Part shown: positions 1 to 64,000 of the stretch, piece after piece
Numbering within the stretch: the stretch's first letter is position 1
Layout: the number at the start of each line of letters is the position of its first letter
From: Bdellovibrionales bacterium Ga0074139
Lineage (GTDB): Bacteria; Bdellovibrionota; Bdellovibrionia; Bdellovibrionales; Bdellovibrionaceae
Direction: 5' to 3'
DNA length: 64,000 bases
Assembly (NCBI GenBank): GCA_001464795.1
Contig: LNEB01000015.1
Location: forward strand, 248,001 to 312,000
Notes under the pieces: generated by a model
The model's input: the letters and a program-made list of their open reading frames with translations, nothing else
Told to the model about the DNA's origin: nothing
Database searches by the model: none
Position numbers and translations under genes: made by a program

Positions 1-129
1 TACGGCCCTTATAGAGCTGTCCCTACCCACAAAAAGTGGAATTATCATATAGGGGAAAACCACGATGTCACGTACGGGTAACATGGGCATTGTTTGCGGT
101 ATATCCATTACCTTGTCATCAAAACTCAT
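1..129 (-). CDS. lon: Lon protease, N-terminal fragment (cut by window edge)
   Basis: The first 43 codons of a minus-strand gene read [12 protein letters not shown]..., followed by [20 protein letters not shown], the characteristic opening of the LonA substrate-recognition domain. Lon is an ATP-dependent cytoplasmic serine protease that degrades misfolded and regulatory proteins. The ATG at 129 is preceded by GGAGG at 136-140 with good spacing, which fixes the start. The ATPase and protease domains lie beyond base 1. The identification rests on this segment alone, but the LPVRD..VFPxMxxPLFVGR pattern is distinctive. Confidence 0.9.
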
Positions 130-135
130 AAGGTG

Positions 136-185
136 CCTCCAGAGCATGTCCAACTTGCAGAATTATGTAGAAGATTGATCGGAGG
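136..185 (-). promoter_or_regulatory. Possible weak SD-masking repeat upstream of lon
   Basis: On the minus strand CCTCC (181-185) is complementary to the lon Shine-Dalgarno GGAGG (136-140), giving 5 bp plus one possible G-U pair. Alone this is weak. It is listed because several other genes in the window show the same arrangement with much longer stems. No convincing -10/-35 pair was recognised between 130 and 310. Confidence 0.2.
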
Positions 186-310
186 ATTCTTTTAATTGCT
201 TTAAAGAAAATTGACTTTCAAAAGTCCGGATTTAAATAGTTTTAACAAGTGAGAAATGTGACCTAAGGAGAGGAAAACTGGATCAATGACGTGAGAAATA
301 AAAGAGAAAC

Positions 311-916
311 TTACTTTCTACCTAAAATCATCCAGCGTCTGAACGAAAAAGTGTCATAAGAAACGAACTGTTCACCAGAAAAAGAAATTTGCTGTGAGTG
401 AAGTTGAAGTGAACCTTTCCACGCCTCAAGGCTTTCGGGCGAGCTGACATGAGTGGGATGCTTCATGTCAGTTGATTGTAAACAAAAATGAGTATGTGAT
501 GGAATTCTATTCCACCAATCAAGCGTTAAAATATGTTCACAAGAAGTATTGATAATCAAATCTGACTGGTTTTCAGAGTGATTGATGTGGTTACAATCTT
601 GCACATGATGATTAATTTTTAGATCTGCTGCAAACTTCCAATAATCTAGTATTTTTGAAGCGGTGACATGAGCGTCCTGGTCGATGTCATAAAGATCAAA
701 TTGGCGAATTTGAAGCTGCCCGCGAGAAAGAAGCATAAAAGGAAGAAGTCCAATCCAAGAGCCATAAATAGAGACAGAGAGAGGCTTTGCAGCTAGAGTC
801 TTAAAATAGGCTTCAAGTTTTTCACATAGCCACAGCTTTGAATTGATTTGTCCATGTGAAAAAGCATCGAAATCAATGGGATGAATGTTTCTTCGTAGAT
901 CCTTCATAATATCCAT
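311..916 (-). CDS. Putative small SAM-dependent methyltransferase-like protein
   Basis: A 201-residue soluble protein. Residues 47-79 look like the start of a Rossmann-type methyltransferase fold: a beta strand SVSIYGSW, then a second strand ending FDLYDID that could bind the SAM ribose. A later strand DLIINTSCEH (119-128) sits where motif IV would be. The classical GxGxG loop is not intact, so enzymatic activity is uncertain. The start at 916 has no clear Shine-Dalgarno; a second ATG lies three codons downstream. It is divergent from the glycosyltransferase genes at 1036. No substrate can be named. Confidence 0.5.
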   Translation of the reverse strand: MDIMKDLRRNIHPIDFDAFSHGQINSKLWLCEKLEAYFKTLAAKPLSVSIYGSWIGLLPFMLLSRGQLQIRQFDLYDIDQDAHVTASKILDYWKFAADLKINHHVQDCNHINHSENQSDLIINTSCEHILTLDWWNRIPSHTHFCLQSTDMKHPTHVSSPESLEAWKGSLQLHSQQISFSGEQFVSYDTFSFRRWMILGRK

Positions 917-965
917 ATTTTCACACTAAACGAAAATAGCGATAGGGGCTATCTGCAATTATAAA

Positions 966-993
966 TTGACTTCAAAATTGCGAATTTGATAAT
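966..993 (+). promoter_or_regulatory. Sigma70-type promoter for the glycosyltransferase pair
   Basis: TTGACT (966-971) and GATAAT (988-993) are separated by 16 bp, a near-consensus sigma70 pair. Transcription would start near 1000 and give a short leader into the gene at 1036. Confidence 0.55.
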
Positions 994-1035
994 TACCTTA
1001 AAGCCAATTAACTGAAACTTTTGGAAGAGTTAAAA

Positions 1036-1749
1036 TTGAAATTATCGGTCGTTTTGCCCTGTCTTAATGAAAATGAAGCCATTCCAAGCTGCCTGGGTAG
1101 TTTGCTAAAGCTTCAATCACAGCTTATTGCTCAGGGTGACACATTAGAAGTTGTTTTGGTTGATGATGGTTCCACAGATGGTTCATCTCAAACAGCTCAA
1201 GAAACTTTTCCAGGAATTAAAATCCTGACAAATTCCAATACTGAAGGCTATGGAAGCTCTCTAAAAAAAGGATTTTCTGCTGCTACAGGTGATTATGTTG
1301 CCATGATGGATGTGGATTCCACTTATGATGCTTCCGATTTTATAAAACTCATCGAACCCATTAAAAACGAAAATAAAATTTTGGTGATTGGTGCGCGGAA
1401 TATGCATCAGGGTGGCTTTACGACCTGGAGATCCTTTGGAAACTCTGTCATGAGATTTTTCGCAAAGGCACTTTTGTACAAGCAAGACTATGATATCTGC
1501 TCTGGGATGCGTGTTTTTGACTCTCATTTCGCAAAAAAACTATCATCACTTCCCAATAATGGTTTCAGTTTTGCCATAGCAATTATCGAATTTGCTGAAA
1601 AAAATAATTACAAAATTATTCAATTGCCTATTTCTTATTCGAAAAGAATTGGCGAATCCAAACTCAACAGTTTATTTGAAGGTGTGACTCATCTCACGCT
1701 TATTTTTCAATTTTGGTTACTGCGCCCTAAAAATAAACTTTTAAAATGA
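1036..1749 (+). CDS. Family 2 glycosyltransferase, DPM1-like
   Basis: A GT-A fold glycosyltransferase of about 237 residues that transfers a sugar from a nucleotide-activated or lipid-linked donor. The N-terminus SVVLPCLNE, DDGSTDG at 43-49 and DVD at 92-94 (metal and donor binding) are classic GT2 motifs. A late RIGESKLN segment resembles polyprenyl-phosphate mannosyl/glucosyltransferases. There is no membrane segment. I chose the TTG at 1036 because GGAAGAG precedes it by six bases; the upstream TTG at 1021 has no Shine-Dalgarno. An in-frame stop at 1009 excludes longer forms. Its last codons overlap the next gene by ATGA, so the two are probably co-translated. Substrate unknown. Confidence 0.8.
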   Translation: MKLSVVLPCLNENEAIPSCLGSLLKLQSQLIAQGDTLEVVLVDDGSTDGSSQTAQETFPGIKILTNSNTEGYGSSLKKGFSAATGDYVAMMDVDSTYDASDFIKLIEPIKNENKILVIGARNMHQGGFTTWRSFGNSVMRFFAKALLYKQDYDICSGMRVFDSHFAKKLSSLPNNGFSFAIAIIEFAEKNNYKIIQLPISYSKRIGESKLNSLFEGVTHLTLIFQFWLLRPKNKLLK

Positions 1750-2513
1750 CCGTCTATATTAATTGCCGAGACCATCAAAAGATTCATCCTCAAACTTTGG
1801 CCTCTATTCAAAACCAAACGCTTCTCTGCGACGTCGAAATCATAGAATCCCAATCATGCCCGACCAGACTTTCACTGTTGAAAAACTGTAATAGTGAGAT
1901 CACCTTTTTCATGGATGAGGATGTGGTTTTGCCTGATCCTCATTTTTTATCGAACCTTTGTGGTCTTTTTAATCAGCGTCCCGACATTCAGTTTTTTGCA
2001 GCCAGGTACGACTCTGATCCTAAAGCAAATTATTTGCAGAAGGCCTACAATTGGCTCACAAATCTGTGGTCCCAGACCACTAGCGAAGACACAAGCCTAT
2101 CGCCAAGCCTGAATGCGCCCGGTGGCTTCTGGGCTGTTAGAACAAATGTTCATGAGCTTTGCCAAGAATGGACCGAGCCTCTTGAATGGGGAGGCGAAGA
2201 CACCCAAGCTTTACGGTTTCTTCAAAGCAAAGGTCTAACCACCTTTTCCAGTGATCAGCTTAAAGTTCTTCACTACCCACAAGCGAGACTTCTTTGGTTT
2301 GCGAAAAGAGCTTTTAAGCAGGGCCAGGCGAAAAGAAAATATGATTTTAAGACGGCTATTCATCCCGCTAGCACAGTCACAAATATTGCAAAAAATCTTC
2401 ATTATTTACCAGCGCTTCTTTTTCATCAAAGTTTTGTTACTTTAGGCTTTGTATATGAATTTGCAAAATCTTCGATGGCTAATACAAGCCCCCAAAGGCC
2501 AGAAATAAAATAA
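1746..2513 (+). CDS. Glycosyltransferase family 2-like protein
   Basis: 255 residues. The N-terminus is shortened relative to GT2 enzymes, but DED at 57-59 in MDEDVVLPD matches the DxD metal site. GGFWAVR (126-132) and WGGED (148-152) match the acceptor-side motifs of GT2/GT27-type transferases. It overlaps the upstream GT by four bases (ATGA). Its 3' end overlaps the convergent GT at 2426-3418 by 88 bp. The pair probably modifies a cell-surface glycan. The family call is fairly secure; the sugar and acceptor cannot be told. Confidence 0.7.
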   Translation: MTVYINCRDHQKIHPQTLASIQNQTLLCDVEIIESQSCPTRLSLLKNCNSEITFFMDEDVVLPDPHFLSNLCGLFNQRPDIQFFAARYDSDPKANYLQKAYNWLTNLWSQTTSEDTSLSPSLNAPGGFWAVRTNVHELCQEWTEPLEWGGEDTQALRFLQSKGLTTFSSDQLKVLHYPQARLLWFAKRAFKQGQAKRKYDFKTAIHPASTVTNIAKNLHYLPALLFHQSFVTLGFVYEFAKSSMANTSPQRPEIK

Positions 2514-3418
2514 ATAAAGTGAGTGCTGATAAAAAGCAGGAACAATGCTAAAGATTGTTTTTTATTCAAATGAGAATTTGTAAAAGAAATCGCTATTAAA
2601 ATTAAAACATAAATTAAAAAAAAGAAAAGCAAAGTTTGTATCGGAAGAATCAAGAAACTTAAAAAAATCACCAGTGGCGGCCAAAATCGCCTTGTTTTTA
2701 TTATGTCGGGATTGACTCCTACAAGTCGGGTTTGCCAGATTCCATTGCGCCAGGCTTTTTTAAACCATCCCCGCCAATCATTGCAAAGCTGATGTACGAC
2801 TTTAGAAGTAGGAATAAATTGAAGTTTATAGCCACTTTTCTTTAGCCTTAAGCTTAGTTCCAGATCTTCGGCTGAAAGCTTGAGATCCGAATGAAAACCT
2901 CCAACAGTCGTAAGAACTTCTTTTTTGTAAAGTGCATGGGAGGTGCTGAGATGATCAACAGACACTGATTCCTTTCCAAGCTTCATTTGGGCAGATCCGA
3001 AGTGACCTAAATAGGACAAGCGCATTTGATCCAGGATTTTTAGAAAAGAAATGTCTTCAGGAAAATTTTGCGATCCTCCCCAGGCTTGGTATCCATCAAA
3101 GTCAGCATTTTTTAAAAGCTCAGGCCAAGTGTCTTCTGTCAGGCTGCAATCTGAATCGATAAAATAAACATATTCAAACTGACTGAGCTCTAGAGCTTGA
3201 TTGCGAGCCTCTGCCAAGTGATTCACGGCTCTGTGAATCAGGTGCAAGTTTTCAAGTTTTGAATCCAAAATAATTTTTGCTGATTGATCAGTTGAATTGT
3301 TATCGATGAATAAAAATTCAAACTGATGCTTTTGGCTTGGTAAGTAACGAAAGGAACGGATCAGATCGGGTAATGTTTTTTCTGAGTTTCTAAAAACAAC
3401 ACAGACAGAAACGTTCAC
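2426..3418 (-). CDS. Membrane-anchored family 2 glycosyltransferase
   Basis: 330 residues: a cytoplasmic GT2 domain (SVCVVFRNSE at the N-terminus, DNNSTD 39-44, DSD 88-90, SAEDLELSLR near 182-191 as the catalytic-base region), then two hydrophobic stretches at about 247-279 and 289-315 that anchor it. I chose the GTG at 3418 rather than the upstream ATG at 3466 because GTG overlaps the stop of the preceding dksA-like gene as GTGA. This is a translational-coupling arrangement, and the GT2 fold starts right there. Its tail overlaps the convergent gene at 1746-2513 by 88 bp. Substrate unknown. Confidence 0.8.
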   Translation of the reverse strand: MNVSVCVVFRNSEKTLPDLIRSFRYLPSQKHQFEFLFIDNNSTDQSAKIILDSKLENLHLIHRAVNHLAEARNQALELSQFEYVYFIDSDCSLTEDTWPELLKNADFDGYQAWGGSQNFPEDISFLKILDQMRLSYLGHFGSAQMKLGKESVSVDHLSTSHALYKKEVLTTVGGFHSDLKLSAEDLELSLRLKKSGYKLQFIPTSKVVHQLCNDWRGWFKKAWRNGIWQTRLVGVNPDIIKTRRFWPPLVIFLSFLILPIQTLLFFFLIYVLILIAISFTNSHLNKKQSLALFLLFISTHFIYFISGLWGLVLAIEDFANSYTKPKVTKL

Positions 3419-3771
3419 TGAAAAAGTTGAGACTGGCTTTCTTGCTCTTCCATGCAGGATACGCACAGATTGGTAAATGGTCTGGCTTGTAAGCGCTTAA
3501 GACCAATGGGATCAGCACAGCCTTCACACTCACCATAACTTCCGTCTGTGATTTTGCTAAGTGCACGCTCGATCTGCAAAAGAACCTGACGATCTTTTTC
3601 CCGCAAATGAATGCCTAAATTTTGATTTTGTTCTGCAACAACTTGTTCGGTTTCATCTGCTAACTGAAGAGACTGAAGCGTTTCCGCTTTGAACTCTTGT
3701 TGCCGATTGAGAATCGAACTTTTCTGCGCGACTAAAGACTCTTTAATAGCCTTGAGTTCGGCTGACTTCAT
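3415..3771 (-). CDS. DksA/TraR-family zinc-finger regulator
   Basis: A 118-residue protein with a long N-terminal coiled coil and a C4 zinc finger: C82, C85, C103 and C106 in CEGC and CVSC. Family members bind the RNA polymerase secondary channel and, with ppGpp, adjust stringent-response transcription. The coiled-coil tip carries an acidic ADETEQ segment (D39, E40, E42) near where DksA has DxxD. ATG at 3771 is set by GGGGGA six bases upstream; a TTG one codon earlier is less likely. The preceding gene is a degenerate paralogue. The GTGA overlap with a glycosyltransferase is unusual company. Whether this is the main DksA of the cell cannot be told. Confidence 0.82.
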   Translation of the reverse strand: MKSAELKAIKESLVAQKSSILNRQQEFKAETLQSLQLADETEQVVAEQNQNLGIHLREKDRQVLLQIERALSKITDGSYGECEGCADPIGLKRLQARPFTNLCVSCMEEQESQSQLFQ

Positions 3772-3776
3772 CAATA

Positions 3777-3841
3777 TCCCCCTTGGATGATTTCACCGAA
3801 AATACTAAACATATGGGCGCATATTACGGAGCCAAGGGAGA
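3777..3841 (-). promoter_or_regulatory. Inverted repeat masking the SD of the dksA-like gene
   Basis: On the minus strand TCTCCCTTGG (3841-3832) can pair with CCAAGGGGGA (3786-3777) over 10 bp with one G-U. The second arm contains the Shine-Dalgarno of the gene starting at 3771. The 45-nt loop holds a smaller hairpin, ATATG-CGCC-CATAT. The layout suggests translational control by occlusion of the ribosome site; function is inferred. Confidence 0.4.
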
Positions 3842-3872
3842 GTGTCACCAAAAAAATTACAATGCTATTTTC

Positions 3873-4247
3873 TTAAGCAAATCTCTTTCGCACTGCCTCT
3901 CTTATTTCAGCACCTTCAATGCTGAGTCGTGTCCAAGGTAATGCAAGTAGTCTTTCAATTTCGATTTGCTCATCGGTTTCTTCACAGATTCCGAATGTTC
4001 CTTGCTCCATGCGACTCAGCGCAGATTCAATTTCTAAAAGCTCACTTCGAATTTTATTTTGAAATGCCAAGGCTGCATTTTCAGATTGCACAGCAATGAT
4101 CTGATCTATTTCATCACCGCGTAAATCAAAACCATTTTTGATTTCTGCACTTTGTATCTTAAGGCGGTTGATGAGATCAGCCTTCTTAAGTAGTAATCTT
4201 TTTTTCAGTTCTGTTATGACATCCGATTGAATTTGAACATGAGACAT
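3873..4247 (-). CDS. DksA/TraR-like protein lacking the zinc-finger cysteines
   Basis: 124 residues, same architecture as the gene downstream: a helical coiled coil with an acidic tip (D45 and D48, spaced as the DxxD of DksA) and a C-terminal globular part. Only C88 remains of the four zinc ligands; T91, S109 and G112 occupy the other three positions. Zinc-independent DksA variants are known in other bacteria, so this may be functional without zinc. ATG at 4247 follows GAGGGGAGAG; the longer form from 4283 would place this site inside the coding region. On the minus strand CAAGAT (4287-4282) can pair with ATCTTG (4265-4260) just before the SD. Confidence 0.75.
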   Translation of the reverse strand: MSHVQIQSDVITELKKRLLLKKADLINRLKIQSAEIKNGFDLRGDEIDQIIAVQSENAALAFQNKIRSELLEIESALSRMEQGTFGICEETDEQIEIERLLALPWTRLSIEGAEIREAVRKRFA

Positions 4248-4327
4248 AATCTCTCCCCTCAAGATACGACTTAAGTGTTGCATCTTGGAGGATAGGACAC
4301 GGCAGCAGTCCGCCAGGGGTTAGCGAA

Positions 4328-5911
4328 TTATTCAGAAACATCCAGAGGTATAACTTCTCCTTTTCGGAGAGTTAAGGAAAACAGGGGTCTAAGAACCTCG
4401 CGGTCTGAAGACATTGTTAATTGACTGACAGCACCCGGAAAATTTTGCATGGAAATTAGCCCATTTCTGACTTCAGAGCGTGAGCTTGCACCTTTTAGGA
4501 TAAGGCCACGTAAAATCAGGGCACTTTCATAAGCCTGAATTTCCATCATGGTAGGGTCATTTTTGAATAGCGACTTAAACTCTGTGATAAAGCGAGAGTT
4601 TTTAGTGGCAGCCGAGTTTTGTGCAAAACCATCGACAAACAATAAAGAATTTTGAAATTGCCCTGCGCGCCTAGGAAGTCCGGGCCCATTCCAAAGATTT
4701 GTTCCTAAAAGATGCACATCTTTAACGCCCACGAAACTTAAAAAGGCAGAAATTTGCCCCATGTTTTTTGCACTATCAGGAATAAAAATTGCGTCGAAGT
4801 TGACGATGGGAGGTAAAATGTCTTCTGCATTTAAATTTTCTCTGGACGAGCGGTTTTTAACTTTTTGAGAAAATTCTTTTTGTTTAGCTTTGTACTCTTC
4901 CAGTCGAGCTTCGATATAAAAAGTTCCCACAAGCCTTTGAGCGGCATGTCTGAAGTCGGTAGCAGCCGGATCGTAAGTCTGAGCTGCTGTAATTTCTCCT
5001 CCACGTGCCATGACTTCATCCCAAAAAACATTGGCTGATTCAATTCCGTAGGGGTCGTTAGGAAACATAATGGCAAATTTTTTCATTCCATACTGATTCA
5101 TGGCTGTATGAACCAAGTGATGAATTTGCATTTCAGGCGTTAAAGAATTTCTAAAAATGAAGGGGCTGAGCTCTGTGACCCCTGATTTTTGAGAAAGAGT
5201 AATCAGCGGCGTTCCAAGCTCATCAGCCTTTAGTGCAGCACTTTCTGCCTCGCGGGATGAAAGTGCTCCGATGATGGCGACCACATTGTCTTCGCGCACC
5301 AAGCGCTCAACACCGCGGCGGGCTTTATCCAAGTTTCCTTGAGTATCAACTAAAGCAATTTTAAAATTACTAGAACCATAATGTAAACCAAGTCCCATTT
5401 GAATGGCCTTTAAGGCTCGCTGACCGACAGCACCGGTGCGTCCCGACAAGGGAAGCAGAACACCAATGGTCAAAGGGGAGACGCGGGACAACGAGGCCAG
5501 TAAGGCCAAATTGTTTTTAGCTTCTTGAGACCAAACGGATGTTACGTCGGTGGCAATCAATTGATTAAAATACTGAGTGGCAAGTTCTGTATTGCGGCGA
5601 ACCATTTCCTGCTCACCCAGGCGAAATAAAATTTCAGATCGGTAGGCCGTATTTTCAGGATTCGAGTAGGCCGCACGCAATTGCTCTGTGGGAAGGCTTT
5701 GCCAGTCAGGTGTTGTGGAAGTTGTTAATACTGTATTCGCATCAGGAGCAAGCAATGGTGGAGGGTTCACGGGTCTTTTGGGGGGCAGTGGCTGCAAAGA
5801 GGGCCGATTCACTCGTGTGGGCTGATCGTAGATCCCGCCGGACCTGGATCCTGATCTTAAGGCACAGGAAGTAACGATAAAACTGACCAATAGAGTAACA
5901 ACTATTTTCAC
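4328..5911 (-). CDS. Lipoprotein, penicillin-binding protein activator (LpoA)-like
   Basis: 527 residues. A signal sequence ends in the lipobox VTSC (Cys16), so the mature protein is probably lipidated. Residues from about 60 form a helical, TPR-like region. From about 150 ([17 protein letters not shown]) it is a type-I periplasmic-binding-protein fold. That helical plus PBP arrangement is the one of LpoA, which activates PBP1A from the outer membrane; amino-acid ABC receptors share only the PBP fold. It starts with GTG overlapping the dnaJ stop (GTGA). Linkage to grpE-dnaJ suggests an envelope-folding theme. The LpoA-like role is inference from fold; ligand binding cannot be excluded. Confidence 0.7.
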
Positions 5912-6876
5912 TTACGACTCCTAAAAAATTCTTTTAATCGTTTATCAAATTCTTTCACAGCATCAGGAGGACCAATTTTTTCAGCTAACTTTTCAACCAA
6001 AACTTTTTCTTCTTGGGTAAGCCTGGAAGGAATAATAATTTGAATTTTAACAAGCATATCTCCCGAGCCCAATCCGCCAAGCCTTGCAAAACCTTTTGAT
6101 TTCAAGCGGAAGCTTTGGCCCGAAGAGGCACCAGCGGGAATTTTAAGAACTGATTTTCCCATGAGTGTCGGGATTTCAATCTCACAACCCAGTAAAGCAT
6201 CAGTGAAGCTGATAGGGAATTCGACCAGCACATCATTTTCATCTCGGGTAAAGAAAGGGTGAGGTTGAATATTAATGATGACGTACAAATCGCCTGGAAT
6301 GCCGTTACTTGGGGGAACGTCCCCTTCTTGGTTCAGTTTTAATTTTTGATTTTCTTTTACACCTGCGGGAACTTGAACGGATAATTTAGCGGTCTCGTTA
6401 GAGGCGCCTTTTTGTCTGACAAAGGTGATAACCTTTTCACATCCTGTTGCCGCTTCTTCAAAAGTGATTGTCAGTGAATAGCGAAGATCGGCACCTCGCT
6501 GAGGTCTTCTGCTTCGCGCTTTGCCACCAGCAAAAATATCTCCAAAGACATCTCCGAAAATATCTTGAAAATTTTCAGGGCCGCCGTTAAAGGATCCGCC
6601 ACCAGCACCTGAATTTTGTCGAAAGCCTTCGAATCCTCCTGCGCCACCAAAGCCAGAGAAATCAGAGGTTCCAAAGGTGTCGTATTTTTTTCTTTTTTCT
6701 GGGTCACTTAAAACTTCGTAAGCTTCTGTGACTTCTTTAAACTTTTCTTCCGATTTTTTGTTGCCAGGATTTTTATCAGGGTGCAACTGCATAGCTAATT
6801 TTCGATAAGCTTTTTTAATCTCATCGGCAGTTGCTGACTTTGGAACCCCAAGAACGGAATAAAAATCTTTGCTCAC
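5908..6876 (-). CDS. DnaJ-type co-chaperone without zinc finger (CbpA-like)
   Basis: 322 residues. The J domain spans residues 1-68 with the HPD tripeptide at 32-34 that stimulates DnaK ATPase. It is followed by a Gly/Phe-rich linker and two C-terminal substrate-binding beta domains. The CxxCxGxG repeats of class-I DnaJ are absent, so it is a class-II J protein like CbpA. It starts with GTG five bases after grpE and overlaps the lipoprotein gene by four bases, so the three genes form one operon. It works in the cytoplasm with DnaK, which is not in this window. Confidence 0.9.
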
Positions 6877-6881
6877 GGCCC

Positions 6882-7391
6882 CTAGCTTTCTTGTTTGCGA
6901 GCGATAATCACGCGGCCTACGCGAAGTAGTTTTTCATGGTACCTGTAAGGCTTTTCAAAGACCCGCAGAACATTTCCCTCATCGACAGAAGTCGAGGGTT
7001 CGCTGCCGAGGGCTTCATGGATATTGGGATCAAAAGCAACGTTTTCAGAGGGCACTTCTTTGATCCCATGCTTCTCGAGAACCGTTTTAAGCTCTTGAGC
7101 TGTCATTTGAACGCCCTTGACGTAAGTCTCTATGGCATCTGGAGTCACCCCAACAGCAAGTGCACGTTCGAAATTATCAAGCACACCTACGATGTCCCTG
7201 GCCAGCCTTTCGCCGCCGTATTTTAATAAATCACTGCGCTCTTTGATGGCGTTTCTTTTGTAATTTTCAAATTCTGCGCGCAAATAAAGAAAATCATTTT
7301 TAAATTTTTCAGCCTCAGCTTGTAAAGCAAGGGTTGTATCAAGGGTTTCCTTGGGGGCTTCATTTTGTGAATTTTCATTATTTTCAGACAC
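6882..7391 (-). CDS. grpE: Nucleotide exchange factor GrpE
   Basis: 169 residues. A long N-terminal helix (residues 20-60, [10 protein letters not shown]) is followed by the conserved GrpE core with DNFERA, the FDPNIHEAL motif and the C-terminal beta-wing VGRVIIA. GrpE dimers release ADP from DnaK. The start codon is GTG at 7391 with AGGG upstream. A TTGACA (7447-7442) lies upstream on the minus strand and could be the -35 of the operon promoter, but no good -10 matches it. No CIRCE element was seen. Confidence 0.93.
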
Positions 7392-7462
7392 TTAAAATCC
7401 CTTTCATTTCAATATCTTAAATTTGTGTAGGGAGCTGGTATTGTCAACCCCTAGATCGAGGA

Positions 7463-8632
7463 TTAGGAAAGCTTATCCATAAACGTCAGCTCGAGGAAAA
7501 CCTGATTACTCAGAACTATGCCACCTTGAGTTAAGCGGTAACCCGTTGGGATTGGCTCTAGCCACTTTCTTTTCACGAGTTTATCGCAAATGGGCAAAAC
7601 CAATTGTGCAGTTTCACGGTCAAATTTGGTAGTTAAATGCTGAAGGTTAAGCCCTGTCGCCATTCTTAATGAAGTATGACAAAAATCTGTTAAGGCTTGA
7701 TGCTTTTCTAAATTTTCGAATTGTGCAGCTGGAAGCTGAAGCGGAGACTGCAAAGTTTCGTTTTGCATGATTTGTTTTTCGTAGTCCTTAATTGATTTCA
7801 CATTCCAATAACGAACACCCCAAGGTGTTTGCTTAGAATAGGAGTGTGAACTTAAGCCAAGTCCCCACCATTCTTGATCCTGCCAGTAAAGGCTATTGTG
7901 AAGAGACTCGAACCCAGGTTTTGCGAAGTTTGAAATTTCATACTGATGATAGCCATTGGCTGTTAAAGTTTGAGTAATAAGATCAAACATTTCCACCTGG
8001 GTTTCATCAGTGGGTCGACCTTTTGCCAATGGATTTTCATCCGGCACAGTGAGGCAATACGGTGACACATGGGATGGTGAATAATGAATCACCTGGTCCA
8101 GATCGAGTTTTAAATCTTCGATCGTTTGACCCGGTAAAGCGAAAAGCAAATCAAAAGAGTAATTGACCCCGTAGGACTGCAAAAACGTGAGGGTCTCTAG
8201 AGTTTGCTCGGCTGTGTGTTCCCTACGAACCTTTTTTAATTGCGCGTTACTGAATGTTTGTGCGCCAACACTGAAGCGATTGAAGCCTATGTCGATATAG
8301 GACTTCATCTTGTCGGGAGTGAGTGTGGCAGGGTTGATTTCCAAAGTCATTTCAGTGTCTGGACCTTTTATAAACCCATACTTTTCAAGTTCAGATACCA
8401 TCAGTAGTATGTTTTGAGGGTCTACAAGTGAAGGGGTTCCACCGCCAAAGTAAATGGTGTCCAAGTTTTGCGGTGAATAGAAGTTTTTTCTTTGCTGAAT
8501 TTCTTTAAGAACAAGGTTTGTGTAGGACTCGGGGGGCATGATTTGTGATTTTTCGTAAGTGGCAAAATCACAATAAGTGCACCGCTGAATACAGTAGGGA
8601 ATGTGAAAATAGACACCAAACTTAGGTTTCAT
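7463..8632 (-). CDS. hemW: HemW-type radical SAM haem chaperone
   Basis: 389 residues. The N-terminus has HIPYCxxxCxYCDF with C14, C18 and C21 binding the 4Fe-4S cluster, followed by YFGGGTPSL and the radical SAM barrel. The C-terminal domain is of the HemN type. The extra N-terminal cysteine context of true coproporphyrinogen III dehydrogenase is missing, so HemW (haem trafficking to respiratory enzymes) fits better than HemN. It is divergent from the M16 peptidase gene with only 18 bp between start codons, so each promoter must lie in or near the neighbour's coding sequence. Confidence 0.85.
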   Translation of the reverse strand: MKPKFGVYFHIPYCIQRCTYCDFATYEKSQIMPPESYTNLVLKEIQQRKNFYSPQNLDTIYFGGGTPSLVDPQNILLMVSELEKYGFIKGPDTEMTLEINPATLTPDKMKSYIDIGFNRFSVGAQTFSNAQLKKVRREHTAEQTLETLTFLQSYGVNYSFDLLFALPGQTIEDLKLDLDQVIHYSPSHVSPYCLTVPDENPLAKGRPTDETQVEMFDLITQTLTANGYHQYEISNFAKPGFESLHNSLYWQDQEWWGLGLSSHSYSKQTPWGVRYWNVKSIKDYEKQIMQNETLQSPLQLPAAQFENLEKHQALTDFCHTSLRMATGLNLQHLTTKFDRETAQLVLPICDKLVKRKWLEPIPTGYRLTQGGIVLSNQVFLELTFMDKLS

Positions 8633-8650
8633 ACAGATGAGGTTTAAATC

Positions 8651-11251
8651 ATGAAGAACAAAACATACAAGTTAAAAAATGGACTCAGAGTTTTACTTGT
8701 TGAAAGCCGAAAGTCCCCTGTTGTATCTGTGCAAATGTGGGTTCGCACAGGCAGTGCGGACGAAAAAAAAGGTGAAGAAGGCATCAGCCACTTCATTGAA
8801 CATTTGTTGTTTAAAGGAACTCGAAAATATAAAACGGGTGAAATCGCAAGTCTTGTCGAGGGTAACGGCGGAGAGCTGAACGCTTACACCTCCTATGATC
8901 AGACTGTTTTTTATGTCACCATCGAAGCTCAAAAAAGAAAAATTGCCTTAGATGTTATCAGTGAAATGATGGGCTTCCCACTTTTTGACCCTGAGGAAAT
9001 TAATAACGAACGCGGAGTGGTCATTGAAGAAATCAAACGCGGAGAAGATTCGCTAAGTTCTGTCGCGTGGAAAAATTTATTTTCCACAGTGTATACAAAA
9101 CATAATTACAAAGAGCCCATCATTGGCTATGAAAAAAATATTAAAAGCCTGTCGCCTAAAAAAATTAAAAATTTCTATCAATCCAGGTATGTTCCATCCA
9201 ATATGTTTTTAGTCGTGACTGGCGATTTTGACAGCACTGTTATGAAAAAAGAAGTGGCTGAACATTTTGAAATCTTCAAAGCTTTTAAGTTAGATAAAAG
9301 AACTCGCAAAAAAGAACCGTTGCAAAAAAAATCCAGAATCAATGTTATAAAAACGAAATTTAAAAAGACCCAAAGCTATTTGGCCTGGAGAGCTCCATCG
9401 ATAAAGCATAAAGATGTTCCTGCCCTTGACCTGCTGTCCATGATTCTAGGAACAGGTGACAGCTCAAGGCTTTCAAAAAAGTTACGAATCGACAATCTTA
9501 TTGTTCAAGGAGTTGGATCCTTTGCCTACACTCCAAAAGATGACGGGGTTTTTGCTATTTCTTTAAGTGGTGAAGAAAGCAAACTTACAGAAGGTATCAG
9601 GGAATCTTTAGCTGTTTCATTGGAAATTTTAAAAACGCCCCCATCGGCAGCGGAAATGAAAAAAGCCTTAGCCATTTCATCAAGTGAAAGCATTTATTCT
9701 TTAGAAACAGTAGACGGACTTTCTAGAAAAATTGGTAATGATGAATTCTATATGAATGACCCTGATTATTTCCAAAAATATCTGAAGGCTCTTTATAAAG
9801 TTAAACCAGTGGATGTTTCAAAGGCAGCCAGAAAATATTTAAATCCGAAAAGCCTAACCACAGTTTATCTGACTGAAAATTCCACAGCAAAAGCTAAGTC
9901 TGAAATCGAAGAAATTATGAAATGGTACTCTGTGGAATATCAAAAAGTTATTAAATCACCACTCAAGCTTGTTAAATTTTCAGCAAAGCCTGTCACCATT
10001 AAAAAGTCTTCTCAGGTATTAAGTAAAACAAAAATAATGAATCGCCCCTCGGGCCTTACGCTAGTTTTAAAAACTCAATCAGACACCCCTACTTTTTCCA
10101 TCCGCGCAGCCGCATTAGGCGGACTGCGCGCTGAAAAGCCAGAGCATTCAGGAGCTATTGAGTTACTATCCAGAACATGGACAGCGGGTTCAAAAAAATA
10201 TAACGAAGATCAAATCAACGAAATTATTGAAAGTCATTCGGCGGGACTATCTGCCTTTGGGGGAAGAAATACCATTGGCTTAACTTTAGACGGCCTTTCT
10301 TCTTCACAAGAAGAATTGTATCAAGTGTATTTTGATCTTTTAACGGCACCGACATGGCCGCGAATTCAAGTGGGTCGTGAAAAGCATGTTCAATTGCATC
10401 AGATTGAAAACAAAAAGGACAATCCTGCGCAGATCTGTTTTCAGCAGTTTCATGAAATGATGTTTAAAAATCATCCTTACGCACGCGATGTGCTTGGTCA
10501 GCCTGATTTGCTAAAAGAAGTGCATTCAGATGTATTGCAAAATTACTTTGAAAAACTCATTTGTTTGAAAAATCTAGTTATTACTGCAGTTGGTGATTTT
10601 GACGAAAAATTGCTTATGAGCTTTATTGAGTCATTGGAATCCAAATTACCCAAGGGATCCAAGTTCAGTACCGTTCTTCCCCTAGCAGCCATTCAGAAGA
10701 ATGAATCACGTGTGACAGCATTAGAAAAAGAACAAACACACATTGTTCTTGGATATCCAGGTCTGCAAATTGATTCTAACCATCGCTTTGTTCTAGATGT
10801 TTTGCAATCGGTGCTATCAGGGCAAGGGGGACGATTATTTTACGAATTAAGAGATAAAAACTCCTTGGCTTACTCTGTGTCGCCTATTCGAATGGAGGGA
10901 TTAGAGCCTGGCTACTTCGGCACCTACATTGGCTGCTCTCCAGAGAAAAAGGATAAGGCCATTGCAATGATGCGAGATGAGCTCAAAAAATTGACGATCT
11001 CACTGATTACCGAAGACGAGCTTGTACGTGCGAAAAATTATCTCATTGGGCAGCAGGCCATTTCTTTACAAAAAAAATCGACGATCGCTCAAGCTATAGT
11101 TTTGGATGTTATTTATGGAATGTCGCCAGATCATGTCTTTGAAATTATCGAGGAATACAAAAAGGTCACTCGAGAAGATATACTGGCACTTGCTAAAACA
11201 TTATTTTCTCAGCCTGAAGTTTTAAGTGTTGTAGGTCCTGTCTCAAAGTAG
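8651..11251 (+). CDS. M16 family (insulinase/pitrilysin-like) zinc metallopeptidase, two domains
   Basis: 866 residues, two M16 units in one chain. The first carries the inverted zinc motif HFIEH (47-51) with E126/E127 as third ligand in a VVIEEIKR segment. The second, from about residue 465, lacks the zinc motif but has the substrate-clamp segment RLFYELRDKNSLAYSV. This active/inactive pairing is typical of M16 proteases, which degrade peptides in a closed chamber. There is no signal peptide at this start, so a cytoplasmic location is the simplest reading. The start at 8651 has GATGAGG upstream. The gene is 18 bp from divergent hemW. Confidence 0.85.
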   Translation: MKNKTYKLKNGLRVLLVESRKSPVVSVQMWVRTGSADEKKGEEGISHFIEHLLFKGTRKYKTGEIASLVEGNGGELNAYTSYDQTVFYVTIEAQKRKIALDVISEMMGFPLFDPEEINNERGVVIEEIKRGEDSLSSVAWKNLFSTVYTKHNYKEPIIGYEKNIKSLSPKKIKNFYQSRYVPSNMFLVVTGDFDSTVMKKEVAEHFEIFKAFKLDKRTRKKEPLQKKSRINVIKTKFKKTQSYLAWRAPSIKHKDVPALDLLSMILGTGDSSRLSKKLRIDNLIVQGVGSFAYTPKDDGVFAISLSGEESKLTEGIRESLAVSLEILKTPPSAAEMKKALAISSSESIYSLETVDGLSRKIGNDEFYMNDPDYFQKYLKALYKVKPVDVSKAARKYLNPKSLTTVYLTENSTAKAKSEIEEIMKWYSVEYQKVIKSPLKLVKFSAKPVTIKKSSQVLSKTKIMNRPSGLTLVLKTQSDTPTFSIRAAALGGLRAEKPEHSGAIELLSRTWTAGSKKYNEDQINEIIESHSAGLSAFGGRNTIGLTLDGLSSSQEELYQVYFDLLTAPTWPRIQVGREKHVQLHQIENKKDNPAQICFQQFHEMMFKNHPYARDVLGQPDLLKEVHSDVLQNYFEKLICLKNLVITAVGDFDEKLLMSFIESLESKLPKGSKFSTVLPLAAIQKNESRVTALEKEQTHIVLGYPGLQIDSNHRFVLDVLQSVLSGQGGRLFYELRDKNSLAYSVSPIRMEGLEPGYFGTYIGCSPEKKDKAIAMMRDELKKLTISLITEDELVRAKNYLIGQQAISLQKKSTIAQAIVLDVIYGMSPDHVFEIIEEYKKVTREDILALAKTLFSQPEVLSVVGPVSK

Positions 11252-11293
11252 GACAAATCATTTTTTTTAGACCTATAAGAAGTTTTTATCGTA

Positions 11294-11317
11294 AGGTCTC
11301 GACTTGAGTCGGGACCT
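11294..11317. repeat. 24-bp near-perfect palindrome / hairpin
   Basis: AGGTCTCGACT and AGTCGGGACCT are complementary in 10 of 11 positions around a 2-bp centre; as RNA they form a 9-bp stem (one G-U) with loop CTTGAG. No T-run follows on the plus strand, so it is not a standard terminator of the peptidase gene. It lies 39 bp before the start at 11356 and could be an operator or leader hairpin. Confidence 0.45.
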
Positions 11318-11355
11318 GCTTAAGTCGCAGTGTTATCTGCCGATTAATTGATAAA

Positions 11356-11952
11356 ATGAAATCAGTGAGCTCAAATTCAATTATTACCAATCATTCTGAG
11401 TTTTTTAAAGAAGCCGTACGAGAGGCTTTTAGCACTCGAAAAATTCAAACACCTCCCTTTGTTGAATCCTATCTTGTTAATTTACTCGAGCATTATGTAG
11501 TGGCTGATCACTACCTTGAAAAGCAAAGCACCTTAGCTGAGGCCTTACTGACTGCAGTTCAGTCCGAGCATTCGACAAAGGTCGAGTTACTTAAAAGACT
11601 AGCGGACCGAACCCTCTATACCTGTGGATTTTTTAGTGACTCTTTCGAGAGAAAATTAATTGATGTGGATTACTGTGTGGACATGGCATCAACCTCTTAT
11701 GGCTTGCTGGCTCAAAGCACTCGCGAAGAGATGCTGGCTGAAGTTTACGACATCTATTCTAAAAGATTTTCCGAGTTCGTCGATGCTCTGAATTACATAA
11801 GTGAAAAATCACAAATTCAATCTTCTTCAAATGTCCTAAGAATATATGATCGTTACCTTAAAACAGGTTCTGATCTTGCCAGAGAGAAGCTGTCTGATTT
11901 GGGAATAGTCCCGATTTCCAAAGGTGATCAGAAAAAAGTATCCCAATTCTAA
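11356..11952 (+). CDS. Hypothetical soluble protein, mostly helical
   Basis: 198 residues, no signal peptide or membrane segment, predicted mostly helical. A central segment ADRTLYTCGFFSDSFERK and a following DVDYCVDMASTSYG look like conserved motifs, but I cannot name a family with certainty. No Shine-Dalgarno is obvious before the ATG at 11356. It lies 21 bp upstream of the tat genes in the same direction and may be co-transcribed with them. The composition resembles its neighbours and there is no sign of transfer. Confidence 0.6.
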   Translation: MKSVSSNSIITNHSEFFKEAVREAFSTRKIQTPPFVESYLVNLLEHYVVADHYLEKQSTLAEALLTAVQSEHSTKVELLKRLADRTLYTCGFFSDSFERKLIDVDYCVDMASTSYGLLAQSTREEMLAEVYDIYSKRFSEFVDALNYISEKSQIQSSSNVLRIYDRYLKTGSDLAREKLSDLGIVPISKGDQKKVSQF

Positions 11953-11973
11953 GCGCCATGATAATTCATAAGT

Positions 11974-12312
11974 ATGTTTGGTCTGGGGTTTTCAGAAATC
12001 TTAATTCTTGCTGTATTAGGTCTGGTTTTACTGGGCCCAGATCAGCTTCCTGAAGTGGCTCGAACGCTGGGTCGTTTTTTTAATGACTTAAAAAGATCCA
12101 CAGATGAAATCAAAGACGAATTTAAGAAAAGCACCATGAGTTCAAATAATTTATTAGAAGATATTCGCCGCGATATTAACACGGACAGCAATAATCACAA
12201 TAATTCCCATGATACTCAGCAACCGGAACAATTGGAAATGGACACCGAATACGTGGCTCCTCAACAAACTACAGAATTAGAAAAAAATGGAAAAAAACCA
12301 GAATCTCACTGA
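11974..12312 (+). CDS. tatB: Twin-arginine translocase subunit TatA/TatB
   Basis: 112 residues. One N-terminal transmembrane helix (residues 6-20) is followed by the hinge LGPDQLPEVARTLG, an amphipathic helix, and a variable acidic and Asn/Gln-rich tail. The GP..LPE hinge is found in TatB-type proteins; TatA usually has FG..KLP. The protein forms part of the Tat pore or receptor that exports folded proteins. The 3' end overlaps tatC by 26 bp. A separate TatA is not in the window, so a bifunctional TatA/B role remains possible. Confidence 0.85.
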   Translation: MFGLGFSEILILAVLGLVLLGPDQLPEVARTLGRFFNDLKRSTDEIKDEFKKSTMSSNNLLEDIRRDINTDSNNHNNSHDTQQPEQLEMDTEYVAPQQTTELEKNGKKPESH

Positions 12313-13012
12313 TCATTTAAAAGAACTCAGAACTCGTCTGATCCGTAGTCTTTGGGCTGTGCTGGTAATTGCTATAGTGGCTTATGCCTATTCAGAACAC
12401 TTATTTGATTTATTACGTTTGCCAGCACAAAAATACTTACCCTCGGGTGGTTTGGTTTTTACTCACCCCACAGATAAATTTATGGCCCATTTAAAAATTG
12501 CAGTCTTTGCTGGTATTGGCTTGTCTTGTCCTGTGTGGCTTTATCAATTGTGGGCCTTCATTGCTCCGGGCCTGTACCAAAAAGAAAAAAGATATGCGAC
12601 TACATTTATCATATCAGGATCATTACTGATGCTACTAGGTGCCTCTTTTTGTTACTTTGCGGTTTTACCAGCCGCTTTTGAATTTTTGTTTAACTTCGGT
12701 GGAAGCGTTGATAAGCCCATGATCACGATCAGCGAATATTTAGGCTTTGTCGTGCAAATGACTTTAATGTTTGGAGTTGCTTTTCAATTGCCATTGATTC
12801 TTGTTTTGTTGGGCTTGACAGGTGTTGTGACAGCAGAGTTTTTAAGAAAGCAAAGAAGAATAGCTTACTTTTTACTTGGGATATTATCAGCCGTTTTGAC
12901 CCCCACGCCTGATGCTCTCAGTATGTTTATGATGATGGGCCCTATGTGCATTCTATTTGAAATTGCGATCTTTTTAGTGGCCCGAGTTCAGAAAAACCCG
13001 GCCACAGCGTAA
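12287..13012 (+). CDS. tatC: Sec-independent protein translocase TatC
   Basis: 241 residues with six hydrophobic helices and the conserved N-terminal HLKELRTRL signature that contacts the twin-arginine signal peptide. It also has the P...FEFLFNF loop and the C-terminal LTPTPDALSMF segment typical of TatC. TatC is the multi-spanning inner-membrane receptor of the Tat pathway. The gene starts inside tatB (26-bp overlap), giving tight coupling. It converges on the carboxylase operon, with 16 AT-rich bases between the stop codons. Confidence 0.95.
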   Translation: MEKNQNLTDHLKELRTRLIRSLWAVLVIAIVAYAYSEHLFDLLRLPAQKYLPSGGLVFTHPTDKFMAHLKIAVFAGIGLSCPVWLYQLWAFIAPGLYQKEKRYATTFIISGSLLMLLGASFCYFAVLPAAFEFLFNFGGSVDKPMITISEYLGFVVQMTLMFGVAFQLPLILVLLGLTGVVTAEFLRKQRRIAYFLLGILSAVLTPTPDALSMFMMMGPMCILFEIAIFLVARVQKNPATA

Positions 13013-13028
13013 GTTAATTCAATTAATT

Positions 13029-13550
13029 TTACTCAAACTTAATTAAGACAGCACCGGACTCAACTGAATCACCCTGTTTAATTTTAATCTCTTTAATTTT
13101 CACATCACGACTGGCACGCATCTCATTTTCCATTTTCATGGCTTCCATGATAAGCAGCGGTTTATTGGCTTTAACCACGTCGCCTTCTTTGACAAAAATT
13201 TCGATCACTTTCCCCGGCATGCCGGCACGCAAATCAGCATCACCACCAAAGCTTCCACCTTTTTTCAAAGATTCATGTAGAATCATTTCATCGTTATATA
13301 TTTTGATGGTTCTAAAAGAGTTTCGACTAAAAACGGTGTAATCTGTGTCTTTACCAATGACGTCAATCAAGTACGAGCTGCCTTTGAATAAGAAACTAAT
13401 GTACTGCTCGGCTTCTTTGAAATCGTTTTTAGAAATATCGTAGTGAATCCATTCTTTATTTTCCTCTTGAATGGAAATTTTCCAATTAAACCGTAACTCG
13501 GTCACATCGATCTTATACTTTTTACCTTTTGATTCAGCTTCAAAATACAT
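13029..13550 (-). CDS. Biotin carboxyl carrier subunit of acyl-CoA carboxylase
   Basis: 173 residues. The C-terminal 75 form a biotinyl domain with MEAMKMEN and the biotin-accepting K139. The N-terminal about 95 residues resemble the BT (subunit-bridging) domain found in alpha chains of propionyl-CoA carboxylase. This is thus the BT-BCCP part of an alpha subunit encoded as a separate gene. It is the last gene of the operon pccB-accC-BCCP, 9 bp after the biotin carboxylase gene. It carries the carboxyl group from the biotin carboxylase to the carboxyltransferase. Confidence 0.85.
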   Translation of the reverse strand: MYFEAESKGKKYKIDVTELRFNWKISIQEENKEWIHYDISKNDFKEAEQYISFLFKGSSYLIDVIGKDTDYTVFSRNSFRTIKIYNDEMILHESLKKGGSFGGDADLRAGMPGKVIEIFVKEGDVVKANKPLLIMEAMKMENEMRASRDVKIKEIKIKQGDSVESGAVLIKFE

Positions 13551-13559
13551 AAATTATTC

Positions 13560-15065
13560 CTATGTTCTTAATGCGAGTTTACGGCCCGTTCGCTTCCAGT
13601 TACTAACAAGATTGAGCTGTCTGACATCCTTAGACTTTCTATCATTATAGGCCTGAATGGCAGCTGCGATCAAAAACACAGGGTCTTCGATTTCGCTAAA
13701 TAACTTGGGCTCTAAAACTTCAAAGTTCTTTTCGATAAATTGAGTGGTGTAGCTTCCATCTCTAAATTTCGGATGATCCAAAATTGTTTTATGTAAAACA
13801 ATATTTGTTTTAATTCCGGTGATCACAAATTCAGTCAAAGCCCTCTGCATTCGGTCAATGGCCTCGTCGCGGGTTTCTCCCCAGGTGATCACTTTAGAAA
13901 TCATGGGATCATAGTAGATCGGAACTTCGTAGCCGGGATAAGCATAGGAATCCACACGCAAAAAGGGTCCTTGAGGATGCCTGCAGGCACCGATGACACC
14001 AGGATGAGGCTTATAGGTAATGGGATCCTCCGCGCAAATGCGGCATTCGATGGCAAAACCCTTTTGTTTTATATCTTCTTGTTTGAACGACAAAGGATTT
14101 CCAGCAGCAACAGAGATTTGTTCACGGACTAAATCATAGCCTGTGGTTTGCTCTGTGATGGGGTGCTCGACTTGCAATCGAGTATTCATTTCCATAAAGA
14201 AATACTCTTTAGTTTTGTTATCAAAAATAAACTCGATGGTGCCTGCGCCTACGTAATTAATTCTTTTTGCTGCGCGAACGGCAGCTTCCCCCATTTTAAT
14301 TCTAACTTCTTGAGGAACTGACGGGCTTGGAGCTTCTTCGATGATCTTTTGGTGTCTTCTTTGTACGGAACATTCTCTCTCGAAAAGATGAACCACATTG
14401 CCGTGAGTGTCGCCAAAGACTTGAATTTCAATATGTTTGGGATCATTGATGAATTTTTCGATGTACACAGTTGGATCGGCAAAATAGTTTTGGCCTTCGG
14501 ACCGACAAGCACGAAAAGCACTTTCAAGCTCATCTTCCTTTTTTACAACTCGCATACCTTTTCCACCGCCACCGGCAGAGGCCTTGATAATAACAGGGTA
14601 GCCAATTTCTTTTACTACTTTTAAAGCTTCTTCTAAAGTTTCAACTCCGCCGTCGCTTCCGGGCACAATGGGAACCTTCGCTTCTTTCATTAAAGCTTTT
14701 GCAGAAAGCTTATCACCCATAGCTTCAATGTTTTCGGGAGTGGGGCCAATGAACACGATTCCATTTTTAGCACAGGCACGAGCAAACTTAGTGTTTTCTG
14801 ATAGAAATCCATAGCCCGGGTGAATGGCATCCACGCCGGCTTCTTTGGCAACAGCTAAGATTCTATCAATATTGAGATAGGACTCTTTACTTGGCGCAGG
14901 TCCCACATTGTAGGCCTGATCAGCTAAGAAGACATGCAAGCTATCGCGGTCGGCATCACTGAAAACAGCCACAGAACCAATGTTGAGCTCTCGGCAAGCA
15001 CGGGTGATGCGGATGGCGATTTCACCACGGTTAGCGATGAGTATTTTCTTAAAAGGTATATTCAT
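13560..15065 (-). CDS. Biotin carboxylase subunit of acyl-CoA carboxylase
   Basis: 501 residues, ATP-grasp enzyme: KILIANRGEIAIRI opening, glycine loop SAGGGGKGMR, the ERECSVQRRHQK segment, and MNTRLQVEHPITE near the active site. It carboxylates biotin with bicarbonate and ATP. It is about 50 residues longer than AccC of E. coli, at the C-terminus. The company of a PccB-type carboxyltransferase and a BT-BCCP protein points to propionyl-CoA (or mixed acyl-CoA) carboxylase rather than the fatty-acid ACC, although it could serve both. 12 bp separate it from the upstream gene. Confidence 0.88.
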   Translation of the reverse strand: MNIPFKKILIANRGEIAIRITRACRELNIGSVAVFSDADRDSLHVFLADQAYNVGPAPSKESYLNIDRILAVAKEAGVDAIHPGYGFLSENTKFARACAKNGIVFIGPTPENIEAMGDKLSAKALMKEAKVPIVPGSDGGVETLEEALKVVKEIGYPVIIKASAGGGGKGMRVVKKEDELESAFRACRSEGQNYFADPTVYIEKFINDPKHIEIQVFGDTHGNVVHLFERECSVQRRHQKIIEEAPSPSVPQEVRIKMGEAAVRAAKRINYVGAGTIEFIFDNKTKEYFFMEMNTRLQVEHPITEQTTGYDLVREQISVAAGNPLSFKQEDIKQKGFAIECRICAEDPITYKPHPGVIGACRHPQGPFLRVDSYAYPGYEVPIYYDPMISKVITWGETRDEAIDRMQRALTEFVITGIKTNIVLHKTILDHPKFRDGSYTTQFIEKNFEVLEPKLFSEIEDPVFLIAAAIQAYNDRKSKDVRQLNLVSNWKRTGRKLALRT

Positions 15066-15077
15066 AAATCACATTTC

Positions 15078-16637
15078 CTATAAGGGTATGTTGCCGTGTT
15101 TTTTTGCAGGAATGATATCTCGTTTATGTTTTAACATTTCCAATGAATCAATGATGCGCTTTCGAGTCAGTGCGGGTTCGATGACCTCATCGGTGTAACC
15201 AAGTTCTGCAGACACATAAGGATTGCTAAATTTTTCTTCGTATTCAGCAATTAATTCTGCACGCTTTTTTACTGGATCAGCAGCACTTGCAATTTCCTCG
15301 CGGAAAATAACATTTACGGCCCCTTCGGCACCCATCACGGCAATTTCAGCAGAAGGAAATGCTAAGTTGACATCCGAACGTAAAAGCTTAGATCCCATCA
15401 CTATGTATGCACCACCGTAGGCTTTGCGAGTGATAATAGTGACTTTGGGAACTGTGGCTTCAGCATAGGCGTATAATAGCTTAGCCCCATGGGTAATGAT
15501 ACCGTTCCACTCTTGATCTTTACCGGGTAAAAATCCAGGCACATCGACGAAGCTTACAACAGGAATATTAAAAGCATCACAGAAGCGAATGAATCTTGCC
15601 GCTTTTCTAGAAGCTTCGATATTTAAACAGCCAGCTAAAACTTGTGGTTGATTAGCGACGATCCCAACGGGTCGACCGTTGAATCGTGCAAATCCCACAA
15701 TAATATTTTGTGCGTAATTTTTATGAATCTCTAAAAAATAACCCTCATCCACACACTCGGTAATCACAGCCAGCATGTCATAAGGTTTTTTAGGATTATC
15801 AGGGATTAGAGTTGTTAAATTCTCGACGATTCGGTCTGGACGATCGTTAGTTGGTAAAATCGGAGCATCATCTAAATTATTCGCTGGTAAAAAGCTTAGC
15901 ATTTCACGAATCAGCAAAAGACAGTGCTTATCATCTTCAGTTGCAAAGTGAGCCACGCCGGATTTTTGAGAGTGGGTAGTGGCTCCACCAAGATCTTCTT
16001 TTGTTACTTCTTCATGGGTCACAGCTTTGATCACGTCAGGCCCGGTAACAAACATATAACTTGAGTTTTTCACCATAAACACAAAGTCTGTGATGGATGG
16101 CGAGTAAACCGCTCCACCTGCGCAAGGGCCCATGATAGCTGTGATTTGGGGAATGACTCCGGACGCGATTGTATTACGAGTAAAAATATCAGCGTAACCA
16201 CCTAAAGACTCAATACCCTCTTGAATTCTTGCTCCGCCAGAATCATTAATGGAAATAAACGGGGCTCCATTTTTAAGTGCAAGATCCATCACTTTACAAA
16301 TTTTATTTGCTTGGGTGCGACTCATGGAGCCGCCGATAACTGTGAAGTCTTGGCTAGACACATAAACAATTTTACCATTTACGCGGCCATAACCCGTGAT
16401 GACTCCATCACCAGGGACTTTGTTTTTATCCATTTCATAGTTTGTGCATCGATGAGTAACAAAGCGGTCCATTTCCACAAAGCTTCCAGGATCAAGTAAA
16501 ACATCCAAACGTTCCCGAGCCGACAATCGGTTTCCCTTTTTGTGCTTCGCGATTCTGTCACTTCCGCCACCAGCCATCGCTTGTTGGTTTCGTTTTTCTA
16601 AATCCTGCAGCTGGCGCTGTGTTTTTTCAGTCATCAT
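15078..16637 (-). CDS. Acyl-CoA (propionyl-CoA) carboxylase beta subunit
   Basis: 519 residues, fused two-domain carboxyltransferase of the PccB/MmdA family. The N-terminal crotonase-like half has [12 protein letters not shown] and [12 protein letters not shown]; the C-terminal half has [10 protein letters not shown] and [12 protein letters not shown]. It transfers CO2 from biotin to propionyl-CoA, giving methylmalonyl-CoA, which feeds the TCA cycle via succinyl-CoA. It heads a three-gene operon. AGGAG precedes two adjacent ATGs (16637, 16634), and either could be used. Substrate specificity is inferred from family resemblance and operon structure. Confidence 0.88.
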
Positions 16638-16672
16638 TTTTTCTTGCTCCTAAGATATTTCAAAATTTTAAA

Positions 16673-17962
16673 TTAAGGGTAAGCGCGACCATAAAGTCTT
16701 GGAAAAGCAGCTGTTTCGCGAACGTGTGGTAAACCACAAATCCAAGTCACAGCTCGCTCGAGGCCTAGACCAAAACCAGAACTAGGAACACCGCCGTAAC
16801 GGCGAAGATCTAAGTACCACTCGAAATCTTTCATATCGAGTTTGTGCTCATGGATTTTTGAAACTAGTTTTTCAATGCTTTCTTCACGCTGACCACCACC
16901 AATGATTTCCCCGTAACCCTCTGTTGCAAGTAGGTCACAACCCATGGCGTACCCAGGTTCCTTAGGATCTTCTTTCATATAAAAGGCTTTGATCGCTGAA
17001 GGGTAGTGGTGAACAAAAACAGGTTTATCATATTGCGAAGAAATGATGGTTTCATCGGGCGCACCGAAATCATCACCCACGATAAAATTAGGATTTTCTT
17101 TTAATATAATTTGTGCGGCCTCTTTGTAGTGAAGCTTTGGAAAAGGGGCTATGATGTTTTGCAGTTTTGAAATGTCACGCTCGAGGGTTTTCATTTCATC
17201 GGGACGATTTTTAAGAACTCTTTGTACGATGTATTCAATAAACTGTTCGGCCAGTTCCATATTATCGTACATATCATTAAAGGCCACTTCCGGTTCCACC
17301 ATCCAGAACTCGATCAAATGTCTTCGAGTTTTGGATTTTTCGGCGCGGAATGTGGGCCCAAAGCAATAGCTTTTACCGAAAGCACGACTAGTGGCTTCCA
17401 TGTAAAGCTGACCGGATTGTGAGAGGTACATTTTTTCATCAAAGAACTTGGTTTCAAATAAATTGGAAGTTCCTTCGCAAGCGCTAGGCGTGAAGATGGG
17501 AGCATCTGTTAAGGTAAAACCACGACCATCAAAAAAATCCCTAACAGCATTGATGATTTCATGACGAACGCGCAAGATGGCATGTTGTCTTTTTGAGCGA
17601 ATCCATAAATGTCGATTCTCCATTAAAAAATCAGTGCCATGATCCTTCGGAGAAATGGGATAGTTTTCACTTTTGCCGATGATCTCAAAGCTTTCAGCAC
17701 CGATTTCAAAAACATTTTCGTGTTTGGGATGTTTTCTTACGATACCGACTAGTTTTAAGGAAGTTTCTTGAGTCAGGGTATCAAATTGATTAAGCGCCTC
17801 TTCGGTGCACTCACCCTTAAAAAAAACACAGGAAACTGTGCCTGTTCCATCGCGAAGTTCTAGGAATTTTACTTTACCCGATGATCTGGATTGATACACC
17901 CAACCGCGAAGTTCAACTTTTTCACCAACATGATTTTTTAGATTCTCAATATACGTGCGCAT
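16673..17962 (-). CDS. asnS: Asparaginyl-tRNA synthetase
   Basis: 429 residues, class IIb aminoacyl-tRNA synthetase. An N-terminal OB-fold anticodon-binding domain ([20 protein letters not shown]) is followed by the catalytic domain with motif 2 ([19 protein letters not shown]) and motif 3 ([15 protein letters not shown]). The [10 protein letters not shown] context is that of AsnRS rather than AspRS. It charges tRNA-Asn directly. AAGGA lies five bases before ATG at 17962 but is part of a perfect 10-bp inverted repeat (17963-18010) that could hide it. 35 bp separate it from the carboxylase operon downstream. Confidence 0.95.
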
Positions 17963-18010
17963 AGCTTTCCTTTACACAGCCTCAATCAGGCAAAATGAAT
18001 AAGGAAAGCT
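17963..18010 (-). promoter_or_regulatory. Leader stem that would sequester the asnS ribosome-binding site
   Basis: On the minus strand AGCTTTCCTT (18010-18001) and AAGGAAAGCT (17972-17963) are perfect reverse complements. The second arm contains the Shine-Dalgarno and abuts the ATG. The 28-nt loop contains GCCT-GATTG-AGGC. The structure could repress translation initiation. No T-box specifier or antiterminator sequence was recognised. Confidence 0.5.
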
Positions 18011-18041
18011 AACACATAATGTGGCGCGCAATCGAAGAGAA

Positions 18042-19277
18042 TTAAGGAGCTATTCGCCGCAACTCATCAAGGGATTTTCTTAAATTAAGTCTTCCGCGGG
18101 TCAAAGTTTTGGAGTTTCGACCGGAAATGACGTCGACTCCGCTAAGCAAAGCCTGTTTTATTTGCCCAGCAGAGGCCTGTGGTCTTGCACTCCATAAAGA
18201 GGCTGCAGCACCTGCTACAAAAGGGGCCGCCATACTAGTTCCATCCATTGATAAATAGGAATTGTTTTTTCCAGTGCTAAAAATATTCACTCCCGGAGCC
18301 GTCAGATGAACCTTTTTATAGCCATTATTTGACCAAGCCGGCATTAGGTTAATAGAGTCTGAAGCTGCCACTGTGATCTGGTTTGAAAGATCAAATGAAG
18401 CTGGAAAAAAATCATACACATCCACATCCAAACCGCTGTTTCCAGCCGCCACGACCATTAATATGCCCTGCCTGCTGAGTTGTGATAAAGCTCCTGCCAA
18501 TGTATCAGCGCAACCGTTTCCACCCCAGCTTGCATTAATCACTCGGGCCCCTCTAGAGGCTGCATACTGCATGGCTAAAATAGCATCGCCTAAAGTGCCA
18601 GCGCCGCTTGAATCCAGAAAAGCAGAGGGAACAATTTTTGACTCCGGTGCTGTGCCCGAGATGGATCCCGAGTTAGGATCAGCCGCAATGATACCAGCCA
18701 CGTGAGTTCCATGATCATTCAATTGTGAGCCCGCCACCGCAGAGGAAAAGAATTGGGCTCCGTAAGTATCATCAACGACACCGTTACCATCATCATCAAT
18801 CCCGTTATTGGGGATATCTCGAGTGTTAATTGCGATCTGATCTCTGAGTTGCCGATGATTCACATCCACCCGTGAATCAACAACTCCAACAATAATATTT
18901 TGACCGCGAAAGCCTTGGCTCCATACAGCATCGGCTTCAATTTGCTCAAGTCCATATTGATTGGATTGTTCGATGAAAATATTCTGTTGTGAAATTCGCC
19001 CTAATTGGCGCACTTTTTGATTGATTTGCACAAGCTTAATGTCATTTTCCCGAGGCAAAACAAATTCCTGTTTGAATTTTTCAGGGCTTTCTGATTTTTC
19101 AACTGAAAATGTACCGTCTTCCCATTGAACAATAAATTCGGTGGGTATGGCTTCAGCGGATTGACACTTCACGGTTTCAAAGCTCGTCGTAATTTCTTCG
19201 GTTTTAGAGCCTGACTTTGCACAGCCGGCAGCAAAGATAGAAAGAAGCACTAAATACCCGAAAGACCTAACATCCAT
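18042..19277 (-). CDS. Subtilisin-like serine protease (S8), lipoprotein
   Basis: 411 residues. A signal peptide with FAAGC makes Cys19 the likely lipidation site. A propeptide-like region (40-110) precedes the catalytic domain with D134 (VVDSRVD), H189 (NDHGTHVAG), N280 for the oxyanion hole and S348 (GTSMAAPFVAG). The segment DDDGNGVVDD at 161-170 is a typical calcium loop. DSR replaces the usual D-(S/T)-G after the catalytic Asp. It should act outside the cytoplasm on proteins. The RBS GAGGAG before ATG 19277 is part of alternative hairpins (19283-19310). Confidence 0.9.
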   Translation of the reverse strand: MDVRSFGYLVLLSIFAAGCAKSGSKTEEITTSFETVKCQSAEAIPTEFIVQWEDGTFSVEKSESPEKFKQEFVLPRENDIKLVQINQKVRQLGRISQQNIFIEQSNQYGLEQIEADAVWSQGFRGQNIIVGVVDSRVDVNHRQLRDQIAINTRDIPNNGIDDDGNGVVDDTYGAQFFSSAVAGSQLNDHGTHVAGIIAADPNSGSISGTAPESKIVPSAFLDSSGAGTLGDAILAMQYAASRGARVINASWGGNGCADTLAGALSQLSRQGILMVVAAGNSGLDVDVYDFFPASFDLSNQITVAASDSINLMPAWSNNGYKKVHLTAPGVNIFSTGKNNSYLSMDGTSMAAPFVAGAAASLWSARPQASAGQIKQALLSGVDVISGRNSKTLTRGRLNLRKSLDELRRIAP

Positions 19278-19282
19278 GTTAT

Positions 19283-19310
19283 CTCCTCAGAAGAGGAATC
19301 CATTCCTCTT
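19283..19310 (-). promoter_or_regulatory. Mutually exclusive hairpins at the protease RBS
   Basis: On the minus strand AAGAGGAAT-GG-ATTCCTCTT (19310-19291) is a perfect 9-bp inverted repeat. Its 3' arm also pairs with the downstream Shine-Dalgarno: UUCCUC (19298-19293), loop UUCU, GAGGAG (19288-19283), 6 bp with one G-U. Forming the first hairpin would free the RBS and forming the second would hide it. A DNA-operator role for the palindrome is the alternative. The rest of 19311-19563 shows no convincing gene. Confidence 0.45.
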
Positions 19311-19563
19311 AAATGATGAACCACCATGGGTTCTGATGGGTTACTCATCGGCTCAAATTGAGAAAACTAAATAGGCCCAGAATCTAGGTTCTGCCACGTG
19401 CCATTCTAGGGCGCTTTGTAAAGCAATTGATGGTTAAGTGATGTGAGAATTAATTCTAAAATCAAACCTATTCGAATTTGCGTTGAAAAAGTCTCATATC
19501 GAGACAGGTCAGTCTTTTGCAAATTAAGCCTTGAGTCCAAAAAACCTTAAAGGAGATCTATTC

Positions 19564-21195
19564 ATGAGCCCAACATTTTCAATACTTTTGTCCAGCCTTA
19601 TTTTTGCCCAGTCAGCACTTGTTTACGGACAAGCGCTAGGCACCATTAATCCCATCGTTGGTGGAGGTGGAAATTCCTTCATCGGAACCTCTGGTGATTA
19701 CAATATTAATCAAGTTACTCAAGATAATACGAAGGTCATGATGGCCATTCTTGAGCGTACAAATCAGATTCAAGATATCGACCGACAGTTCTTATTATCG
19801 ATTTCAGAAAGAATGAATTCTAAGCTCAATGAAATTAACAATTTAAGAATGAAGCTTGTGAAAATGTCCAGAGCTCTTGAGTTACAAAAATTAGCTGATT
19901 TTATTTCCATCATTAATGATGTGGAAGAAAAAAATCAGGCCCTTATTTTAGATCTCGCTACTTCTACAACGATCACTCGTGAATCACTACCTTCTTATTC
20001 ACCTGTGCAAGTGGGAAACATGACCGCCACTGTGAATAACTTTGGTAATGTGGATCTTTCACAATTAGTTAAAGGTGTTGAGGCTCAAAGAAAACTGATG
20101 CTTGATAACATGAATAACTTAAAAATCCGTAACCTCGTAAGCCCTGTTGGTCAGCCGGTAGAAATATTAGAAAATGCTTTGAATCCAGACCTTAAAGGGA
20201 TTCGAATTTTAACAAAAGAACAAATTGAAGACATGACTATAAAAGTTCAATTGGCTATGACTCTTGATGAATCCACAGTGGAATTACAACAAAAAATGGT
20301 TGATCAAACAGTGAACTTGGTAAACGCATTTGTGAATAACTACGGTTCATCAGAGTGGTTGCGTTTCACTGATGATAACGATGGTAAAGCTAGAATTATT
20401 GCATTTAAGCAAGTGACGGATGCATTTATGCGCAGATCTTACTTAAGAAAAAAGTACGGTATTCGCATGGGAGCTATTCAAACAGACGGATATCCAAAAC
20501 AAATTGTGAATCTCGAAAAATTTGGATTGCAACCTGTAAAACTAGCTTTGCAATCTTTGCGACGTGAGGCCGCTCTTTCTGACACTGAATTACAAGCCGC
20601 TTTTGAATCAGCAAGAAATTTCGTTCAATTATTTGATGAAAAAGTAACGCCTGTTTTGAAATCCAGAGAAATCATTTTAAAAAATGAAGGCAAACAAATG
20701 GAGTTCTCATCTAATGACACAGGATTTATTGTTAAAGCCAATTCAGCTTTAACTTACTTAACAGGACAACGGGCCACAGCTGAGGTTTTATTATCAATCA
20801 TGAGACTCGTGTTATCAGACGTTCGTGAAGAAATGATGTTATCACAGAACAGCACTGAAGAAATGAAGTCTTACCACGATGCTAAATACCGATCGACGAA
20901 AGAACTTAAAGAAGACAACAACAAACGCATCTGTGAAATTGATTTCACACTTTCCCAAGAAGTTCATAACCGAAATTGTAAAGCCATTGGTGTGAATACA
21001 AAGGCCACTCAAATCGTAGGTGGTAACGGAAAATCCATGGCAGAGATCTTTTCCAATATGATGAACAATGTTGAATACATTGAAAAAGCTAGCCGACAAG
21101 ATGCAATGAATGCCAAGAAGATTCTTGATGCTGCCATCCGCGCTGGAAATGATCAAGACGAGCAAGACTCTAAAGACGACGACTTATTTAACTAA
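19564..21195 (+). CDS. Secreted protein of unknown function, coiled-coil rich
   Basis: 543 residues with a signal peptide (about 1-25, ending ALVYGQA). After a Gly-rich stretch (GGGGNSF) it is almost entirely helical, with long charged amphipathic segments (for example RTNQIQDIDRQFLLSISERM) and an acidic C-terminus (QDEQDSKDDDLFN). ATG at 19564 is set by AAAGGAGAT; the TTG at 19531 would bury this site. It is first in a run of three secreted or membrane proteins (19564-24229) with small gaps, probably an operon. I recognise no family; a structural or envelope role is only a guess. Confidence 0.7.
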   Translation: MSPTFSILLSSLIFAQSALVYGQALGTINPIVGGGGNSFIGTSGDYNINQVTQDNTKVMMAILERTNQIQDIDRQFLLSISERMNSKLNEINNLRMKLVKMSRALELQKLADFISIINDVEEKNQALILDLATSTTITRESLPSYSPVQVGNMTATVNNFGNVDLSQLVKGVEAQRKLMLDNMNNLKIRNLVSPVGQPVEILENALNPDLKGIRILTKEQIEDMTIKVQLAMTLDESTVELQQKMVDQTVNLVNAFVNNYGSSEWLRFTDDNDGKARIIAFKQVTDAFMRRSYLRKKYGIRMGAIQTDGYPKQIVNLEKFGLQPVKLALQSLRREAALSDTELQAAFESARNFVQLFDEKVTPVLKSREIILKNEGKQMEFSSNDTGFIVKANSALTYLTGQRATAEVLLSIMRLVLSDVREEMMLSQNSTEEMKSYHDAKYRSTKELKEDNNKRICEIDFTLSQEVHNRNCKAIGVNTKATQIVGGNGKSMAEIFSNMMNNVEYIEKASRQDAMNAKKILDAAIRAGNDQDEQDSKDDDLFN

Positions 21196-21216
21196 ACTTT
21201 ATTTTTAGGAGTCTTT

Positions 21217-23175
21217 ATGAAACTGCCACTATCGATACTTTTCATCATGAGTTCATCCATCGGATGGACTCAGTTCCGCACAGAATCAGAAGTTCAACGA
21301 TCAAGGCAGTGTTCATACACCTCAAGTAATGGAAACACTGAAATAGAAGCCTCATGTGGTAGCGAACAAGTTCTAGGTCGAGACGACCGTGTTCGCCCTT
21401 TCATCAACCAGCCTTTGGGTCGCTCAGGTATCTCAGCGGCCTGTGGTCGTGAAATACCCGCCTCACTTTCCTATCAAGCGGTGGTTCATCCGCTGCTTTG
21501 CGGAGAAGGTGCTGTTAACCAAGAAAGAATTCAAACTCCTGTCAGCAAAAAGATTATGAGTGATTGGGACCGCATGTCTCGTTCCGGAGTGGCTGGTGCA
21601 GAAAACAAAATGCAGCAAATCAGAAAGATCGATTTAAAATACAATGGTGAAATTGAGTATCCCACTTTTGAATCTTGGACCTATCAAAAACTCATGGGTG
21701 ATTTTGATTATCGCTGTGGTGCTGAATCTTGGCCTACGACTTGTTCCGTTCCTTTAAAAGAAAAAATAACAGAAACCTACTATGAAGAAGAGTGTGTGGC
21801 GTGGGAAGAACCACCAGAAGTGCCTAGCTATGGTTCAGGATCTTCAGGCGGTAGCAGTAGTGGCGGTGGTTCCTACAATCCAGACCGTGGAAACATTGAT
21901 ACAACATTACCTGATCGTGACCAAGGATTCGGAGAATCCAGCGGAGATATCGAAGACAGCAGAAGAAATCGCTTTGAAGGCGGCTCTGTTTTAAAAATTC
22001 AGTTTTTAAGATCCCCAGCCTCAAGAAGATGTATTCAAACTCGACAAGTGCGAAGGGAAAGAGTCAGCTACCGAAACCGTGGTGATGTGACTTACTCATG
22101 TTTGAAACAAAGACCTAAATATTGCACTTGGTATGAAGGCCGAACAGAAGTTCGCAGATGTCAGAACCAAAAATTAAATTATACTGTTCAGTACACACAG
22201 GATCCTAAATGGACTCCGGGTTACACAGATTCAAAGCAAAAACACAGAGACTACAATCCAATACTACCAAACAAGTTTGATTTGTTATCTGGAGAAACGG
22301 AAAGCTTCACTTTATTTAGTAACTTCGGCGAGTCACAGGCACTGAATCCAAAAATTAAAATTGAAAGCCAGTGGAACGAGTACATAGCGCAAGCTCAGCC
22401 CCAGGCGCTAGCTTGTCAGTTTCAAAAGGACCAAGCCGTTGATTTTAAAATCTTTACCGTTGGTAGAAACCGCGTAAAGGCTCCGAATCCACTTGCACTT
22501 CCCGTTGATAAAGATGGTAAAGAAGTGTTTCCTCTTTCCGTTGAAAACGGAAGGCCCGTTCGCATGAAGTTGATTGATAAGGGCCGCGCTACTCAGTTAA
22601 AAGCGGCAGCGCTTAGTCGAACATTTTCTAAACCCAATGATGCTGCCAAAGCTCAGCGGGACGTTGTTCATAAGTCAGCCAAAATTTCTAACAATGAAGT
22701 CAGCGGTTTAACAGGAGATGCTTACTGGCATACAACTCAATTCCGTATGCAGTTGTTTGAACAAGGTCGCTGGGGTCGCACTTCGTTTGTAACTGTGCCT
22801 ACACATTTTGCTTCTGACTCTGGAAATATCTTAGGAAGTGAAATGGATATTTCTTTAACGGGTCAAGACGGCATCAAAGATTTTTACCGAGCAGCAGGTC
22901 CTTTTAAAAGATTACTGGGTTGGGCTTGGGAAAAAACAGGAGCTGAATTTACTCCGGGTCAGACTTACTACTTTAGAATTCAAGCATTGCCCCAGGGCTT
23001 ACCTTTTTATGATAACGGCTGCGAAACTTCATCCTCAACCTGTGATGGTGAACAGGCCAATGAGGCCTCATTTAGCGAACCACTGACCTTTGAATGGCAA
23101 GCTTCCAATGAAATTGATAACAGAAGTCTATTTAAAAAGTTTAAAGATTTTCAAAAGAAATTTCAGGTGTTGTAA
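21217..23175 (+). CDS. Secreted cysteine-rich protein of unknown function
   Basis: 652 residues, signal peptide of about 18 residues (MKLPLSILFIMSSSIGWTQ). The mature part has well over a dozen cysteines, many in pairs (CGAESWPTTC, CLKQRPKYC, CETSSSTC), suggesting disulfide bonds outside the cytoplasm. A Gly/Ser-rich linker (SYGSGSSGGSSSGGGSYN) near residues 205-222 separates an N-terminal domain from a larger C-terminal one. AGGAG precedes the ATG. It lies 21 bp after the helical secreted protein and 1 bp before the next gene. No family recognised. Confidence 0.7.
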   Translation: MKLPLSILFIMSSSIGWTQFRTESEVQRSRQCSYTSSNGNTEIEASCGSEQVLGRDDRVRPFINQPLGRSGISAACGREIPASLSYQAVVHPLLCGEGAVNQERIQTPVSKKIMSDWDRMSRSGVAGAENKMQQIRKIDLKYNGEIEYPTFESWTYQKLMGDFDYRCGAESWPTTCSVPLKEKITETYYEEECVAWEEPPEVPSYGSGSSGGSSSGGGSYNPDRGNIDTTLPDRDQGFGESSGDIEDSRRNRFEGGSVLKIQFLRSPASRRCIQTRQVRRERVSYRNRGDVTYSCLKQRPKYCTWYEGRTEVRRCQNQKLNYTVQYTQDPKWTPGYTDSKQKHRDYNPILPNKFDLLSGETESFTLFSNFGESQALNPKIKIESQWNEYIAQAQPQALACQFQKDQAVDFKIFTVGRNRVKAPNPLALPVDKDGKEVFPLSVENGRPVRMKLIDKGRATQLKAAALSRTFSKPNDAAKAQRDVVHKSAKISNNEVSGLTGDAYWHTTQFRMQLFEQGRWGRTSFVTVPTHFASDSGNILGSEMDISLTGQDGIKDFYRAAGPFKRLLGWAWEKTGAEFTPGQTYYFRIQALPQGLPFYDNGCETSSSTCDGEQANEASFSEPLTFEWQASNEIDNRSLFKKFKDFQKKFQVL

Positions 23176-23176
23176 T

Positions 23177-24229
23177 ATGAAAAAATTAATTGCGCTTTTA
23201 ATTGTTTTTCAATCTTACTTTTTACCCAGTGCCTTCGCCCAAGAAACGGTTCCTTCTGTCAGTGAAGCTACCGCCGCTTTTGAAGTAGATCTGAAAACGG
23301 CCATTTACTCTGTTAATGAAATTCCATCCATCTTAAAAGATTTGGGTGATATGAAAACGGCATCGGGTTATGCCATTACTCAAAACATTATCCAGGAAGT
23401 CTACACAAGGCTTGATACCTCCCTATCTTTAATGACTCTCATTATGATAGATCCAAAATTAAGTGATAAGCAAAAATTTGAAATGACCAATGGCTTAGCT
23501 GGAGCCATAGGTGAGGTTTTGATTACAATCATTCGAAGACATGACGAAGACAAGGTCGATAAGAATAAACTGATGAAGCGAGTCAGCGAGATGACGACAG
23601 TCGAAAATGCTCGTGAAATTCTTAAAGAGATTTTCTTTGATTTTAGAAGACCCTTTTATTTTCCCATGTCTGCTGAAAGATCGAAGGCTCGAATTTGGTC
23701 TCCGTTAGAATTAAAGAACCGAGATCAACTAGGACAGAATGTTTTATTAAGACTGCAAAACTATTCACAGGCTGTTTATCCCAACATAGAGGATGGAAAA
23801 TTGAAAACAGCTGACCGTGATACATGGCGGGAAGATGTTTTAGATAAAAGCTTAAGAATCCGTGAGTACCGTTTGGCAGCACAAAAAATGACAGCCTACG
23901 CAGCCTTTGGTTTTGCGATGTGGGGCTTTGTAGCACCACATGTTGATATCGTAGGTGCCATGACCGGTCAGTATAACGATAATACTTTGTTCACGAGTTC
24001 CCTTGTTTACATGACAGGATGGGTGACCTTCGGTCTTACAAAGCTGACTTTGACCTCAGCTAAAACTGTAGAGGTGCTTAAGCAAACCATCGATATGTTC
24101 AAAGACCCTAAATTAGTGACAACTCCCATCGTCCCCAAGCAGACCCTCCTTCAAAAAATCAAAGGGTACCAGGCACGTTTCTGCTCCGCGGTAGTCCGAA
24201 AATCGGGCGCATCTGGGCAGCAAAAGTAA
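23177..24229 (+). CDS. Signal-peptide protein with C-terminal membrane helices, unknown
   Basis: 350 residues. The N-terminus MKKLIALLIVFQSYFLPSAFAQ is a clear signal peptide. A helical middle follows, then two hydrophobic segments around 245-265 and 275-300 (AAFGFAMWGFVAPHVDIVGA; VYMTGWVTFGLTKL), so it is probably membrane bound. ATG at 23177 follows the previous stop by one base; a longer reading frame from 23090 would overlap the upstream gene and lose the signal peptide. Third gene of the secreted cluster; no family recognised. Confidence 0.65.
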   Translation: MKKLIALLIVFQSYFLPSAFAQETVPSVSEATAAFEVDLKTAIYSVNEIPSILKDLGDMKTASGYAITQNIIQEVYTRLDTSLSLMTLIMIDPKLSDKQKFEMTNGLAGAIGEVLITIIRRHDEDKVDKNKLMKRVSEMTTVENAREILKEIFFDFRRPFYFPMSAERSKARIWSPLELKNRDQLGQNVLLRLQNYSQAVYPNIEDGKLKTADRDTWREDVLDKSLRIREYRLAAQKMTAYAAFGFAMWGFVAPHVDIVGAMTGQYNDNTLFTSSLVYMTGWVTFGLTKLTLTSAKTVEVLKQTIDMFKDPKLVTTPIVPKQTLLQKIKGYQARFCSAVVRKSGASGQQK

Positions 24230-24249
24230 GTCACGCCATGAAACATTTA

Positions 24250-24288
24250 CTCAATCGACTTTATAGGATCCTTTAAAGTCGATTTGAG
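24250..24288. repeat. Long near-perfect palindrome between two envelope-protein genes
   Basis: AATCGACTTTA (24253-24263) and TAAAGTCGATT (24274-24284) are perfect complements around TAGGATCCTT, so 15 of 16 arm positions match over 32 bp. CTC (24250-24252) and GAG (24286-24288) extend it with one bulge. No T-run follows. It may be an operator for the gene at 24322, a factor-independent 3' stabiliser of the upstream mRNA, or a repeat element. Confidence 0.5.
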
Positions 24289-24321
24289 CTTGGACAAGTA
24301 TTTGCTCTCAACTAGGTTAAT

Positions 24322-24798
24322 ATGGAAACCTCAGCCTTTTTGAAACGACTTATTTTTTCTCTTACAACAGGAACAATCCTGTTTTATCTCGTTTCGTTTC
24401 ATTCTGTCGGCCAAACAAAAAAAGAAAGCACTGAAATCAAAGAGTGTCGAATTGAATTATTAAAAGTTCGCTCTGGAAAGCCCGTTGCTTTAAGGTATCA
24501 AGAGCTCATAACAACCGAAAACGTTTTACAACTCAGTCAAGTTGAGCAAAGCCTCATCAGCCGCTACATAAAAAGATCAAATATTAGTCTTGTTGAAAAA
24601 GGTGTTGATAACCCTTTTTTAATCACCACTTACAGAATGGAAAGTCCTGCTCGTAAATCCTTAGGTTTTAAAGTTGTGATTGATAGTTTGAATGAAGAAG
24701 AAGACATTATGACTTTTTACCTTACAAAAAAGAACAAGATTCTTTTCTGGTATCTTGAAGGTGCTACGCCTCAAAAAAACTGGCTTTGTCAGAAATAA
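24322..24798 (+). CDS. Hypothetical protein with N-terminal membrane anchor
   Basis: 158 residues. A hydrophobic segment at about 10-32 (LIFSLTTGTILFYLVSF) is a signal anchor or uncleaved signal peptide. The rest is a small alpha/beta domain with two cysteines (C42 and the C-terminal LCQK) and ends with the strand FYLTKKNKILFWYLEG. The family is not recognised. It follows the 32-bp palindrome and ends one base before the convergent purine nucleoside phosphorylase gene. Its relation to the preceding secreted cluster is only positional. Confidence 0.6.
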   Translation: METSAFLKRLIFSLTTGTILFYLVSFHSVGQTKKESTEIKECRIELLKVRSGKPVALRYQELITTENVLQLSQVEQSLISRYIKRSNISLVEKGVDNPFLITTYRMESPARKSLGFKVVIDSLNEEEDIMTFYLTKKNKILFWYLEGATPQKNWLCQK

Positions 24799-24799
24799 T

Positions 24800-25618
24800 T
24801 TAAGAAATTTTGGATAAAAACGATTTTAGAAAATCAACAAACTGTTGTTCGACTTTTTTTGCATTTTCTGTGACTTCTTCATGGGACAACTTGTTCCTGG
24901 AAATGCCAGCTGCTAAATTTGTAATACAACTTAAAGCCGCTACACGAAGACCCAGGTGATTGGCAGCAATGGCCTCTGGAACAGTACTCATGCCCACGGC
25001 TTTTCCACCAATCAGCTTTAAGTACCGAACTTCAGCGGGAGTTTCATAAGTAGGTCCTGTGACACCGCAGTAAATACCTTTGTGATAGCGGCAATTCATG
25101 TCTTGAAAAGTTTTTTCCATGAGTTCCACAAATTTTTTATCGTAGGCCTCTGTCATGTCAGGAAAACGGGGTCCCAGCTGTTTAAGGTTGGGTCCCATCA
25201 GAGGATTAATTCCCATTAGATTAATATGATCTTCGATGATCATGAAATCACCGGCCTGCATCGTATCGCCAAAGCCACCCGCTGAGTTTGTTAAAATTAA
25301 ATTTTCAATACCCAAAAGAGCCATCGTTCGAGTGGGATAAACCACCGTGTCCATCGAGTGACCTTCGTAATAATGAAGACGACCCTGTAATGCGATGATT
25401 GGCTGATCATCCACAGTTCCTAAAATCAAGTTACCCTGATGACCCTCGACGGAAGTGGAAACAAAGTGAGGGATTTCATTAAAAGGAATTTTGGCATCAA
25501 TTTTTAAGTGCTGAACAAAGGCGCCCAAGCCAGAGCCTAAAATAATTCCCACCTTCGGCTTTAACGAAGATCGGGATCTGATGTAGCTAACTGTTTCTGT
25601 CAATTTATCTAAAAGCAT
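24800..25618 (-). CDS. punA: Purine nucleoside phosphorylase (trimeric, class II)
   Basis: 272 residues. VGIILGSGLGAFV near the N-terminus is the phosphate-binding opening of the PNP/MTAP family. LQGRLHYYEGH, TNSAGG and the purine-site region GPTYETPAEVR and VGMSTVPE follow. It splits purine (deoxy)nucleosides with phosphate into base and (deoxy)ribose-1-phosphate. It is the last gene of the operon pilT-deoC-deoA-punA, 3 bp after deoA. Together with deoA and deoC it supports use of nucleosides from degraded nucleic acid, which suits a scavenger or predator. Confidence 0.9.
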   Translation of the reverse strand: MLLDKLTETVSYIRSRSSLKPKVGIILGSGLGAFVQHLKIDAKIPFNEIPHFVSTSVEGHQGNLILGTVDDQPIIALQGRLHYYEGHSMDTVVYPTRTMALLGIENLILTNSAGGFGDTMQAGDFMIIEDHINLMGINPLMGPNLKQLGPRFPDMTEAYDKKFVELMEKTFQDMNCRYHKGIYCGVTGPTYETPAEVRYLKLIGGKAVGMSTVPEAIAANHLGLRVAALSCITNLAAGISRNKLSHEEVTENAKKVEQQFVDFLKSFLSKIS

Positions 25619-25621
25619 TTT

Positions 25622-26923
25622 TTACTCGAGTGTTGCTGCTATCAAATCGAGGGCTGGCGGTTTTTGCAAGGAAATTTGAACAGATTCCAATAACAATTTC
25701 TGAGCGGCTTGGAAAAGGGATGGATCGTTTCCATAAAGAGTAAATAGAGGGTCACCGGAACTGACAGATTGTCCTCGTTTTTTATGAAACTCAATTCCCG
25801 CTGTGGGTTCAATAATATCTTCTTTTACAGCACGTCCGGCTTTGATGCTAATTCCTGCAAGCCCGATGGTTTCAGCATTAAAGCCAGCAACAAATCCTGA
25901 TTGTTCGGCCCTCACTGTAAAAGGATTTTTTGAATCGGGAAGTGCGCTTAAATTTCCACCCTGTCTTTCAACCATCTCTTCGAACTTTTTTAGTGCCTGA
26001 CCATTTACAAGTTGGTTTTCACAAACTTCATAGGCTTCTTGGTACTTTGTAGAACGGCCTGCCAACATAATCATATGAGCTGATAATGCGATACTGAGCT
26101 CCTTAGTATCTTTGTATAAATCATGAGATTTGTTTTTCATAATTTCGACACACTCAAAAACTTCCAGTGAGTTTCCAGCAAAGCGGCCCAAGGGTTGATT
26201 CATGTCTGTGATAAGCGCTGTGCACTTTTTGCCTGCTCCGATTGCAATGCTTTGTAAATCCTTGGCCAGTGCTTCAGCATCAGCAAAACTTTTCATAAAA
26301 GCTCCGCTGCCCCATTTTACATCAAGAACTAACCCATCAATACCTTCAGCTAATTTCTTTGACATGATACTGGCACAAATCAGGGGTCTGCTTTCCACAG
26401 TGGCAGTCACATCACGAAGTGCATAGATTTTTTTATCAGCAGGGCAAATATCCAAGGTTTGACCGATAAAACTGATTTTATTTTTAAAAACCATATCTGC
26501 AAACTCATCTAAATTGAGCTGAGTGTTAAATCCTGGAATACTTTCAAGTTTATCAAGAGTGCCGCCAGTGTGGCCTAAACCACGACCTGAAATCATGGGA
26601 ACAGGAATTCCTAAAGAGGCAACGATCGGCCCTAAGATAAGACTGGTTTTATCACCGATACCACCGGTGCTGTGCTTATCGACTTTAAATTCGGGTGATT
26701 TCGGAAAGTTCATCACGCGGCCCGAATGCAGCATGGCCTGAGTCAAAGCAAGTGTTTCAGAGTTTGATAATCCCTTAAAATAAATCGCCATTAGCAGCGC
26801 CGACATTTGATAATCAGGAATTTCACCAAGGGTGTATTTTTTTATAAACTCTTGAATTTCTGATTCAGTAAGCGCTAAGCCATTTCTTTTTTTCTTTATA
26901 ACTTCTGAGGGTAGAAAAAACAT
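25622..26923 (-). CDS. deoA: Thymidine/pyrimidine-nucleoside phosphorylase
   Basis: 433 residues, family NP-II. The N-terminal helical domain is followed by the phosphate-binding signature KHSTGGIGDKTSL and SGRGLGHTGGTLDKLES, and a C-terminal alpha/beta domain with GIEFHKKRGQ. It converts thymidine and deoxyuridine to the base and deoxyribose-1-phosphate. I chose ATG at 26923, which overlaps the deoC stop as TGATG and has AGGA upstream; TTG at 26926 is the alternative. It is in an operon with deoC and punA. Confidence 0.93.
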   Translation of the reverse strand: MFFLPSEVIKKKRNGLALTESEIQEFIKKYTLGEIPDYQMSALLMAIYFKGLSNSETLALTQAMLHSGRVMNFPKSPEFKVDKHSTGGIGDKTSLILGPIVASLGIPVPMISGRGLGHTGGTLDKLESIPGFNTQLNLDEFADMVFKNKISFIGQTLDICPADKKIYALRDVTATVESRPLICASIMSKKLAEGIDGLVLDVKWGSGAFMKSFADAEALAKDLQSIAIGAGKKCTALITDMNQPLGRFAGNSLEVFECVEIMKNKSHDLYKDTKELSIALSAHMIMLAGRSTKYQEAYEVCENQLVNGQALKKFEEMVERQGGNLSALPDSKNPFTVRAEQSGFVAGFNAETIGLAGISIKAGRAVKEDIIEPTAGIEFHKKRGQSVSSGDPLFTLYGNDPSLFQAAQKLLLESVQISLQKPPALDLIAATLE

Positions 26924-27606
26924 CAATAGCTTCCTGTATTCGTTTGATGATTAAGCAATTGCACACCCGAGCTTGTTCCCAAACGATGAGCACCCGCTTG
27001 AATAAGGGCGACAGCTTGTTCGAATGTTTTAATTCCACCGCTGGCCTTAATTTGAATTTTATTATCAGCTTCTTTTTTCATAAGGCTAATATCTTCTAGT
27101 GTAGCTCCACCGCCAGTAAAGCCAGTACTGGTTTTAATAAAGTGTGCACCACCCTGAAGGCAGCAGCGAATGGACTGTTTTTTTTCTTCTTGATTGAGAA
27201 GATGAGTTTCTAAAATAACTTTTACAGGTTTACCCAATGCCGCCTGCACGACACACTTAATATCTTCGGTCACAAATTCCCAATTTTTTTCTTTCACAGC
27301 GCCGATTGAAATAACCATATCGATTTCATCGGCACCATCACTGATGGCAAGCGAGGCTTCAAAAGCTTTTGATTTTGGACTTTGATTTCCGTGGGGGAAA
27401 CCAACGACACATGCAATTTTAATTTGAGCAGAGGAAAGCTGACTTCGGCAAAATTTTACGAACCGACCAGGCACGCAAATAGCGTAGAATTTATTTTCCA
27501 CAGCTTCTTTGCATAACTTTTCGAAATCAGAAACAGTCGCTTCTGATTTTAGTAAGGTGTGATCAATGTACTGGGCAAGATCTTGATTTTTAAAAGTAGT
27601 TGTCAT
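26923..27606 (-). CDS. deoC: Deoxyribose-phosphate aldolase
   Basis: 227 residues, class I aldolase TIM barrel. K158 in FIKTSTGF is the Schiff-base lysine, K187 in IKASGG the second active-site lysine and D96 in EIDMV the proton-relay acid. It splits 2-deoxyribose-5-phosphate into glyceraldehyde-3-phosphate and acetaldehyde, linking nucleoside salvage to glycolysis. ATG overlaps the pilT stop (ATGA). A phosphopentomutase, needed between deoA and deoC, is not in this window. Confidence 0.95.
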   Translation of the reverse strand: MTTTFKNQDLAQYIDHTLLKSEATVSDFEKLCKEAVENKFYAICVPGRFVKFCRSQLSSAQIKIACVVGFPHGNQSPKSKAFEASLAISDGADEIDMVISIGAVKEKNWEFVTEDIKCVVQAALGKPVKVILETHLLNQEEKKQSIRCCLQGGAHFIKTSTGFTGGGATLEDISLMKKEADNKIQIKASGGIKTFEQAVALIQAGAHRLGTSSGVQLLNHQTNTGSY

Positions 27607-28679
27607 CCTACTTTGGTCATAGCGCTCTTGGATGCTGTTGTCACGTCAGTATCTTTTCCTAAGAACGTACGAGCGTCAGCAGCTGCAATTTTTCCTGTTT
27701 TGACTAAATCATCAATATATTTCTCGAACAGAACCATTCCGCTGGCTTGACCCGTTTGCATAATAGAGGCCACTTGGTGAATTTTATTTTCACGAATTAA
27801 GTTTCCAATGGCTTTCGTATTTCTTAAAATTTCGTAAGCCGCGATTCGGCCCTGACCATCAGCTCTTGAAAATAAAGTCTGTGCAACAACGCCCCTTAAG
27901 CTTTCAGAAAGCATGGTGCGAATTTGCTGCTGTTGACCAGAAGGAAAAACGTCAATGATTCGGTCAATGGTTTTAGCTGCACTATTTGTATGAAGAGTTC
28001 CAAAAACGAGGTGACCCGTTTCGGCAGCAGTTAACGCAAGTGAAATGGTTTCTAAGTCTCGAAGCTCTCCCACAAGCATAATATCTGGATCTTCCCTGAG
28101 GGCCGCTTTCAAGGCGCTGGCAAAGTTTTTTGTATGACTTCCCACTTCTCGCTGATTCACTAGAGATTTAATATTTTGATGCACGAACTCGACAGGATCC
28201 TCAACGGTTAAGATGTGAGCTTCTCTGGTCATGTTGATGTGGTGAATAAGAGCAGCTAGAGTTGTGGATTTTCCTGATCCGGTTGGGCCAGTGACTAACA
28301 CAAGTCCACGATCAGCATCGATGAGATCCATAATTGACTGAGGTAAGTTAAGTTCTTGGGGAGTTAATATTTTCTCAGGGATAACTCGAAATACACCGCC
28401 TAAACCTTTTCGTTGCATGAAGACGTTAACACGAAATCGACCCAAACCAGGAATGGCGTAGGCGCAATCCAGCTCCCACTTTTCAACAAATTGTTTTTTT
28501 TGCTTTTCAGTTAAAATTTCAAAAATTAAGCCCTGAACATCTTGATTGCTCAGTTCTCTGTAGTTGAGTGCCACCATATTACCATGAAGTCGCAAATAGG
28601 GCGGTGCTCCTGATGTGATATGTAAATCAGAAGCCTTTTGCTCAACCATTACCTTAAAAAGTTCGTCAATTGTTGCCAT
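27603..28679 (-). CDS. pilT: Type IV pilus retraction ATPase PilT
   Basis: 358 residues. An N-terminal PAS-like domain (SDLHITSG) is followed by the RecA-like domain with Walker A GPTGSGKST (131-139), the Asp box, Walker B ILVGELRD, His box GHLVFGTLHT and the PilT-type segment AIGNLIREN (usually AIRNLIRE). It powers pilus disassembly at the inner membrane, driving twitching. ATG at 28679 fits the family start; TTG at 28697 is the alternative. The four-base overlap with deoC places a motility motor in a nucleoside-catabolic operon, which is unusual. Confidence 0.92.
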   Translation of the reverse strand: MATIDELFKVMVEQKASDLHITSGAPPYLRLHGNMVALNYRELSNQDVQGLIFEILTEKQKKQFVEKWELDCAYAIPGLGRFRVNVFMQRKGLGGVFRVIPEKILTPQELNLPQSIMDLIDADRGLVLVTGPTGSGKSTTLAALIHHINMTREAHILTVEDPVEFVHQNIKSLVNQREVGSHTKNFASALKAALREDPDIMLVGELRDLETISLALTAAETGHLVFGTLHTNSAAKTIDRIIDVFPSGQQQQIRTMLSESLRGVVAQTLFSRADGQGRIAAYEILRNTKAIGNLIRENKIHQVASIMQTGQASGMVLFEKYIDDLVKTGKIAAADARTFLGKDTDVTTASKSAMTKVG

Positions 28680-28757
28680 CAATTGTCTTATCGGCAAAAC
28701 GGCTAAAAATTTTAAATGAAGTTGCCATAACTTAGCGATCTGGACTAAAGAGTAACA

Positions 28758-30290
28758 ATGGCAGCTGAAATTTTAATCAATGTGAAACCTCAAGAGACTC
28801 GAGTCGCTTACGTTGAAAGTGGCATTCTAACAGACCTCAAAATTGAACGAAAAACTTCTCCGACTTTGGTCGGTAGCGTGCACCGTGGAATCGTTAGCCG
28901 AGTGCTGCCAGGCATGCAGGCGGCCTTTGTTGATATTGGCCTCGACCGAGCGGCCTTTTTATACGTCGGTGACATTCGCGCCGATGTGGACTCTGATGCC
29001 TACCCATTTTCTGACCTCGAACGGGACGAGCCTCTTTCTACCTCTGACGATGAAGACCGCATTGAAGAAAGAATCGCGAACAACAAAACCCCCATTCAAG
29101 ATCTACTCAAAGAAGGCCAGTCGATCCTCGTGCAAGTTGCTAAAGATCCACTGGGAACTAAGGGTGCACGAATCACGACCCATGTTTCTTTGCCAGGTCG
29201 ATTTATAGTTTACTTACCTACTGTAAGACACTTAGGAATTAGTCGTCGAATTGCAAGCGAAGAAGAGCGCGAAAGATTACGCTCTCTTGTGCAAAAAAAT
29301 AACCCTCAGGGCGGTGTGATTGTTCGAACAGCTGGCGAAGGTGCCACTGAAGAACAATTGCGAACCGATATCGAGTATTTGGATCGACTTGGAAAAGACA
29401 TTTTTAAAAATTATGAAAAGCGCAAATCACCAGGCATGATTCATCAAGAACTTGACGTGGAACTGCGGGCCCTCCGCGACCTTATGAATGAAGACGTATC
29501 AGCCGTATTTGTAGACGACGAAGAAGTGCACAAAAAAGTGACCAAGTTTGTGTCTCAATTAATGCCAAAGTTTAAGCATAATATTAATCTTTATGATCAA
29601 CAAAAACCTCTGTTCGATATGTATGATATCGACATGGAAATTTCTAGATCAATGGACCGAAAAATCTGGCTTAAATCAGGTGGCTACATTGTGATCGATG
29701 AAGCAGAAGCCTTGGTAGTCATCGACGTGAACACCGGTCGATTTGTGGGAAAAAAAGACCTTGAAGATACAATTCTTAAAACGAATCTAGAAGCTGTCCG
29801 TGAAATCGCCCATCAATTAAAAATTCGTAATTGTGGCGGGATTATCATTGTGGACTTTATTGATATGGAAAAAGAGACCCACAAAGAAAAGGTCATCGAC
29901 GCCCTTAAAGAAGAGGTCTCTAAAGACCGAGCCCGCACCCACGTGATATCCATGTCTCAGCTAGGACTTGTGGAAATGACCCGTAAGAGGATCCGTCCAA
30001 GCCTTATTAAAAGCCTGTGTGAACCTTGCGAATACTGTGAGGGCAAGGGCTACATTAAGAAAAAAACCACTGTGGCTAGTGAAATTTTCCGTGAAATCGA
30101 GCGTGAAGCCCATTCACTTGATAAGAAAAGCCAAAGCATTGTGGTTCATTGCCACAGCGATGTCGTGGATCAGATTTATGAAGTTGAGGGCGAGACCTTG
30201 GAACATATCGAAAAGAAAATAGGCCGCTCAATTGCCTTTAAAATCGAACCCAGCTATCATCTCGAGCAACACGAGATCTTTTTCATCTAA
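28758..30290 (+). CDS. rng: Ribonuclease E/G family endoribonuclease (RNase G)
   Basis: 510 residues, close to RNase G length and without the long RNase E C-terminal scaffold. An N-terminal S1 RNA-binding domain (about 38-125), the 5'-sensor region, the catalytic DNase I-like part with VIDVNTGRF and GGIIIVDFIDM (metal-binding Asp residues), and a zinc link CEPCEYCEGKG are visible. It cleaves single-stranded RNA and matures rRNA. Positioned just upstream of rplU-rpmA, as in many proteobacteria-like genomes, but separated from them by 82 bp. Confidence 0.92.
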   Translation: MAAEILINVKPQETRVAYVESGILTDLKIERKTSPTLVGSVHRGIVSRVLPGMQAAFVDIGLDRAAFLYVGDIRADVDSDAYPFSDLERDEPLSTSDDEDRIEERIANNKTPIQDLLKEGQSILVQVAKDPLGTKGARITTHVSLPGRFIVYLPTVRHLGISRRIASEEERERLRSLVQKNNPQGGVIVRTAGEGATEEQLRTDIEYLDRLGKDIFKNYEKRKSPGMIHQELDVELRALRDLMNEDVSAVFVDDEEVHKKVTKFVSQLMPKFKHNINLYDQQKPLFDMYDIDMEISRSMDRKIWLKSGGYIVIDEAEALVVIDVNTGRFVGKKDLEDTILKTNLEAVREIAHQLKIRNCGGIIIVDFIDMEKETHKEKVIDALKEEVSKDRARTHVISMSQLGLVEMTRKRIRPSLIKSLCEPCEYCEGKGYIKKKTTVASEIFREIEREAHSLDKKSQSIVVHCHSDVVDQIYEVEGETLEHIEKKIGRSIAFKIEPSYHLEQHEIFFI

Positions 30291-30372
30291 GCAAAGGCTT
30301 TTTTGAGTAAAAAGTTGACAAACCCTCATGCGGGGTGGCAGAAACACTGACTTGTGCCTAACGGAGGTTCCC

Positions 30373-30930
30373 ATGTACGCAATTATACGCACTGGCGGTA
30401 AGCAATACACTGTCAAGCCAGGTGATGTTTTGCAAGTTGAAAAATTAGATAAGGAACTTGGTTCCGAATTTGATATTAATGAAGTTTTGTTGATTGGTGG
30501 CGACACTATTCATACAGGCCAACCACTTGTGAAGAATGCAAAAGTAACAGCAGTTATTACTAAGCAATCACGAACTCGAAAGATTTTGGTTTTCAAAAAG
30601 AAAAGACGTCAATCTTACAGAAAATTTGCAACTCACAGACAGCTTTTCACTGAAGTTTTCATCAAATCAATTACTTCTCCAGATGGAAAAGTAACTAAAA
30701 CTGATGAAACACCAGTTGTTGTAGACGCAGCTCAAGTTCGTGACGAAAAGTTACAAGGCTTGATGTTAGCTCGCCAAGAACGAGTTCAAAATAAATCTAA
30801 AACAGAAAAAGCAGAGCCCGTAAAAAAGGCAGCTGTTAAAAAAGTGGCAAAAAAAGCAGCTCCTAAAAAAGCCGCCAAGAAGCCTGCAGCGAAGAAAAAA
30901 ACAGTAAAAAAAGCAAAAGCTAAAAAGTAA
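30373..30930 (+). CDS. rplU: Ribosomal protein L21 with long Lys/Ala-rich C-terminal tail
   Basis: 185 residues, while L21 is usually about 100-105. Residues 1-100 are a normal L21 (MYAIIRTGGKQYTVKPGD, FKKKRRQSYRKFATHRQ). Residues 101-140 form an acidic linker. Residues 141-185 are Lys/Ala-rich, with repeats such as KKAAVKKVAKKAAPKKAAKK, resembling histone H1 tails. GGAGGT before ATG 30373 fixes the start. The tail probably contacts rRNA or DNA. It is followed after 13 bp by rpmA. Confidence 0.95.
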   Translation: MYAIIRTGGKQYTVKPGDVLQVEKLDKELGSEFDINEVLLIGGDTIHTGQPLVKNAKVTAVITKQSRTRKILVFKKKRRQSYRKFATHRQLFTEVFIKSITSPDGKVTKTDETPVVVDAAQVRDEKLQGLMLARQERVQNKSKTEKAEPVKKAAVKKVAKKAAPKKAAKKPAAKKKTVKKAKAKK

Positions 30931-30943
30931 TTTGAGGTGATGT

Positions 30944-31204
30944 ATGGCAAGTAAAAAAGCCGGTGGTAGTACCAAGAACGGTCGCGATTCACAGAGTAAA
31001 CGCTTAGGTGTAAAACGCTTTGGTGGTGAAACAGTTGCTTCCGGAACTATTATTATTCGTCAACGCGGAACTAAGTTCCATGTTGGTAACAATGTTAAGA
31101 TGGGCCGTGACCACACAATTTATGCTGTGGTTGATGGGACTGTTAAATTTGAACGTTTTTCCAAAGAGAAATTTAAAGTCAGCGTTTATCCAAAAACAGC
31201 GTAG
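30944..31204 (+). CDS. rpmA: Ribosomal protein L27
   Basis: 86 residues. The N-terminus [19 protein letters not shown] is the flexible peptide that reaches the peptidyl-transferase centre, followed by the conserved LGVKRFGGE and [12 protein letters not shown]. Length is typical. The N-terminal cleavable extension of Firmicutes L27 is absent. GAGGTG precedes the ATG. It is co-transcribed with rplU and ended by the strong terminator at 31231. Confidence 0.97.
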
Positions 31205-31230
31205 ACTCTCGTTTCAAGATTTAAATTCCA

Positions 31231-31264
31231 AGAGGGAACCATCTTCGGTTCCCTCTTTTTTTTT
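31231..31264 (+). terminator. Intrinsic terminator after rplU-rpmA
   Basis: AGAGGGAACC (31231-31240), loop ATCTTC, GGTTCCCTCT (31247-31256), then a T-run to 31264: a perfect 10-bp stem with a U tract. It separates rpmA from obg. Confidence 0.93.
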
Positions 31265-31309
31265 AAATGGACGAATGTTTTTTAAATGTGCATTCGTTGA
31301 AAGTGACTT

Positions 31310-32341
31310 ATGAAATTTATAGATGAAATCAAGTTTGTTGTCTCCTCAGGTCATGGCGGACCAGGATGTGTTAGCTTTCGCCGTGAAGCCATGGAACCTC
31401 GCGGAGGTCCCGATGGTGGTGATGGCGGTAAGGGTGGCGATGTTATTATTAAATCGACCACACACCTAAATTCTTTAGTCGATTTTAAATCTAATAAAAA
31501 ATATTCTGCAAGAAACGGTGTTCCCGGAATGGCTGCTAAGTGCTCGGGTGCTGACGGTGAAGATCTCATTCTCAATGTTCCTAAGGGCACTTTGATAAGG
31601 GATGAAACCGGACAAGTAATCGTGGATATGACTCATGTAGAACAATACGTCCTATTAAAAGGTGGACGTGGCGGAAAAGGAAATTTCTTTTTTAGGACAA
31701 GTGTTAACCAGGCCCCTGAGCATGCTCAGCCCGGTGAAAACGGTCATCAAATGGAAATCACCTTAGAGCTCAAACTCATAGCTGATGTTGGGATTATTGG
31801 TTTTCCGAATGCAGGTAAATCGACTTTGATTTCAAGAATTTCAGCAGCGAAGCCAAAAATTGCTGATTATCCATTTACGACTTTAACGCCCAACCTTGGT
31901 GTTGTTAAATTTTCCGACGAGAAAAGTTTTGTGGTGGCTGACATCCCCGGATTAGTCAAAGGTGCACACACAGGCGTGGGTCTTGGAATTCAGTTTTTAA
32001 AGCACATCGAAAGAACGCGGGTTTTCATACACCTTGTGGATATTTCAGGTTTATCCGGACGAAAAGCCATTGATGACTACAATGACATCAACGAAGAGCT
32101 TAAGATGTATGATCAGCACAATAAAGATAAAGCCGATTTCTTTGCCTTATCAACTCGTCCCCAAATTTTAGTTTTAAATAAATCGGATACAGTTCAAGAA
32201 GACGAACTTGCCAGAATTGTCAGTGAGTTTACTAAAGTGTCTCAACAAAAACCGTTCGTGATTTCTGCTGTCACTGGAAAAAATATTCGCGAACTGATTG
32301 TGCATATTGCTGAAAAAATTTATGCGAAGGAGCAAGAATGA
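31310..32341 (+). CDS. obgE: Ribosome-associated GTPase Obg/CgtA
   Basis: 343 residues. The Gly-rich Obg fold occupies 1-158 (GGPDGGDGGKGGDV), followed by the GTPase domain with G1 GFPNAGKST, G3 DIPGL and G4 NKSD. It lacks the extra C-terminal extension seen in some Obg proteins. It acts in 50S subunit assembly and stress control. Its stop overlaps the next gene by ATGA. A separate promoter is expected after the terminator at 31264, but none is obvious in the 45-bp gap. Confidence 0.96.
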   Translation: MKFIDEIKFVVSSGHGGPGCVSFRREAMEPRGGPDGGDGGKGGDVIIKSTTHLNSLVDFKSNKKYSARNGVPGMAAKCSGADGEDLILNVPKGTLIRDETGQVIVDMTHVEQYVLLKGGRGGKGNFFFRTSVNQAPEHAQPGENGHQMEITLELKLIADVGIIGFPNAGKSTLISRISAAKPKIADYPFTTLTPNLGVVKFSDEKSFVVADIPGLVKGAHTGVGLGIQFLKHIERTRVFIHLVDISGLSGRKAIDDYNDINEELKMYDQHNKDKADFFALSTRPQILVLNKSDTVQEDELARIVSEFTKVSQQKPFVISAVTGKNIRELIVHIAEKIYAKEQE

Positions 32342-33360
32342 AAATCGGAATTTTTGGTGGGGGCTTCAATCCTCCACACATGGGTCACATTTCTTGTTTA
32401 ACCAGTGTTCAAAAAAAAGCAGGCTTGGATAAAATATTTGTTATCCCTACCTTCCAAAGCCCTCTCAAAACTCAAGTGGATGGTCCCTCGCCCGAACAAA
32501 GACTCGAAATGGTGAAATTAGCCTTAGAAGGTTTTGGTCAGCAATTTATCGTGGATGACATCGAAATTAAAAGAAAAGGTATCAGCTACACGATCGATAC
32601 AATCAAAGAATACAGAAAGAATTATTCTCAAGACGAAATACACCTGATCATCGGTGCCGATCACTTAGAAATCTTTTCGAGCTGGAAAGAGTATAAAGAA
32701 ATTCTATCTGAATGTAATATTATCGTCGCGACTCGACCTGGTTTTGATATTCCAACTTCGCAAGATCAGTTACCACAGTTTATTTCTGAACAAGTTTTAG
32801 AATATGATTTTAACTTCATCGAGATGAAAACCGGTCGAAATTTGCAGTTCATCAGAATTCAAGATGTCGATATTTCAGCCAGTGAACTCAGAAAAAAAAT
32901 CAGAACTAATCGCCCCGTTGAAAAATTCTTGCCGTTGGCCGTTGAAACCTACATCAAAAAACATAATCTTTATCAAAATTTAAAAGATAAAATTCAAGAC
33001 TACACAAAATTCACTGAGTTTTGTGCTCATCAGCTTTTTTCTAAAAAAGCGATTCAGGTGAAGGGCTATGATCTGACAAAAATGTCAGCGCTAAGTGAAT
33101 ACGCCATCGTCACCTCTGGAACAAGTACAAGGCATGCTGTTTCACTAGCTGAAAACCTCATCCAAGCTGTAAAGGATGAATTTAGAATTCACCCCTCCAG
33201 CCTAGAGGGCTCTGAAGAGGGTCGCTGGGTTGTTGTTGATTATGGATCCTTAATTGTTCATATTTTTTATGACTACGTCAGACAAGAGTACTCATTAGAA
33301 AAGCTATGGAGAGAAGGTAAAGATATGGGCCTTGTCGATCCCTTCACTGACAAAAAATAA
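32338..33360 (+). CDS. nadD: NadD-RsfS fusion: nicotinate-nucleotide adenylyltransferase / ribosomal silencing factor
   Basis: 340 residues, whereas NadD alone is about 200 and RsfS about 105-120. Residues 1-213 are NadD, with the nucleotidyltransferase motif GGGFNPPHMGH (7-17) and ISASELR (usually ISSTxIR). It makes deamido-NAD from nicotinate mononucleotide and ATP. Residues from about 222 are RsfS (FCAHQLFSKKAIQVKGYDL ... GRWVVVDYGSLIVHIF ... YSLEKLW), which binds L14 and blocks subunit joining in starvation. The frame is continuous, without stop or overlap. Many bacteria have the two as neighbours; here they are one gene. ATGA overlap with obgE; rlmH follows with no gap. Confidence 0.92.
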   Translation: MKIGIFGGGFNPPHMGHISCLTSVQKKAGLDKIFVIPTFQSPLKTQVDGPSPEQRLEMVKLALEGFGQQFIVDDIEIKRKGISYTIDTIKEYRKNYSQDEIHLIIGADHLEIFSSWKEYKEILSECNIIVATRPGFDIPTSQDQLPQFISEQVLEYDFNFIEMKTGRNLQFIRIQDVDISASELRKKIRTNRPVEKFLPLAVETYIKKHNLYQNLKDKIQDYTKFTEFCAHQLFSKKAIQVKGYDLTKMSALSEYAIVTSGTSTRHAVSLAENLIQAVKDEFRIHPSSLEGSEEGRWVVVDYGSLIVHIFYDYVRQEYSLEKLWREGKDMGLVDPFTDKK

Positions 33361-33825
33361 ATGAAATTGATTACCATTAAGTCCTCAAGTCCTAAGTGGC
33401 TTGAGGTCGCAAGCACTGAATATAATGAAAAAATTAATTTTTTTCAAAAGTTTGAGCACCAGCAGATTCCTTCAGCCAAAAAAGCCAGGCAAGATCAGCA
33501 GCAAAAGATTAAAGAAGAATCAGAACTTATCTTAAAATCGATAAAACCACAGGACTATCTGATTCTCTTCGATCAGCATGGCAAGATGATGACAAGTCCT
33601 GAGGCCTCTAAAAAAATCGCGAAACTGCAACTTCATGGCACTAAGGGAATTACTTTTCTAATTGGTGGTGCTTACGGCGTTAGCGAACAAATTAAAAAAC
33701 GCGCCAATGAAACATGGTCTTTGTCTCAAATGGTATTTAATCATCATGTTGCAACAGTTGTTGTGCTCGAGCAAATTTATCGAATTTTTATGATTTTGAA
33801 AAACAAGCCTTACCACAATGAATAA
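33361..33825 (+). CDS. rlmH: 23S rRNA pseudouridine1915 N3-methyltransferase RlmH
   Basis: 154 residues, SPOUT fold. It has LFDQHGKMMTS, the SAM-binding knot FLIGGAYGVSE and the C-terminal SLSQMVFNHHVATVVVLEQIYR, all typical of RlmH. It methylates pseudouridine 1915 in helix 69 of 23S rRNA. The start codon immediately follows the nadD-rsfS stop. The obg-nadD-rsfS-rlmH order is a common ribosome-maturation cluster. Confidence 0.95.
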   Translation: MKLITIKSSSPKWLEVASTEYNEKINFFQKFEHQQIPSAKKARQDQQQKIKEESELILKSIKPQDYLILFDQHGKMMTSPEASKKIAKLQLHGTKGITFLIGGAYGVSEQIKKRANETWSLSQMVFNHHVATVVVLEQIYRIFMILKNKPYHNE

Positions 33826-33905
33826 TCGAAATTCGGAAGATTAAGATATTCTCTGATCCCAAAAATGGGGATTAGCAAAAGTGCTATTTTGCATTGTTGA
33901 GCATT

Positions 33906-34520
33906 ATGAAAATTGAAATTCAATCATGTATGAATTGTGGGTCTTTTTGGTTTGTTAAAAACTTGATTTGTAAACCTTGTTACACAGCCATGATTGGTCA
34001 ATTCGCAAACCCTCAATCTTCGGAAATTCGAGGTCATAAAGTTCGCACATTAATGAAGTGGAACCCAGGTGAAACCAACACACTTTCCAGTCTTGTCTAT
34101 ATTTTGAAAGAAAATCAGCCACAACTATGGATGCAATTGAGCTTGGACTTTGTGAATTTGCACCAGTTGTACAATAGCAATGAAGTTTTACTGATCTCAG
34201 TTCAGCCGACATTAAGCCATCAGGATCATGCCCAGAGCTGGGGAAACGCTATATCGGCCCATCTCGGGTGTGAACATATTGTTGGATTAAGAAAATTCAA
34301 CCCAACAGCACAAAAAGATAAGACAAAATTTGAACGAACAGATCTAGAGCTCATTAGTATTGTAGATATTTCAGCTTTTACGAGTAAAAAAATTATCTTT
34401 GTGGATGATATTGTTACGACCGGTAGCACCTTAAAAGCGGCCTATGAGGCATTAGGTCGTCCAAGGGATTTTGAGTGTTGGTCCATGGCCTACCGAACGG
34501 TGGGTTCTATTGCGAAATAA
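33906..34520 (+). CDS. ComF-like phosphoribosyltransferase-family protein
   Basis: 204 residues. Near the N-terminus two CxxC pairs (SCMNCG and CKPCY) form a zinc-ribbon as in ComF. Near the C-terminus IIFVDDIVTTGSTLKAA is the PRPP-binding loop of type I phosphoribosyltransferases. ComF helps DNA uptake in competent bacteria, and other members have unknown roles. ATG at 33906 was chosen; a TTG at 33894 would add four residues, and neither has a strong Shine-Dalgarno. No other competence gene is nearby. Confidence 0.8.
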   Translation: MKIEIQSCMNCGSFWFVKNLICKPCYTAMIGQFANPQSSEIRGHKVRTLMKWNPGETNTLSSLVYILKENQPQLWMQLSLDFVNLHQLYNSNEVLLISVQPTLSHQDHAQSWGNAISAHLGCEHIVGLRKFNPTAQKDKTKFERTDLELISIVDISAFTSKKIIFVDDIVTTGSTLKAAYEALGRPRDFECWSMAYRTVGSIAK

Positions 34521-34546
34521 GAGCTGTAATGGTAGTTTGCTGACTC

Positions 34547-35182
34547 ATGAAAAGTCTAATAATCGCCGTCCTTTTTTTAACAATTTCAATTTTCGGAGCT
34601 TCGACCGTGGTCTCTCCGAACGTGGCTTTAGACAAACTTAAAGACTCACCATTTGTAACATTGGAAGTTTTAAAAAAAGTGAAGTCTGAATTGATGGGAT
34701 CTGAGACTCAATCACCCGGAAAAATCTATCTCGCAAAAGAGCGTTTTCGTTGGGACTCTGAAGGCAAGGACACATCGAGCCTTATTTTTGACGGTTCTTA
34801 TTTGTGGACGATTCAACAGCCACCTAAAGGATTTAAAATTCCTCCACAGGTGACAAAAACCAAAATGGGACCTAAGTCAGAGAATCAGCTACTGCTTAAT
34901 TCGCTGCTGCAAAATAAAATTGAATCCCATTTTACTATTACCAAAACAGTTAAAGAAAAATCATCGACTCGATTTTTTTTAAAACCAACGGAAAAGAATC
35001 AGCTTACCCATAGTCTTGAATTGGTTATTCAATCAGACAATTCAGTTTCAGAAATTTCATACAAAGATGAAATCGAAAACCGAATTACAATTACAATCAA
35101 TAAAGTGATTAAATCGAAAAAGATACCGTCAGAAATTTTTAAATTCAGTCCCCCGAAAGGCTCACAGGTTAGCGAATTATGA
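34547..35182 (+). CDS. lolA: Outer-membrane lipoprotein carrier LolA-like
   Basis: 211 residues with a signal peptide (about 1-18, ending IFGAS). The mature protein fits the LolA/LolB beta fold: GKIYLAKERFRWDSEG, then LIFDGSYLWTIQQPPK, and a C-terminal FKFSPPKGSQV typical of LolA. It carries lipoproteins across the periplasm, in line with the several lipoproteins in this window. ATGA overlap with rimO. Confidence 0.85.
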   Translation: MKSLIIAVLFLTISIFGASTVVSPNVALDKLKDSPFVTLEVLKKVKSELMGSETQSPGKIYLAKERFRWDSEGKDTSSLIFDGSYLWTIQQPPKGFKIPPQVTKTKMGPKSENQLLLNSLLQNKIESHFTITKTVKEKSSTRFFLKPTEKNQLTHSLELVIQSDNSVSEISYKDEIENRITITINKVIKSKKIPSEIFKFSPPKGSQVSEL

Positions 35183-36558
35183 ATCCTACAGAAATGACTC
35201 CTCCTAAAAAAGTTCACTTTATTAGTCTTGGATGCCCCAAAAACCTTGTCGATACAGAGATCATGGTTGGAACACTGATGAAGCAGGGCTATGAAGTAAC
35301 TGCCAACGAATCTGAAGCCGATACGGTTATTGTTAATACTTGTGGCTTCATTGAAGATTCAAAAACAGAATCAATTCAAACCATACTGAAAATGTCTGAA
35401 CTTAAAAAATCAGGAAACCTAAAAAAACTAGTGGTCGCTGGATGCTTAACGCAAAGATATAAAGACGACCTTGTGGAAGGTTTGCCAGAAGCGGATCTTT
35501 TTGTGGGATCTGGTGAGTTTCAAAACATTGATAAAATATTGAAAAACTCTTACCAAGGTGAAACAAAGAAAACATTTTTTAACCTACCAACATACTTACA
35601 AGAAGAACAAACTCCAAGAGCTAACACTCAGCCCGGCCATAGAGCTTATTTAAAAATTTCTGAAGGGTGCATGAAAAGATGTGCATTCTGTGCCATACCT
35701 TTAATTCGTGGAAATCTACAATCTAGAACACTCCAGAACGTTGTTAACGAAACTAAGCTTTTGGCCGCGGGTGGTGTAAAAGAATTAATTATTATTAGCC
35801 ATGACTTTACTGATTATGGTTGGGATTTGCGGCGAAAAAATCCTGAAGCTTTAGAGGCTCCGGTAGAGTTACTTAAACAACTTGCTGAAATTGACGGAAT
35901 CCAGTGGATCAGACTTTTATATCTTTATCCAGATGGAATCACTCCAGAGTTAATAAGCTTAATAAAAAATAATAAAAAATTCTGCCGCTATTTTGATATG
36001 CCTATTCAGCACATCAATAATGAAATGCTGCACAAAATGAATCGGAAAATGACTCGACAAGAAATCGAGACAGCTCTTAATTTAATTCGCACAGAAATTC
36101 CTGATGCTGTCATCAGAACTCAATTTATTGTGGGATTTCCTGGTGAAACACAAGAGCAATTCGAGGAAATTCTAGGCTTTATTTCTGAACAGAAATTTGA
36201 TCGTGTTGGCTGTTTTCAGTATTCACCAGAGGAAAACACTCCCGGTGGCAAAATGGAGAATCAAATCTCAGATGAAATAAAGCAAAAAAGATTTCAGGCT
36301 GTTATGGAAGTTCAACAAAACATTTCTCGTGAAAAACATAGGGCTATGATTGGTCAAATTGTCGATGTAGTGGTTGAGGGCTTGAGCGAAGAAACAGACT
36401 TGCTACTACAAGGTAGAACTAGCCAGCAGGCTCCGGAAATCGATGGAGTGGTTCTTATCAATGATGGACAGGCCAATATCGGAGAGATCGTAAAAGTCAG
36501 AATTACCGACAGTATGGAGTACGATCTTATCGGTGAAATTATAAGCGAGAATCCATGA
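35179..36558 (+). CDS. rimO: Ribosomal protein S12 methylthiotransferase RimO
   Basis: 459 residues, typical length. An N-terminal UPF0004 domain has three cluster cysteines C19, C55 and C89. The radical SAM domain has C164, C168 and C171 (GCMKRCAFCAIPLIRG), and a C-terminal TRAM domain follows. It adds a methylthio group to Asp88/89 of S12 using two 4Fe-4S clusters. IPxxRG after the radical SAM cysteines and ISLGCPKNLVD at the start separate RimO from MiaB. It overlaps lolA and the next gene by ATGA. Confidence 0.95.
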   Translation: MNPTEMTPPKKVHFISLGCPKNLVDTEIMVGTLMKQGYEVTANESEADTVIVNTCGFIEDSKTESIQTILKMSELKKSGNLKKLVVAGCLTQRYKDDLVEGLPEADLFVGSGEFQNIDKILKNSYQGETKKTFFNLPTYLQEEQTPRANTQPGHRAYLKISEGCMKRCAFCAIPLIRGNLQSRTLQNVVNETKLLAAGGVKELIIISHDFTDYGWDLRRKNPEALEAPVELLKQLAEIDGIQWIRLLYLYPDGITPELISLIKNNKKFCRYFDMPIQHINNEMLHKMNRKMTRQEIETALNLIRTEIPDAVIRTQFIVGFPGETQEQFEEILGFISEQKFDRVGCFQYSPEENTPGGKMENQISDEIKQKRFQAVMEVQQNISREKHRAMIGQIVDVVVEGLSEETDLLLQGRTSQQAPEIDGVVLINDGQANIGEIVKVRITDSMEYDLIGEIISENP

Positions 36559-37031
36559 GAGTAGTCTTAAAAGAATCTCTAAGTCTGTCAGAAGCTTACA
36601 GTTTTTCCGACGAGATGACGATGAAGGGCTGCGAGATTCTTGAGCTATCACCCACCCACGCGGGGTGCCGGGTATTAATAAAGTTAGATTCAAAGACCCA
36701 TGATCCTAACGAAATGGAACTATCAGAAAGCCTTTTATCGGCTTATTTAGGGCTGAACAATGGTAAAACCAAATCTTTTATTTCTTTAGTAGAATTCCAG
36801 TCTTTACAAAAGGCTTTCGAATTTTCGAAGCTAGCAGAGTCCCAATCGTGTTTAGTTCACGAAATTCGTGCCTTGCGGGGTATTCAACAATCACATCACA
36901 TGATTTTAAGTCATGATTCAAAAGATGTATTAGATCGTCTTGTCAGTCCTTTTAAAGCGCATACTTTTTCAAAATCAAACAAAGCTTTTTGTGAATTTCT
37001 TGGATTTTCAGATGTTACAATTGAGGGATAG
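36555..37031 (+). CDS. Hypothetical protein downstream of rimO
   Basis: 158 residues, no signal peptide or membrane helix, alpha/beta composition. A segment GCEILELSPTHAGCRVLIKLDS is the most structured part; I recognise no family. It starts in the rimO stop (ATGA), so it is translationally coupled to it. Its last 24 bases overlap the convergent TPR gene at 37008. A role beside RimO is suggested only by coupling. Confidence 0.6.
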   Translation: MRVVLKESLSLSEAYSFSDEMTMKGCEILELSPTHAGCRVLIKLDSKTHDPNEMELSESLLSAYLGLNNGKTKSFISLVEFQSLQKAFEFSKLAESQSCLVHEIRALRGIQQSHHMILSHDSKDVLDRLVSPFKAHTFSKSNKAFCEFLGFSDVTIEG

Positions 37032-38021
37032 TTCAAGCAGCTTCTGTTCCCAATCTCCTGCTTCCAATTCTTTTGCTGTTTGAGAAGCCTTTCTTACATC
37101 ACCCGACCATTTTCGATGTTTTTTGCAAAGTTTTTGGAAGCTCTCAAAACTTTCTTGCCACTTTTTCAGTTGTGCTGAAGACGTGGCGTAACCACGTAGG
37201 CAGCGGTCTGATTCGCACATTTTAAAATGAGCGTAGGCTTCAATATAATTTTTTTGATTTTCATAATACTCAGCAATTGCAAAGGTTGCTTCCTCAGACT
37301 TTTTATTGTTCGTAAAAGTAGTTTGCAGTGTCGATAGTGCTGACGCAGCCTCGCCTGACTGTGTATAAGCCTGAGCTAAATTCAACTGACTTCTAATATC
37401 AGCCTTATCCATTTCAGTGGCTTTTTTACAATTCTGAATGGCCTGAGTGTTAAGGCCATCAATTGTGTCAAACTCACACAACTTTGCAAAATAGAGGGGT
37501 TGAGGGCCTCGCTCAACGATCAGGTCTTCAAAAAGTTGTCGCCTTGTTTGTAAAAAGCGAAGAGGTTTCTTTAAGTTGCGGCTGATTTGATCTTGGCGAT
37601 CGTAATAATCATCTAATATTAAATAAGCAGGTTCAAATTTGGGGTTCGCTGTAATGGCAGCCCTTAAAGACTCCTGAGCTTTCTCGAGTCTTTTCTTATC
37701 CTTAAAACTTTCTAAATAGGCCTTACCTTGAAAAGTTAGAAATTCAGCATCTTCTGGTTTTTTAGCTAAGGCCAGCTCACTGACTTTTATAATGTCTTTA
37801 TAGTTTTTTTGTTTCACTAGCAATTTTGCAAGAAAAAGTAACTCCTGGCGGTCCATTTTTTCTGAGTTTTTCCAAAGAAATTCTATGGATTTTTGATCGC
37901 CTTCAGCGGACTGAATTTTTTCAGCACTGGTTAAAAGCTCGGAGGCAGGTCTACGTAGAGCATAAACATTAACAGCGAACCAAAATGAGACAGTCATGAG
38001 GAGAATCTTATTTTTGTTCAA
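37008..38021 (-). CDS. Exported TPR-repeat protein
   Basis: 337 residues. A signal peptide (MNKNKILLMTVSFWFAVNVYA) is followed by repeated helix pairs with TPR spacing, such as FLTFQGKAYLESFKDKKRLE, SQLNLAQAYTQSGEAASALS and FAIAEYYENQKNYIEAYAHF. TPRs bind partner proteins; the partner is unknown. The TTG at 38021 gives a good signal peptide, while ATG at 37997 would truncate its basic N-region. Only 3 bp separate it from the divergent start at 38025. Confidence 0.75.
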   Translation of the reverse strand: MNKNKILLMTVSFWFAVNVYALRRPASELLTSAEKIQSAEGDQKSIEFLWKNSEKMDRQELLFLAKLLVKQKNYKDIIKVSELALAKKPEDAEFLTFQGKAYLESFKDKKRLEKAQESLRAAITANPKFEPAYLILDDYYDRQDQISRNLKKPLRFLQTRRQLFEDLIVERGPQPLYFAKLCEFDTIDGLNTQAIQNCKKATEMDKADIRSQLNLAQAYTQSGEAASALSTLQTTFTNNKKSEEATFAIAEYYENQKNYIEAYAHFKMCESDRCLRGYATSSAQLKKWQESFESFQKLCKKHRKWSGDVRKASQTAKELEAGDWEQKLLELSLNCNI

Positions 38022-38024
38022 TAA

Positions 38025-38924
38025 ATGTCCGATACTACAGTTATGGGGTTGAATAATTTTCTTCTTCTAAAATCTCAAATATTGCAGAGATTGGGAAGAG
38101 GACATAGGTCTAGTATCACTGCCAACAGCGGGCAGGCAGTCATTGAGTATATGTTACTCATTTTTGTTAGTGTCACACTTGTCATAACACTTGCTACATC
38201 CTTGTTTCAGCCGCTTGGGCAGTTTGTTGAAAATTTGAATCGACAGTACATTCAGTGTCTTTTGGAAACTGGAGAGCTGCCACAACTATCCTCTGAAAAC
38301 CAGACAGTCATATGCTTCGAGGAACTCCCTCGGTTTGCAACTTTAGATGCAGACGGTAACCCCATTCCACGAGATCGGACAGGAAGTGGTTCTGGAGAAA
38401 GAAATGAAGCACAAGCGACAAGAGACGGTCAAACATCTAATGTGAGTGGTTCAGCCAGTGGCTCTAGGCCATCAAGAGTCGGCGGTGGTGTCGGAGTATC
38501 TAGGGGCAATGCGAGCTCAGAAAAACGTGCTGATAAAACAACGATTATACCGGTGGACAATTCATTTAATGAAGGCTCTGGTTTTACGAACAGCGGATCC
38601 TTGGGACAGGTCAGTCGAAGTAAAAGGAAAAAAACCCGACAGATTGCAATAGCATCTTTGACAGACTCAGAAAGAAAAAATTTAGAACGAGACATAGAAA
38701 AGACGCAAAAAACCCCAGTTGAAGGTGATGAAGGTTTTACAAAACAAAAAAAGAAAATTATTGTTAAGCCACCACCTCCTGCAAAAGCCGATAGTGACAT
38801 TAAAATTGATGTGGGTTTCGGGTATTACATTAAAATATTTTTGATTATAATTTTTATTCTTTTTGTCATCATTGTATTTGGTGGCCAGGCCTATCAAATG
38901 TCAAAAAACTGGGGAAATAGTTAA
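38025..38924 (+). CDS. Prepilin-like (class III signal) protein with C-terminal membrane helix
   Basis: 299 residues. G36 followed by QAVIEYMLLIF gives a Flp/TadE-type prepilin signature: cleavage after Gly, Glu at +5, Tyr next, then a hydrophobic helix (43-60). A long Ser/Gly/Lys-rich linker (about 125-265) and a second hydrophobic helix near the C-terminus (YIKIFLIIIFILFVIIVFGG) follow. Prepilins normally lack this second helix, so it may be a membrane-tethered pseudopilin. Tad-type T2SF proteins occur 19 kb away at 56918-58071. No Shine-Dalgarno is visible at 38025 or at the ATG at 38043. Confidence 0.65.
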   Translation: MSDTTVMGLNNFLLLKSQILQRLGRGHRSSITANSGQAVIEYMLLIFVSVTLVITLATSLFQPLGQFVENLNRQYIQCLLETGELPQLSSENQTVICFEELPRFATLDADGNPIPRDRTGSGSGERNEAQATRDGQTSNVSGSASGSRPSRVGGGVGVSRGNASSEKRADKTTIIPVDNSFNEGSGFTNSGSLGQVSRSKRKKTRQIAIASLTDSERKNLERDIEKTQKTPVEGDEGFTKQKKKIIVKPPPPAKADSDIKIDVGFGYYIKIFLIIIFILFVIIVFGGQAYQMSKNWGNS

Positions 38925-38963
38925 AGATTCAGTGCGTCCAAAAAATTTTGCAATTTGAATCTT
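38924..38963 (+). other. Hairpin at the end of the prepilin-like gene
   Basis: AAGATTCA (38924-38931) pairs with TGAATCTT (38956-38963), 8 bp, with an inner CAAAA/TTTTG pairing. AT-rich sequence but no clean T-run follows, so it could be a weak terminator. Nothing else is clear in 38964-39024. Confidence 0.3.
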
Positions 38964-39024
38964 AATTTATCTGTCTTTCCATCTTTTTCTTGAAACTTCC
39001 GATCGACTAGACAACAACACTTCT

Positions 39025-39402
39025 GTGGAAAACATTGTTGAAATTGGTTCTCAAAGAAAATTTAACCTGAACGAAGCGCAAGAATTATTGCCTCTGATCT
39101 ATATGATCACAGAAAAAGCCCAGTCACAGGTTCGTCACCTTATGTCGCAGATTGAAGCCATGAAAAATGTTCCACAAACACGACTTCAAGCTATGGAAGC
39201 AGACATTCAGGTTCATATCGATACTTGGCAGAAAAAAATTCAAAAACTAGGCGGACATCCAAAAGGGTATTGGCTTGTGGATTTTGACAATGGTGATGGA
39301 TACTTTTGTTGGAAATTTCCAGAAAAGGAAATAAAGTATTCTCACGGCTACAAAGAGGGCTTTACTGGCCGAAAAGAAATTGAACTAAGCCTGAAGAATT
39401 AA
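39025..39402 (+). CDS. DUF2203 family protein
   Basis: 125 residues. An N-terminal helical part (FNLNEAQELLPLIYMI) is followed by the DUF2203 signature toward the C-terminus: DFDNGDGYFCWKFPEKEI, then HGYKEGFTGRKEI. Function of the family is unknown. It starts with GTG. The next gene, nadE, begins 12 bp later, so they are probably co-transcribed. Confidence 0.75.
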   Translation: MENIVEIGSQRKFNLNEAQELLPLIYMITEKAQSQVRHLMSQIEAMKNVPQTRLQAMEADIQVHIDTWQKKIQKLGGHPKGYWLVDFDNGDGYFCWKFPEKEIKYSHGYKEGFTGRKEIELSLKN

Positions 39403-39414
39403 TCAGAGTCCAAA

Positions 39415-41043
39415 ATGCGAATAGCTGTCGCTCAGATCAACGCTGTCCTTGGTGATATTAAAAGTAATAAAATTAAAATTCTAGAATTTATTCATCGTGC
39501 TCACAAAATGAAAGCAGAACTGATTGTTTTCCCAGAAAGTGCACTTCTTGGCTATCATCCTTTTGATTTACTAGAAATTGAAGTCCTTGTTAATTCACTA
39601 GAAAAAGCTGAAAAAGAGATTCACAAAGCCCTTCCTAAAAATTGCTCTGTTATTTTTGGAACAATAACCAAAAGTAAGAAAAAATTAGGTCGCCCCTACT
39701 ACAATTCTGCGGTCCTTTTAAAATATAAAAAATCACCACAATATTTTCACAAACAGCTTTTACCGACGGGAGACGTTTTTGATGAAGCTCGCTTCATTGA
39801 AAAGGGAGACCTCTCGAAAAACTATTTCAGTCTTAATGGAAAAAAGTTTTTTCTAACAATTTGTGAAGATATTTGGGCTTGGCCCAATAAAAATAAAGTA
39901 TCAAATTATGGAAAAAATCCTTTAACAGAAGTTAAGAAGCAAAAAATTGATTTAGTTATTAACCTCAGTGCAAGCCCATGGTTTATGGGTAAAGAAAAAC
40001 TAAGAAACGAAGTTACAACTCAAACAGCGAAAAACTTTAAAGCACCAATCCTGTATGTCAACTTGGTCGGGGCCCAAGATGAAATTATTTTTGATGGAAA
40101 TAGTTTTGTTATGAACCCAAAAGGAAAAAGAATTTTTGAATGTCAAAAGTTCACAGAAGATTTAAATGTATTTGATTTGAATACCAAAGAATCCTGGTCT
40201 TCATCTTTTAAGCCAGACACAGAGACGGAACAGCTTAGAAAAGCACTTGCTCTTGGAATAAAAGACTTTCTATTCAAAACAGGAATTACAAAAGTCCATT
40301 TAGGGCTTAGTGGAGGAATTGATTCTGCTGTTGTGGCCTGCCTGGCGGTGGATGCTCTTGGCTCGGCAAATGTAGAGGTAGTGGCTTTACCGGGACCTTA
40401 TAGCGCAGATAAAAGTCTAACTTTAGCGCAGCAGTTGGCAAAGAATTTAAATATTCGCCTTCACACATTATCAATAGATGAATCTTACGAATTAGCAGTT
40501 AAAACAATTTCGACTGCTTTTGGTACAAGCGACTTTGGTGTTACTAACGAAAACCTACAGTCACGACTTCGTGGCCTTTATTTGATGGGATACTCAAATC
40601 TAAAAAATAGTATGTTGCTAACCACTGGAAACAAGTCAGAGTATGCAACCGGCTATAGCACTTTGTACGGTGATATGGCTGGGGGACTTGCACCAATAGG
40701 TGATTTAACTAAAGAAAATGTATATAAGCTGGCCCATCATTATAATATGCATGGTGAATTGATTCCCGTTGATATTATTAATCGTGATCCCAGTGCAGAG
40801 CTAAGGCCCAATCAAAAAGATCAAGACTCGTTGCCTGATTATAAACTGCTAGATGATGCCGTTGTTCAAATCGTCGAGAAATCTAAAACTCCCAAAAACA
40901 AAATAGAAAAATGGCTTTTACAAAAGCTGGTCAAAACTGAATTTAAAAGGTGGCAGTCTGCACCGATTTTGAAGGTGACCAGTCATTCTTTTGGTAGAGG
41001 TCGAAGGTGGCCACTGGCACACCGAGCTTTTTTAGAAGATTAG
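39415..41043 (+). CDS. nadE: Glutamine-dependent NAD+ synthetase
   Basis: 542 residues. The N-terminal nitrilase-type glutaminase domain has the triad E41 (FPESALLGY), K112 (HKQLLPTGDVFDE) and C149 (TICEDIWAWP). The C-terminal synthetase domain has the P-loop SGGIDS at 298-303. It makes NAD from deamido-NAD using ammonia channelled from glutamine. Together with nadD in the fusion at 32338 it covers the last two steps of NAD synthesis. It overlaps the convergent exonuclease gene by 4 bp at the stop codons. Confidence 0.95.
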   Translation: MRIAVAQINAVLGDIKSNKIKILEFIHRAHKMKAELIVFPESALLGYHPFDLLEIEVLVNSLEKAEKEIHKALPKNCSVIFGTITKSKKKLGRPYYNSAVLLKYKKSPQYFHKQLLPTGDVFDEARFIEKGDLSKNYFSLNGKKFFLTICEDIWAWPNKNKVSNYGKNPLTEVKKQKIDLVINLSASPWFMGKEKLRNEVTTQTAKNFKAPILYVNLVGAQDEIIFDGNSFVMNPKGKRIFECQKFTEDLNVFDLNTKESWSSSFKPDTETEQLRKALALGIKDFLFKTGITKVHLGLSGGIDSAVVACLAVDALGSANVEVVALPGPYSADKSLTLAQQLAKNLNIRLHTLSIDESYELAVKTISTAFGTSDFGVTNENLQSRLRGLYLMGYSNLKNSMLLTTGNKSEYATGYSTLYGDMAGGLAPIGDLTKENVYKLAHHYNMHGELIPVDIINRDPSAELRPNQKDQDSLPDYKLLDDAVVQIVEKSKTPKNKIEKWLLQKLVKTEFKRWQSAPILKVTSHSFGRGRRWPLAHRAFLED

Positions 41044-41654
41044 AAATTTAAAAAATCGAGTTGTTTAGGCTGTCTTTCAATTTGCGGAAATCGAAATTCA
41101 GGTTTTCCTGTCAAAGCGATAAGATTTTCTATTTTTGGAGCCTGACCACCAATGGAAATTCTTTTCATTAAAATATGAAACATATGTCCAAGGTAAGTCG
41201 CATCGGCTTCTGCCCTATGAAACTCTTGAGAAGGGATTTTCAAATGCTGAATCAGTGTTCCGAGTTTATAATTAGGTAAGCCTGGAAGAACTTTGCGTGA
41301 GATTGGTAAACTGTCGACGACGATACCTTTTGGTGCTGGAAGTTCAAATTTCTTAACGGCTGCCACAAGAAACTGGCAATCAAATGGCGCATTGTGAGCA
41401 ACAAGCAAATCATCCCCACAAAAATCTGCAAATGCTGGCAAGATAAGATCAATGGTGGGTTTACCTTTTAGCATGTCGTCGGTGATACCATTGACGGCTG
41501 AAGCACCAGGAGGCATTGGCTTAAGTGGATCAATTAATGTACTAAATACGGAATCAACTTCACCGTTGATAAAACGCACGGCCCCTATTTCAGCTATGGA
41601 ATCAACTCCGGGAACAGTACCTGTGGTTTCTAAGTCAAAAGCTATGAATTGCAT
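41040..41654 (-). CDS. DEDDh 3'-5' exonuclease (DnaQ-like)
   Basis: 204 residues. ExoI FDLETTG (D7, E9), ExoII HNAPFDCQFLV and ExoIII HRAEADATYLG (HxAxxD) give a complete DEDDh site. Such proteins act as proofreading or repair exonucleases. It lacks a polymerase or GIY-YIG domain. I chose ATG at 41654 because the fold starts there; an ATG at 41690 would overlap the divergent ferredoxin gene. It may be the epsilon subunit of DNA polymerase III or a stand-alone nuclease. Confidence 0.82.
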   Translation of the reverse strand: MQFIAFDLETTGTVPGVDSIAEIGAVRFINGEVDSVFSTLIDPLKPMPPGASAVNGITDDMLKGKPTIDLILPAFADFCGDDLLVAHNAPFDCQFLVAAVKKFELPAPKGIVVDSLPISRKVLPGLPNYKLGTLIQHLKIPSQEFHRAEADATYLGHMFHILMKRISIGGQAPKIENLIALTGKPEFRFPQIERQPKQLDFLNF

Positions 41655-41680
41655 AGAATTGTTGATACAGAAGGGAGAGC

Positions 41681-41995
41681 ATGGATTCAACCTCGAAAAC
41701 GAAGATTAGCTTAGAAATCATTTATAACCAAAAGAGCTTTTCGCATAGCATCGAGAAAGAATCGAGTCTTAGCCTTTTAGAGCATCTCAATCAGTTAAGA
41801 ATTCCAATCGATCAAAGCTGTGGTGGTTTCGGAACCTGTGGAACTTGCATGATACGGGTGAAAGATAATTTAAAAAACCTAAGCCCCAGAACTGAATGTG
41901 AAGAAGAAATGAGCTTAGATCGCGGCTTCATGCCGGAGGAAAGACTTTCCTGTCAGACCTATGTATTAGATCAGGTTGTCATCGAAATTCCTTAA
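41681..41995 (+). CDS. 2Fe-2S ferredoxin
   Basis: 104 residues with the plant-type cluster motif C47-x5-C53-x2-C56 and C91 (SCGGFGTCGTC, RLSCQ). A small electron carrier, partner unknown. AAGGGAGA precedes the ATG. It is divergent from the exonuclease gene and converges on the gene ending at 42000, with 4 bp between. Confidence 0.9.
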   Translation: MDSTSKTKISLEIIYNQKSFSHSIEKESSLSLLEHLNQLRIPIDQSCGGFGTCGTCMIRVKDNLKNLSPRTECEEEMSLDRGFMPEERLSCQTYVLDQVVIEIP

Positions 41996-41999
41996 ATTA

Positions 42000-43205
42000 T
42001 TACTCGACGAAGTAGGGGTTACCGTAGATCCAAGTGATCCACTTGATGGCATCAGGCAAAGGAAATCTTTGTGCGATTCGAACTTGTACTCGGTAAACAC
42101 CCGGTCCGTCTAAGGGAACATCAACATCTATGGAATTAAATGTTTTATAACGAGATCCATTCTTATAAATGACGACTTCAAAAAAAGCTTTGGGTTTTTC
42201 AGGAAGTGTAACTTTCAGCTTTAAATCTGGACTCCATTTAACAGATGATCCCATCATCCATCTGTCCTTAGACGTGTGCAAATAATTGTAAAAGCCCTCT
42301 GGATTACCAAGAAGATCTAAACACAAATAAAATTGGCCTTTTTTTAAAGCCTCTAAAACTTTCGTTCGATCAAGAGCTAAATTTCCAGTGAGTTCTGATT
42401 CAAGAAGTATATGCTGACTGATTAGTTCAAATATTTTCAAGTAACTTGGAAATCGAATCAGATATCCAGCTAAAGGAACGGCCCGGGCACTGGCTTCAGA
42501 GCCTGCGTAAGCAAAAATTTTTCGTTCTCTGGAAAGTTGATCTAGTAATGCGATCTCTTGGGAAGGCTCTGAAAAAAGTCTAAACAAGGAAAGTTGAGGA
42601 TTAAAAGGGTAGATTAATACTGTCCAAAATACGGATAATTTCGACTTCGTCCAGGCCCGAAAACTCATGGCCTTGGTATTGAGTAACTCAATACCATCAA
42701 GTCCCTCTGGCCAGGCGCCTGACCACTCAAACCCTTTCAAAAATGGATGGGCAAGAAGAACTAAAGAGTCACTGCGTGTTTGTGGATTTTGAGAAATAAG
42801 ATCAGCCAAAGTGGTTTGTGCTTCACCAAAACTATGTCCTAAAGATTTCTGAAGTGGAGAAAAATAAATCAGACGAGAATCTAAAAAACTCATTTTGCTG
42901 CCAAACAAAGTTAATAATCGTCCATCATAAACATCTGTGGGTGGAGTGCTGTCAAAATTATTTATATCTGTGTAGAGAATGAAATCAGCGCCTGCTGATT
43001 TGGCCTCATCATTAATTTGAGGTACTAACCCTGAGCCTGTACTTTTGCGGGTATGAACATTGATAATCCCTTTGTAGTCATAAAAGGGTCCTTCTTTCTG
43101 AAAATTAATTTGAGTTCTTAAGGCTCCCACATCAAATTGAGAAATATAAAATCCATAGATAAAATAAGAAAGCAAAACAACTGTCAGAAAAATGATGGTT
43201 TTCAT
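42000..43205 (-). CDS. Membrane-anchored PHP-like protein with degenerate metal site
   Basis: 401 residues. An N-terminal membrane segment (3-20) precedes an outer domain that resembles a PHP phosphoesterase barrel: GIINVHTRKSTGSG, ADFILYTDINNF, VLLAHPF, GIELLNT and a YAGSEAS segment. Key histidines of the PHP site (HxH, TDH) are replaced (NVH, TDI), so it is probably not a normal metal enzyme. A beta-rich C-terminal domain follows. The GTA39 gene before it overlaps by ATGA, so it may act with that glycosyltransferase. The PHP assignment is by motif pattern only. Confidence 0.55.
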   Translation of the reverse strand: MKTIIFLTVVLLSYFIYGFYISQFDVGALRTQINFQKEGPFYDYKGIINVHTRKSTGSGLVPQINDEAKSAGADFILYTDINNFDSTPPTDVYDGRLLTLFGSKMSFLDSRLIYFSPLQKSLGHSFGEAQTTLADLISQNPQTRSDSLVLLAHPFLKGFEWSGAWPEGLDGIELLNTKAMSFRAWTKSKLSVFWTVLIYPFNPQLSLFRLFSEPSQEIALLDQLSRERKIFAYAGSEASARAVPLAGYLIRFPSYLKIFELISQHILLESELTGNLALDRTKVLEALKKGQFYLCLDLLGNPEGFYNYLHTSKDRWMMGSSVKWSPDLKLKVTLPEKPKAFFEVVIYKNGSRYKTFNSIDVDVPLDGPGVYRVQVRIAQRFPLPDAIKWITWIYGNPYFVE

Positions 43206-44557
43206 TCTTTTACCTTAGCCTCGTAAACTTCAAACTTGTAATCAAAATCATCTATCTTTGTAAATTCGTGGGATTTTAAAAAATCGGCAGGAATACTTTG
43301 ATACTGCTCTTTCATAAAGAAAAATGATTTTTCAGCGGGTGTTGACTGAGGTAAAAAATCATAAAAATCAATTCGACTAGAGCCTTTCAACTTATACCTG
43401 GGCTCTTTTGATAAAAACCAAAAGTAACTGGCACTTTGGTAAGTGCTTAAATAAAGAGGTTTATAGTCTTTAGATGCATCGAAAAGGAGTTCATATTTTT
43501 TTCCTTCAACAAGTCTTCCATGTAATTCTTGGCCCCAAAAACCTAAGCTTCCTCCGATGAGTGTGATGCCTAGCAAGCCAAAAAATACAGAGTAGGAAAT
43601 AATCGATTTTAGATGATTATTAAAATGCATGGCTACAAGAAGAAAAAAACTAGGATAAATCATGACGGGCCAATTCAGTTCAGTATCACCCTTAAATGTT
43701 GTGTAAATAAAAAAGGCTAGCAAAGTCACAAAGATTGAATTGTGAAGATCCCATTTTTTGTAAATCTGATTTTTAAAATAAAAATAGAGAAAGGGAGGAA
43801 ATAGAAGAAGGCTTGTTCCCAGGATGAACTCAAGTGTCCACTTAGGCTTCCATTCGCTTTGACCTAATCCATGACCCACTTGAAATGATAACGAAGCCCA
43901 ATCGTTTTGGTAGTTCCAGATTAAAACTGGCAAAGAAAACACGAGGCCCGAAATAGAAGTCAGCAAAAAATTCTTTACTGTTACTTGTTTCCAAAGTTTA
44001 TTAAAAAATAAGTGAATGAAAATGACAGGTAAAATAAGTGCTATCAAATATTTCGCACAAAATCCTAATCCCATCATCATACCCAGCAGAATGGCTGACC
44101 AACTCGATTGAGAATTTTTCAATACGGACTGAAAAGCAAGAAGTGCTAGAGTCCAGAAAAACAAAAAAGGAATGTCTGGATTGGCAACAATGCCACCTAA
44201 GCCCAAAAGGGGATGCAGTAAAAGTAAAGCTAACAAAATTAATTTTTGTTCGCTTTTAAGAATATTTGCTAAGTGGTTGCACCAAGCCCAAATTGTGAGG
44301 TGAGATAATAGCACAAAGGGAAGTCGTGAGGCCGGTCCCCAGGAATCAAAAATCTGGCCAATATAAAACAGCCACGCCACCATGGGTGGATGATCAAAAT
44401 AGGACAATTGAAGATTCTTTGACCAAACCCAATAATAGGCTTCGTCTGAAAAAAACGGAATATAAAGTGAAATTAGAATCTTAAAAAATAGTGATAGCCA
44501 CCAAATTTTTTTCCAAGACTCATTCGTAATTGAGTTGAATACTTTGGCCGATGGCAC
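43202..44557 (-). CDS. GT39/ArnT-like integral membrane glycosyltransferase
   Basis: 451 residues with about ten membrane helices. The first outer loop has FFSDEAYYWVWSKNLQLSYF followed by DHPPMVAW, containing the DE metal site of the GT-C dolichyl/undecaprenyl-phosphate-sugar transferases (PMT_2/ArnT). It moves a sugar from a polyprenyl carrier to a lipid or protein in the periplasm. The start is GTG at 44557, preceded by AGGAG with six-base spacing inside rodZ, giving a 38-bp overlap with that gene. Acceptor unknown; lipid A is one possibility. Confidence 0.8.
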   Translation of the reverse strand: MPSAKVFNSITNESWKKIWWLSLFFKILISLYIPFFSDEAYYWVWSKNLQLSYFDHPPMVAWLFYIGQIFDSWGPASRLPFVLLSHLTIWAWCNHLANILKSEQKLILLALLLLHPLLGLGGIVANPDIPFLFFWTLALLAFQSVLKNSQSSWSAILLGMMMGLGFCAKYLIALILPVIFIHLFFNKLWKQVTVKNFLLTSISGLVFSLPVLIWNYQNDWASLSFQVGHGLGQSEWKPKWTLEFILGTSLLLFPPFLYFYFKNQIYKKWDLHNSIFVTLLAFFIYTTFKGDTELNWPVMIYPSFFLLVAMHFNNHLKSIISYSVFFGLLGITLIGGSLGFWGQELHGRLVEGKKYELLFDASKDYKPLYLSTYQSASYFWFLSKEPRYKLKGSSRIDFYDFLPQSTPAEKSFFFMKEQYQSIPADFLKSHEFTKIDDFDYKFEVYEAKVKE

Positions 44558-45608
44558 CAGGTGCTCCTAGATCTTGTCCGTTCACAATGATATTAACGGC
44601 TCCACCGTTACTGATTTTCAGACGTATTCCAGAGCGACTTTTAAAAGTGTGAATCTGATCACCTTTTAGTAGTAATTTTTGTGGATTACTTTTTGCAGAA
44701 GCGTATTCAATTTCTACATTATCTTTGGCTTCCACGATGACTTCCACTGACTTACCCTCTGTTGTAGGCTTTGTTTCTCCTGATGGTGTGGACACAGGCG
44801 TTGTGGGAAGACTGGTTGTTTCACTTGCTGTCTTTTGTTGAGTAGCTAGCTGAGGCACCGGTATTGGGGTGACTGTTGAAGGAGTTGCTGCAGGCAGTGC
44901 CGTGACTTGTGGAGTAGAAGCTACAGGTTTTGCTACAGGTGTTGATGCAGTTACCGTTGTCGGTGTGGGGGCAGTTGCAGAGGCGGCTGGAGTTGCAGCT
45001 GAAGAGACGGGATCAGTTAAGATTTTATCCTCTGGTTTTTCAGGATCTTGTGCAATCAAGACCGAAGAGGTTGTTGTGTCCTCTGAGTTATTACTTGGGT
45101 TGATCAAAGCAATTTCGTTGGGAACCTCGGCCTCTTTTTGATAACGCTTTATAAGATTATTGCCAAAGTAGACAACAAATACCAAAACAAGAGCCAATGC
45201 CGAGATCACAATGGTTTTAAGTTTCAAAGTATCTGTCGTTAAGCCGGGACCCATTAAAACTGATTGATTTGTTGCAGATCGGTTCGTAACAGGAGCCTCT
45301 GGCTCCTCTGTTTGAGGTGCCAAAACTTCTTCTGGTTGTGAAATGACTTCTGCCTCTGGTGTTTCTTCAATGGGAGGTTTTAATTCTGATTGAAAGAGTT
45401 TTAAGATTTCATCACTATTAAGTTTTAAATACTTGGCATAGCTTTGTACAAAGCCCCTTAAGAAAGTTTTTGCAGGTAATTTGGATAGATCACCATTTTC
45501 TATGGCTTGAAGGATGCGGGTATTAATTTTTAGAAAAATTCCGACCTCATGCAAAGAAAGGCCCTTATCTTCACGTGCTTTTTTGAGAACTTCACCAGTC
45601 TTTTTCAC
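44520..45608 (-). CDS. rodZ: RodZ-like cell-shape protein
   Basis: 362 residues. An N-terminal HTH (LKKAREDKGLSLHEVGIFLK, 1-72) is followed by an acidic linker, a single membrane helix (131-149), a Thr/Pro/Ala-rich periplasmic linker and a C-terminal DUF4115-type beta domain (EVIVEAKDNVEIEYA ... GGAVNIIVNG). RodZ bridges MreB to the cell-wall machinery. The start codon GTG overlaps the upstream stop as TAGTG. The 3' end overlaps the GT39 gene by 38 bp. A second HTH of this type is encoded at 63738-64000. Confidence 0.82.
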   Translation of the reverse strand: MKKTGEVLKKAREDKGLSLHEVGIFLKINTRILQAIENGDLSKLPAKTFLRGFVQSYAKYLKLNSDEILKLFQSELKPPIEETPEAEVISQPEEVLAPQTEEPEAPVTNRSATNQSVLMGPGLTTDTLKLKTIVISALALVLVFVVYFGNNLIKRYQKEAEVPNEIALINPSNNSEDTTTSSVLIAQDPEKPEDKILTDPVSSAATPAASATAPTPTTVTASTPVAKPVASTPQVTALPAATPSTVTPIPVPQLATQQKTASETTSLPTTPVSTPSGETKPTTEGKSVEVIVEAKDNVEIEYASAKSNPQKLLLKGDQIHTFKSRSGIRLKISNGGAVNIIVNGQDLGAPGAIGQSIQLNYE

Positions 45609-46366
45609 TACAGTTCCTTTCGCACTACATCCAAAAGCGCTTTCGATTTTTCGGAGTATTGTCCTTTTGGATATAACTTAATAATTTCATCAAAGCGCAC
45701 GGCTGCTTTTCTTTTATCACCCGATCGATAATGGGCAAGTGCGCTAAAGTAATGAGGCTCATCGTTGCCAGAGGACTGACAAAAGGCAATTGCATTGTCC
45801 AAAGCCACCGAGGCTTCTGCGTATCTTTTTAGTTCGAATAAACTTCTGCCGTAAAAGTGTTGTGATGAGCAATTAGATCTGCCGTACTGAACTGACTTTG
45901 CAAAAGGCTCAAGAGCTTTCAAATATTGCTTTTGATCAAAATAGAGTAATCCTTCATTCAAAAAAACTTTATCCAAGGCTCCGTAAGTCAGATCATTTTT
46001 AACTTTTCCGATTTCTATTTCAGCTTCTTTAAATCTTTTTGTTTCGATCAGCACACGGGCCAGATTATTTCGGCCCTCAGTGTAGCCTGGGTAAATTTGT
46101 AAAAGCTCATTAAAAGTTTGAATGGCCAAATCACTTCTTCCACGAGCTTGGTAAGTGATGGCCAATGAGTTTAAAATCTGTGGATTTGAAGGCGTGAGTT
46201 TTTTGGCTTTTAAAAGCTCTTTTAAAGCTTGTGGATATCGGCCCGCAGCGAAGAATGAATTTCCTAAGTCTAGGTGTCTTTGAGCAAGATCTTCATTTTT
46301 TGAGTGAGATGTACAACCCAAATTTAAAAAAGAAAAAATAAAAGTTAAAATTAAAACAAACTTCAC
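45608..46366 (-). CDS. TPR lipoprotein, PilF/PilW-like
   Basis: 252 residues. The signal peptide ends in LNLGC (Cys18 as likely lipidated residue; position -3 is Asn, not ideal). Six or so TPR motifs follow (YPQALKELLKAKKLTPSNPQ, DLAIQTFNELLQIYPGYTEG, and so on). The family resembles PilF/PilW, the outer-membrane lipoprotein that helps PilQ secretin assembly. Its pairing with a RodZ-like gene is also found elsewhere in the pilF-rodZ order. A general scaffold role is the alternative. Confidence 0.75.
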   Translation of the reverse strand: MKFVLILTFIFSFLNLGCTSHSKNEDLAQRHLDLGNSFFAAGRYPQALKELLKAKKLTPSNPQILNSLAITYQARGRSDLAIQTFNELLQIYPGYTEGRNNLARVLIETKRFKEAEIEIGKVKNDLTYGALDKVFLNEGLLYFDQKQYLKALEPFAKSVQYGRSNCSSQHFYGRSLFELKRYAEASVALDNAIAFCQSSGNDEPHYFSALAHYRSGDKRKAAVRFDEIIKLYPKGQYSEKSKALLDVVRKEL

Positions 46367-46385
46367 TTAGGCAGGTTAGCATCAC

Positions 46386-47546
46386 TCAGTTCTCTGTCAA
46401 CGTCAGAGACACAAGAGTTTCAACATGTTCTGTCTGGGGAAACATCTCAAACGGCTGTATAGAGTTTAACTTATATCGAGGTTCATATTTTAAAAGCCAT
46501 AGAAGGTCCCGATTGAGTGTAACGGGATGACAGCTGAGGTAAACAATTTGACGCGGCTTTGAAAGTGCCAGGGTTTTCATAACAGATTCGGTGGCACCCG
46601 TACGTGGAGGATCCATAAATACAACATCATGACCTTGTGGCCATTTTGTTTTAAGAAAAAGCTCAACATCACTTTGAAAAAAATTAAGTTTTTTGGGGGA
46701 AATGTTTTCACTTTGAATTCTTTGATGAGCCGCTTTAACAAGTTTTTGGCTACCCTCAACGGCAATTATTTCTTTGAAATTGAGTTTGTTAAAAATGGGG
46801 AAAGTAAAATTCCCTGAACCGGCGTAAAGTTCAAAAAGGCAGGAATTAGAAGCCCCTTCTAAAAGCTCTAGACTTTCAGAAATGAGTTGATCATTTTGGA
46901 ACCTATTGACCTGAGAAAATCCGATTTCCGAAGCGTCTTCACCCACTTCTGTGCAGTCGACTTTCGTATCTTCGGTGGGGCTGACTCTTAGTTCGTAGCG
47001 AATGCCTGATCGAAGGCTTTTTTTCATAGGAGATTTTAAGAATTGGTTTATTGGTTTTTCAGCGATTAAACATTCTTGAATGGGAACCAAGTTATGACTG
47101 CGTTTAGCAAAAAAATTAAACTTTTGACCGTCATACGTCATTTGTACACGGTTACGATAGTATAAATGTTGGGGGCTTGGAATAATGGTTTCGACTTCAA
47201 TCGATTGAACAGAAAATAAAGGCCTAAGGGCACTGGCCACAAGCTGTTGTTTTTGCTGTAACTGTGATTGTGAATTTAAATGCTGCCATGAACACCCACC
47301 ACAGGTTCCTGCGTGTACGCAGGGCGGAGTTATTCTTTGGTCCGAAGCTTTAATAATTTTTTTAAGCGAACCGTAAGCCAGATTTTTTTTATGTTCAGTT
47401 ATAAGTACAATAAGTTCGTCGCCAGGGGCAGCGTCTTCAACAAAGACGACAAGGCCTTCGAAGCGGCCCATGGCCGCCCCGCCAACAACCATTTTCTCAA
47501 TGGTCAGATGAATTTCTTTTCCAACCAAAGAGACTTGAGTCGTCAT
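46386..47546 (-). CDS. RlmD/TrmA-family m5U RNA methyltransferase
   Basis: 386 residues. An N-terminal TRAM domain is followed by the 4Fe-4S cysteines C76, C82, C85 and C159, then a SAM-binding ELYAGSGNF (239-247), VFMDPPRTG and the nucleophile C339 in YLSCHPVT, with E373 as base. This is the site set of 23S rRNA uracil-5 methyltransferases (RlmC/RlmD). It is about 45 residues shorter than E. coli RlmD. The start overlaps the ndk stop by one base (TAATG). Target uridine (747 or 1939) is not decidable. Confidence 0.88.
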   Translation of the reverse strand: MTTQVSLVGKEIHLTIEKMVVGGAAMGRFEGLVVFVEDAAPGDELIVLITEHKKNLAYGSLKKIIKASDQRITPPCVHAGTCGGCSWQHLNSQSQLQQKQQLVASALRPLFSVQSIEVETIIPSPQHLYYRNRVQMTYDGQKFNFFAKRSHNLVPIQECLIAEKPINQFLKSPMKKSLRSGIRYELRVSPTEDTKVDCTEVGEDASEIGFSQVNRFQNDQLISESLELLEGASNSCLFELYAGSGNFTFPIFNKLNFKEIIAVEGSQKLVKAAHQRIQSENISPKKLNFFQSDVELFLKTKWPQGHDVVFMDPPRTGATESVMKTLALSKPRQIVYLSCHPVTLNRDLLWLLKYEPRYKLNSIQPFEMFPQTEHVETLVSLTLTEN

Positions 47547-47971
47547 TACAAGTTTACGATTTCGTGTTTATCAAAAAAGATAGCCAATTCACGCTTAGCA
47601 GAATCTTGAGAATCTGATCCATGAACTGCATTTTCACCAACGTTTGCACCATGCTTCGCGCGGATAGTACCTGCTTCCGCTTTTTTGGGATCAGTTGCAC
47701 CCATGAGCTCACGATTTTTTAGTACAGCGTTTTCACCAACCAAACACATCAACAACACAGGACCTGAAGTCATAAAGCTAACAAGTTCACCAAAAAAGGG
47801 ACGCTCTTTGTGTTCAGCATAAAAAAGTTCACATTTATCTTTGCTTAAAATTGTTAATTTTGCAGCAGCAACGCGAAGACCGTTGGTTTCAAATTGATGA
47901 ATGATGTCGCCAATTGCATTTTTTTTAACAGCATTAGGTTTAATAATTGAAAATGTTTTTTCGATACCCAT
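47546..47971 (-). CDS. ndk: Nucleoside diphosphate kinase
   Basis: 141 residues, typical length. It has [20 protein letters not shown] and the phosphohistidine H117 in NAVHGSDS. It exchanges phosphates between NTPs. AAGGAG lies eight bases before the ATG. It is followed by an overlapping RNA methyltransferase gene (TAATG). Confidence 0.97.
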
Positions 47972-48041
47972 TTGTAAAGCTCCTTGAGAGTGTTAATGAA
48001 GTCTTCTTTTAGCCGTATTTAGGGCTATAAAGCAACCTCGA

Positions 48042-49160
48042 CTATGATGACTTTTTACTATTTTTTATCATGACGGAGGCTCTGGTATAGCCCCCATCGC
48101 TGCCGTCGACGAAGTGAAAATGATTGGACGAGCTTCGCACCATACAAGTCATCAGGGCTTCAGTGCTTTCATGATACCCAAAAACGATTTGACCACTGCG
48201 GGAAAGTTGTTCGAGCCTGGCCAACATAGTGGCTTTTTCAGAGGCCGTTAAATCTAAAACCAACTTGAGAGAGTCGTCTCTTTTCACAAAATCAGTGTTG
48301 TTTTGTAATTGATGCAGGTAAAGATCTACAGCAGATCCCTTTGATTTTTTACCCATCTTAATGAGTGGGAATAAGAGCAAGATATAAAGCGAAACAAACA
48401 CTCTGAAGAAAAAACCTTTCCCCTTGGCTTGGGCTTCACTTCTTAGGTGTTTTGGCGGCCATTGAATGGGTAGGGTTGCGGCTTGGACTGGTTGAGCAAC
48501 ACGTAGGATCTGCTGAAATTCAGAAAGTAAGCCTTCAATGGCTGAGCTGTTATCAGTGGGATTAATTATAAATGAAACAACAGAGCCTCGGTTAGAAGGT
48601 ATTGGATTCCATCGACACTCGAGGCCTTCATGGCTGCCAATGGCAGGGTAATTGGCGGGAAGTTCAAGCTCAGGTTGATTTTTCATTAACCCTTCGGCAA
48701 GACTAATGCCTCCGCCCCGAAACAAAAATACTTTTTGTTTATCTTGGTTTTCAAGCACGGCAACATCGATCGACCGATTGCGCTTTTTTAATTCACTGAC
48801 TTGGATCGAAAACACACGAAGAGTCAGTCCAAATTGTTCCTTGGCCATTTTTCTTGTGTAGCTTAGGGCTTCAAGGGCTTGATTTTTACAATCGTCGGAA
48901 ACCAATATGGTGGCACCATCACCACCAAAGATGAATGGAAACTGGTCTGATTTTAATTTATTTTGAACGCTAATAATTGCACACACCCCAAGGGTATTAA
49001 CATCTTTATAGCGTCCGTCTGCGATAGCCTTGGTAGATCCCTTGATGTCAGTCATCATGACCCACCAACTATCAGGGACCTTTTGATAGGCACTTGCCGC
49101 TTCCATTTCCATCCAATCTTTAATTGGATTAATCTGTTTAAAAAAAGCGACAATATCCAT
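48042..49160 (-). CDS. DUF3095 family protein
   Basis: 372 residues. The central part (WWVMMTDIKGSTKAIADGRY, FIFGGDGATILV) resembles a nucleotide-cyclase-like fold with two acidic positions, as described for DUF3095. The C-terminal half contains a basic hydrophobic stretch (FFFRVFVSLYILLLFPLIKM, about 248-267) that could dip into the membrane, followed by an unknown domain with FGYHESTEALMTCMV. Function unknown. It lies 3 bp after sucD and is probably the last gene of the mdh-sucC-sucD operon, an unexpected partner. Confidence 0.75.
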   Translation of the reverse strand: MDIVAFFKQINPIKDWMEMEAASAYQKVPDSWWVMMTDIKGSTKAIADGRYKDVNTLGVCAIISVQNKLKSDQFPFIFGGDGATILVSDDCKNQALEALSYTRKMAKEQFGLTLRVFSIQVSELKKRNRSIDVAVLENQDKQKVFLFRGGGISLAEGLMKNQPELELPANYPAIGSHEGLECRWNPIPSNRGSVVSFIINPTDNSSAIEGLLSEFQQILRVAQPVQAATLPIQWPPKHLRSEAQAKGKGFFFRVFVSLYILLLFPLIKMGKKSKGSAVDLYLHQLQNNTDFVKRDDSLKLVLDLTASEKATMLARLEQLSRSGQIVFGYHESTEALMTCMVRSSSNHFHFVDGSDGGYTRASVMIKNSKKSS

Positions 49161-49163
49161 AAT

Positions 49164-50033
49164 TTATTTCAGCATACTTTTCAATGTTGTACCAAGGTCA
49201 GCGGGTGATCTTGCAATTTTACATCCAGCCGCTTCAAGAGCTGCAAACTTCGCCTCTGCTGTTCCTTTGCCACCGCTAATGATAGCTCCTGCATGACCCA
49301 TTCTTTTACCTGCAGGCGCAGAAGCACCGGCAATAAAAGCAGCCACTGGTTTTTTAAAATTCTTTTTGATCCACTCGGCGGCTTCTTCTTCAGCAGAGCC
49401 TCCAATTTCACCAATCATGATGACAGCATCAGTATCTTTATCTTCATTAAACAGTTTTAAAACATCGATAAAGTTGGTTCCATTCACCGGATCTCCACCG
49501 ATTCCTACACAGGTGGATTGTCCAAGACCCAAAGCTGTCAGCTGATGAACTGCTTCATAAGTTAATGTTCCAGATCTAGAAAGAACACCGATGCGACCTT
49601 GTTTATGAATGTGTCCAGGCATAATTCCAATTTTACACTCACCGGGAGTGATCACGCCCGGGCAATTGGGTCCGATAAGCCGTGTTTTTCTACCTTGCAT
49701 GTATCGCTTTACTTTCACCATATCTAGAACGGGAATACCTTCTGTAATACAAATGACTAAGTCCAGCTCTGCATCAACAGCCTCCATAATGGAATCAGCT
49801 GCAAACGGTGGGGGCACAAAAATCATCGAAGTATTACAGCCTGTTTTTGCTTTAGCTTCTTTAACAGTGTTGAAAACGGGTAAACCTAAATGAGTTGTTC
49901 CGCCTTTGCCAGGAGTCACGCCTCCTACAAATTTTGAGCCGTAGGCCATGGATTGCTCTGTGTGAAACGAGCCCTGGGCACCCGTGATACCTTGAGTGAT
50001 TACTTTTGTGTTTTTATTAATAAGAATCGACAT
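49164..50033 (-). CDS. sucD: Succinate-CoA ligase alpha subunit
   Basis: 289 residues. CoA-binding Rossmann N-terminus ([15 protein letters not shown]), IGPNCPGVI, and the phosphohistidine H247 in [12 protein letters not shown]. With SucC it converts succinyl-CoA to succinate with substrate-level phosphorylation. Its ATG overlaps the sucC stop (TAATG). Confidence 0.97.
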
Positions 50034-51202
50034 TACTTACCTCCACGAACAGCTGCGACAACTTTTTTTGCAGCATCAGTTAAATCATCAGCAGGAGTGA
50101 TATTGAGACCACTTTCTTTTAACATTTTTTTCCCGAGCTCTACGTTTGTTCCTTCAAGCCTGACAACAAGCGGAACCTTAAGACCCACTTCTTTTGATGC
50201 AGAGATCACACCATCTGCGATCACATCACACTTCATAATTCCACCAAAAATATTAACTAAAATGGCTTTTACATTGGGGTCAGATAAAATAATTTTAAAT
50301 GCATTAGTGACTTTTTCTTTATTAGCGCCACCGCCTACGTCTAGAAAGTTGGCAGGTGCTTCACCGTGAAGCTTGATTATATCAAGAGTTGACATAGCAA
50401 GACCTGCACCGTTCACAAGACAGCCAATGTTTCCATCTAACTTAATAAAGGCAAGATCATATTTGGAAGCTTCGATTTCAGAAGGCTCTTCTTCTGTTAA
50501 ATCGCGGTACTCGACGATATCTTTTTGTCTGTACAAGGAGTTAGAATCAAAATTCATTTTAGCATCAAGACAAATAATATCGCCTTCTTTTGTCAGAACT
50601 AAAGGATTGATTTCCGCAATCGAACAATCCTTTTCTAAGAAAGCTTTATAAAGACCCATCATAAAACCAACGGCCTTATTAACACTTTCATTGGGTATTC
50701 CAATGGCAAAAGCAAGCTCACGAGCTTGAAAAGGAATAAGTCCTGTCACAGGATCAATATCCACTTTAATGATCGCATTGGGATTGTGAGCGGCGACCTC
50801 TTCGATGTCCATTCCGCCTTCACTAGAGGCCATCATGGCCACTCGCCCAGTTGCACGGTCCACTAAACAAGCAACGTAATACTCTTTAGCTATGTTGCAA
50901 CCCTGTTCGATATAAACTTTTTGAACTTTTTTACCTTCAGGTCCGGTTTGATGAGTCACGAGATTCATACCAATGATGTTTTGCGCATAAGTCTTTACTT
51001 CGTCTAAAGATTTAGCAACTTTTACGCCACCACCTTTTCCGCGTCCGCCAGCATGAATCTGAGCTTTTACAACCCAGACAGAGCCACCAATTTCTTTTGC
51101 TACTTTAGTGGCTTCATCAGGTGAATGGGCAAGACCACCCTTAAGAGTGGCCACACCGTAGCGACGTAAAACTTCCTTAGCTTGATACTCGTGAATATTC
51201 AT
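50033..51202 (-). CDS. sucC: Succinate-CoA ligase beta subunit
   Basis: 389 residues, ATP-grasp fold with [30 protein letters not shown] and [12 protein letters not shown] at the C-terminal flavodoxin-like domain. [11 protein letters not shown] is also conserved. It sits between mdh and sucD. The propionyl-CoA carboxylase at 13029-16637 would feed this step through methylmalonyl-CoA, whose mutase is not in this window. Confidence 0.97.
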
Positions 51203-51221
51203 TTTTTTCCCTTTTTAAAAT

Positions 51222-52172
51222 TTAGTATTGTAACTTTGATAGTGCTTCGACAAGTTCACGTACGGCTTTTGCTGATTTCTCGAGTCCAGCACGCTCTGTA
51301 TCGTTGAGTTTCAATTCGATAACACTTTCCATTCCACGACCACCCAACTTACATAAAACACCAATAAAAAGACCCTTCATTCCGTATTCCCCGTTAAGTT
51401 CAACAGCACAGGGTAGAATGCGATTCTGGTTTTTTAAAATGGCTTCAGCCATTTGCACAGCTGATGCAGAGGGAGCGTAATAAGCAGATCCAGTTTGAAG
51501 GAGTTTTACGATTTCAGCCCCACCATTAACAGCACGATTAACAAGAGCATCGATTTTATCTTGTGGTAAAAGTTCAACTAAAGGAACTCCGCCTACCGAA
51601 CAATGTCTTGGCATCGGAACCATCGTGTCTCCGTGACCACCCAAGGTAAATCCAAATACATCTTTTACCGATACGTCTAAAGCTTCTGCTATAAAAGAAC
51701 GAAACCTTGCTGAATCTAAGATTCCTGCCATGCCAATTACGCGCTCTCGAGGAAATCCTAAGACTTGCTTGGCGACAGTGCACATAGCATCCAATGGATT
51801 TGATACAATGATAACAATAGAATCAGGAGCATTTTGCTTGATTCCCTCGCAGCAAGCTTTAACGATTTTTGCATTTGTTTGCAGAAGATCATCGCGGCTC
51901 ATGCCAGGCTTTCGAGGCATACCTGCAGTTAAAATAACCACATCAGCGCCGGCAATGTCTTTATAATCTGATGTACCTGTTACTTTTGAATCGAACTGTT
52001 CAACGGGTGAAGCTTCAAAGAGATCAAGAGCTTTTCCCTTAGCTGCACCATCATTGATGTCCAACAAAACAACATCACCAAGTTCTTTTTGAGCGGCCCA
52101 ATGAGCAGCAGTTGATCCAACGAAACCAGCACCGATAACAGCGATTTTTTTTCGCTTGTGTGAAGATGACAT
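51222..52172 (-). CDS. mdh: Malate dehydrogenase (LDH-like type)
   Basis: 316 residues. NAD motif GAGFVGST (14-21), D38 for the NAD ribose, R87 and R93 (MPRKPGMSRDDL) for the substrate, R156, and the catalytic H180 in GGHGDTM. This is the MDH type related to lactate dehydrogenase. R87 in the substrate loop supports malate rather than lactate. ATG at 52172 has AGGAG five bases upstream; the longer form from 52214 lacks one. It is the first gene of the TCA operon. Confidence 0.95.
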   Translation of the reverse strand: MSSSHKRKKIAVIGAGFVGSTAAHWAAQKELGDVVLLDINDGAAKGKALDLFEASPVEQFDSKVTGTSDYKDIAGADVVILTAGMPRKPGMSRDDLLQTNAKIVKACCEGIKQNAPDSIVIIVSNPLDAMCTVAKQVLGFPRERVIGMAGILDSARFRSFIAEALDVSVKDVFGFTLGGHGDTMVPMPRHCSVGGVPLVELLPQDKIDALVNRAVNGGAEIVKLLQTGSAYYAPSASAVQMAEAILKNQNRILPCAVELNGEYGMKGLFIGVLCKLGGRGMESVIELKLNDTERAGLEKSAKAVRELVEALSKLQY

Positions 52173-52185
52173 AAAAGCTCCTAAT

Positions 52186-52221
52186 TTTAAGATTGCGTTT
52201 GAGTGGTTATTCAATCTTAAA
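52186..52221. promoter_or_regulatory. Inverted repeat in the mdh / Mla-like divergent region
   Basis: TTTAAGATTG (52186-52195) and CAATCTTAAA (52212-52221) are perfect 10-bp complements 16 bp apart, in the 76-bp gap between the divergent genes. The spacing suits a dimeric repressor site or a leader hairpin in either transcript. No clear -10/-35 pair was seen. Confidence 0.45.
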
Positions 52222-52248
52222 TTGAGAGTTGTGACAAGTGAGATCCCT

Positions 52249-53028
52249 ATGAGTCAACCTACCAACTCGACCACAGATTTTAAGCCCCTCATATCGGGCG
52301 AAGGTTTGGGTTACTCCTTTGCAGACCAAGTTTTATTTAAAGAAATTAATTTCAAAATTTTTGAAGGGGAGCATGTTGTCCTCATCGGTCCCAGTGGACA
52401 TGGAAAGTCACTACTACTTAAGCTGATGGCAGGTCTATTAGAGCCGCAAACGGGTCGACTTTATTTCATGGAAAAAAACTGGAGCGAACTCTCTATAACG
52501 CAACGCAATTCTCACTACCTAATGAGAGGAATGCTGTTTCAGAAAAATGCCTTGTTTGATTCTTTATCCGTTCTAGAAAATGCTCTATTTCCTCTTCTGG
52601 AAACAGAAACTTCTTATTCAGATGTAGAAAAAAAAGACAGGGTCGAGTTCCTATTGAATGCTGTGGGGTTGTGGCATGCCAAAGACCTCTATCCCAAAGA
52701 GCTCAGCGGAGGAATGCAAAAAAGATTGGGAATTGCACGAGCATTAGTTCTTAAACCTAAAATACTTTTATGTGATGATCCAGTCGCTGGCCTTGATCCG
52801 ATTACAGCAAGAAATATTGTCAAATTAATACAAGAAATGCAGTCTCAAAATCAAACAACGTGTGTTTCAATATTAAATGACATGAATCGTACCAAAGAAT
52901 TAGCAACTCGAATTCTGATGGTTATGGATCAAAAAGTTGTAGATCTCGGAAGTCCACAAGAGGCTTTGGAAAATCAAAACAAAAAATATTTTCAATTCTT
53001 ACGTGGCGAGCCCTATGACGCTAATTAA
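52249..53028 (+). CDS. Mla-like ABC transporter ATPase 1 (degenerate site)
   Basis: 259 residues. Walker A GPSGHGKS (47-54), Q-loop FQK, signature LSGGM (152-156), Walker B ILLCDDP. The catalytic Glu after Walker B is Asp (D177) and the H-loop His is Asn (N210 in SILND), so its own ATP site is probably impaired. It belongs to the MlaF (organic-solvent resistance) ATPase group. ATG at 52249 follows GTGAG. It overlaps the second ATPase gene by 14 bp. See the second ATPase for the complementary signature. Confidence 0.85.
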   Translation: MSQPTNSTTDFKPLISGEGLGYSFADQVLFKEINFKIFEGEHVVLIGPSGHGKSLLLKLMAGLLEPQTGRLYFMEKNWSELSITQRNSHYLMRGMLFQKNALFDSLSVLENALFPLLETETSYSDVEKKDRVEFLLNAVGLWHAKDLYPKELSGGMQKRLGIARALVLKPKILLCDDPVAGLDPITARNIVKLIQEMQSQNQTTCVSILNDMNRTKELATRILMVMDQKVVDLGSPQEALENQNKKYFQFLRGEPYDAN

Positions 53029-53755
53029 AGTTGAAAATTTAGAAAAAAGCTTCGGTGACAGAAAAATATTAAATAACTTAACTTTTCAAGTTTTAGCCGG
53101 AGAAATTCTTTTTATTTTAGGGCAATCGGGAACTGGCAAGTCTGTGTTGCTGAAGTGTTTGGTGGGACTTTTAATTCCTGAAAAGGGAAAGATCATAATT
53201 GATCAGTTTGATTTAACGGGTCGTCTAGAGAAAGACTTCCAAGAAGTTCGTAGAAAGTGCGCTATGGTTTTCCAAAACCCAGCACTCTTTGACTCTTTGA
53301 CAGTTGAAGAAAACATTGCCTTTGGACTTCATCGACTAACCACTTTTAATAAAATGGAAATCAATAATAAAATTAAAAAGGCAGTTGAATCTGTCCAATT
53401 ATCTATAAAAATTTTGCATAAAAAACCTAACGAACTTTCCTATGGTCAGCAAAAACGGGTGAGTCTTGCCAGATCACTTGTGTTAGAGCCGGAAATTTTA
53501 CTTTTCGATGAACCAACGACAGGTTTAGATCCTGTGTCGACAACGGCTATCAATCGACTAATAGGTTATATATCTAAAGAGTACAAAACCACATCTTTAG
53601 TTGTAAGTCATGACATCCAATGTGCTTTTGAAATTGCTCAAAGGGTTCTCTTTCTTGATAAAGGCCAAGTCATTTATAATGACAGCATACAGAATATTCA
53701 CCTGTCGAAGCAGCCCCTTGTTCAACAATTTTTTCAGGAGATTCAGCTGAAGTGA
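53015..53755 (+). CDS. Mla-like ABC transporter ATPase 2
   Basis: 246 residues. Walker A GQSGTGKS (36-43), Q-loop VFQNPALFDSLTVEEN, signature LSYGQ (141-145, LSGGQ in most), Walker B LLFDEP (D165, E166) and H-loop SHD (H199) intact. It is thus catalytic in Walker B and H-loop but has an atypical signature, the mirror of ATPase 1. The two would form a heterodimer under the two permeases. I chose ATG 53015 over GTG 53003. The stop overlaps the permease start as GTGA. Confidence 0.85.
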   Translation: MTLIKVENLEKSFGDRKILNNLTFQVLAGEILFILGQSGTGKSVLLKCLVGLLIPEKGKIIIDQFDLTGRLEKDFQEVRRKCAMVFQNPALFDSLTVEENIAFGLHRLTTFNKMEINNKIKKAVESVQLSIKILHKKPNELSYGQQKRVSLARSLVLEPEILLFDEPTTGLDPVSTTAINRLIGYISKEYKTTSLVVSHDIQCAFEIAQRVLFLDKGQVIYNDSIQNIHLSKQPLVQQFFQEIQLK

Positions 53756-54531
53756 TCACTTCCATTTTGTCTTTTTTTGATAATATTGGAAGGCCGATTC
53801 TATTTGCCCTACACTTAATGAGGCTCACACTTAAATTGTCATTCAGTCGTAACGAAACGTTTCAACAAATATATAAAATCACAATCAATTCTTTACCGAC
53901 AACCGTCATGGCTGGATTTTTTGTGGGTGCAATTATGACTATTCAGTTCACTTTGCAGATGAGAGATTTTGGAGCTCTAAGTTATTTAGGAGGTTTGGCA
54001 ACGAGTGGAACTTTCAGGGAAGTCGGCCCCTTGTTAATTGGCTTTATGCTTTGTGGAAAAGTAGGTGCTTTTACAGCTTCTGAGCTTGGTACCATGAAAA
54101 TTACAGAGCAATTCGACGCGATTCGATGTTTGGGTGCAGATCCTTTAAAAGAAATAGTCATCCCACGCTTTATAGGCATTATCGTTTCATCTTTTTTTCT
54201 TCTTGTTGGTGGATTGGTCGCTTCTGTAGCTGGTGGAATGCTGCTTGGAATATTGTATGCTGGAGTTTCTGCTGACGAGTATTTAAGGCATATTCCTAGA
54301 TTTCTTCTAGGTATCTCAATATTAAGTGGCTTTATCAAAAGCTTAACGTTTGCTATTTTACTAGCTACCATCTGTACTTTTAAAGGTTACCACGTTAACG
54401 GAGGCGCTAAAGAAGTGGGGCAAGCTGTTGTCAGCACAGCCGTGGCTTCTATGGTCGCCATTGTATTGTTTGACTGGCTGACAAGTTTTTCTTTGGAAGT
54501 TGTGATTCAAATATTTCAAGGCTTCACATGA
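53752..54531 (+). CDS. MlaE-type permease 1
   Basis: 259 residues with five or six membrane helices. The conserved MlaE stretch is present: GFMLCGKVGAFTASELGTM, then KITEQFDAIRCLGADPLKEIVIPR. It forms the inner-membrane channel for phospholipid transfer between the ATPases and the MCE protein. GTG start overlaps the ATPase 2 stop; it overlaps the next permease by ATGA. Confidence 0.88.
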   Translation: MITSILSFFDNIGRPILFALHLMRLTLKLSFSRNETFQQIYKITINSLPTTVMAGFFVGAIMTIQFTLQMRDFGALSYLGGLATSGTFREVGPLLIGFMLCGKVGAFTASELGTMKITEQFDAIRCLGADPLKEIVIPRFIGIIVSSFFLLVGGLVASVAGGMLLGILYAGVSADEYLRHIPRFLLGISILSGFIKSLTFAILLATICTFKGYHVNGGAKEVGQAVVSTAVASMVAIVLFDWLTSFSLEVVIQIFQGFT

Positions 54532-55247
54532 TTCATTTTTTAAATCAAACTCGACTGGCTTTACCGCAAACTCTCCGCAGAAAAAAAATTATTTTTGAGC
54601 AAATAGATTTTATAGCAGTCCAAAGTGCTCCGATCATTTTGATCTCTGTCGCATTTGCTGCAGTTGTTACTGTTCTTGAATCCAGCTTTCATATGAAACT
54701 TGTGATTCAAAGCGACTCTATGGTTCCTGGATTTTCATCATTGTTAATACTTCGCGAGCTAGGAGCCATCGTGACGGCCCTATTATTAACTTCAAGAGTC
54801 GGTGCTGGAATGGCCTCTGAAGTGGCAGGGCAAAAAGTTTCTGAACAAATTGATGCCCTACGGTTACTAGGGATAAATCCCTTTGAATTCATCGTTGCGC
54901 CCAGGTTGGTGGCGTCAGTGATTAGCACTATTGTGCTTGTTGCAATAGCGAATGTGGTTTCACTTTACATGTCAATGATCGTTAGTTCACAGATTTTATC
55001 CATTCATCCTGAACTGTTTTGGCAGATGATGAATCGCTTTGTAGAATTCAAAGACTACGGATTTTCATTGATTAAAGCAGCGGCTTTTGGAGCGTTGATT
55101 CCAATAATCAGTTGTTATTTTGGATTTCAATCTGAATCCGGTGCCGAGGGAGTGGGTCGAACAACCACAAAAAGTGTCGTTGTCACATCAATATTGATAA
55201 TAGTGTTTGATTTTGTACTGTCTTATATATTCTCATACTTTTATTAG
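54528..55247 (+). CDS. MlaE-type permease 2
   Basis: 239 residues, MlaE family: SRVGAGMASEVAGQKVSEQ, then IDALRLLGINPFEFIVAPR and several membrane helices. It differs clearly from permease 1 (GAGMASEVAGQK against GAFTASELGTMK), so it is not a recent duplicate. With permease 1 it probably makes a heterodimeric channel, as YrbEA/YrbEB do in actinobacterial Mce systems. 12 bp before the MCE gene. Confidence 0.88.
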   Translation: MIHFLNQTRLALPQTLRRKKIIFEQIDFIAVQSAPIILISVAFAAVVTVLESSFHMKLVIQSDSMVPGFSSLLILRELGAIVTALLLTSRVGAGMASEVAGQKVSEQIDALRLLGINPFEFIVAPRLVASVISTIVLVAIANVVSLYMSMIVSSQILSIHPELFWQMMNRFVEFKDYGFSLIKAAAFGALIPIISCYFGFQSESGAEGVGRTTTKSVVVTSILIIVFDFVLSYIFSYFY

Positions 55248-55259
55248 TTAGGAGTTAGA

Positions 55260-56036
55260 ATGAAAATCGAGACAAAAGTGGGTCTCCTTTCGGTTGTTGG
55301 TCTTATCAGCATTGTTTTGTTTGGTTACTGGGTGGGTTTATTAAGTCCCTTCAATGATTCTTACACTGTTAAGGTTATGTATAACTACGCAGGTGGAATA
55401 GAAGTGGGTTCACCAGTTCGTGTTATGGGAATAAAAGTTGGAAAAGTAACGGCCATTGATTTCACACCTGACTATAAGTTTGAAAATGGTGAAACAGTTC
55501 AATTGCAAGTCACCATCGGTGTCAGTCAAGCCTCGTGGAAGACCATCAAAAAAGACAGTCGCTTTTTTATTAATCTTGCAGGAGTTATTGGTGAAAAATT
55601 TTTAGAGATTTCCCCCGGCTCTGCGGAGTCCGAGAATCTGACTAATGGGCAATCTATTCGTGGTGAAGATCCACCTCGTATTGATCAGCTGATTTCACAA
55701 AGTTACGGGCTGGCAGGAAAAATGATTGAAATCATTGAAAAAAATGAAGGCACCGTGGGTAATACGATTGCTCAAATTGATAAATTATTAACGAATTTCA
55801 ATAAAACCTTGCAGCTTCTCGACAAAACCCGTCAAAACAAGGATATAGAGCGCATGGTGAATAATGCTATTGTCATAAGTGATAACCTGGCCTATTTAAC
55901 GACTCAAATGAGGGGTAAAAAAGCAGAAGAAACTTATGATTTACTCCATAAGTTAATTTGGCGCTTAGAGCCCCTCGATAAAGAAGCAATTAAAAAGTTT
56001 TTCCAAGAAGAAGGCGTCAGAGCCAGAATTCTATAA
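55260..56036 (+). CDS. MCE/MlaD family lipid-binding protein
   Basis: 258 residues. One N-terminal membrane anchor (6-28), then one MCE domain (about 35-115, YNYAGGIEVGSPVRVMGIKVGKV, shown in parts), then a helical tail. MlaD forms a hexameric ring that shuttles lipids across the periplasm. TTAGGAG precedes the ATG. It is followed by a small exported protein at 56050, which may be the outer-membrane end of the system. Confidence 0.9.
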   Translation: MKIETKVGLLSVVGLISIVLFGYWVGLLSPFNDSYTVKVMYNYAGGIEVGSPVRVMGIKVGKVTAIDFTPDYKFENGETVQLQVTIGVSQASWKTIKKDSRFFINLAGVIGEKFLEISPGSAESENLTNGQSIRGEDPPRIDQLISQSYGLAGKMIEIIEKNEGTVGNTIAQIDKLLTNFNKTLQLLDKTRQNKDIERMVNNAIVISDNLAYLTTQMRGKKAEETYDLLHKLIWRLEPLDKEAIKKFFQEEGVRARIL

Positions 56037-56049
56037 AAAAGAGGTTAAA

Positions 56050-56604
56050 ATGAAATCAATTCTACTTATTATTTCTTCAATTCTGCTTTCCTCAGCCCTA
56101 ATGGCACAGCAAATTGATTCTTTTAATTACTCTTCCAATTACAAACTCCGAGAAGATCGAAAAGTGGGTGCCGGCTTATCAGTTGGTGGTGCTTTGGGTG
56201 CCGTGGGTGCCATAGTTGAATTAAATATTGAAGATGATGACGGAGCAGTGGCTGGTTTTGGAACAGGCAGTGGTTACCAGACTATGGCCCTAAGCTGGAA
56301 ACACAGCTTTGAGGGTGAATACTTCACTCCTTACACAACTCTTGGACTTGCCCATTGGTGGGACAATGGAAATTCGGGTGATATTAGCAACTCCTCTGCA
56401 CTTAAGAACTTTTTAAGTGATGAAGAAAAAAGATCGGGTCGTTTTGGAATTGAATTGATGTCTGGCTCTGCAGGCATGCAATTTAATCAGTTAACAGGTG
56501 AACTGGCTGGCAGCTCTTTCTTTATAGAATTTGGCGGACTTTTTTCGTTGAGTCAGTCCGAGCTTTTGCCAACAGGATCCGTTGGAGCCCTTTACTACTT
56601 CTAA
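56050..56604 (+). CDS. Small exported beta-barrel-like protein
   Basis: 184 residues. Signal peptide (about 1-20, ending ALMAQ). The mature part alternates polar and aromatic residues, with Gly-rich turns (AGLSVGGALGAVGAIVELNI, TMALSWKHSFEGEYFTPYT), and ends in Phe (SVGALYYF), the usual end of outer-membrane barrels. Last gene of the Mla-like operon, ended by the terminator at 56629. A link to lipid transport is inferred from position only. Confidence 0.65.
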   Translation: MKSILLIISSILLSSALMAQQIDSFNYSSNYKLREDRKVGAGLSVGGALGAVGAIVELNIEDDDGAVAGFGTGSGYQTMALSWKHSFEGEYFTPYTTLGLAHWWDNGNSGDISNSSALKNFLSDEEKRSGRFGIELMSGSAGMQFNQLTGELAGSSFFIEFGGLFSLSQSELLPTGSVGALYYF

Positions 56605-56628
56605 TCTCCAGTCGATAAGTTAAAAAAG

Positions 56629-56663
56629 AAAAACCCCCAGAGCCAGAAGCTGTGGGGGTTTTT
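56629..56663 (+). terminator. Intrinsic terminator after the Mla-like operon
   Basis: AAAAACCCCCA-GAGC (5' arm) pairs with GCTG-TGGGGGTTTTT (3' arm) around loop CAGAA, with one internal mismatch. It ends in T5 on the plus strand. The A-run at its 5' end makes it a terminator in the other direction too, so it may also end the small minus-strand gene at 56689-56763. Confidence 0.9.
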
Positions 56664-56688
56664 AATTTCCGATTTACGGAACTAAGAA

Positions 56689-56763
56689 CTAACGCTTCTT
56701 AGTTGCTTTCTTCTTAGCTACTTTTTTAGTGGCTTTCTTCTTTGTCGCTTTTTTCTTTGCCAT
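56689..56763 (-). CDS. 24-residue Lys/Ala/Thr protein (histone H1 tail-like)
   Basis: A very short gene: MAKKKATKKKATKKVAKK plus six more residues of the same kind (KATKKR), 24 in all, with 15 basic residues. A strong AGGAGGAG lies just before the ATG at 56763 and a bidirectional terminator lies downstream, which supports real expression. It resembles the tails of histone H1-like bacterial proteins and could bind DNA or RNA. The leader (56784-56798) has a GCACC-TCAAT-GGTGC hairpin. No homologue can be named from sequence alone. 56764-56917 otherwise holds no gene I can see. Confidence 0.6.
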   Translation of the reverse strand: MAKKKATKKKATKKVAKKKATKKR

Positions 56764-56917
56764 TTTAACTCCTCCTACAGAGCGCACCTCAATGGTGCAT
56801 GTTATTGTTGAGCTTACACAACTTGACTTACTTCAAGTGTTCACATTTTAAATTTCCACGTCAACAAAAAAAATGAGGCCTTACTTTTGCTTTTTCTTTT
56901 TTTGGGAGAATCAGCGC

Positions 56918-57655
56918 ATGTTGCTCACTTTTTTAGTTTCGTTTATCGGATTTCATATATTTTTCCGGATAAACAGCACTTTCTTACATTCAATCGGCAC
57001 ATCTAAAAAAAAATTGAGTGTACGAGCAGTATTTTTTAGCACTGTTCTATGTTTTTTGTTTCAATTCTTTGAAGTTTTAGCGATCGAAGTATGGATTTTG
57101 GTATCATTTTTGATTTTATTTTCACCTTTTTTGTCTCGAGGATTGCGTATTTACCGTGAAAAACAACTTCCCATGAAGTGTTTAAACAGTCTTGATCAAA
57201 TAATATTGATTTTAAAGTCTGGAAACTCATTTAGAAGTGCAGTCGAACAAGTTGAATCGACAGAAAACAGTTGGTTTCGACCCTTTTTAGCAGAAATACG
57301 CAGCTCTTTTCAGCATCAAACACAATCTCAATCAGAATCGAAGTGGTATCGTCGCTGGAGTCGAGAAATTTTAGAGATTGAAGCCTCAAAAGTGAAAACG
57401 CTCGAGCAGCTTGAGGCATTAAGAAGACAAATGAGGGTCGAAATACGGTCTCAGAAAAGAGTTTCGCAGGTTACAAGTGGTCCAAGATTTCAAATTTTCT
57501 TTATGTCAGCACTTTTTCTGACGTTAAATGCAATATTACTAAGAAGTGGTATTAATCAGGACTTTGTTCCATTTTTATCAATATCTTGGATTCTATTTCT
57601 ATTTGGGGTGCTTCTTGCTCTTTTTATAATGAGGTCAATCAAATGGAAAATATAG
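56918..57655 (+). CDS. Type II secretion F / TadB-like membrane protein
   Basis: 245 residues. A hydrophobic N-terminus (two helices, about 1-70) is followed by a T2SF-type helical part (SLDQIILILKSGNSFRSAVEQ) and two C-terminal membrane helices. This matches TadB-like inner-membrane platforms of Tad/Flp pili, though it is shorter. ATG at 56918 follows GGGAGA; an earlier ATG at 56873 is less supported. It overlaps the next gene by 13 bp. Confidence 0.65.
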   Translation: MLLTFLVSFIGFHIFFRINSTFLHSIGTSKKKLSVRAVFFSTVLCFLFQFFEVLAIEVWILVSFLILFSPFLSRGLRIYREKQLPMKCLNSLDQIILILKSGNSFRSAVEQVESTENSWFRPFLAEIRSSFQHQTQSQSESKWYRRWSREILEIEASKVKTLEQLEALRRQMRVEIRSQKRVSQVTSGPRFQIFFMSALFLTLNAILLRSGINQDFVPFLSISWILFLFGVLLALFIMRSIKWKI

Positions 57656-58071
57656 TTCCACCACTTAAGTTGATTTGGTCTGTGCGAAAAGCTGTGGAAA
57701 AGGGTCAAAGCGTAAAAATTGGATTGCAGGATTACCTCAATCAAGACCCCGATGAGTGGCAAGAGGATATTACCAAATGGCTTCTTCTTTCGCAGCAAGG
57801 CCTTTCTCCTCAAGCAATCGTTCAAAGACAAAAAACAGTTGTTCGCAAGCAACTGCTAATCACGCTTGATAGGGGCCTCAAGGGTGAGTCCATTTATAAG
57901 AATCTTATTAGCCTAGAGGATGAGGTACTCGAGCAAATTGATTTGCAGGTACAAGCACTGCTAAGTCGCTTACCTTATCTGATGCTGATGCCCATTGCCC
58001 TGTTCTTTTTTCCCTCATGTTTAATTCTGATGCTAGGACCGTTTATATTGCAGCTCACCTCGTCTTTTTAG
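57643..58071 (+). CDS. Type II secretion F / TadC-like small membrane protein
   Basis: 142 residues, much shorter than TadC (about 300). The last part (DEVLEQIDLQVQALLSRLPY, then LMLMPIALFFFPSCLILMLG) matches the C-terminal half of a T2SF domain. AGGT lies nine bases before ATG 57643. It is encoded with the TadB-like protein and overlaps it by 13 bp. No TadA ATPase is in this window, so the pair may serve a reduced or split pilus system. Confidence 0.6.
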   Translation: MENIVPPLKLIWSVRKAVEKGQSVKIGLQDYLNQDPDEWQEDITKWLLLSQQGLSPQAIVQRQKTVVRKQLLITLDRGLKGESIYKNLISLEDEVLEQIDLQVQALLSRLPYLMLMPIALFFFPSCLILMLGPFILQLTSSF

Positions 58072-58090
58072 CGTAAAAATCTTGTCGTTG

Positions 58091-58121
58091 ACCTCTCTCG
58101 TGGATAAAACAATCAAGAGGT
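58091..58121 (+). promoter_or_regulatory. Six-bp repeat covering the RBS of the cystathionine beta-synthase gene
   Basis: ACCTCT (58091-58096) can pair with AGAGGT (58116-58121), which contains the Shine-Dalgarno AGAGG of ATG 58125. It is shorter than the asnS and dksA cases and could be chance. Confidence 0.25.
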
Positions 58122-58124
58122 TTT

Positions 58125-59183
58125 ATGACAACAAATAAGATTTATGAAAATATCCTTCATACGATTGGTCACACACCCATAGTTCGTCTTCATCGCGTGA
58201 TTGATGATAGCCAACACCAATTTTTCGTTAAAGTGGAAAGTTTTAATCCAGGTGGAAGCATCAAAGATAGAGTTGCAATGGCCATCGTTGAAGAAGCTGA
58301 AAAACGTGGAGATATTCAACCTGGAGGAACCATCGTTGAAGCCACCTCTGGAAACACAGGTCTTGGTCTAGCCCTTATTGCGGCTGTTAAAGGCTATAAA
58401 TGCATTTTCGTCATGCCCCAAAAAATCAGCCGAGAAAAACAAGATATTTTGAAAGCTTATGGAGCTTTAGTTGTCATGACACCAACGGGAGTCGAACCTG
58501 AAGATCCAAGAAGTCATTATGAAGTTGCAAAAAGATTAGCAAAAAATACTCCTAACAGTCTTTACACGAATCAATATCATAACCCTGATAATCCCACTCA
58601 ACATTACAAAACAACCGGTCCTGAAATATGGGACCAAATGGGTCACGATATTGATGTTTTTGTAGGTGGCGCAGGAACTGGTGGAACAGTTTCAGGAGTG
58701 GGCCGCTATTTAAAAGAAAAAAGCCCCAACGTAAAAGTTGTTTGTGCTGATCCCATTGGCAGTATTTTATTTGATCTTTTTTATTCAGGGAAAGTGATTG
58801 AACCCGCTAAGCCATACAAAGTTGAGGGAGTCGGCGAGGACATGCTACCTGACAATGTCCATTTTAAATACATGGATGATTTTATTCAGGTCAACGACGA
58901 GGAATCCTTTCGCATGACCAAAAGATTAATAGCTGAGGAAGGCTTGTGCGTTGGTCCTTCCAGTGCAATGGCATTAGTGGGTGCAATAAAGTACTCAAAA
59001 AATTTAAAAAAGCCGTCTCGTATATTGATTGTAATGCCAGATAGTGGTCGTGCTTACTTAAGCAAAGCCTACAGTGATGATTGGTTGATAGAAAACGGTC
59101 TTATTTCTGCCCACGAGAAGCAAGAATTTGCCCGAGTTGTGCCAGCCGAACAATTATACAAAGAAAAAAACTGGGAGTTTTAA
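58125..59183 (+). CDS. Cystathionine beta-synthase / cysteine synthase family PLP enzyme
   Basis: 352 residues, fold type II PLP enzyme. K47 (NPGGSIKDR) binds PLP, SGNTG (75-79) the substrate carboxylate, GGAGTGGT the PLP phosphate. It is longer than CysK and like the CBS catalytic core, but lacks the C-terminal CBS pair. The next gene encodes a cystathionine gamma-lyase/synthase, so serine plus homocysteine to cystathionine is the likely reaction (reverse transsulfuration). A cysteine synthase role cannot be excluded. Confidence 0.82.
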   Translation: MTTNKIYENILHTIGHTPIVRLHRVIDDSQHQFFVKVESFNPGGSIKDRVAMAIVEEAEKRGDIQPGGTIVEATSGNTGLGLALIAAVKGYKCIFVMPQKISREKQDILKAYGALVVMTPTGVEPEDPRSHYEVAKRLAKNTPNSLYTNQYHNPDNPTQHYKTTGPEIWDQMGHDIDVFVGGAGTGGTVSGVGRYLKEKSPNVKVVCADPIGSILFDLFYSGKVIEPAKPYKVEGVGEDMLPDNVHFKYMDDFIQVNDEESFRMTKRLIAEEGLCVGPSSAMALVGAIKYSKNLKKPSRILIVMPDSGRAYLSKAYSDDWLIENGLISAHEKQEFARVVPAEQLYKEKNWEF

Positions 59184-59184
59184 A

Positions 59185-60333
59185 ATGAAACAAGGATTTT
59201 CCACTCGTGCCATTCATGCAGGACAAGAACCGGATCCAACAACTGGTGCAATCATGACACCTCTTTATTTAACTTCCACATATGTTCAGTCGTCTCCCGG
59301 TGTTCATAAAGGTTGGGAGTATTCAAGGACCCATAACCCGACTCGCAAAGCTTTTGAGAACTGCTTAGCTTCCTTAGAGGATGGTAAATTTGGATTTGGT
59401 TTTGCATCTGGATGTGCAGCCACTACAACTGTTTTACACATGCTAAAGCAAGGCGATCACGTTATTGCCAATGATGATATGTACGGCGGGACCTTTCGAT
59501 TATTTGATAAGGTTCTAAAGCACAACGGTCTCGAGTTTACCTACACGAACCTTACAGATATCGATAATTTTAAAAAAGCTCTGAAGCCGAACACAAAAAT
59601 GGTTTGGTTAGAGACTCCGACAAATCCCACTTTGAAACTTGTGGACATCAAAAAAATCTCTCAGTTGGCCCATGAAAAAGGTGTTTTAGTTGCCGTTGAT
59701 AATACTTTCATGAGCCCTTACTTCCAAAGGCCAATAAGTTTAGGTGCTGATATTGTTGTTCACTCGGCTACAAAATACATTGGCGGACATTCTGATATCG
59801 TCAGTGGTGCCGTCGTTACTAATAAAGAAGATATTGCTGAAAAATTAGCTTTTCTAAGTAACTCAATGGGGGGCGTGCAAAGTGCATTTGATGCCTTTAT
59901 GTGTTTAAGAAGTTTAAAAACTCTACCTATTCGGATGAAGGCACATGCTGAAAGTGCCATGGAAATTGCCAAGTTTTTAGAAACACATCCTAAGATTGAG
60001 CGGGTTTTATACCCAGGGCTTGCCTCTCATCCACAACATGCCCTAGCCAAAGAGCAAATGTTAGGGATGGGGGGAATGATAACGTTCTTCATGAAAGGCG
60101 GGCTCAAGCAAGCTCAAGCCCTTTTGGAAAATGTTAAAATTTTTGCGTTGGCAGAAAGTTTAGGGGGAGTCGAATCCCTCATCGAACACCCAGCAATTAT
60201 GACGCACGCTAGCGTTCCTTTGGAAAACCGTAAGGCTTTGGGCATCGATGACACACTTGTCAGGCTATCTGTAGGAATTGAAGATCTTGAAGACCTCATC
60301 AATGACTTAAAATTAGCACTCGATAAGGTGTGA
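59185..60333 (+). CDS. Cystathionine gamma-lyase/gamma-synthase (PLP)
   Basis: 382 residues, Cys/Met metabolism PLP family. YSRTHNPTRKAFE near residues 46-58, the PLP lysine K197 in HSATKYIGGHSD, VWLETPTNPT. It splits cystathionine to cysteine (lyase) or makes it from an O-acyl-homoserine (synthase); the gene pair favours the lyase direction. ATG at 59185 is preceded by GGGAG and follows the upstream stop by one base. Confidence 0.87.
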   Translation: MKQGFSTRAIHAGQEPDPTTGAIMTPLYLTSTYVQSSPGVHKGWEYSRTHNPTRKAFENCLASLEDGKFGFGFASGCAATTTVLHMLKQGDHVIANDDMYGGTFRLFDKVLKHNGLEFTYTNLTDIDNFKKALKPNTKMVWLETPTNPTLKLVDIKKISQLAHEKGVLVAVDNTFMSPYFQRPISLGADIVVHSATKYIGGHSDIVSGAVVTNKEDIAEKLAFLSNSMGGVQSAFDAFMCLRSLKTLPIRMKAHAESAMEIAKFLETHPKIERVLYPGLASHPQHALAKEQMLGMGGMITFFMKGGLKQAQALLENVKIFALAESLGGVESLIEHPAIMTHASVPLENRKALGIDDTLVRLSVGIEDLEDLINDLKLALDKV

Positions 60334-60337
60334 AGTG

Positions 60338-60366
60338 TTGACTTCAAGTAGTCAGTAAAGTTAGTA
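60338..60366 (+). promoter_or_regulatory. Promoter of tRNA-Phe
   Basis: TTGACT (60338-60343), 17-bp spacer, TTAGTA (60361-60366). The start would be near 60373, just before the tRNA at 60389. A perfect palindrome, TGAAGT-GTTG-ACTTCA (60331-60346), covers the -35 box and might be an operator. Confidence 0.5.
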
Positions 60367-60388
60367 AATCTGTTCGCAGATATTCCAT

Positions 60389-60464
<76 letters not shown>

Positions 60465-60473
60465 TTTTTCTAA

Positions 60474-60968
60474 TTAAAATCGTTTTTCTAGAAGTGTGAT
60501 TTTGTCCTCAGGGTCACAGGTGTAAGTCTCCGTATCTGAATTGTAAATCTCAATGGGTCTTGGCGTGAAACCGGTCACTTTTTGAAACCCCTGCTTTTCC
60601 AAATAAGCAACGGTACCGCTCAAAGAAAACATCAGGCACTTTTTTGCCTGATATTGATAATTGGAAATCACATTCGAAATTAAGGTTGCCATGTATCCTT
60701 GAGAACGAAAACTGGGATCCGTATACAGACCTCTGATTCGTATGACCTCATGATTGACATAATAAACCATACACCATGCTATCGCCTGATCATTGACCTT
60801 TAAACAGTAAGCTTTCGGACGCAATAGCTCTTTTTCATCATCGATAAATTGCACAGCAAAAAAAGTATTTTGATAGAGTCGTATAGGATACAAAGCATTG
60901 GAAGTTTTGATGAGACTGGCTTTTGCTGCCCAATCATTTAAACTACAAGAAGCAAATTCAACACCCAT
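60474..60968 (-). CDS. GNAT-family N-acetyltransferase
   Basis: 164 residues. The core VIRIRGLYTDPSFRSQGYMATL is a GNAT acetyl-CoA-binding strand-loop-helix (R/QxxGxG/A-like: RSQGYM). The C-terminal FSLSGTVAYLEKQGFQKV is the usual GNAT ending. Substrate unknown. ATG at 60968 overlaps the upstream gene's stop region by 11 bp; TTG at 60983 is the alternative. It converges on tRNA-Phe with 9 bp between. Confidence 0.75.
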   Translation of the reverse strand: MGVEFASCSLNDWAAKASLIKTSNALYPIRLYQNTFFAVQFIDDEKELLRPKAYCLKVNDQAIAWCMVYYVNHEVIRIRGLYTDPSFRSQGYMATLISNVISNYQYQAKKCLMFSLSGTVAYLEKQGFQKVTGFTPRPIEIYNSDTETYTCDPEDKITLLEKRF

Positions 60969-61614
60969 AGATTGATTTTTCAAACTCGTTAATTTTTAAA
61001 TTCATACCTAGGTACTTTTCATAATATCGATGAAGTGGATAGTCCTGTCTTTTTACATCCTTCAGATTAATAAGTGCCAAGGTCTCTTTGTAGGGATTTC
61101 CATTGAGTTCAAAGTTATAATTAAAATTTTTATTAATTGTCTCAATCATCTGTAAAACCCTAGCTTTATCAAAAAAATCATTATGGGGATGAGGACAGCT
61201 TTTTTGATGAATCCACTGTAAAAAATGAGAATCCAGCAAATAACTATTTAAAAATTCAGGAATGAGATCCATCAGATTGAAGCTGGAGTTGATACCTTTT
61301 TTAGCAAAATCGACTTCAATAAGCTGGGTGCGATTACTTTTAAAATATATAAAATAGGGCTCTCCAAACTCTTGATCCAGTGTTCGATAAAAATTAACAT
61401 TAAAAACTCGAAACTCAAAAAAAGGATACAATAACAAATGATAATTACTTTTAGGTCGTTCAAAATTATCGATGATTGTATATTGAATATTCAAACTTTT
61501 TAAAATTTCAGAAATTAAAATAAAATAAAGACTTTTATTATTATACAGAAAAATTTCTTTTTCTGTAGGTTCATCTTTGAAATAATTTTCAAGACTTTTT
61601 ATCATTGAATTCAT
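60958..61614 (-). CDS. Hypothetical protein, AT-rich gene
   Basis: 218 residues, soluble, rich in Phe, Tyr, Asn, Ile and Lys, without signal or membrane segments. The gene is more AT-rich than its neighbours. It may have a helical C-terminus (NPYKETLALINLKDVKRQDY). I recognise no family. ATG at 61614 was chosen; TTG at 61620 is possible. It overlaps the GNAT gene and follows the membrane-protein gene by 6 bp, so the three are probably one transcript. Confidence 0.6.
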   Translation of the reverse strand: MNSMIKSLENYFKDEPTEKEIFLYNNKSLYFILISEILKSLNIQYTIIDNFERPKSNYHLLLYPFFEFRVFNVNFYRTLDQEFGEPYFIYFKSNRTQLIEVDFAKKGINSSFNLMDLIPEFLNSYLLDSHFLQWIHQKSCPHPHNDFFDKARVLQMIETINKNFNYNFELNGNPYKETLALINLKDVKRQDYPLHRYYEKYLGMNLKINEFEKSIYGC

Positions 61615-61620
61615 AATCAA

Positions 61621-62070
61621 CTAATTGCTAATTCTTCTAAAATAATCTTGGCAAGTGGACTTATCAGTGTTTTGTCGGTTGTAGCGCATGACTTTATCAA
61701 AGTTGCGACTGATGCAGGTCTCTAAAAAAACACCAGTCAAAGCAGATGGTCGCTCCTTTCGAATTTCTTCTAATCGGGCATCACAGCTTCCACGGGAAGA
61801 ATTCCAAGCAATCATGCAATTCGCTTGAGATACATTATAACATTCGATTTGGCTTGAAAGTTGTCCACAGGGTGAAGTTGCAGTTTCTGGTGTCAGTGCC
61901 AACACGTAATGTGCGACATACATATAGGTGACGACAATAAAAGTAAGAATGAATCCAACAAGAGGATCCACCCAAGGTTCTGTGTCATATTTTGTATATA
62001 TTGGATTTTTAATAAACAGATAAAGACTGATTACAAAAATTAAAACTGCAATTATATCAAATAATAACAT
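61621..62070 (-). CDS. Hypothetical two-helix membrane protein with Cys-rich outer domain
   Basis: 149 residues. Two helices (about 3-20 and 38-60) are followed by a domain with six cysteines (SPCGQ, IECYN, ANCMI, GSCDA, ETCIS, STCQD) that is probably outside the cytoplasm and disulfide bonded. No family recognised. The first gene of the three-gene set ending at 60474; divergence or linkage with pgeF is not clear. Confidence 0.6.
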   Translation of the reverse strand: MLLFDIIAVLIFVISLYLFIKNPIYTKYDTEPWVDPLVGFILTFIVVTYMYVAHYVLALTPETATSPCGQLSSQIECYNVSQANCMIAWNSSRGSCDARLEEIRKERPSALTGVFLETCISRNFDKVMRYNRQNTDKSTCQDYFRRISN

Positions 62071-62114
62071 GGCTTAATTTTTAGACAGTTTATGCTGCAT
62101 GTAAACTAAAATGA

Positions 62115-62789
62115 CTAAAATTTTGCAACGAAGCTGATTTGTCGACCAGAAAGCTGCTGATCTCTGCGAAAAGAGTGAAAGCGAAAATCAGTTTTTGTAT
62201 CAAAAAAGCATTTTTCAACTTGCTTAGAATTGAGGCCAATATTTATAAGCTGACTTTCAAGAATTTTAGAAAGATCAGCATAGGAACTGTCATTTTCTTT
62301 TATTAACCACTCCTCAGACGGTAAAGTTGTTCCTTCTTTAAGAATTTCAATGGCATCTGATCTAATAGAAAATGAATTCTTCATAATGTGGGGCCCTACC
62401 CATAATTTCCAACTTTTTAAAGAGTTGGGGTCGGAAAGGGATTGAATGGATTTCCCAACAATACCATTTGCAACCCCACGCCAGCCAGCGTGAATGGAAA
62501 CGATGGTTGAGGTTAAAGCATTAAATCCTAGAACAGGAAGGCAATCGGCTGTTTTGGTAATTAAGGCTAAATTAGATTCCTTTGTCCACTGGGCATCCGC
62601 TTCAGTAAAATTCAAACTCGGTTGTGATGATTCGACCAATCGATTACCATGAACTTGTTTGACTGATGACCAATTAAGAAGGGGATACTTTTTCTGCAAA
62701 CTGAGCAGGTCAGAGCAGTGCTTACCAAAAAAATAGATAATATTATTTTCGATGTATTCAAATCCAAGTTCTGTTTCTTCAAAACTCAC
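62115..62789 (-). CDS. pgeF: Peptidoglycan editing factor PgeF (YfiH/laccase-domain)
   Basis: 224 residues. The metal-site motifs of the family are present: H47 (QVHGNR), C83 (TADCLPV) and H100 (IHAGWRG). PgeF hydrolyses misincorporated Ser in UDP-MurNAc precursors; the family was also called polyphenol oxidase. The GTG start lies inside the rluD stop region with an 11-bp overlap, as often seen for rluD-pgeF. Confidence 0.88.
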   Translation of the reverse strand: MSFEETELGFEYIENNIIYFFGKHCSDLLSLQKKYPLLNWSSVKQVHGNRLVESSQPSLNFTEADAQWTKESNLALITKTADCLPVLGFNALTSTIVSIHAGWRGVANGIVGKSIQSLSDPNSLKSWKLWVGPHIMKNSFSIRSDAIEILKEGTTLPSEEWLIKENDSSYADLSKILESQLINIGLNSKQVEKCFFDTKTDFRFHSFRRDQQLSGRQISFVAKF

Positions 62790-63738
62790 TTAAGCCCCAT
62801 TTTTTAATTAGGTTGAGATCTTTTTCGGGCCACTGAATTTTAAAATCAAGCCACTGCTTATTGATGGGATGATGAAACCCGAGCTGCTCAGCATGCAATA
62901 AAAATCGATCAAGATTTCTAATGTCACTTTTTGTTGATTCTTGTGAAAGAATTTTTAGTTTTTTTTCTGCTCCGTAGGCCTTATCTGCTACTAGTGGGTG
63001 TCCTTTTTCGCTCATGTGGACTCGAATTTGGTGAGTGCGCCCCGTCTCAAGCTTCAATTCAATTAATGATAAGCCCTGCTTAGATGAAAGTGTTTTATAA
63101 TTTGTAGCGGACCACTTTCCATTGGGGACGCTTGCAAATCTTTTTCTGTCGGTGGGATGTCGTCCAATATGACTTTCACATCGGCCGTTGGGTGGTTGAG
63201 GAATGCCAAAGCAAACCGCTTTATAAACCCTGTGAATTTTTCTTTCTTGGAAATCTTTTACAAGGCTTTCATGAGCTAGATCATTTTTTGCAATTACTAA
63301 TAAGCCACTGGTTTCCTTATCCAGGCGATGTACAATTCCAGGCCTGGTTTCATTAAAGCGCATAGATAAATTTTTGGTATAAAACAAAAGTGCATTCACA
63401 AGGGTATCAGTTTCATGTCCAGCTGCTGGATGCACAACCAGTCCAGAGGGTTTGTTAACAACAATGATATCTTCATCTTCAAATTGAATATCAAGCGGAA
63501 TATCAGAAGGATTTAGTCCGACAGTTTTTTCTGAGGGAATATGAATAGAAATTTTATCCCCAAGCCTGGTTAGGTAAGAAGATTTACAATTTTTTTCATT
63601 CACCAAAACATGACTTTCAGTTATTAAAAAATCAGCCTTGGTTCTTGAACGAACTTCAGGAAAAGAAGAAACAATTCGGTCAAGTCGAACATTGATTTGA
63701 TCCTCTTGAATGGTGAGTTCAAGTTTTTTTTCAGACAC
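62779..63738 (-). CDS. rluD: 23S rRNA pseudouridine synthase RluD
   Basis: 319 residues. An N-terminal S4 RNA-binding domain (about 15-80) and a catalytic domain with D140 in HRLDKETSG. The length and the neighbour pgeF point to RluD (positions 1911/1915/1917), the substrate also methylated by RlmH encoded at 33361. The GTG start overlaps the upstream stop as TAGTG. Confidence 0.88.
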   Translation of the reverse strand: MSEKKLELTIQEDQINVRLDRIVSSFPEVRSRTKADFLITESHVLVNEKNCKSSYLTRLGDKISIHIPSEKTVGLNPSDIPLDIQFEDEDIIVVNKPSGLVVHPAAGHETDTLVNALLFYTKNLSMRFNETRPGIVHRLDKETSGLLVIAKNDLAHESLVKDFQERKIHRVYKAVCFGIPQPPNGRCESHIGRHPTDRKRFASVPNGKWSATNYKTLSSKQGLSLIELKLETGRTHQIRVHMSEKGHPLVADKAYGAEKKLKILSQESTKSDIRNLDRFLLHAEQLGFHHPINKQWLDFKIQWPEKDLNLIKKWGLSEF

Positions 63739-64000
63739 TAGATTTTCTTTTTAAAAAGAGTCAGGTAGGAATCAGCAACAAGCTTATCATTTAAACCAAG
63801 TTCTTTTGCGATTTGACTTACATACCCTCTAACAAAAACACTGGCAGGAAGACTTTTTTCTTCCATCTTTTCGATGGATGAAATGTAGTAAGGATTGATT
63901 TTTGTTTTTTCGCTAATTCTTTCAATTGATAGGCCTTTGTACTCACGAACTTTTTTTATGAACGGGCCATCCCACTGAGTCTGAGCAAAAATTTCTTTTT
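63738..64000 (-). CDS. C-terminal fragment with RodZ-like helix-turn-helix (cut by window edge)
   Basis: The last 86 codons of a minus-strand gene, read from the window end: an HTH similar to the RodZ N-terminal domain (KKVREYKGLSIERISEKT, then FVRGYVSQIAKELGLND), ending in LFKKKI. In the RodZ-like gene at 45608 the same domain is N-terminal; here it is the C-terminus, so the rest of the protein is another, unseen domain. The stop overlaps the rluD start (TAGTG). Confidence 0.7.
   Translation of the reverse strand, partial: KEIFAQTQWDGPFIKKVREYKGLSIERISEKTKINPYYISSIEKMEEKSLPASVFVRGYVSQIAKELGLNDKLVADSYLTLFKKKI

Follow-up and report, generated by a model that had tools for sequence, protein, structure and literature searches.

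The window analysed, a stretch of 64,000 nucleotides from contig LNEB01000015.1 of Bdellovibrionales bacterium Ga0074139, hosts a tightly packed plus-strand operon with the gene order F1-F2-E1-E2-D-X, divergent from the mdh/sucCD cluster (Table 1). From F1 to E2 the end of each gene overlaps the start of the next, beginning with the start of F2 on the end of F1. The preliminary description was confined to the interval 52249-55247, and thus left out D and X, which complete the operon. The two ATPases are 38% identical to each other, and F1 and F2 are 36% and 31% identical, respectively, to E. coli MlaF.

Table 1. Genes of the two-ATPase MCE operon, with positions in the window
Gene	Product	Coordinates	Strand	Supporting features
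F1	MlaF-like ATPase	52249..53028	+	Pfam ABC_tran E=1.9e-33; D177 and N210, normal LSGGM
F2	MlaF-like ATPase	53015..53755	+	Pfam ABC_tran E=2.8e-35; LSYGQ, intact Walker A/B and H-loop
E1	MlaE-type permease, GTG start	53752..54531	+	Pfam MlaE E=4.1e-58
E2	Second, distinct MlaE-type permease	54528..55247	+	Pfam MlaE E=1.6e-59
D	MCE (MlaD) subunit	55260..56036	+	Pfam MlaD E=2.2e-18
X	Predicted 8-stranded outer-membrane beta-barrel	56050..56604	+	Structure prediction, pLDDT 93

E1 and E2 both score far above the cut-off of the Pfam MlaE model, and can be assigned to the MlaE family of permeases. The occurrence in the same operon of D, a MCE-domain protein matching MlaD, qualifies the ensemble as a type VIII ABC transporter. 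In D, an N-terminal transmembrane helix and a single MCE domain precede a tail of ~115 residues, helical and modelled at low confidence. X matches no Pfam or NCBIfam model. Its closest structural relatives are barrels of the OprF/OmpA type, the best match being the OprF N-terminal barrel 4rlc (E=2.5e-5), and in related genomes X is often kept directly downstream of D. By analogy with the barrel residing within MlaD in Veillonella (PMC10665443), X is a putative outer-membrane partner of the transporter. Three further MlaE loci are found in the same genome, and the two in which the ATPase can be clearly read (C13 and C14) have intact motifs. The MlaA, MlaC and STAS_2 (MlaB) families have no match in the whole genome, the E. 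coli controls being detected by the same searches. The system of the window should therefore be regarded as a MCE transporter, not as the E. coli Mla pathway.

F1 carries the Walker A GPSGHGKS, the signature LSGGM, the Walker B LLCDDP and the H-loop ILND; the corresponding motifs of F2 are GQSGTGKS, LSYGQ, LLFDEP and SHD. Asp177 of F1 occupies the position of the catalytic Glu (E170 in E. coli MlaF), and Asn210 that of His203. In ABC dimers each signature is opposed by the Walker A, Walker B and H-loop belonging to the partner domain, as described both for MlaF (PMC7367683) and TAP (PMC12422388). Because of this head-to-tail geometry, the deviations of F1 and F2 would come together in a single composite site, leaving the other to be made of intact halves. 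The preliminary description had drawn the same picture, assigning D177 and N210, next to a consensus LSGG, to the first ATPase, LSYGQ, next to intact Walker B and H-loop, to the second, and pointing to two distinct MlaE permeases. Motifs read directly in F1 and F2 bear this out down to the exact residue numbers, and the permeases, both matching Pfam MlaE, are only 25% identical. The complementary placement of the deviations, also proposed at that stage, extends well beyond the window, since losses are confined to one composite site in more than 120 orthologous loci.

The operon was gathered by whole-genome searches from ~120 genomes, spanning many families of the phylum, and its ATPases (125 F1 and 130 F2 sequences, two loci being present twice) were aligned with E. 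coli MlaF. The third residue of the F2 signature is Tyr in 112 sequences, Phe in 17 and His in one, and is never Gly. At the H-loop position of F1, Asn is found in 105 sequences, Ser in 14, Thr in two, Gly in one and His in three, and His has thus been lost in 122 of 125. The catalytic position of F1 is occupied by Asp in 94 sequences, by Glu in 30 and by Ser in one, which sets the loss of Glu at 95 of 125. None of the 125 F1 proteins has Glu and His together, as in the three proteins endowed with His the catalytic position is taken by Asp or Ser. No deviations affect the opposite composite site: SGG is found in all F1 (125/125), and Glu (130/130) and His (129/129) in all F2. Scored by pairs, site A is deviant in all the readable pairs, site B in none. 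The Walker A Lys of F1 is kept in the 120 readable rows out of 120, the D-loop Asp in 125 of 125. In no readable copy of F1 is there any damage to the SGG signature, the Q-loop, the D-loop or the Walker A Lys. The Gly of the D-loop varies in F2 (Ala or Ser in 7 of 130), whose D-loop belongs to the degenerate site, and in none of the 125 F1.

MCE loci of the phylum with a single ATPase supplied relatives of MlaF as controls, and all those that could be read (37/37) combine SGG, Glu and His. One more control, L259, apparently carrying the signature LSFGR, is a fragment of 25 residues and was discarded. Being nearly invariant in more than 120 orthologous loci, and missing in the 37 symmetric control ATPases, the motif pattern of F1 and F2 is not a product of chance. 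Not all the features of the window pair are equally widespread. The check suggested at the outset, namely whether D177, N210 and LSYGQ are maintained in orthologues, supported the idea: the loss of the signature Gly in F2 and of His in F1 stood, although the replacement of Glu by Asp did not prove universal. The latter is the rule in the class to which the window belongs and in some other families only; elsewhere Glu is kept, and the 30 occurrences of Glu mostly represent the clade-wise state of other classes. A random restoration of Glu and His among F1 orthologues, held at the outset to speak against the idea, was not encountered. The near-universal asymmetry is accordingly the loss of His in F1 together with the loss of the signature Gly in F2. 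At a few loci (L221 in G071, L207 in G111, L140 and L204) decay of the degenerate site is advanced, and either F1 reads Asp-Ser-Pro (L221) or F2 has the signatures LSFAV, LSFST or LSYVA.

Among 369 genomes of the phylum, 156 have the system, with E1 taken as its marker; E1 is single-copy in all but one of those listed. F1, F2 and E1 reside together on one strand at more than 120 loci from many families, each operon having two ATPases and two permeases, an organization other than the single MlaF/MlaE homodimer of the E. coli type. The distribution is uneven. Every genome sampled from genus g3 lacks the operon, as do many other families, and it is present in genus g6. In some genomes F1 is displaced by up to ~4.7 kb, still remaining linked; at seven loci (L049, L050, L062, L069, L075, L077 and L226) one or more unrelated genes, varying among species, lie between F1 and F2, F1 still being on the same strand and within ~5 kb. 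A scan of genome contigs retrieved relatives mostly in Bdellovibrionota, plus distant matches in Magnetococcales; of the latter, the one with a readable ATPase (L087) carries SGG, DEP and His.

In the ATPase tree F2 forms one clade (support 100), and F1, inclusive of an offshoot called F1b, another (support 92), both set apart from symmetric MlaF. The separation into two clades marks F1 and F2 as an old, stable pair. Since they are found in nearly every lineage sampled, the loss of His in F1 and of the signature Gly in F2 probably arose early. The Glu/Asp state of F1 has changed nine times on the E1/E2 tree. The F1 H-loop and the F2 signature exhibit a raw association, Asn going with Tyr and Ser with Phe; the test for correlated changes is underpowered, only 4-5 independent pairs being available on the E1/E2 tree, and coevolution of the two positions is for this reason not claimed. 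In one genome (locus L174, G200) F2 and E1 are naturally fused in frame (5609-7348), in a protein of 580 aa with a linker of ~70 residues, F1 being separate and located just upstream. This fusion ties the intact ATPase to E1. It is the only real F2-E1 fusion found, as the long E1 frames of L216 (547 residues) and L194 (487 residues) turned out to be off-frame upstream readings. F1b includes F1-like ATPases with an Asp-Asp-Pro Walker B and no linked F2 or permease, identified at L118 (6748-7506; G036:C1, ~867.7 kb), L119, L120, L122-L127 and L154. They make up one subclade inside F1, and several of them have regained, or kept, the His of the H-loop. The existence of these orphans indicates that F1-type ATPases can occur outside the operon.

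Taken together, these data make a heteromeric ABC lipid transporter of the MCE type (type VIII) the most probable product of the operon, with a consensus and a degenerate nucleotide site that would work in a TAP-like manner. Lipid as the substrate we infer from the family to which the proteins belong. The membrane part would consist of one E1 and one E2, and on the cytosolic side, beneath a ring of D subunits, would lie one F1 and one F2. Their assembly as a heterodimer is plausible in view of the persistent linkage of the four genes, the logic of the motifs and the single F2-E1 fusion. The consensus site, to which F2 contributes Walker A, Walker B and H-loop, and F1 the facing SGGM, would presumably be the hydrolysing one. 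In the mirror site, where the Walker A, Asp177 and Asn210 of F1 would face the SYG of F2, hydrolysis is predicted to be slow or nil. The latter site should still bind ATP, since neither the Q-loop nor the D-loop nor the Walker A Lys has been lost; the invariance of the Lys in particular suggests that nucleotide is bound by F1. In the classes which keep Glu, the F1 site may have residual activity. F2 would probably dock on E1, and F1 on E2. One ATP would be hydrolysed per cycle, and the two permeases would experience unequal force. Lipid would travel, in one direction or the other, between the inner membrane and the ring of D subunits, with the barrel X as a possible further station. That the operons represent a phylum-wide class of MCE lipid transporters, made of F1F2E1E2 heterotetramers hydrolysing only one ATP per cycle, is likely. 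The degenerate site would be at different stages in different lineages, and the stepwise growth of asymmetry could be traced within one orthologous family.

The presence of two permeases, and of a full ABC fold in each ATPase, could also be accounted for by a pair of distinct symmetric transporters, one made of E1 and F1 and the other of E2 and F2, co-transcribed by happenstance and sharing one MCE ring. A F1-F1 dimer would have two sites both devoid of the Glu/His pair, and a F2-F2 dimer two SYG sites. MlaF carrying the E170Q change fails to complement E. coli (PMC7367683), and an ATPase lacking this Glu is therefore expected to be dead as a symmetric dimer. Moreover, the complementary placement of the deviations is held in more than 120 loci, and the natural fusion links F2 with E1, not with E2. 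Two independent transporters have thus scarcely any likelihood. It may be alternatively supposed that F1 is decaying, or has a purely structural or regulatory role, as an unlinked regulator, and that a F2 homodimer alone drives transport. Divergence has indeed been faster in F1 (mean column identity 64%) than in F2 (74%), and F1 has lost catalytic residues and has orphan relatives in F1b. Yet a decaying or non-ATPase subunit would have no need for the SGG signature, the Q-loop, the D-loop and the Walker A Lys, all of them intact in F1, and a F2 homodimer would be equipped with SYG signatures only. Also this explanation is very improbable.

A third reading concedes that the transporter is heteromeric, and holds that it is functionally near-symmetric, both sites hydrolysing ATP, with Asp177 acting as a weak base and SYG being tolerated. 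The 30 F1 proteins which keep Glu are in line with it. However, no F1 protein has Glu along with His, His is missing in nearly all of them, the opposing signature Gly is universally lost, and the degenerate site of TAP binds ATP without hydrolysing it (PMC12422388). Hydrolysis at both sites appears quite unlikely. A lipid transporter with one working and one degenerate site remains the preferred interpretation and, if true, an obligately lopsided motor of this kind would mean that control by a degenerate site is not confined to ABC proteins of the exporter type. With the operon, one could cleanly address which of the two sites powers lipid transfer by MCE transporters, and whether asymmetry sets its direction; mutations in F1 are predicted to behave differently from mutations in F2.

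In the open papers, the coverage of which is incomplete, no report was found of a heteromeric ATPase pair in a MCE transporter, or of a heterodimeric or degenerate MlaF, and open papers similarly yielded no report associating Bdellovibrio with MlaE. The lopsided two-ATPase design appears to be new among the published relatives found, in which the ATPase motor is symmetric even where the permeases differ. MlaFEDB of E. coli, also a type VIII ABC transporter, shares with the system described here the MlaE-type permease, the MlaF-type ATPase (F1 having the same SGGM) and a MlaD-type MCE protein. As stated in the preliminary description, it is a symmetric assembly, built on a MlaF homodimer with two intact sites (PMC7367683), whereas two ATPases, one degenerate site and two permeases are found here. 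The minimal MlaEFD of Veillonella parvula similarly works without MlaA and MlaC, and has an outer-membrane barrel within the system (PMC10665443). In contrast, it relies on a single E and a single F, modelled with D as 2:2:6, and its barrel belongs to the same polypeptide as MlaD, X being instead the product of a separate gene. TAP1/TAP2 and similar heterodimeric ABC proteins offer a parallel for the nucleotide sites. The Walker A/B of one NBD and the signature of the other form the consensus site, in TAP the only hydrolysing one, and the mirror site is degenerate (PMC12422388). They have however an exporter fold, in which a single chain carries both TMD and NBD, whereas the operon encodes MlaE-type permeases and ATPases as four separate polypeptides, to be combined with a MCE ring. 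The nearest published case is mycobacterial Mce1, in which a heterodimer of MlaE-type permeases, YrbE1A/B, is found under a MCE assembly (PMC9882608, PMC10517005). Asymmetric permeases alone were thus already known (PMC9882608). The mycobacterial scheme, in which a permease heterodimer is served by a shared homodimeric MceG and six different MCE proteins, is not that of the operon, which combines two linked ATPases with one MCE gene.
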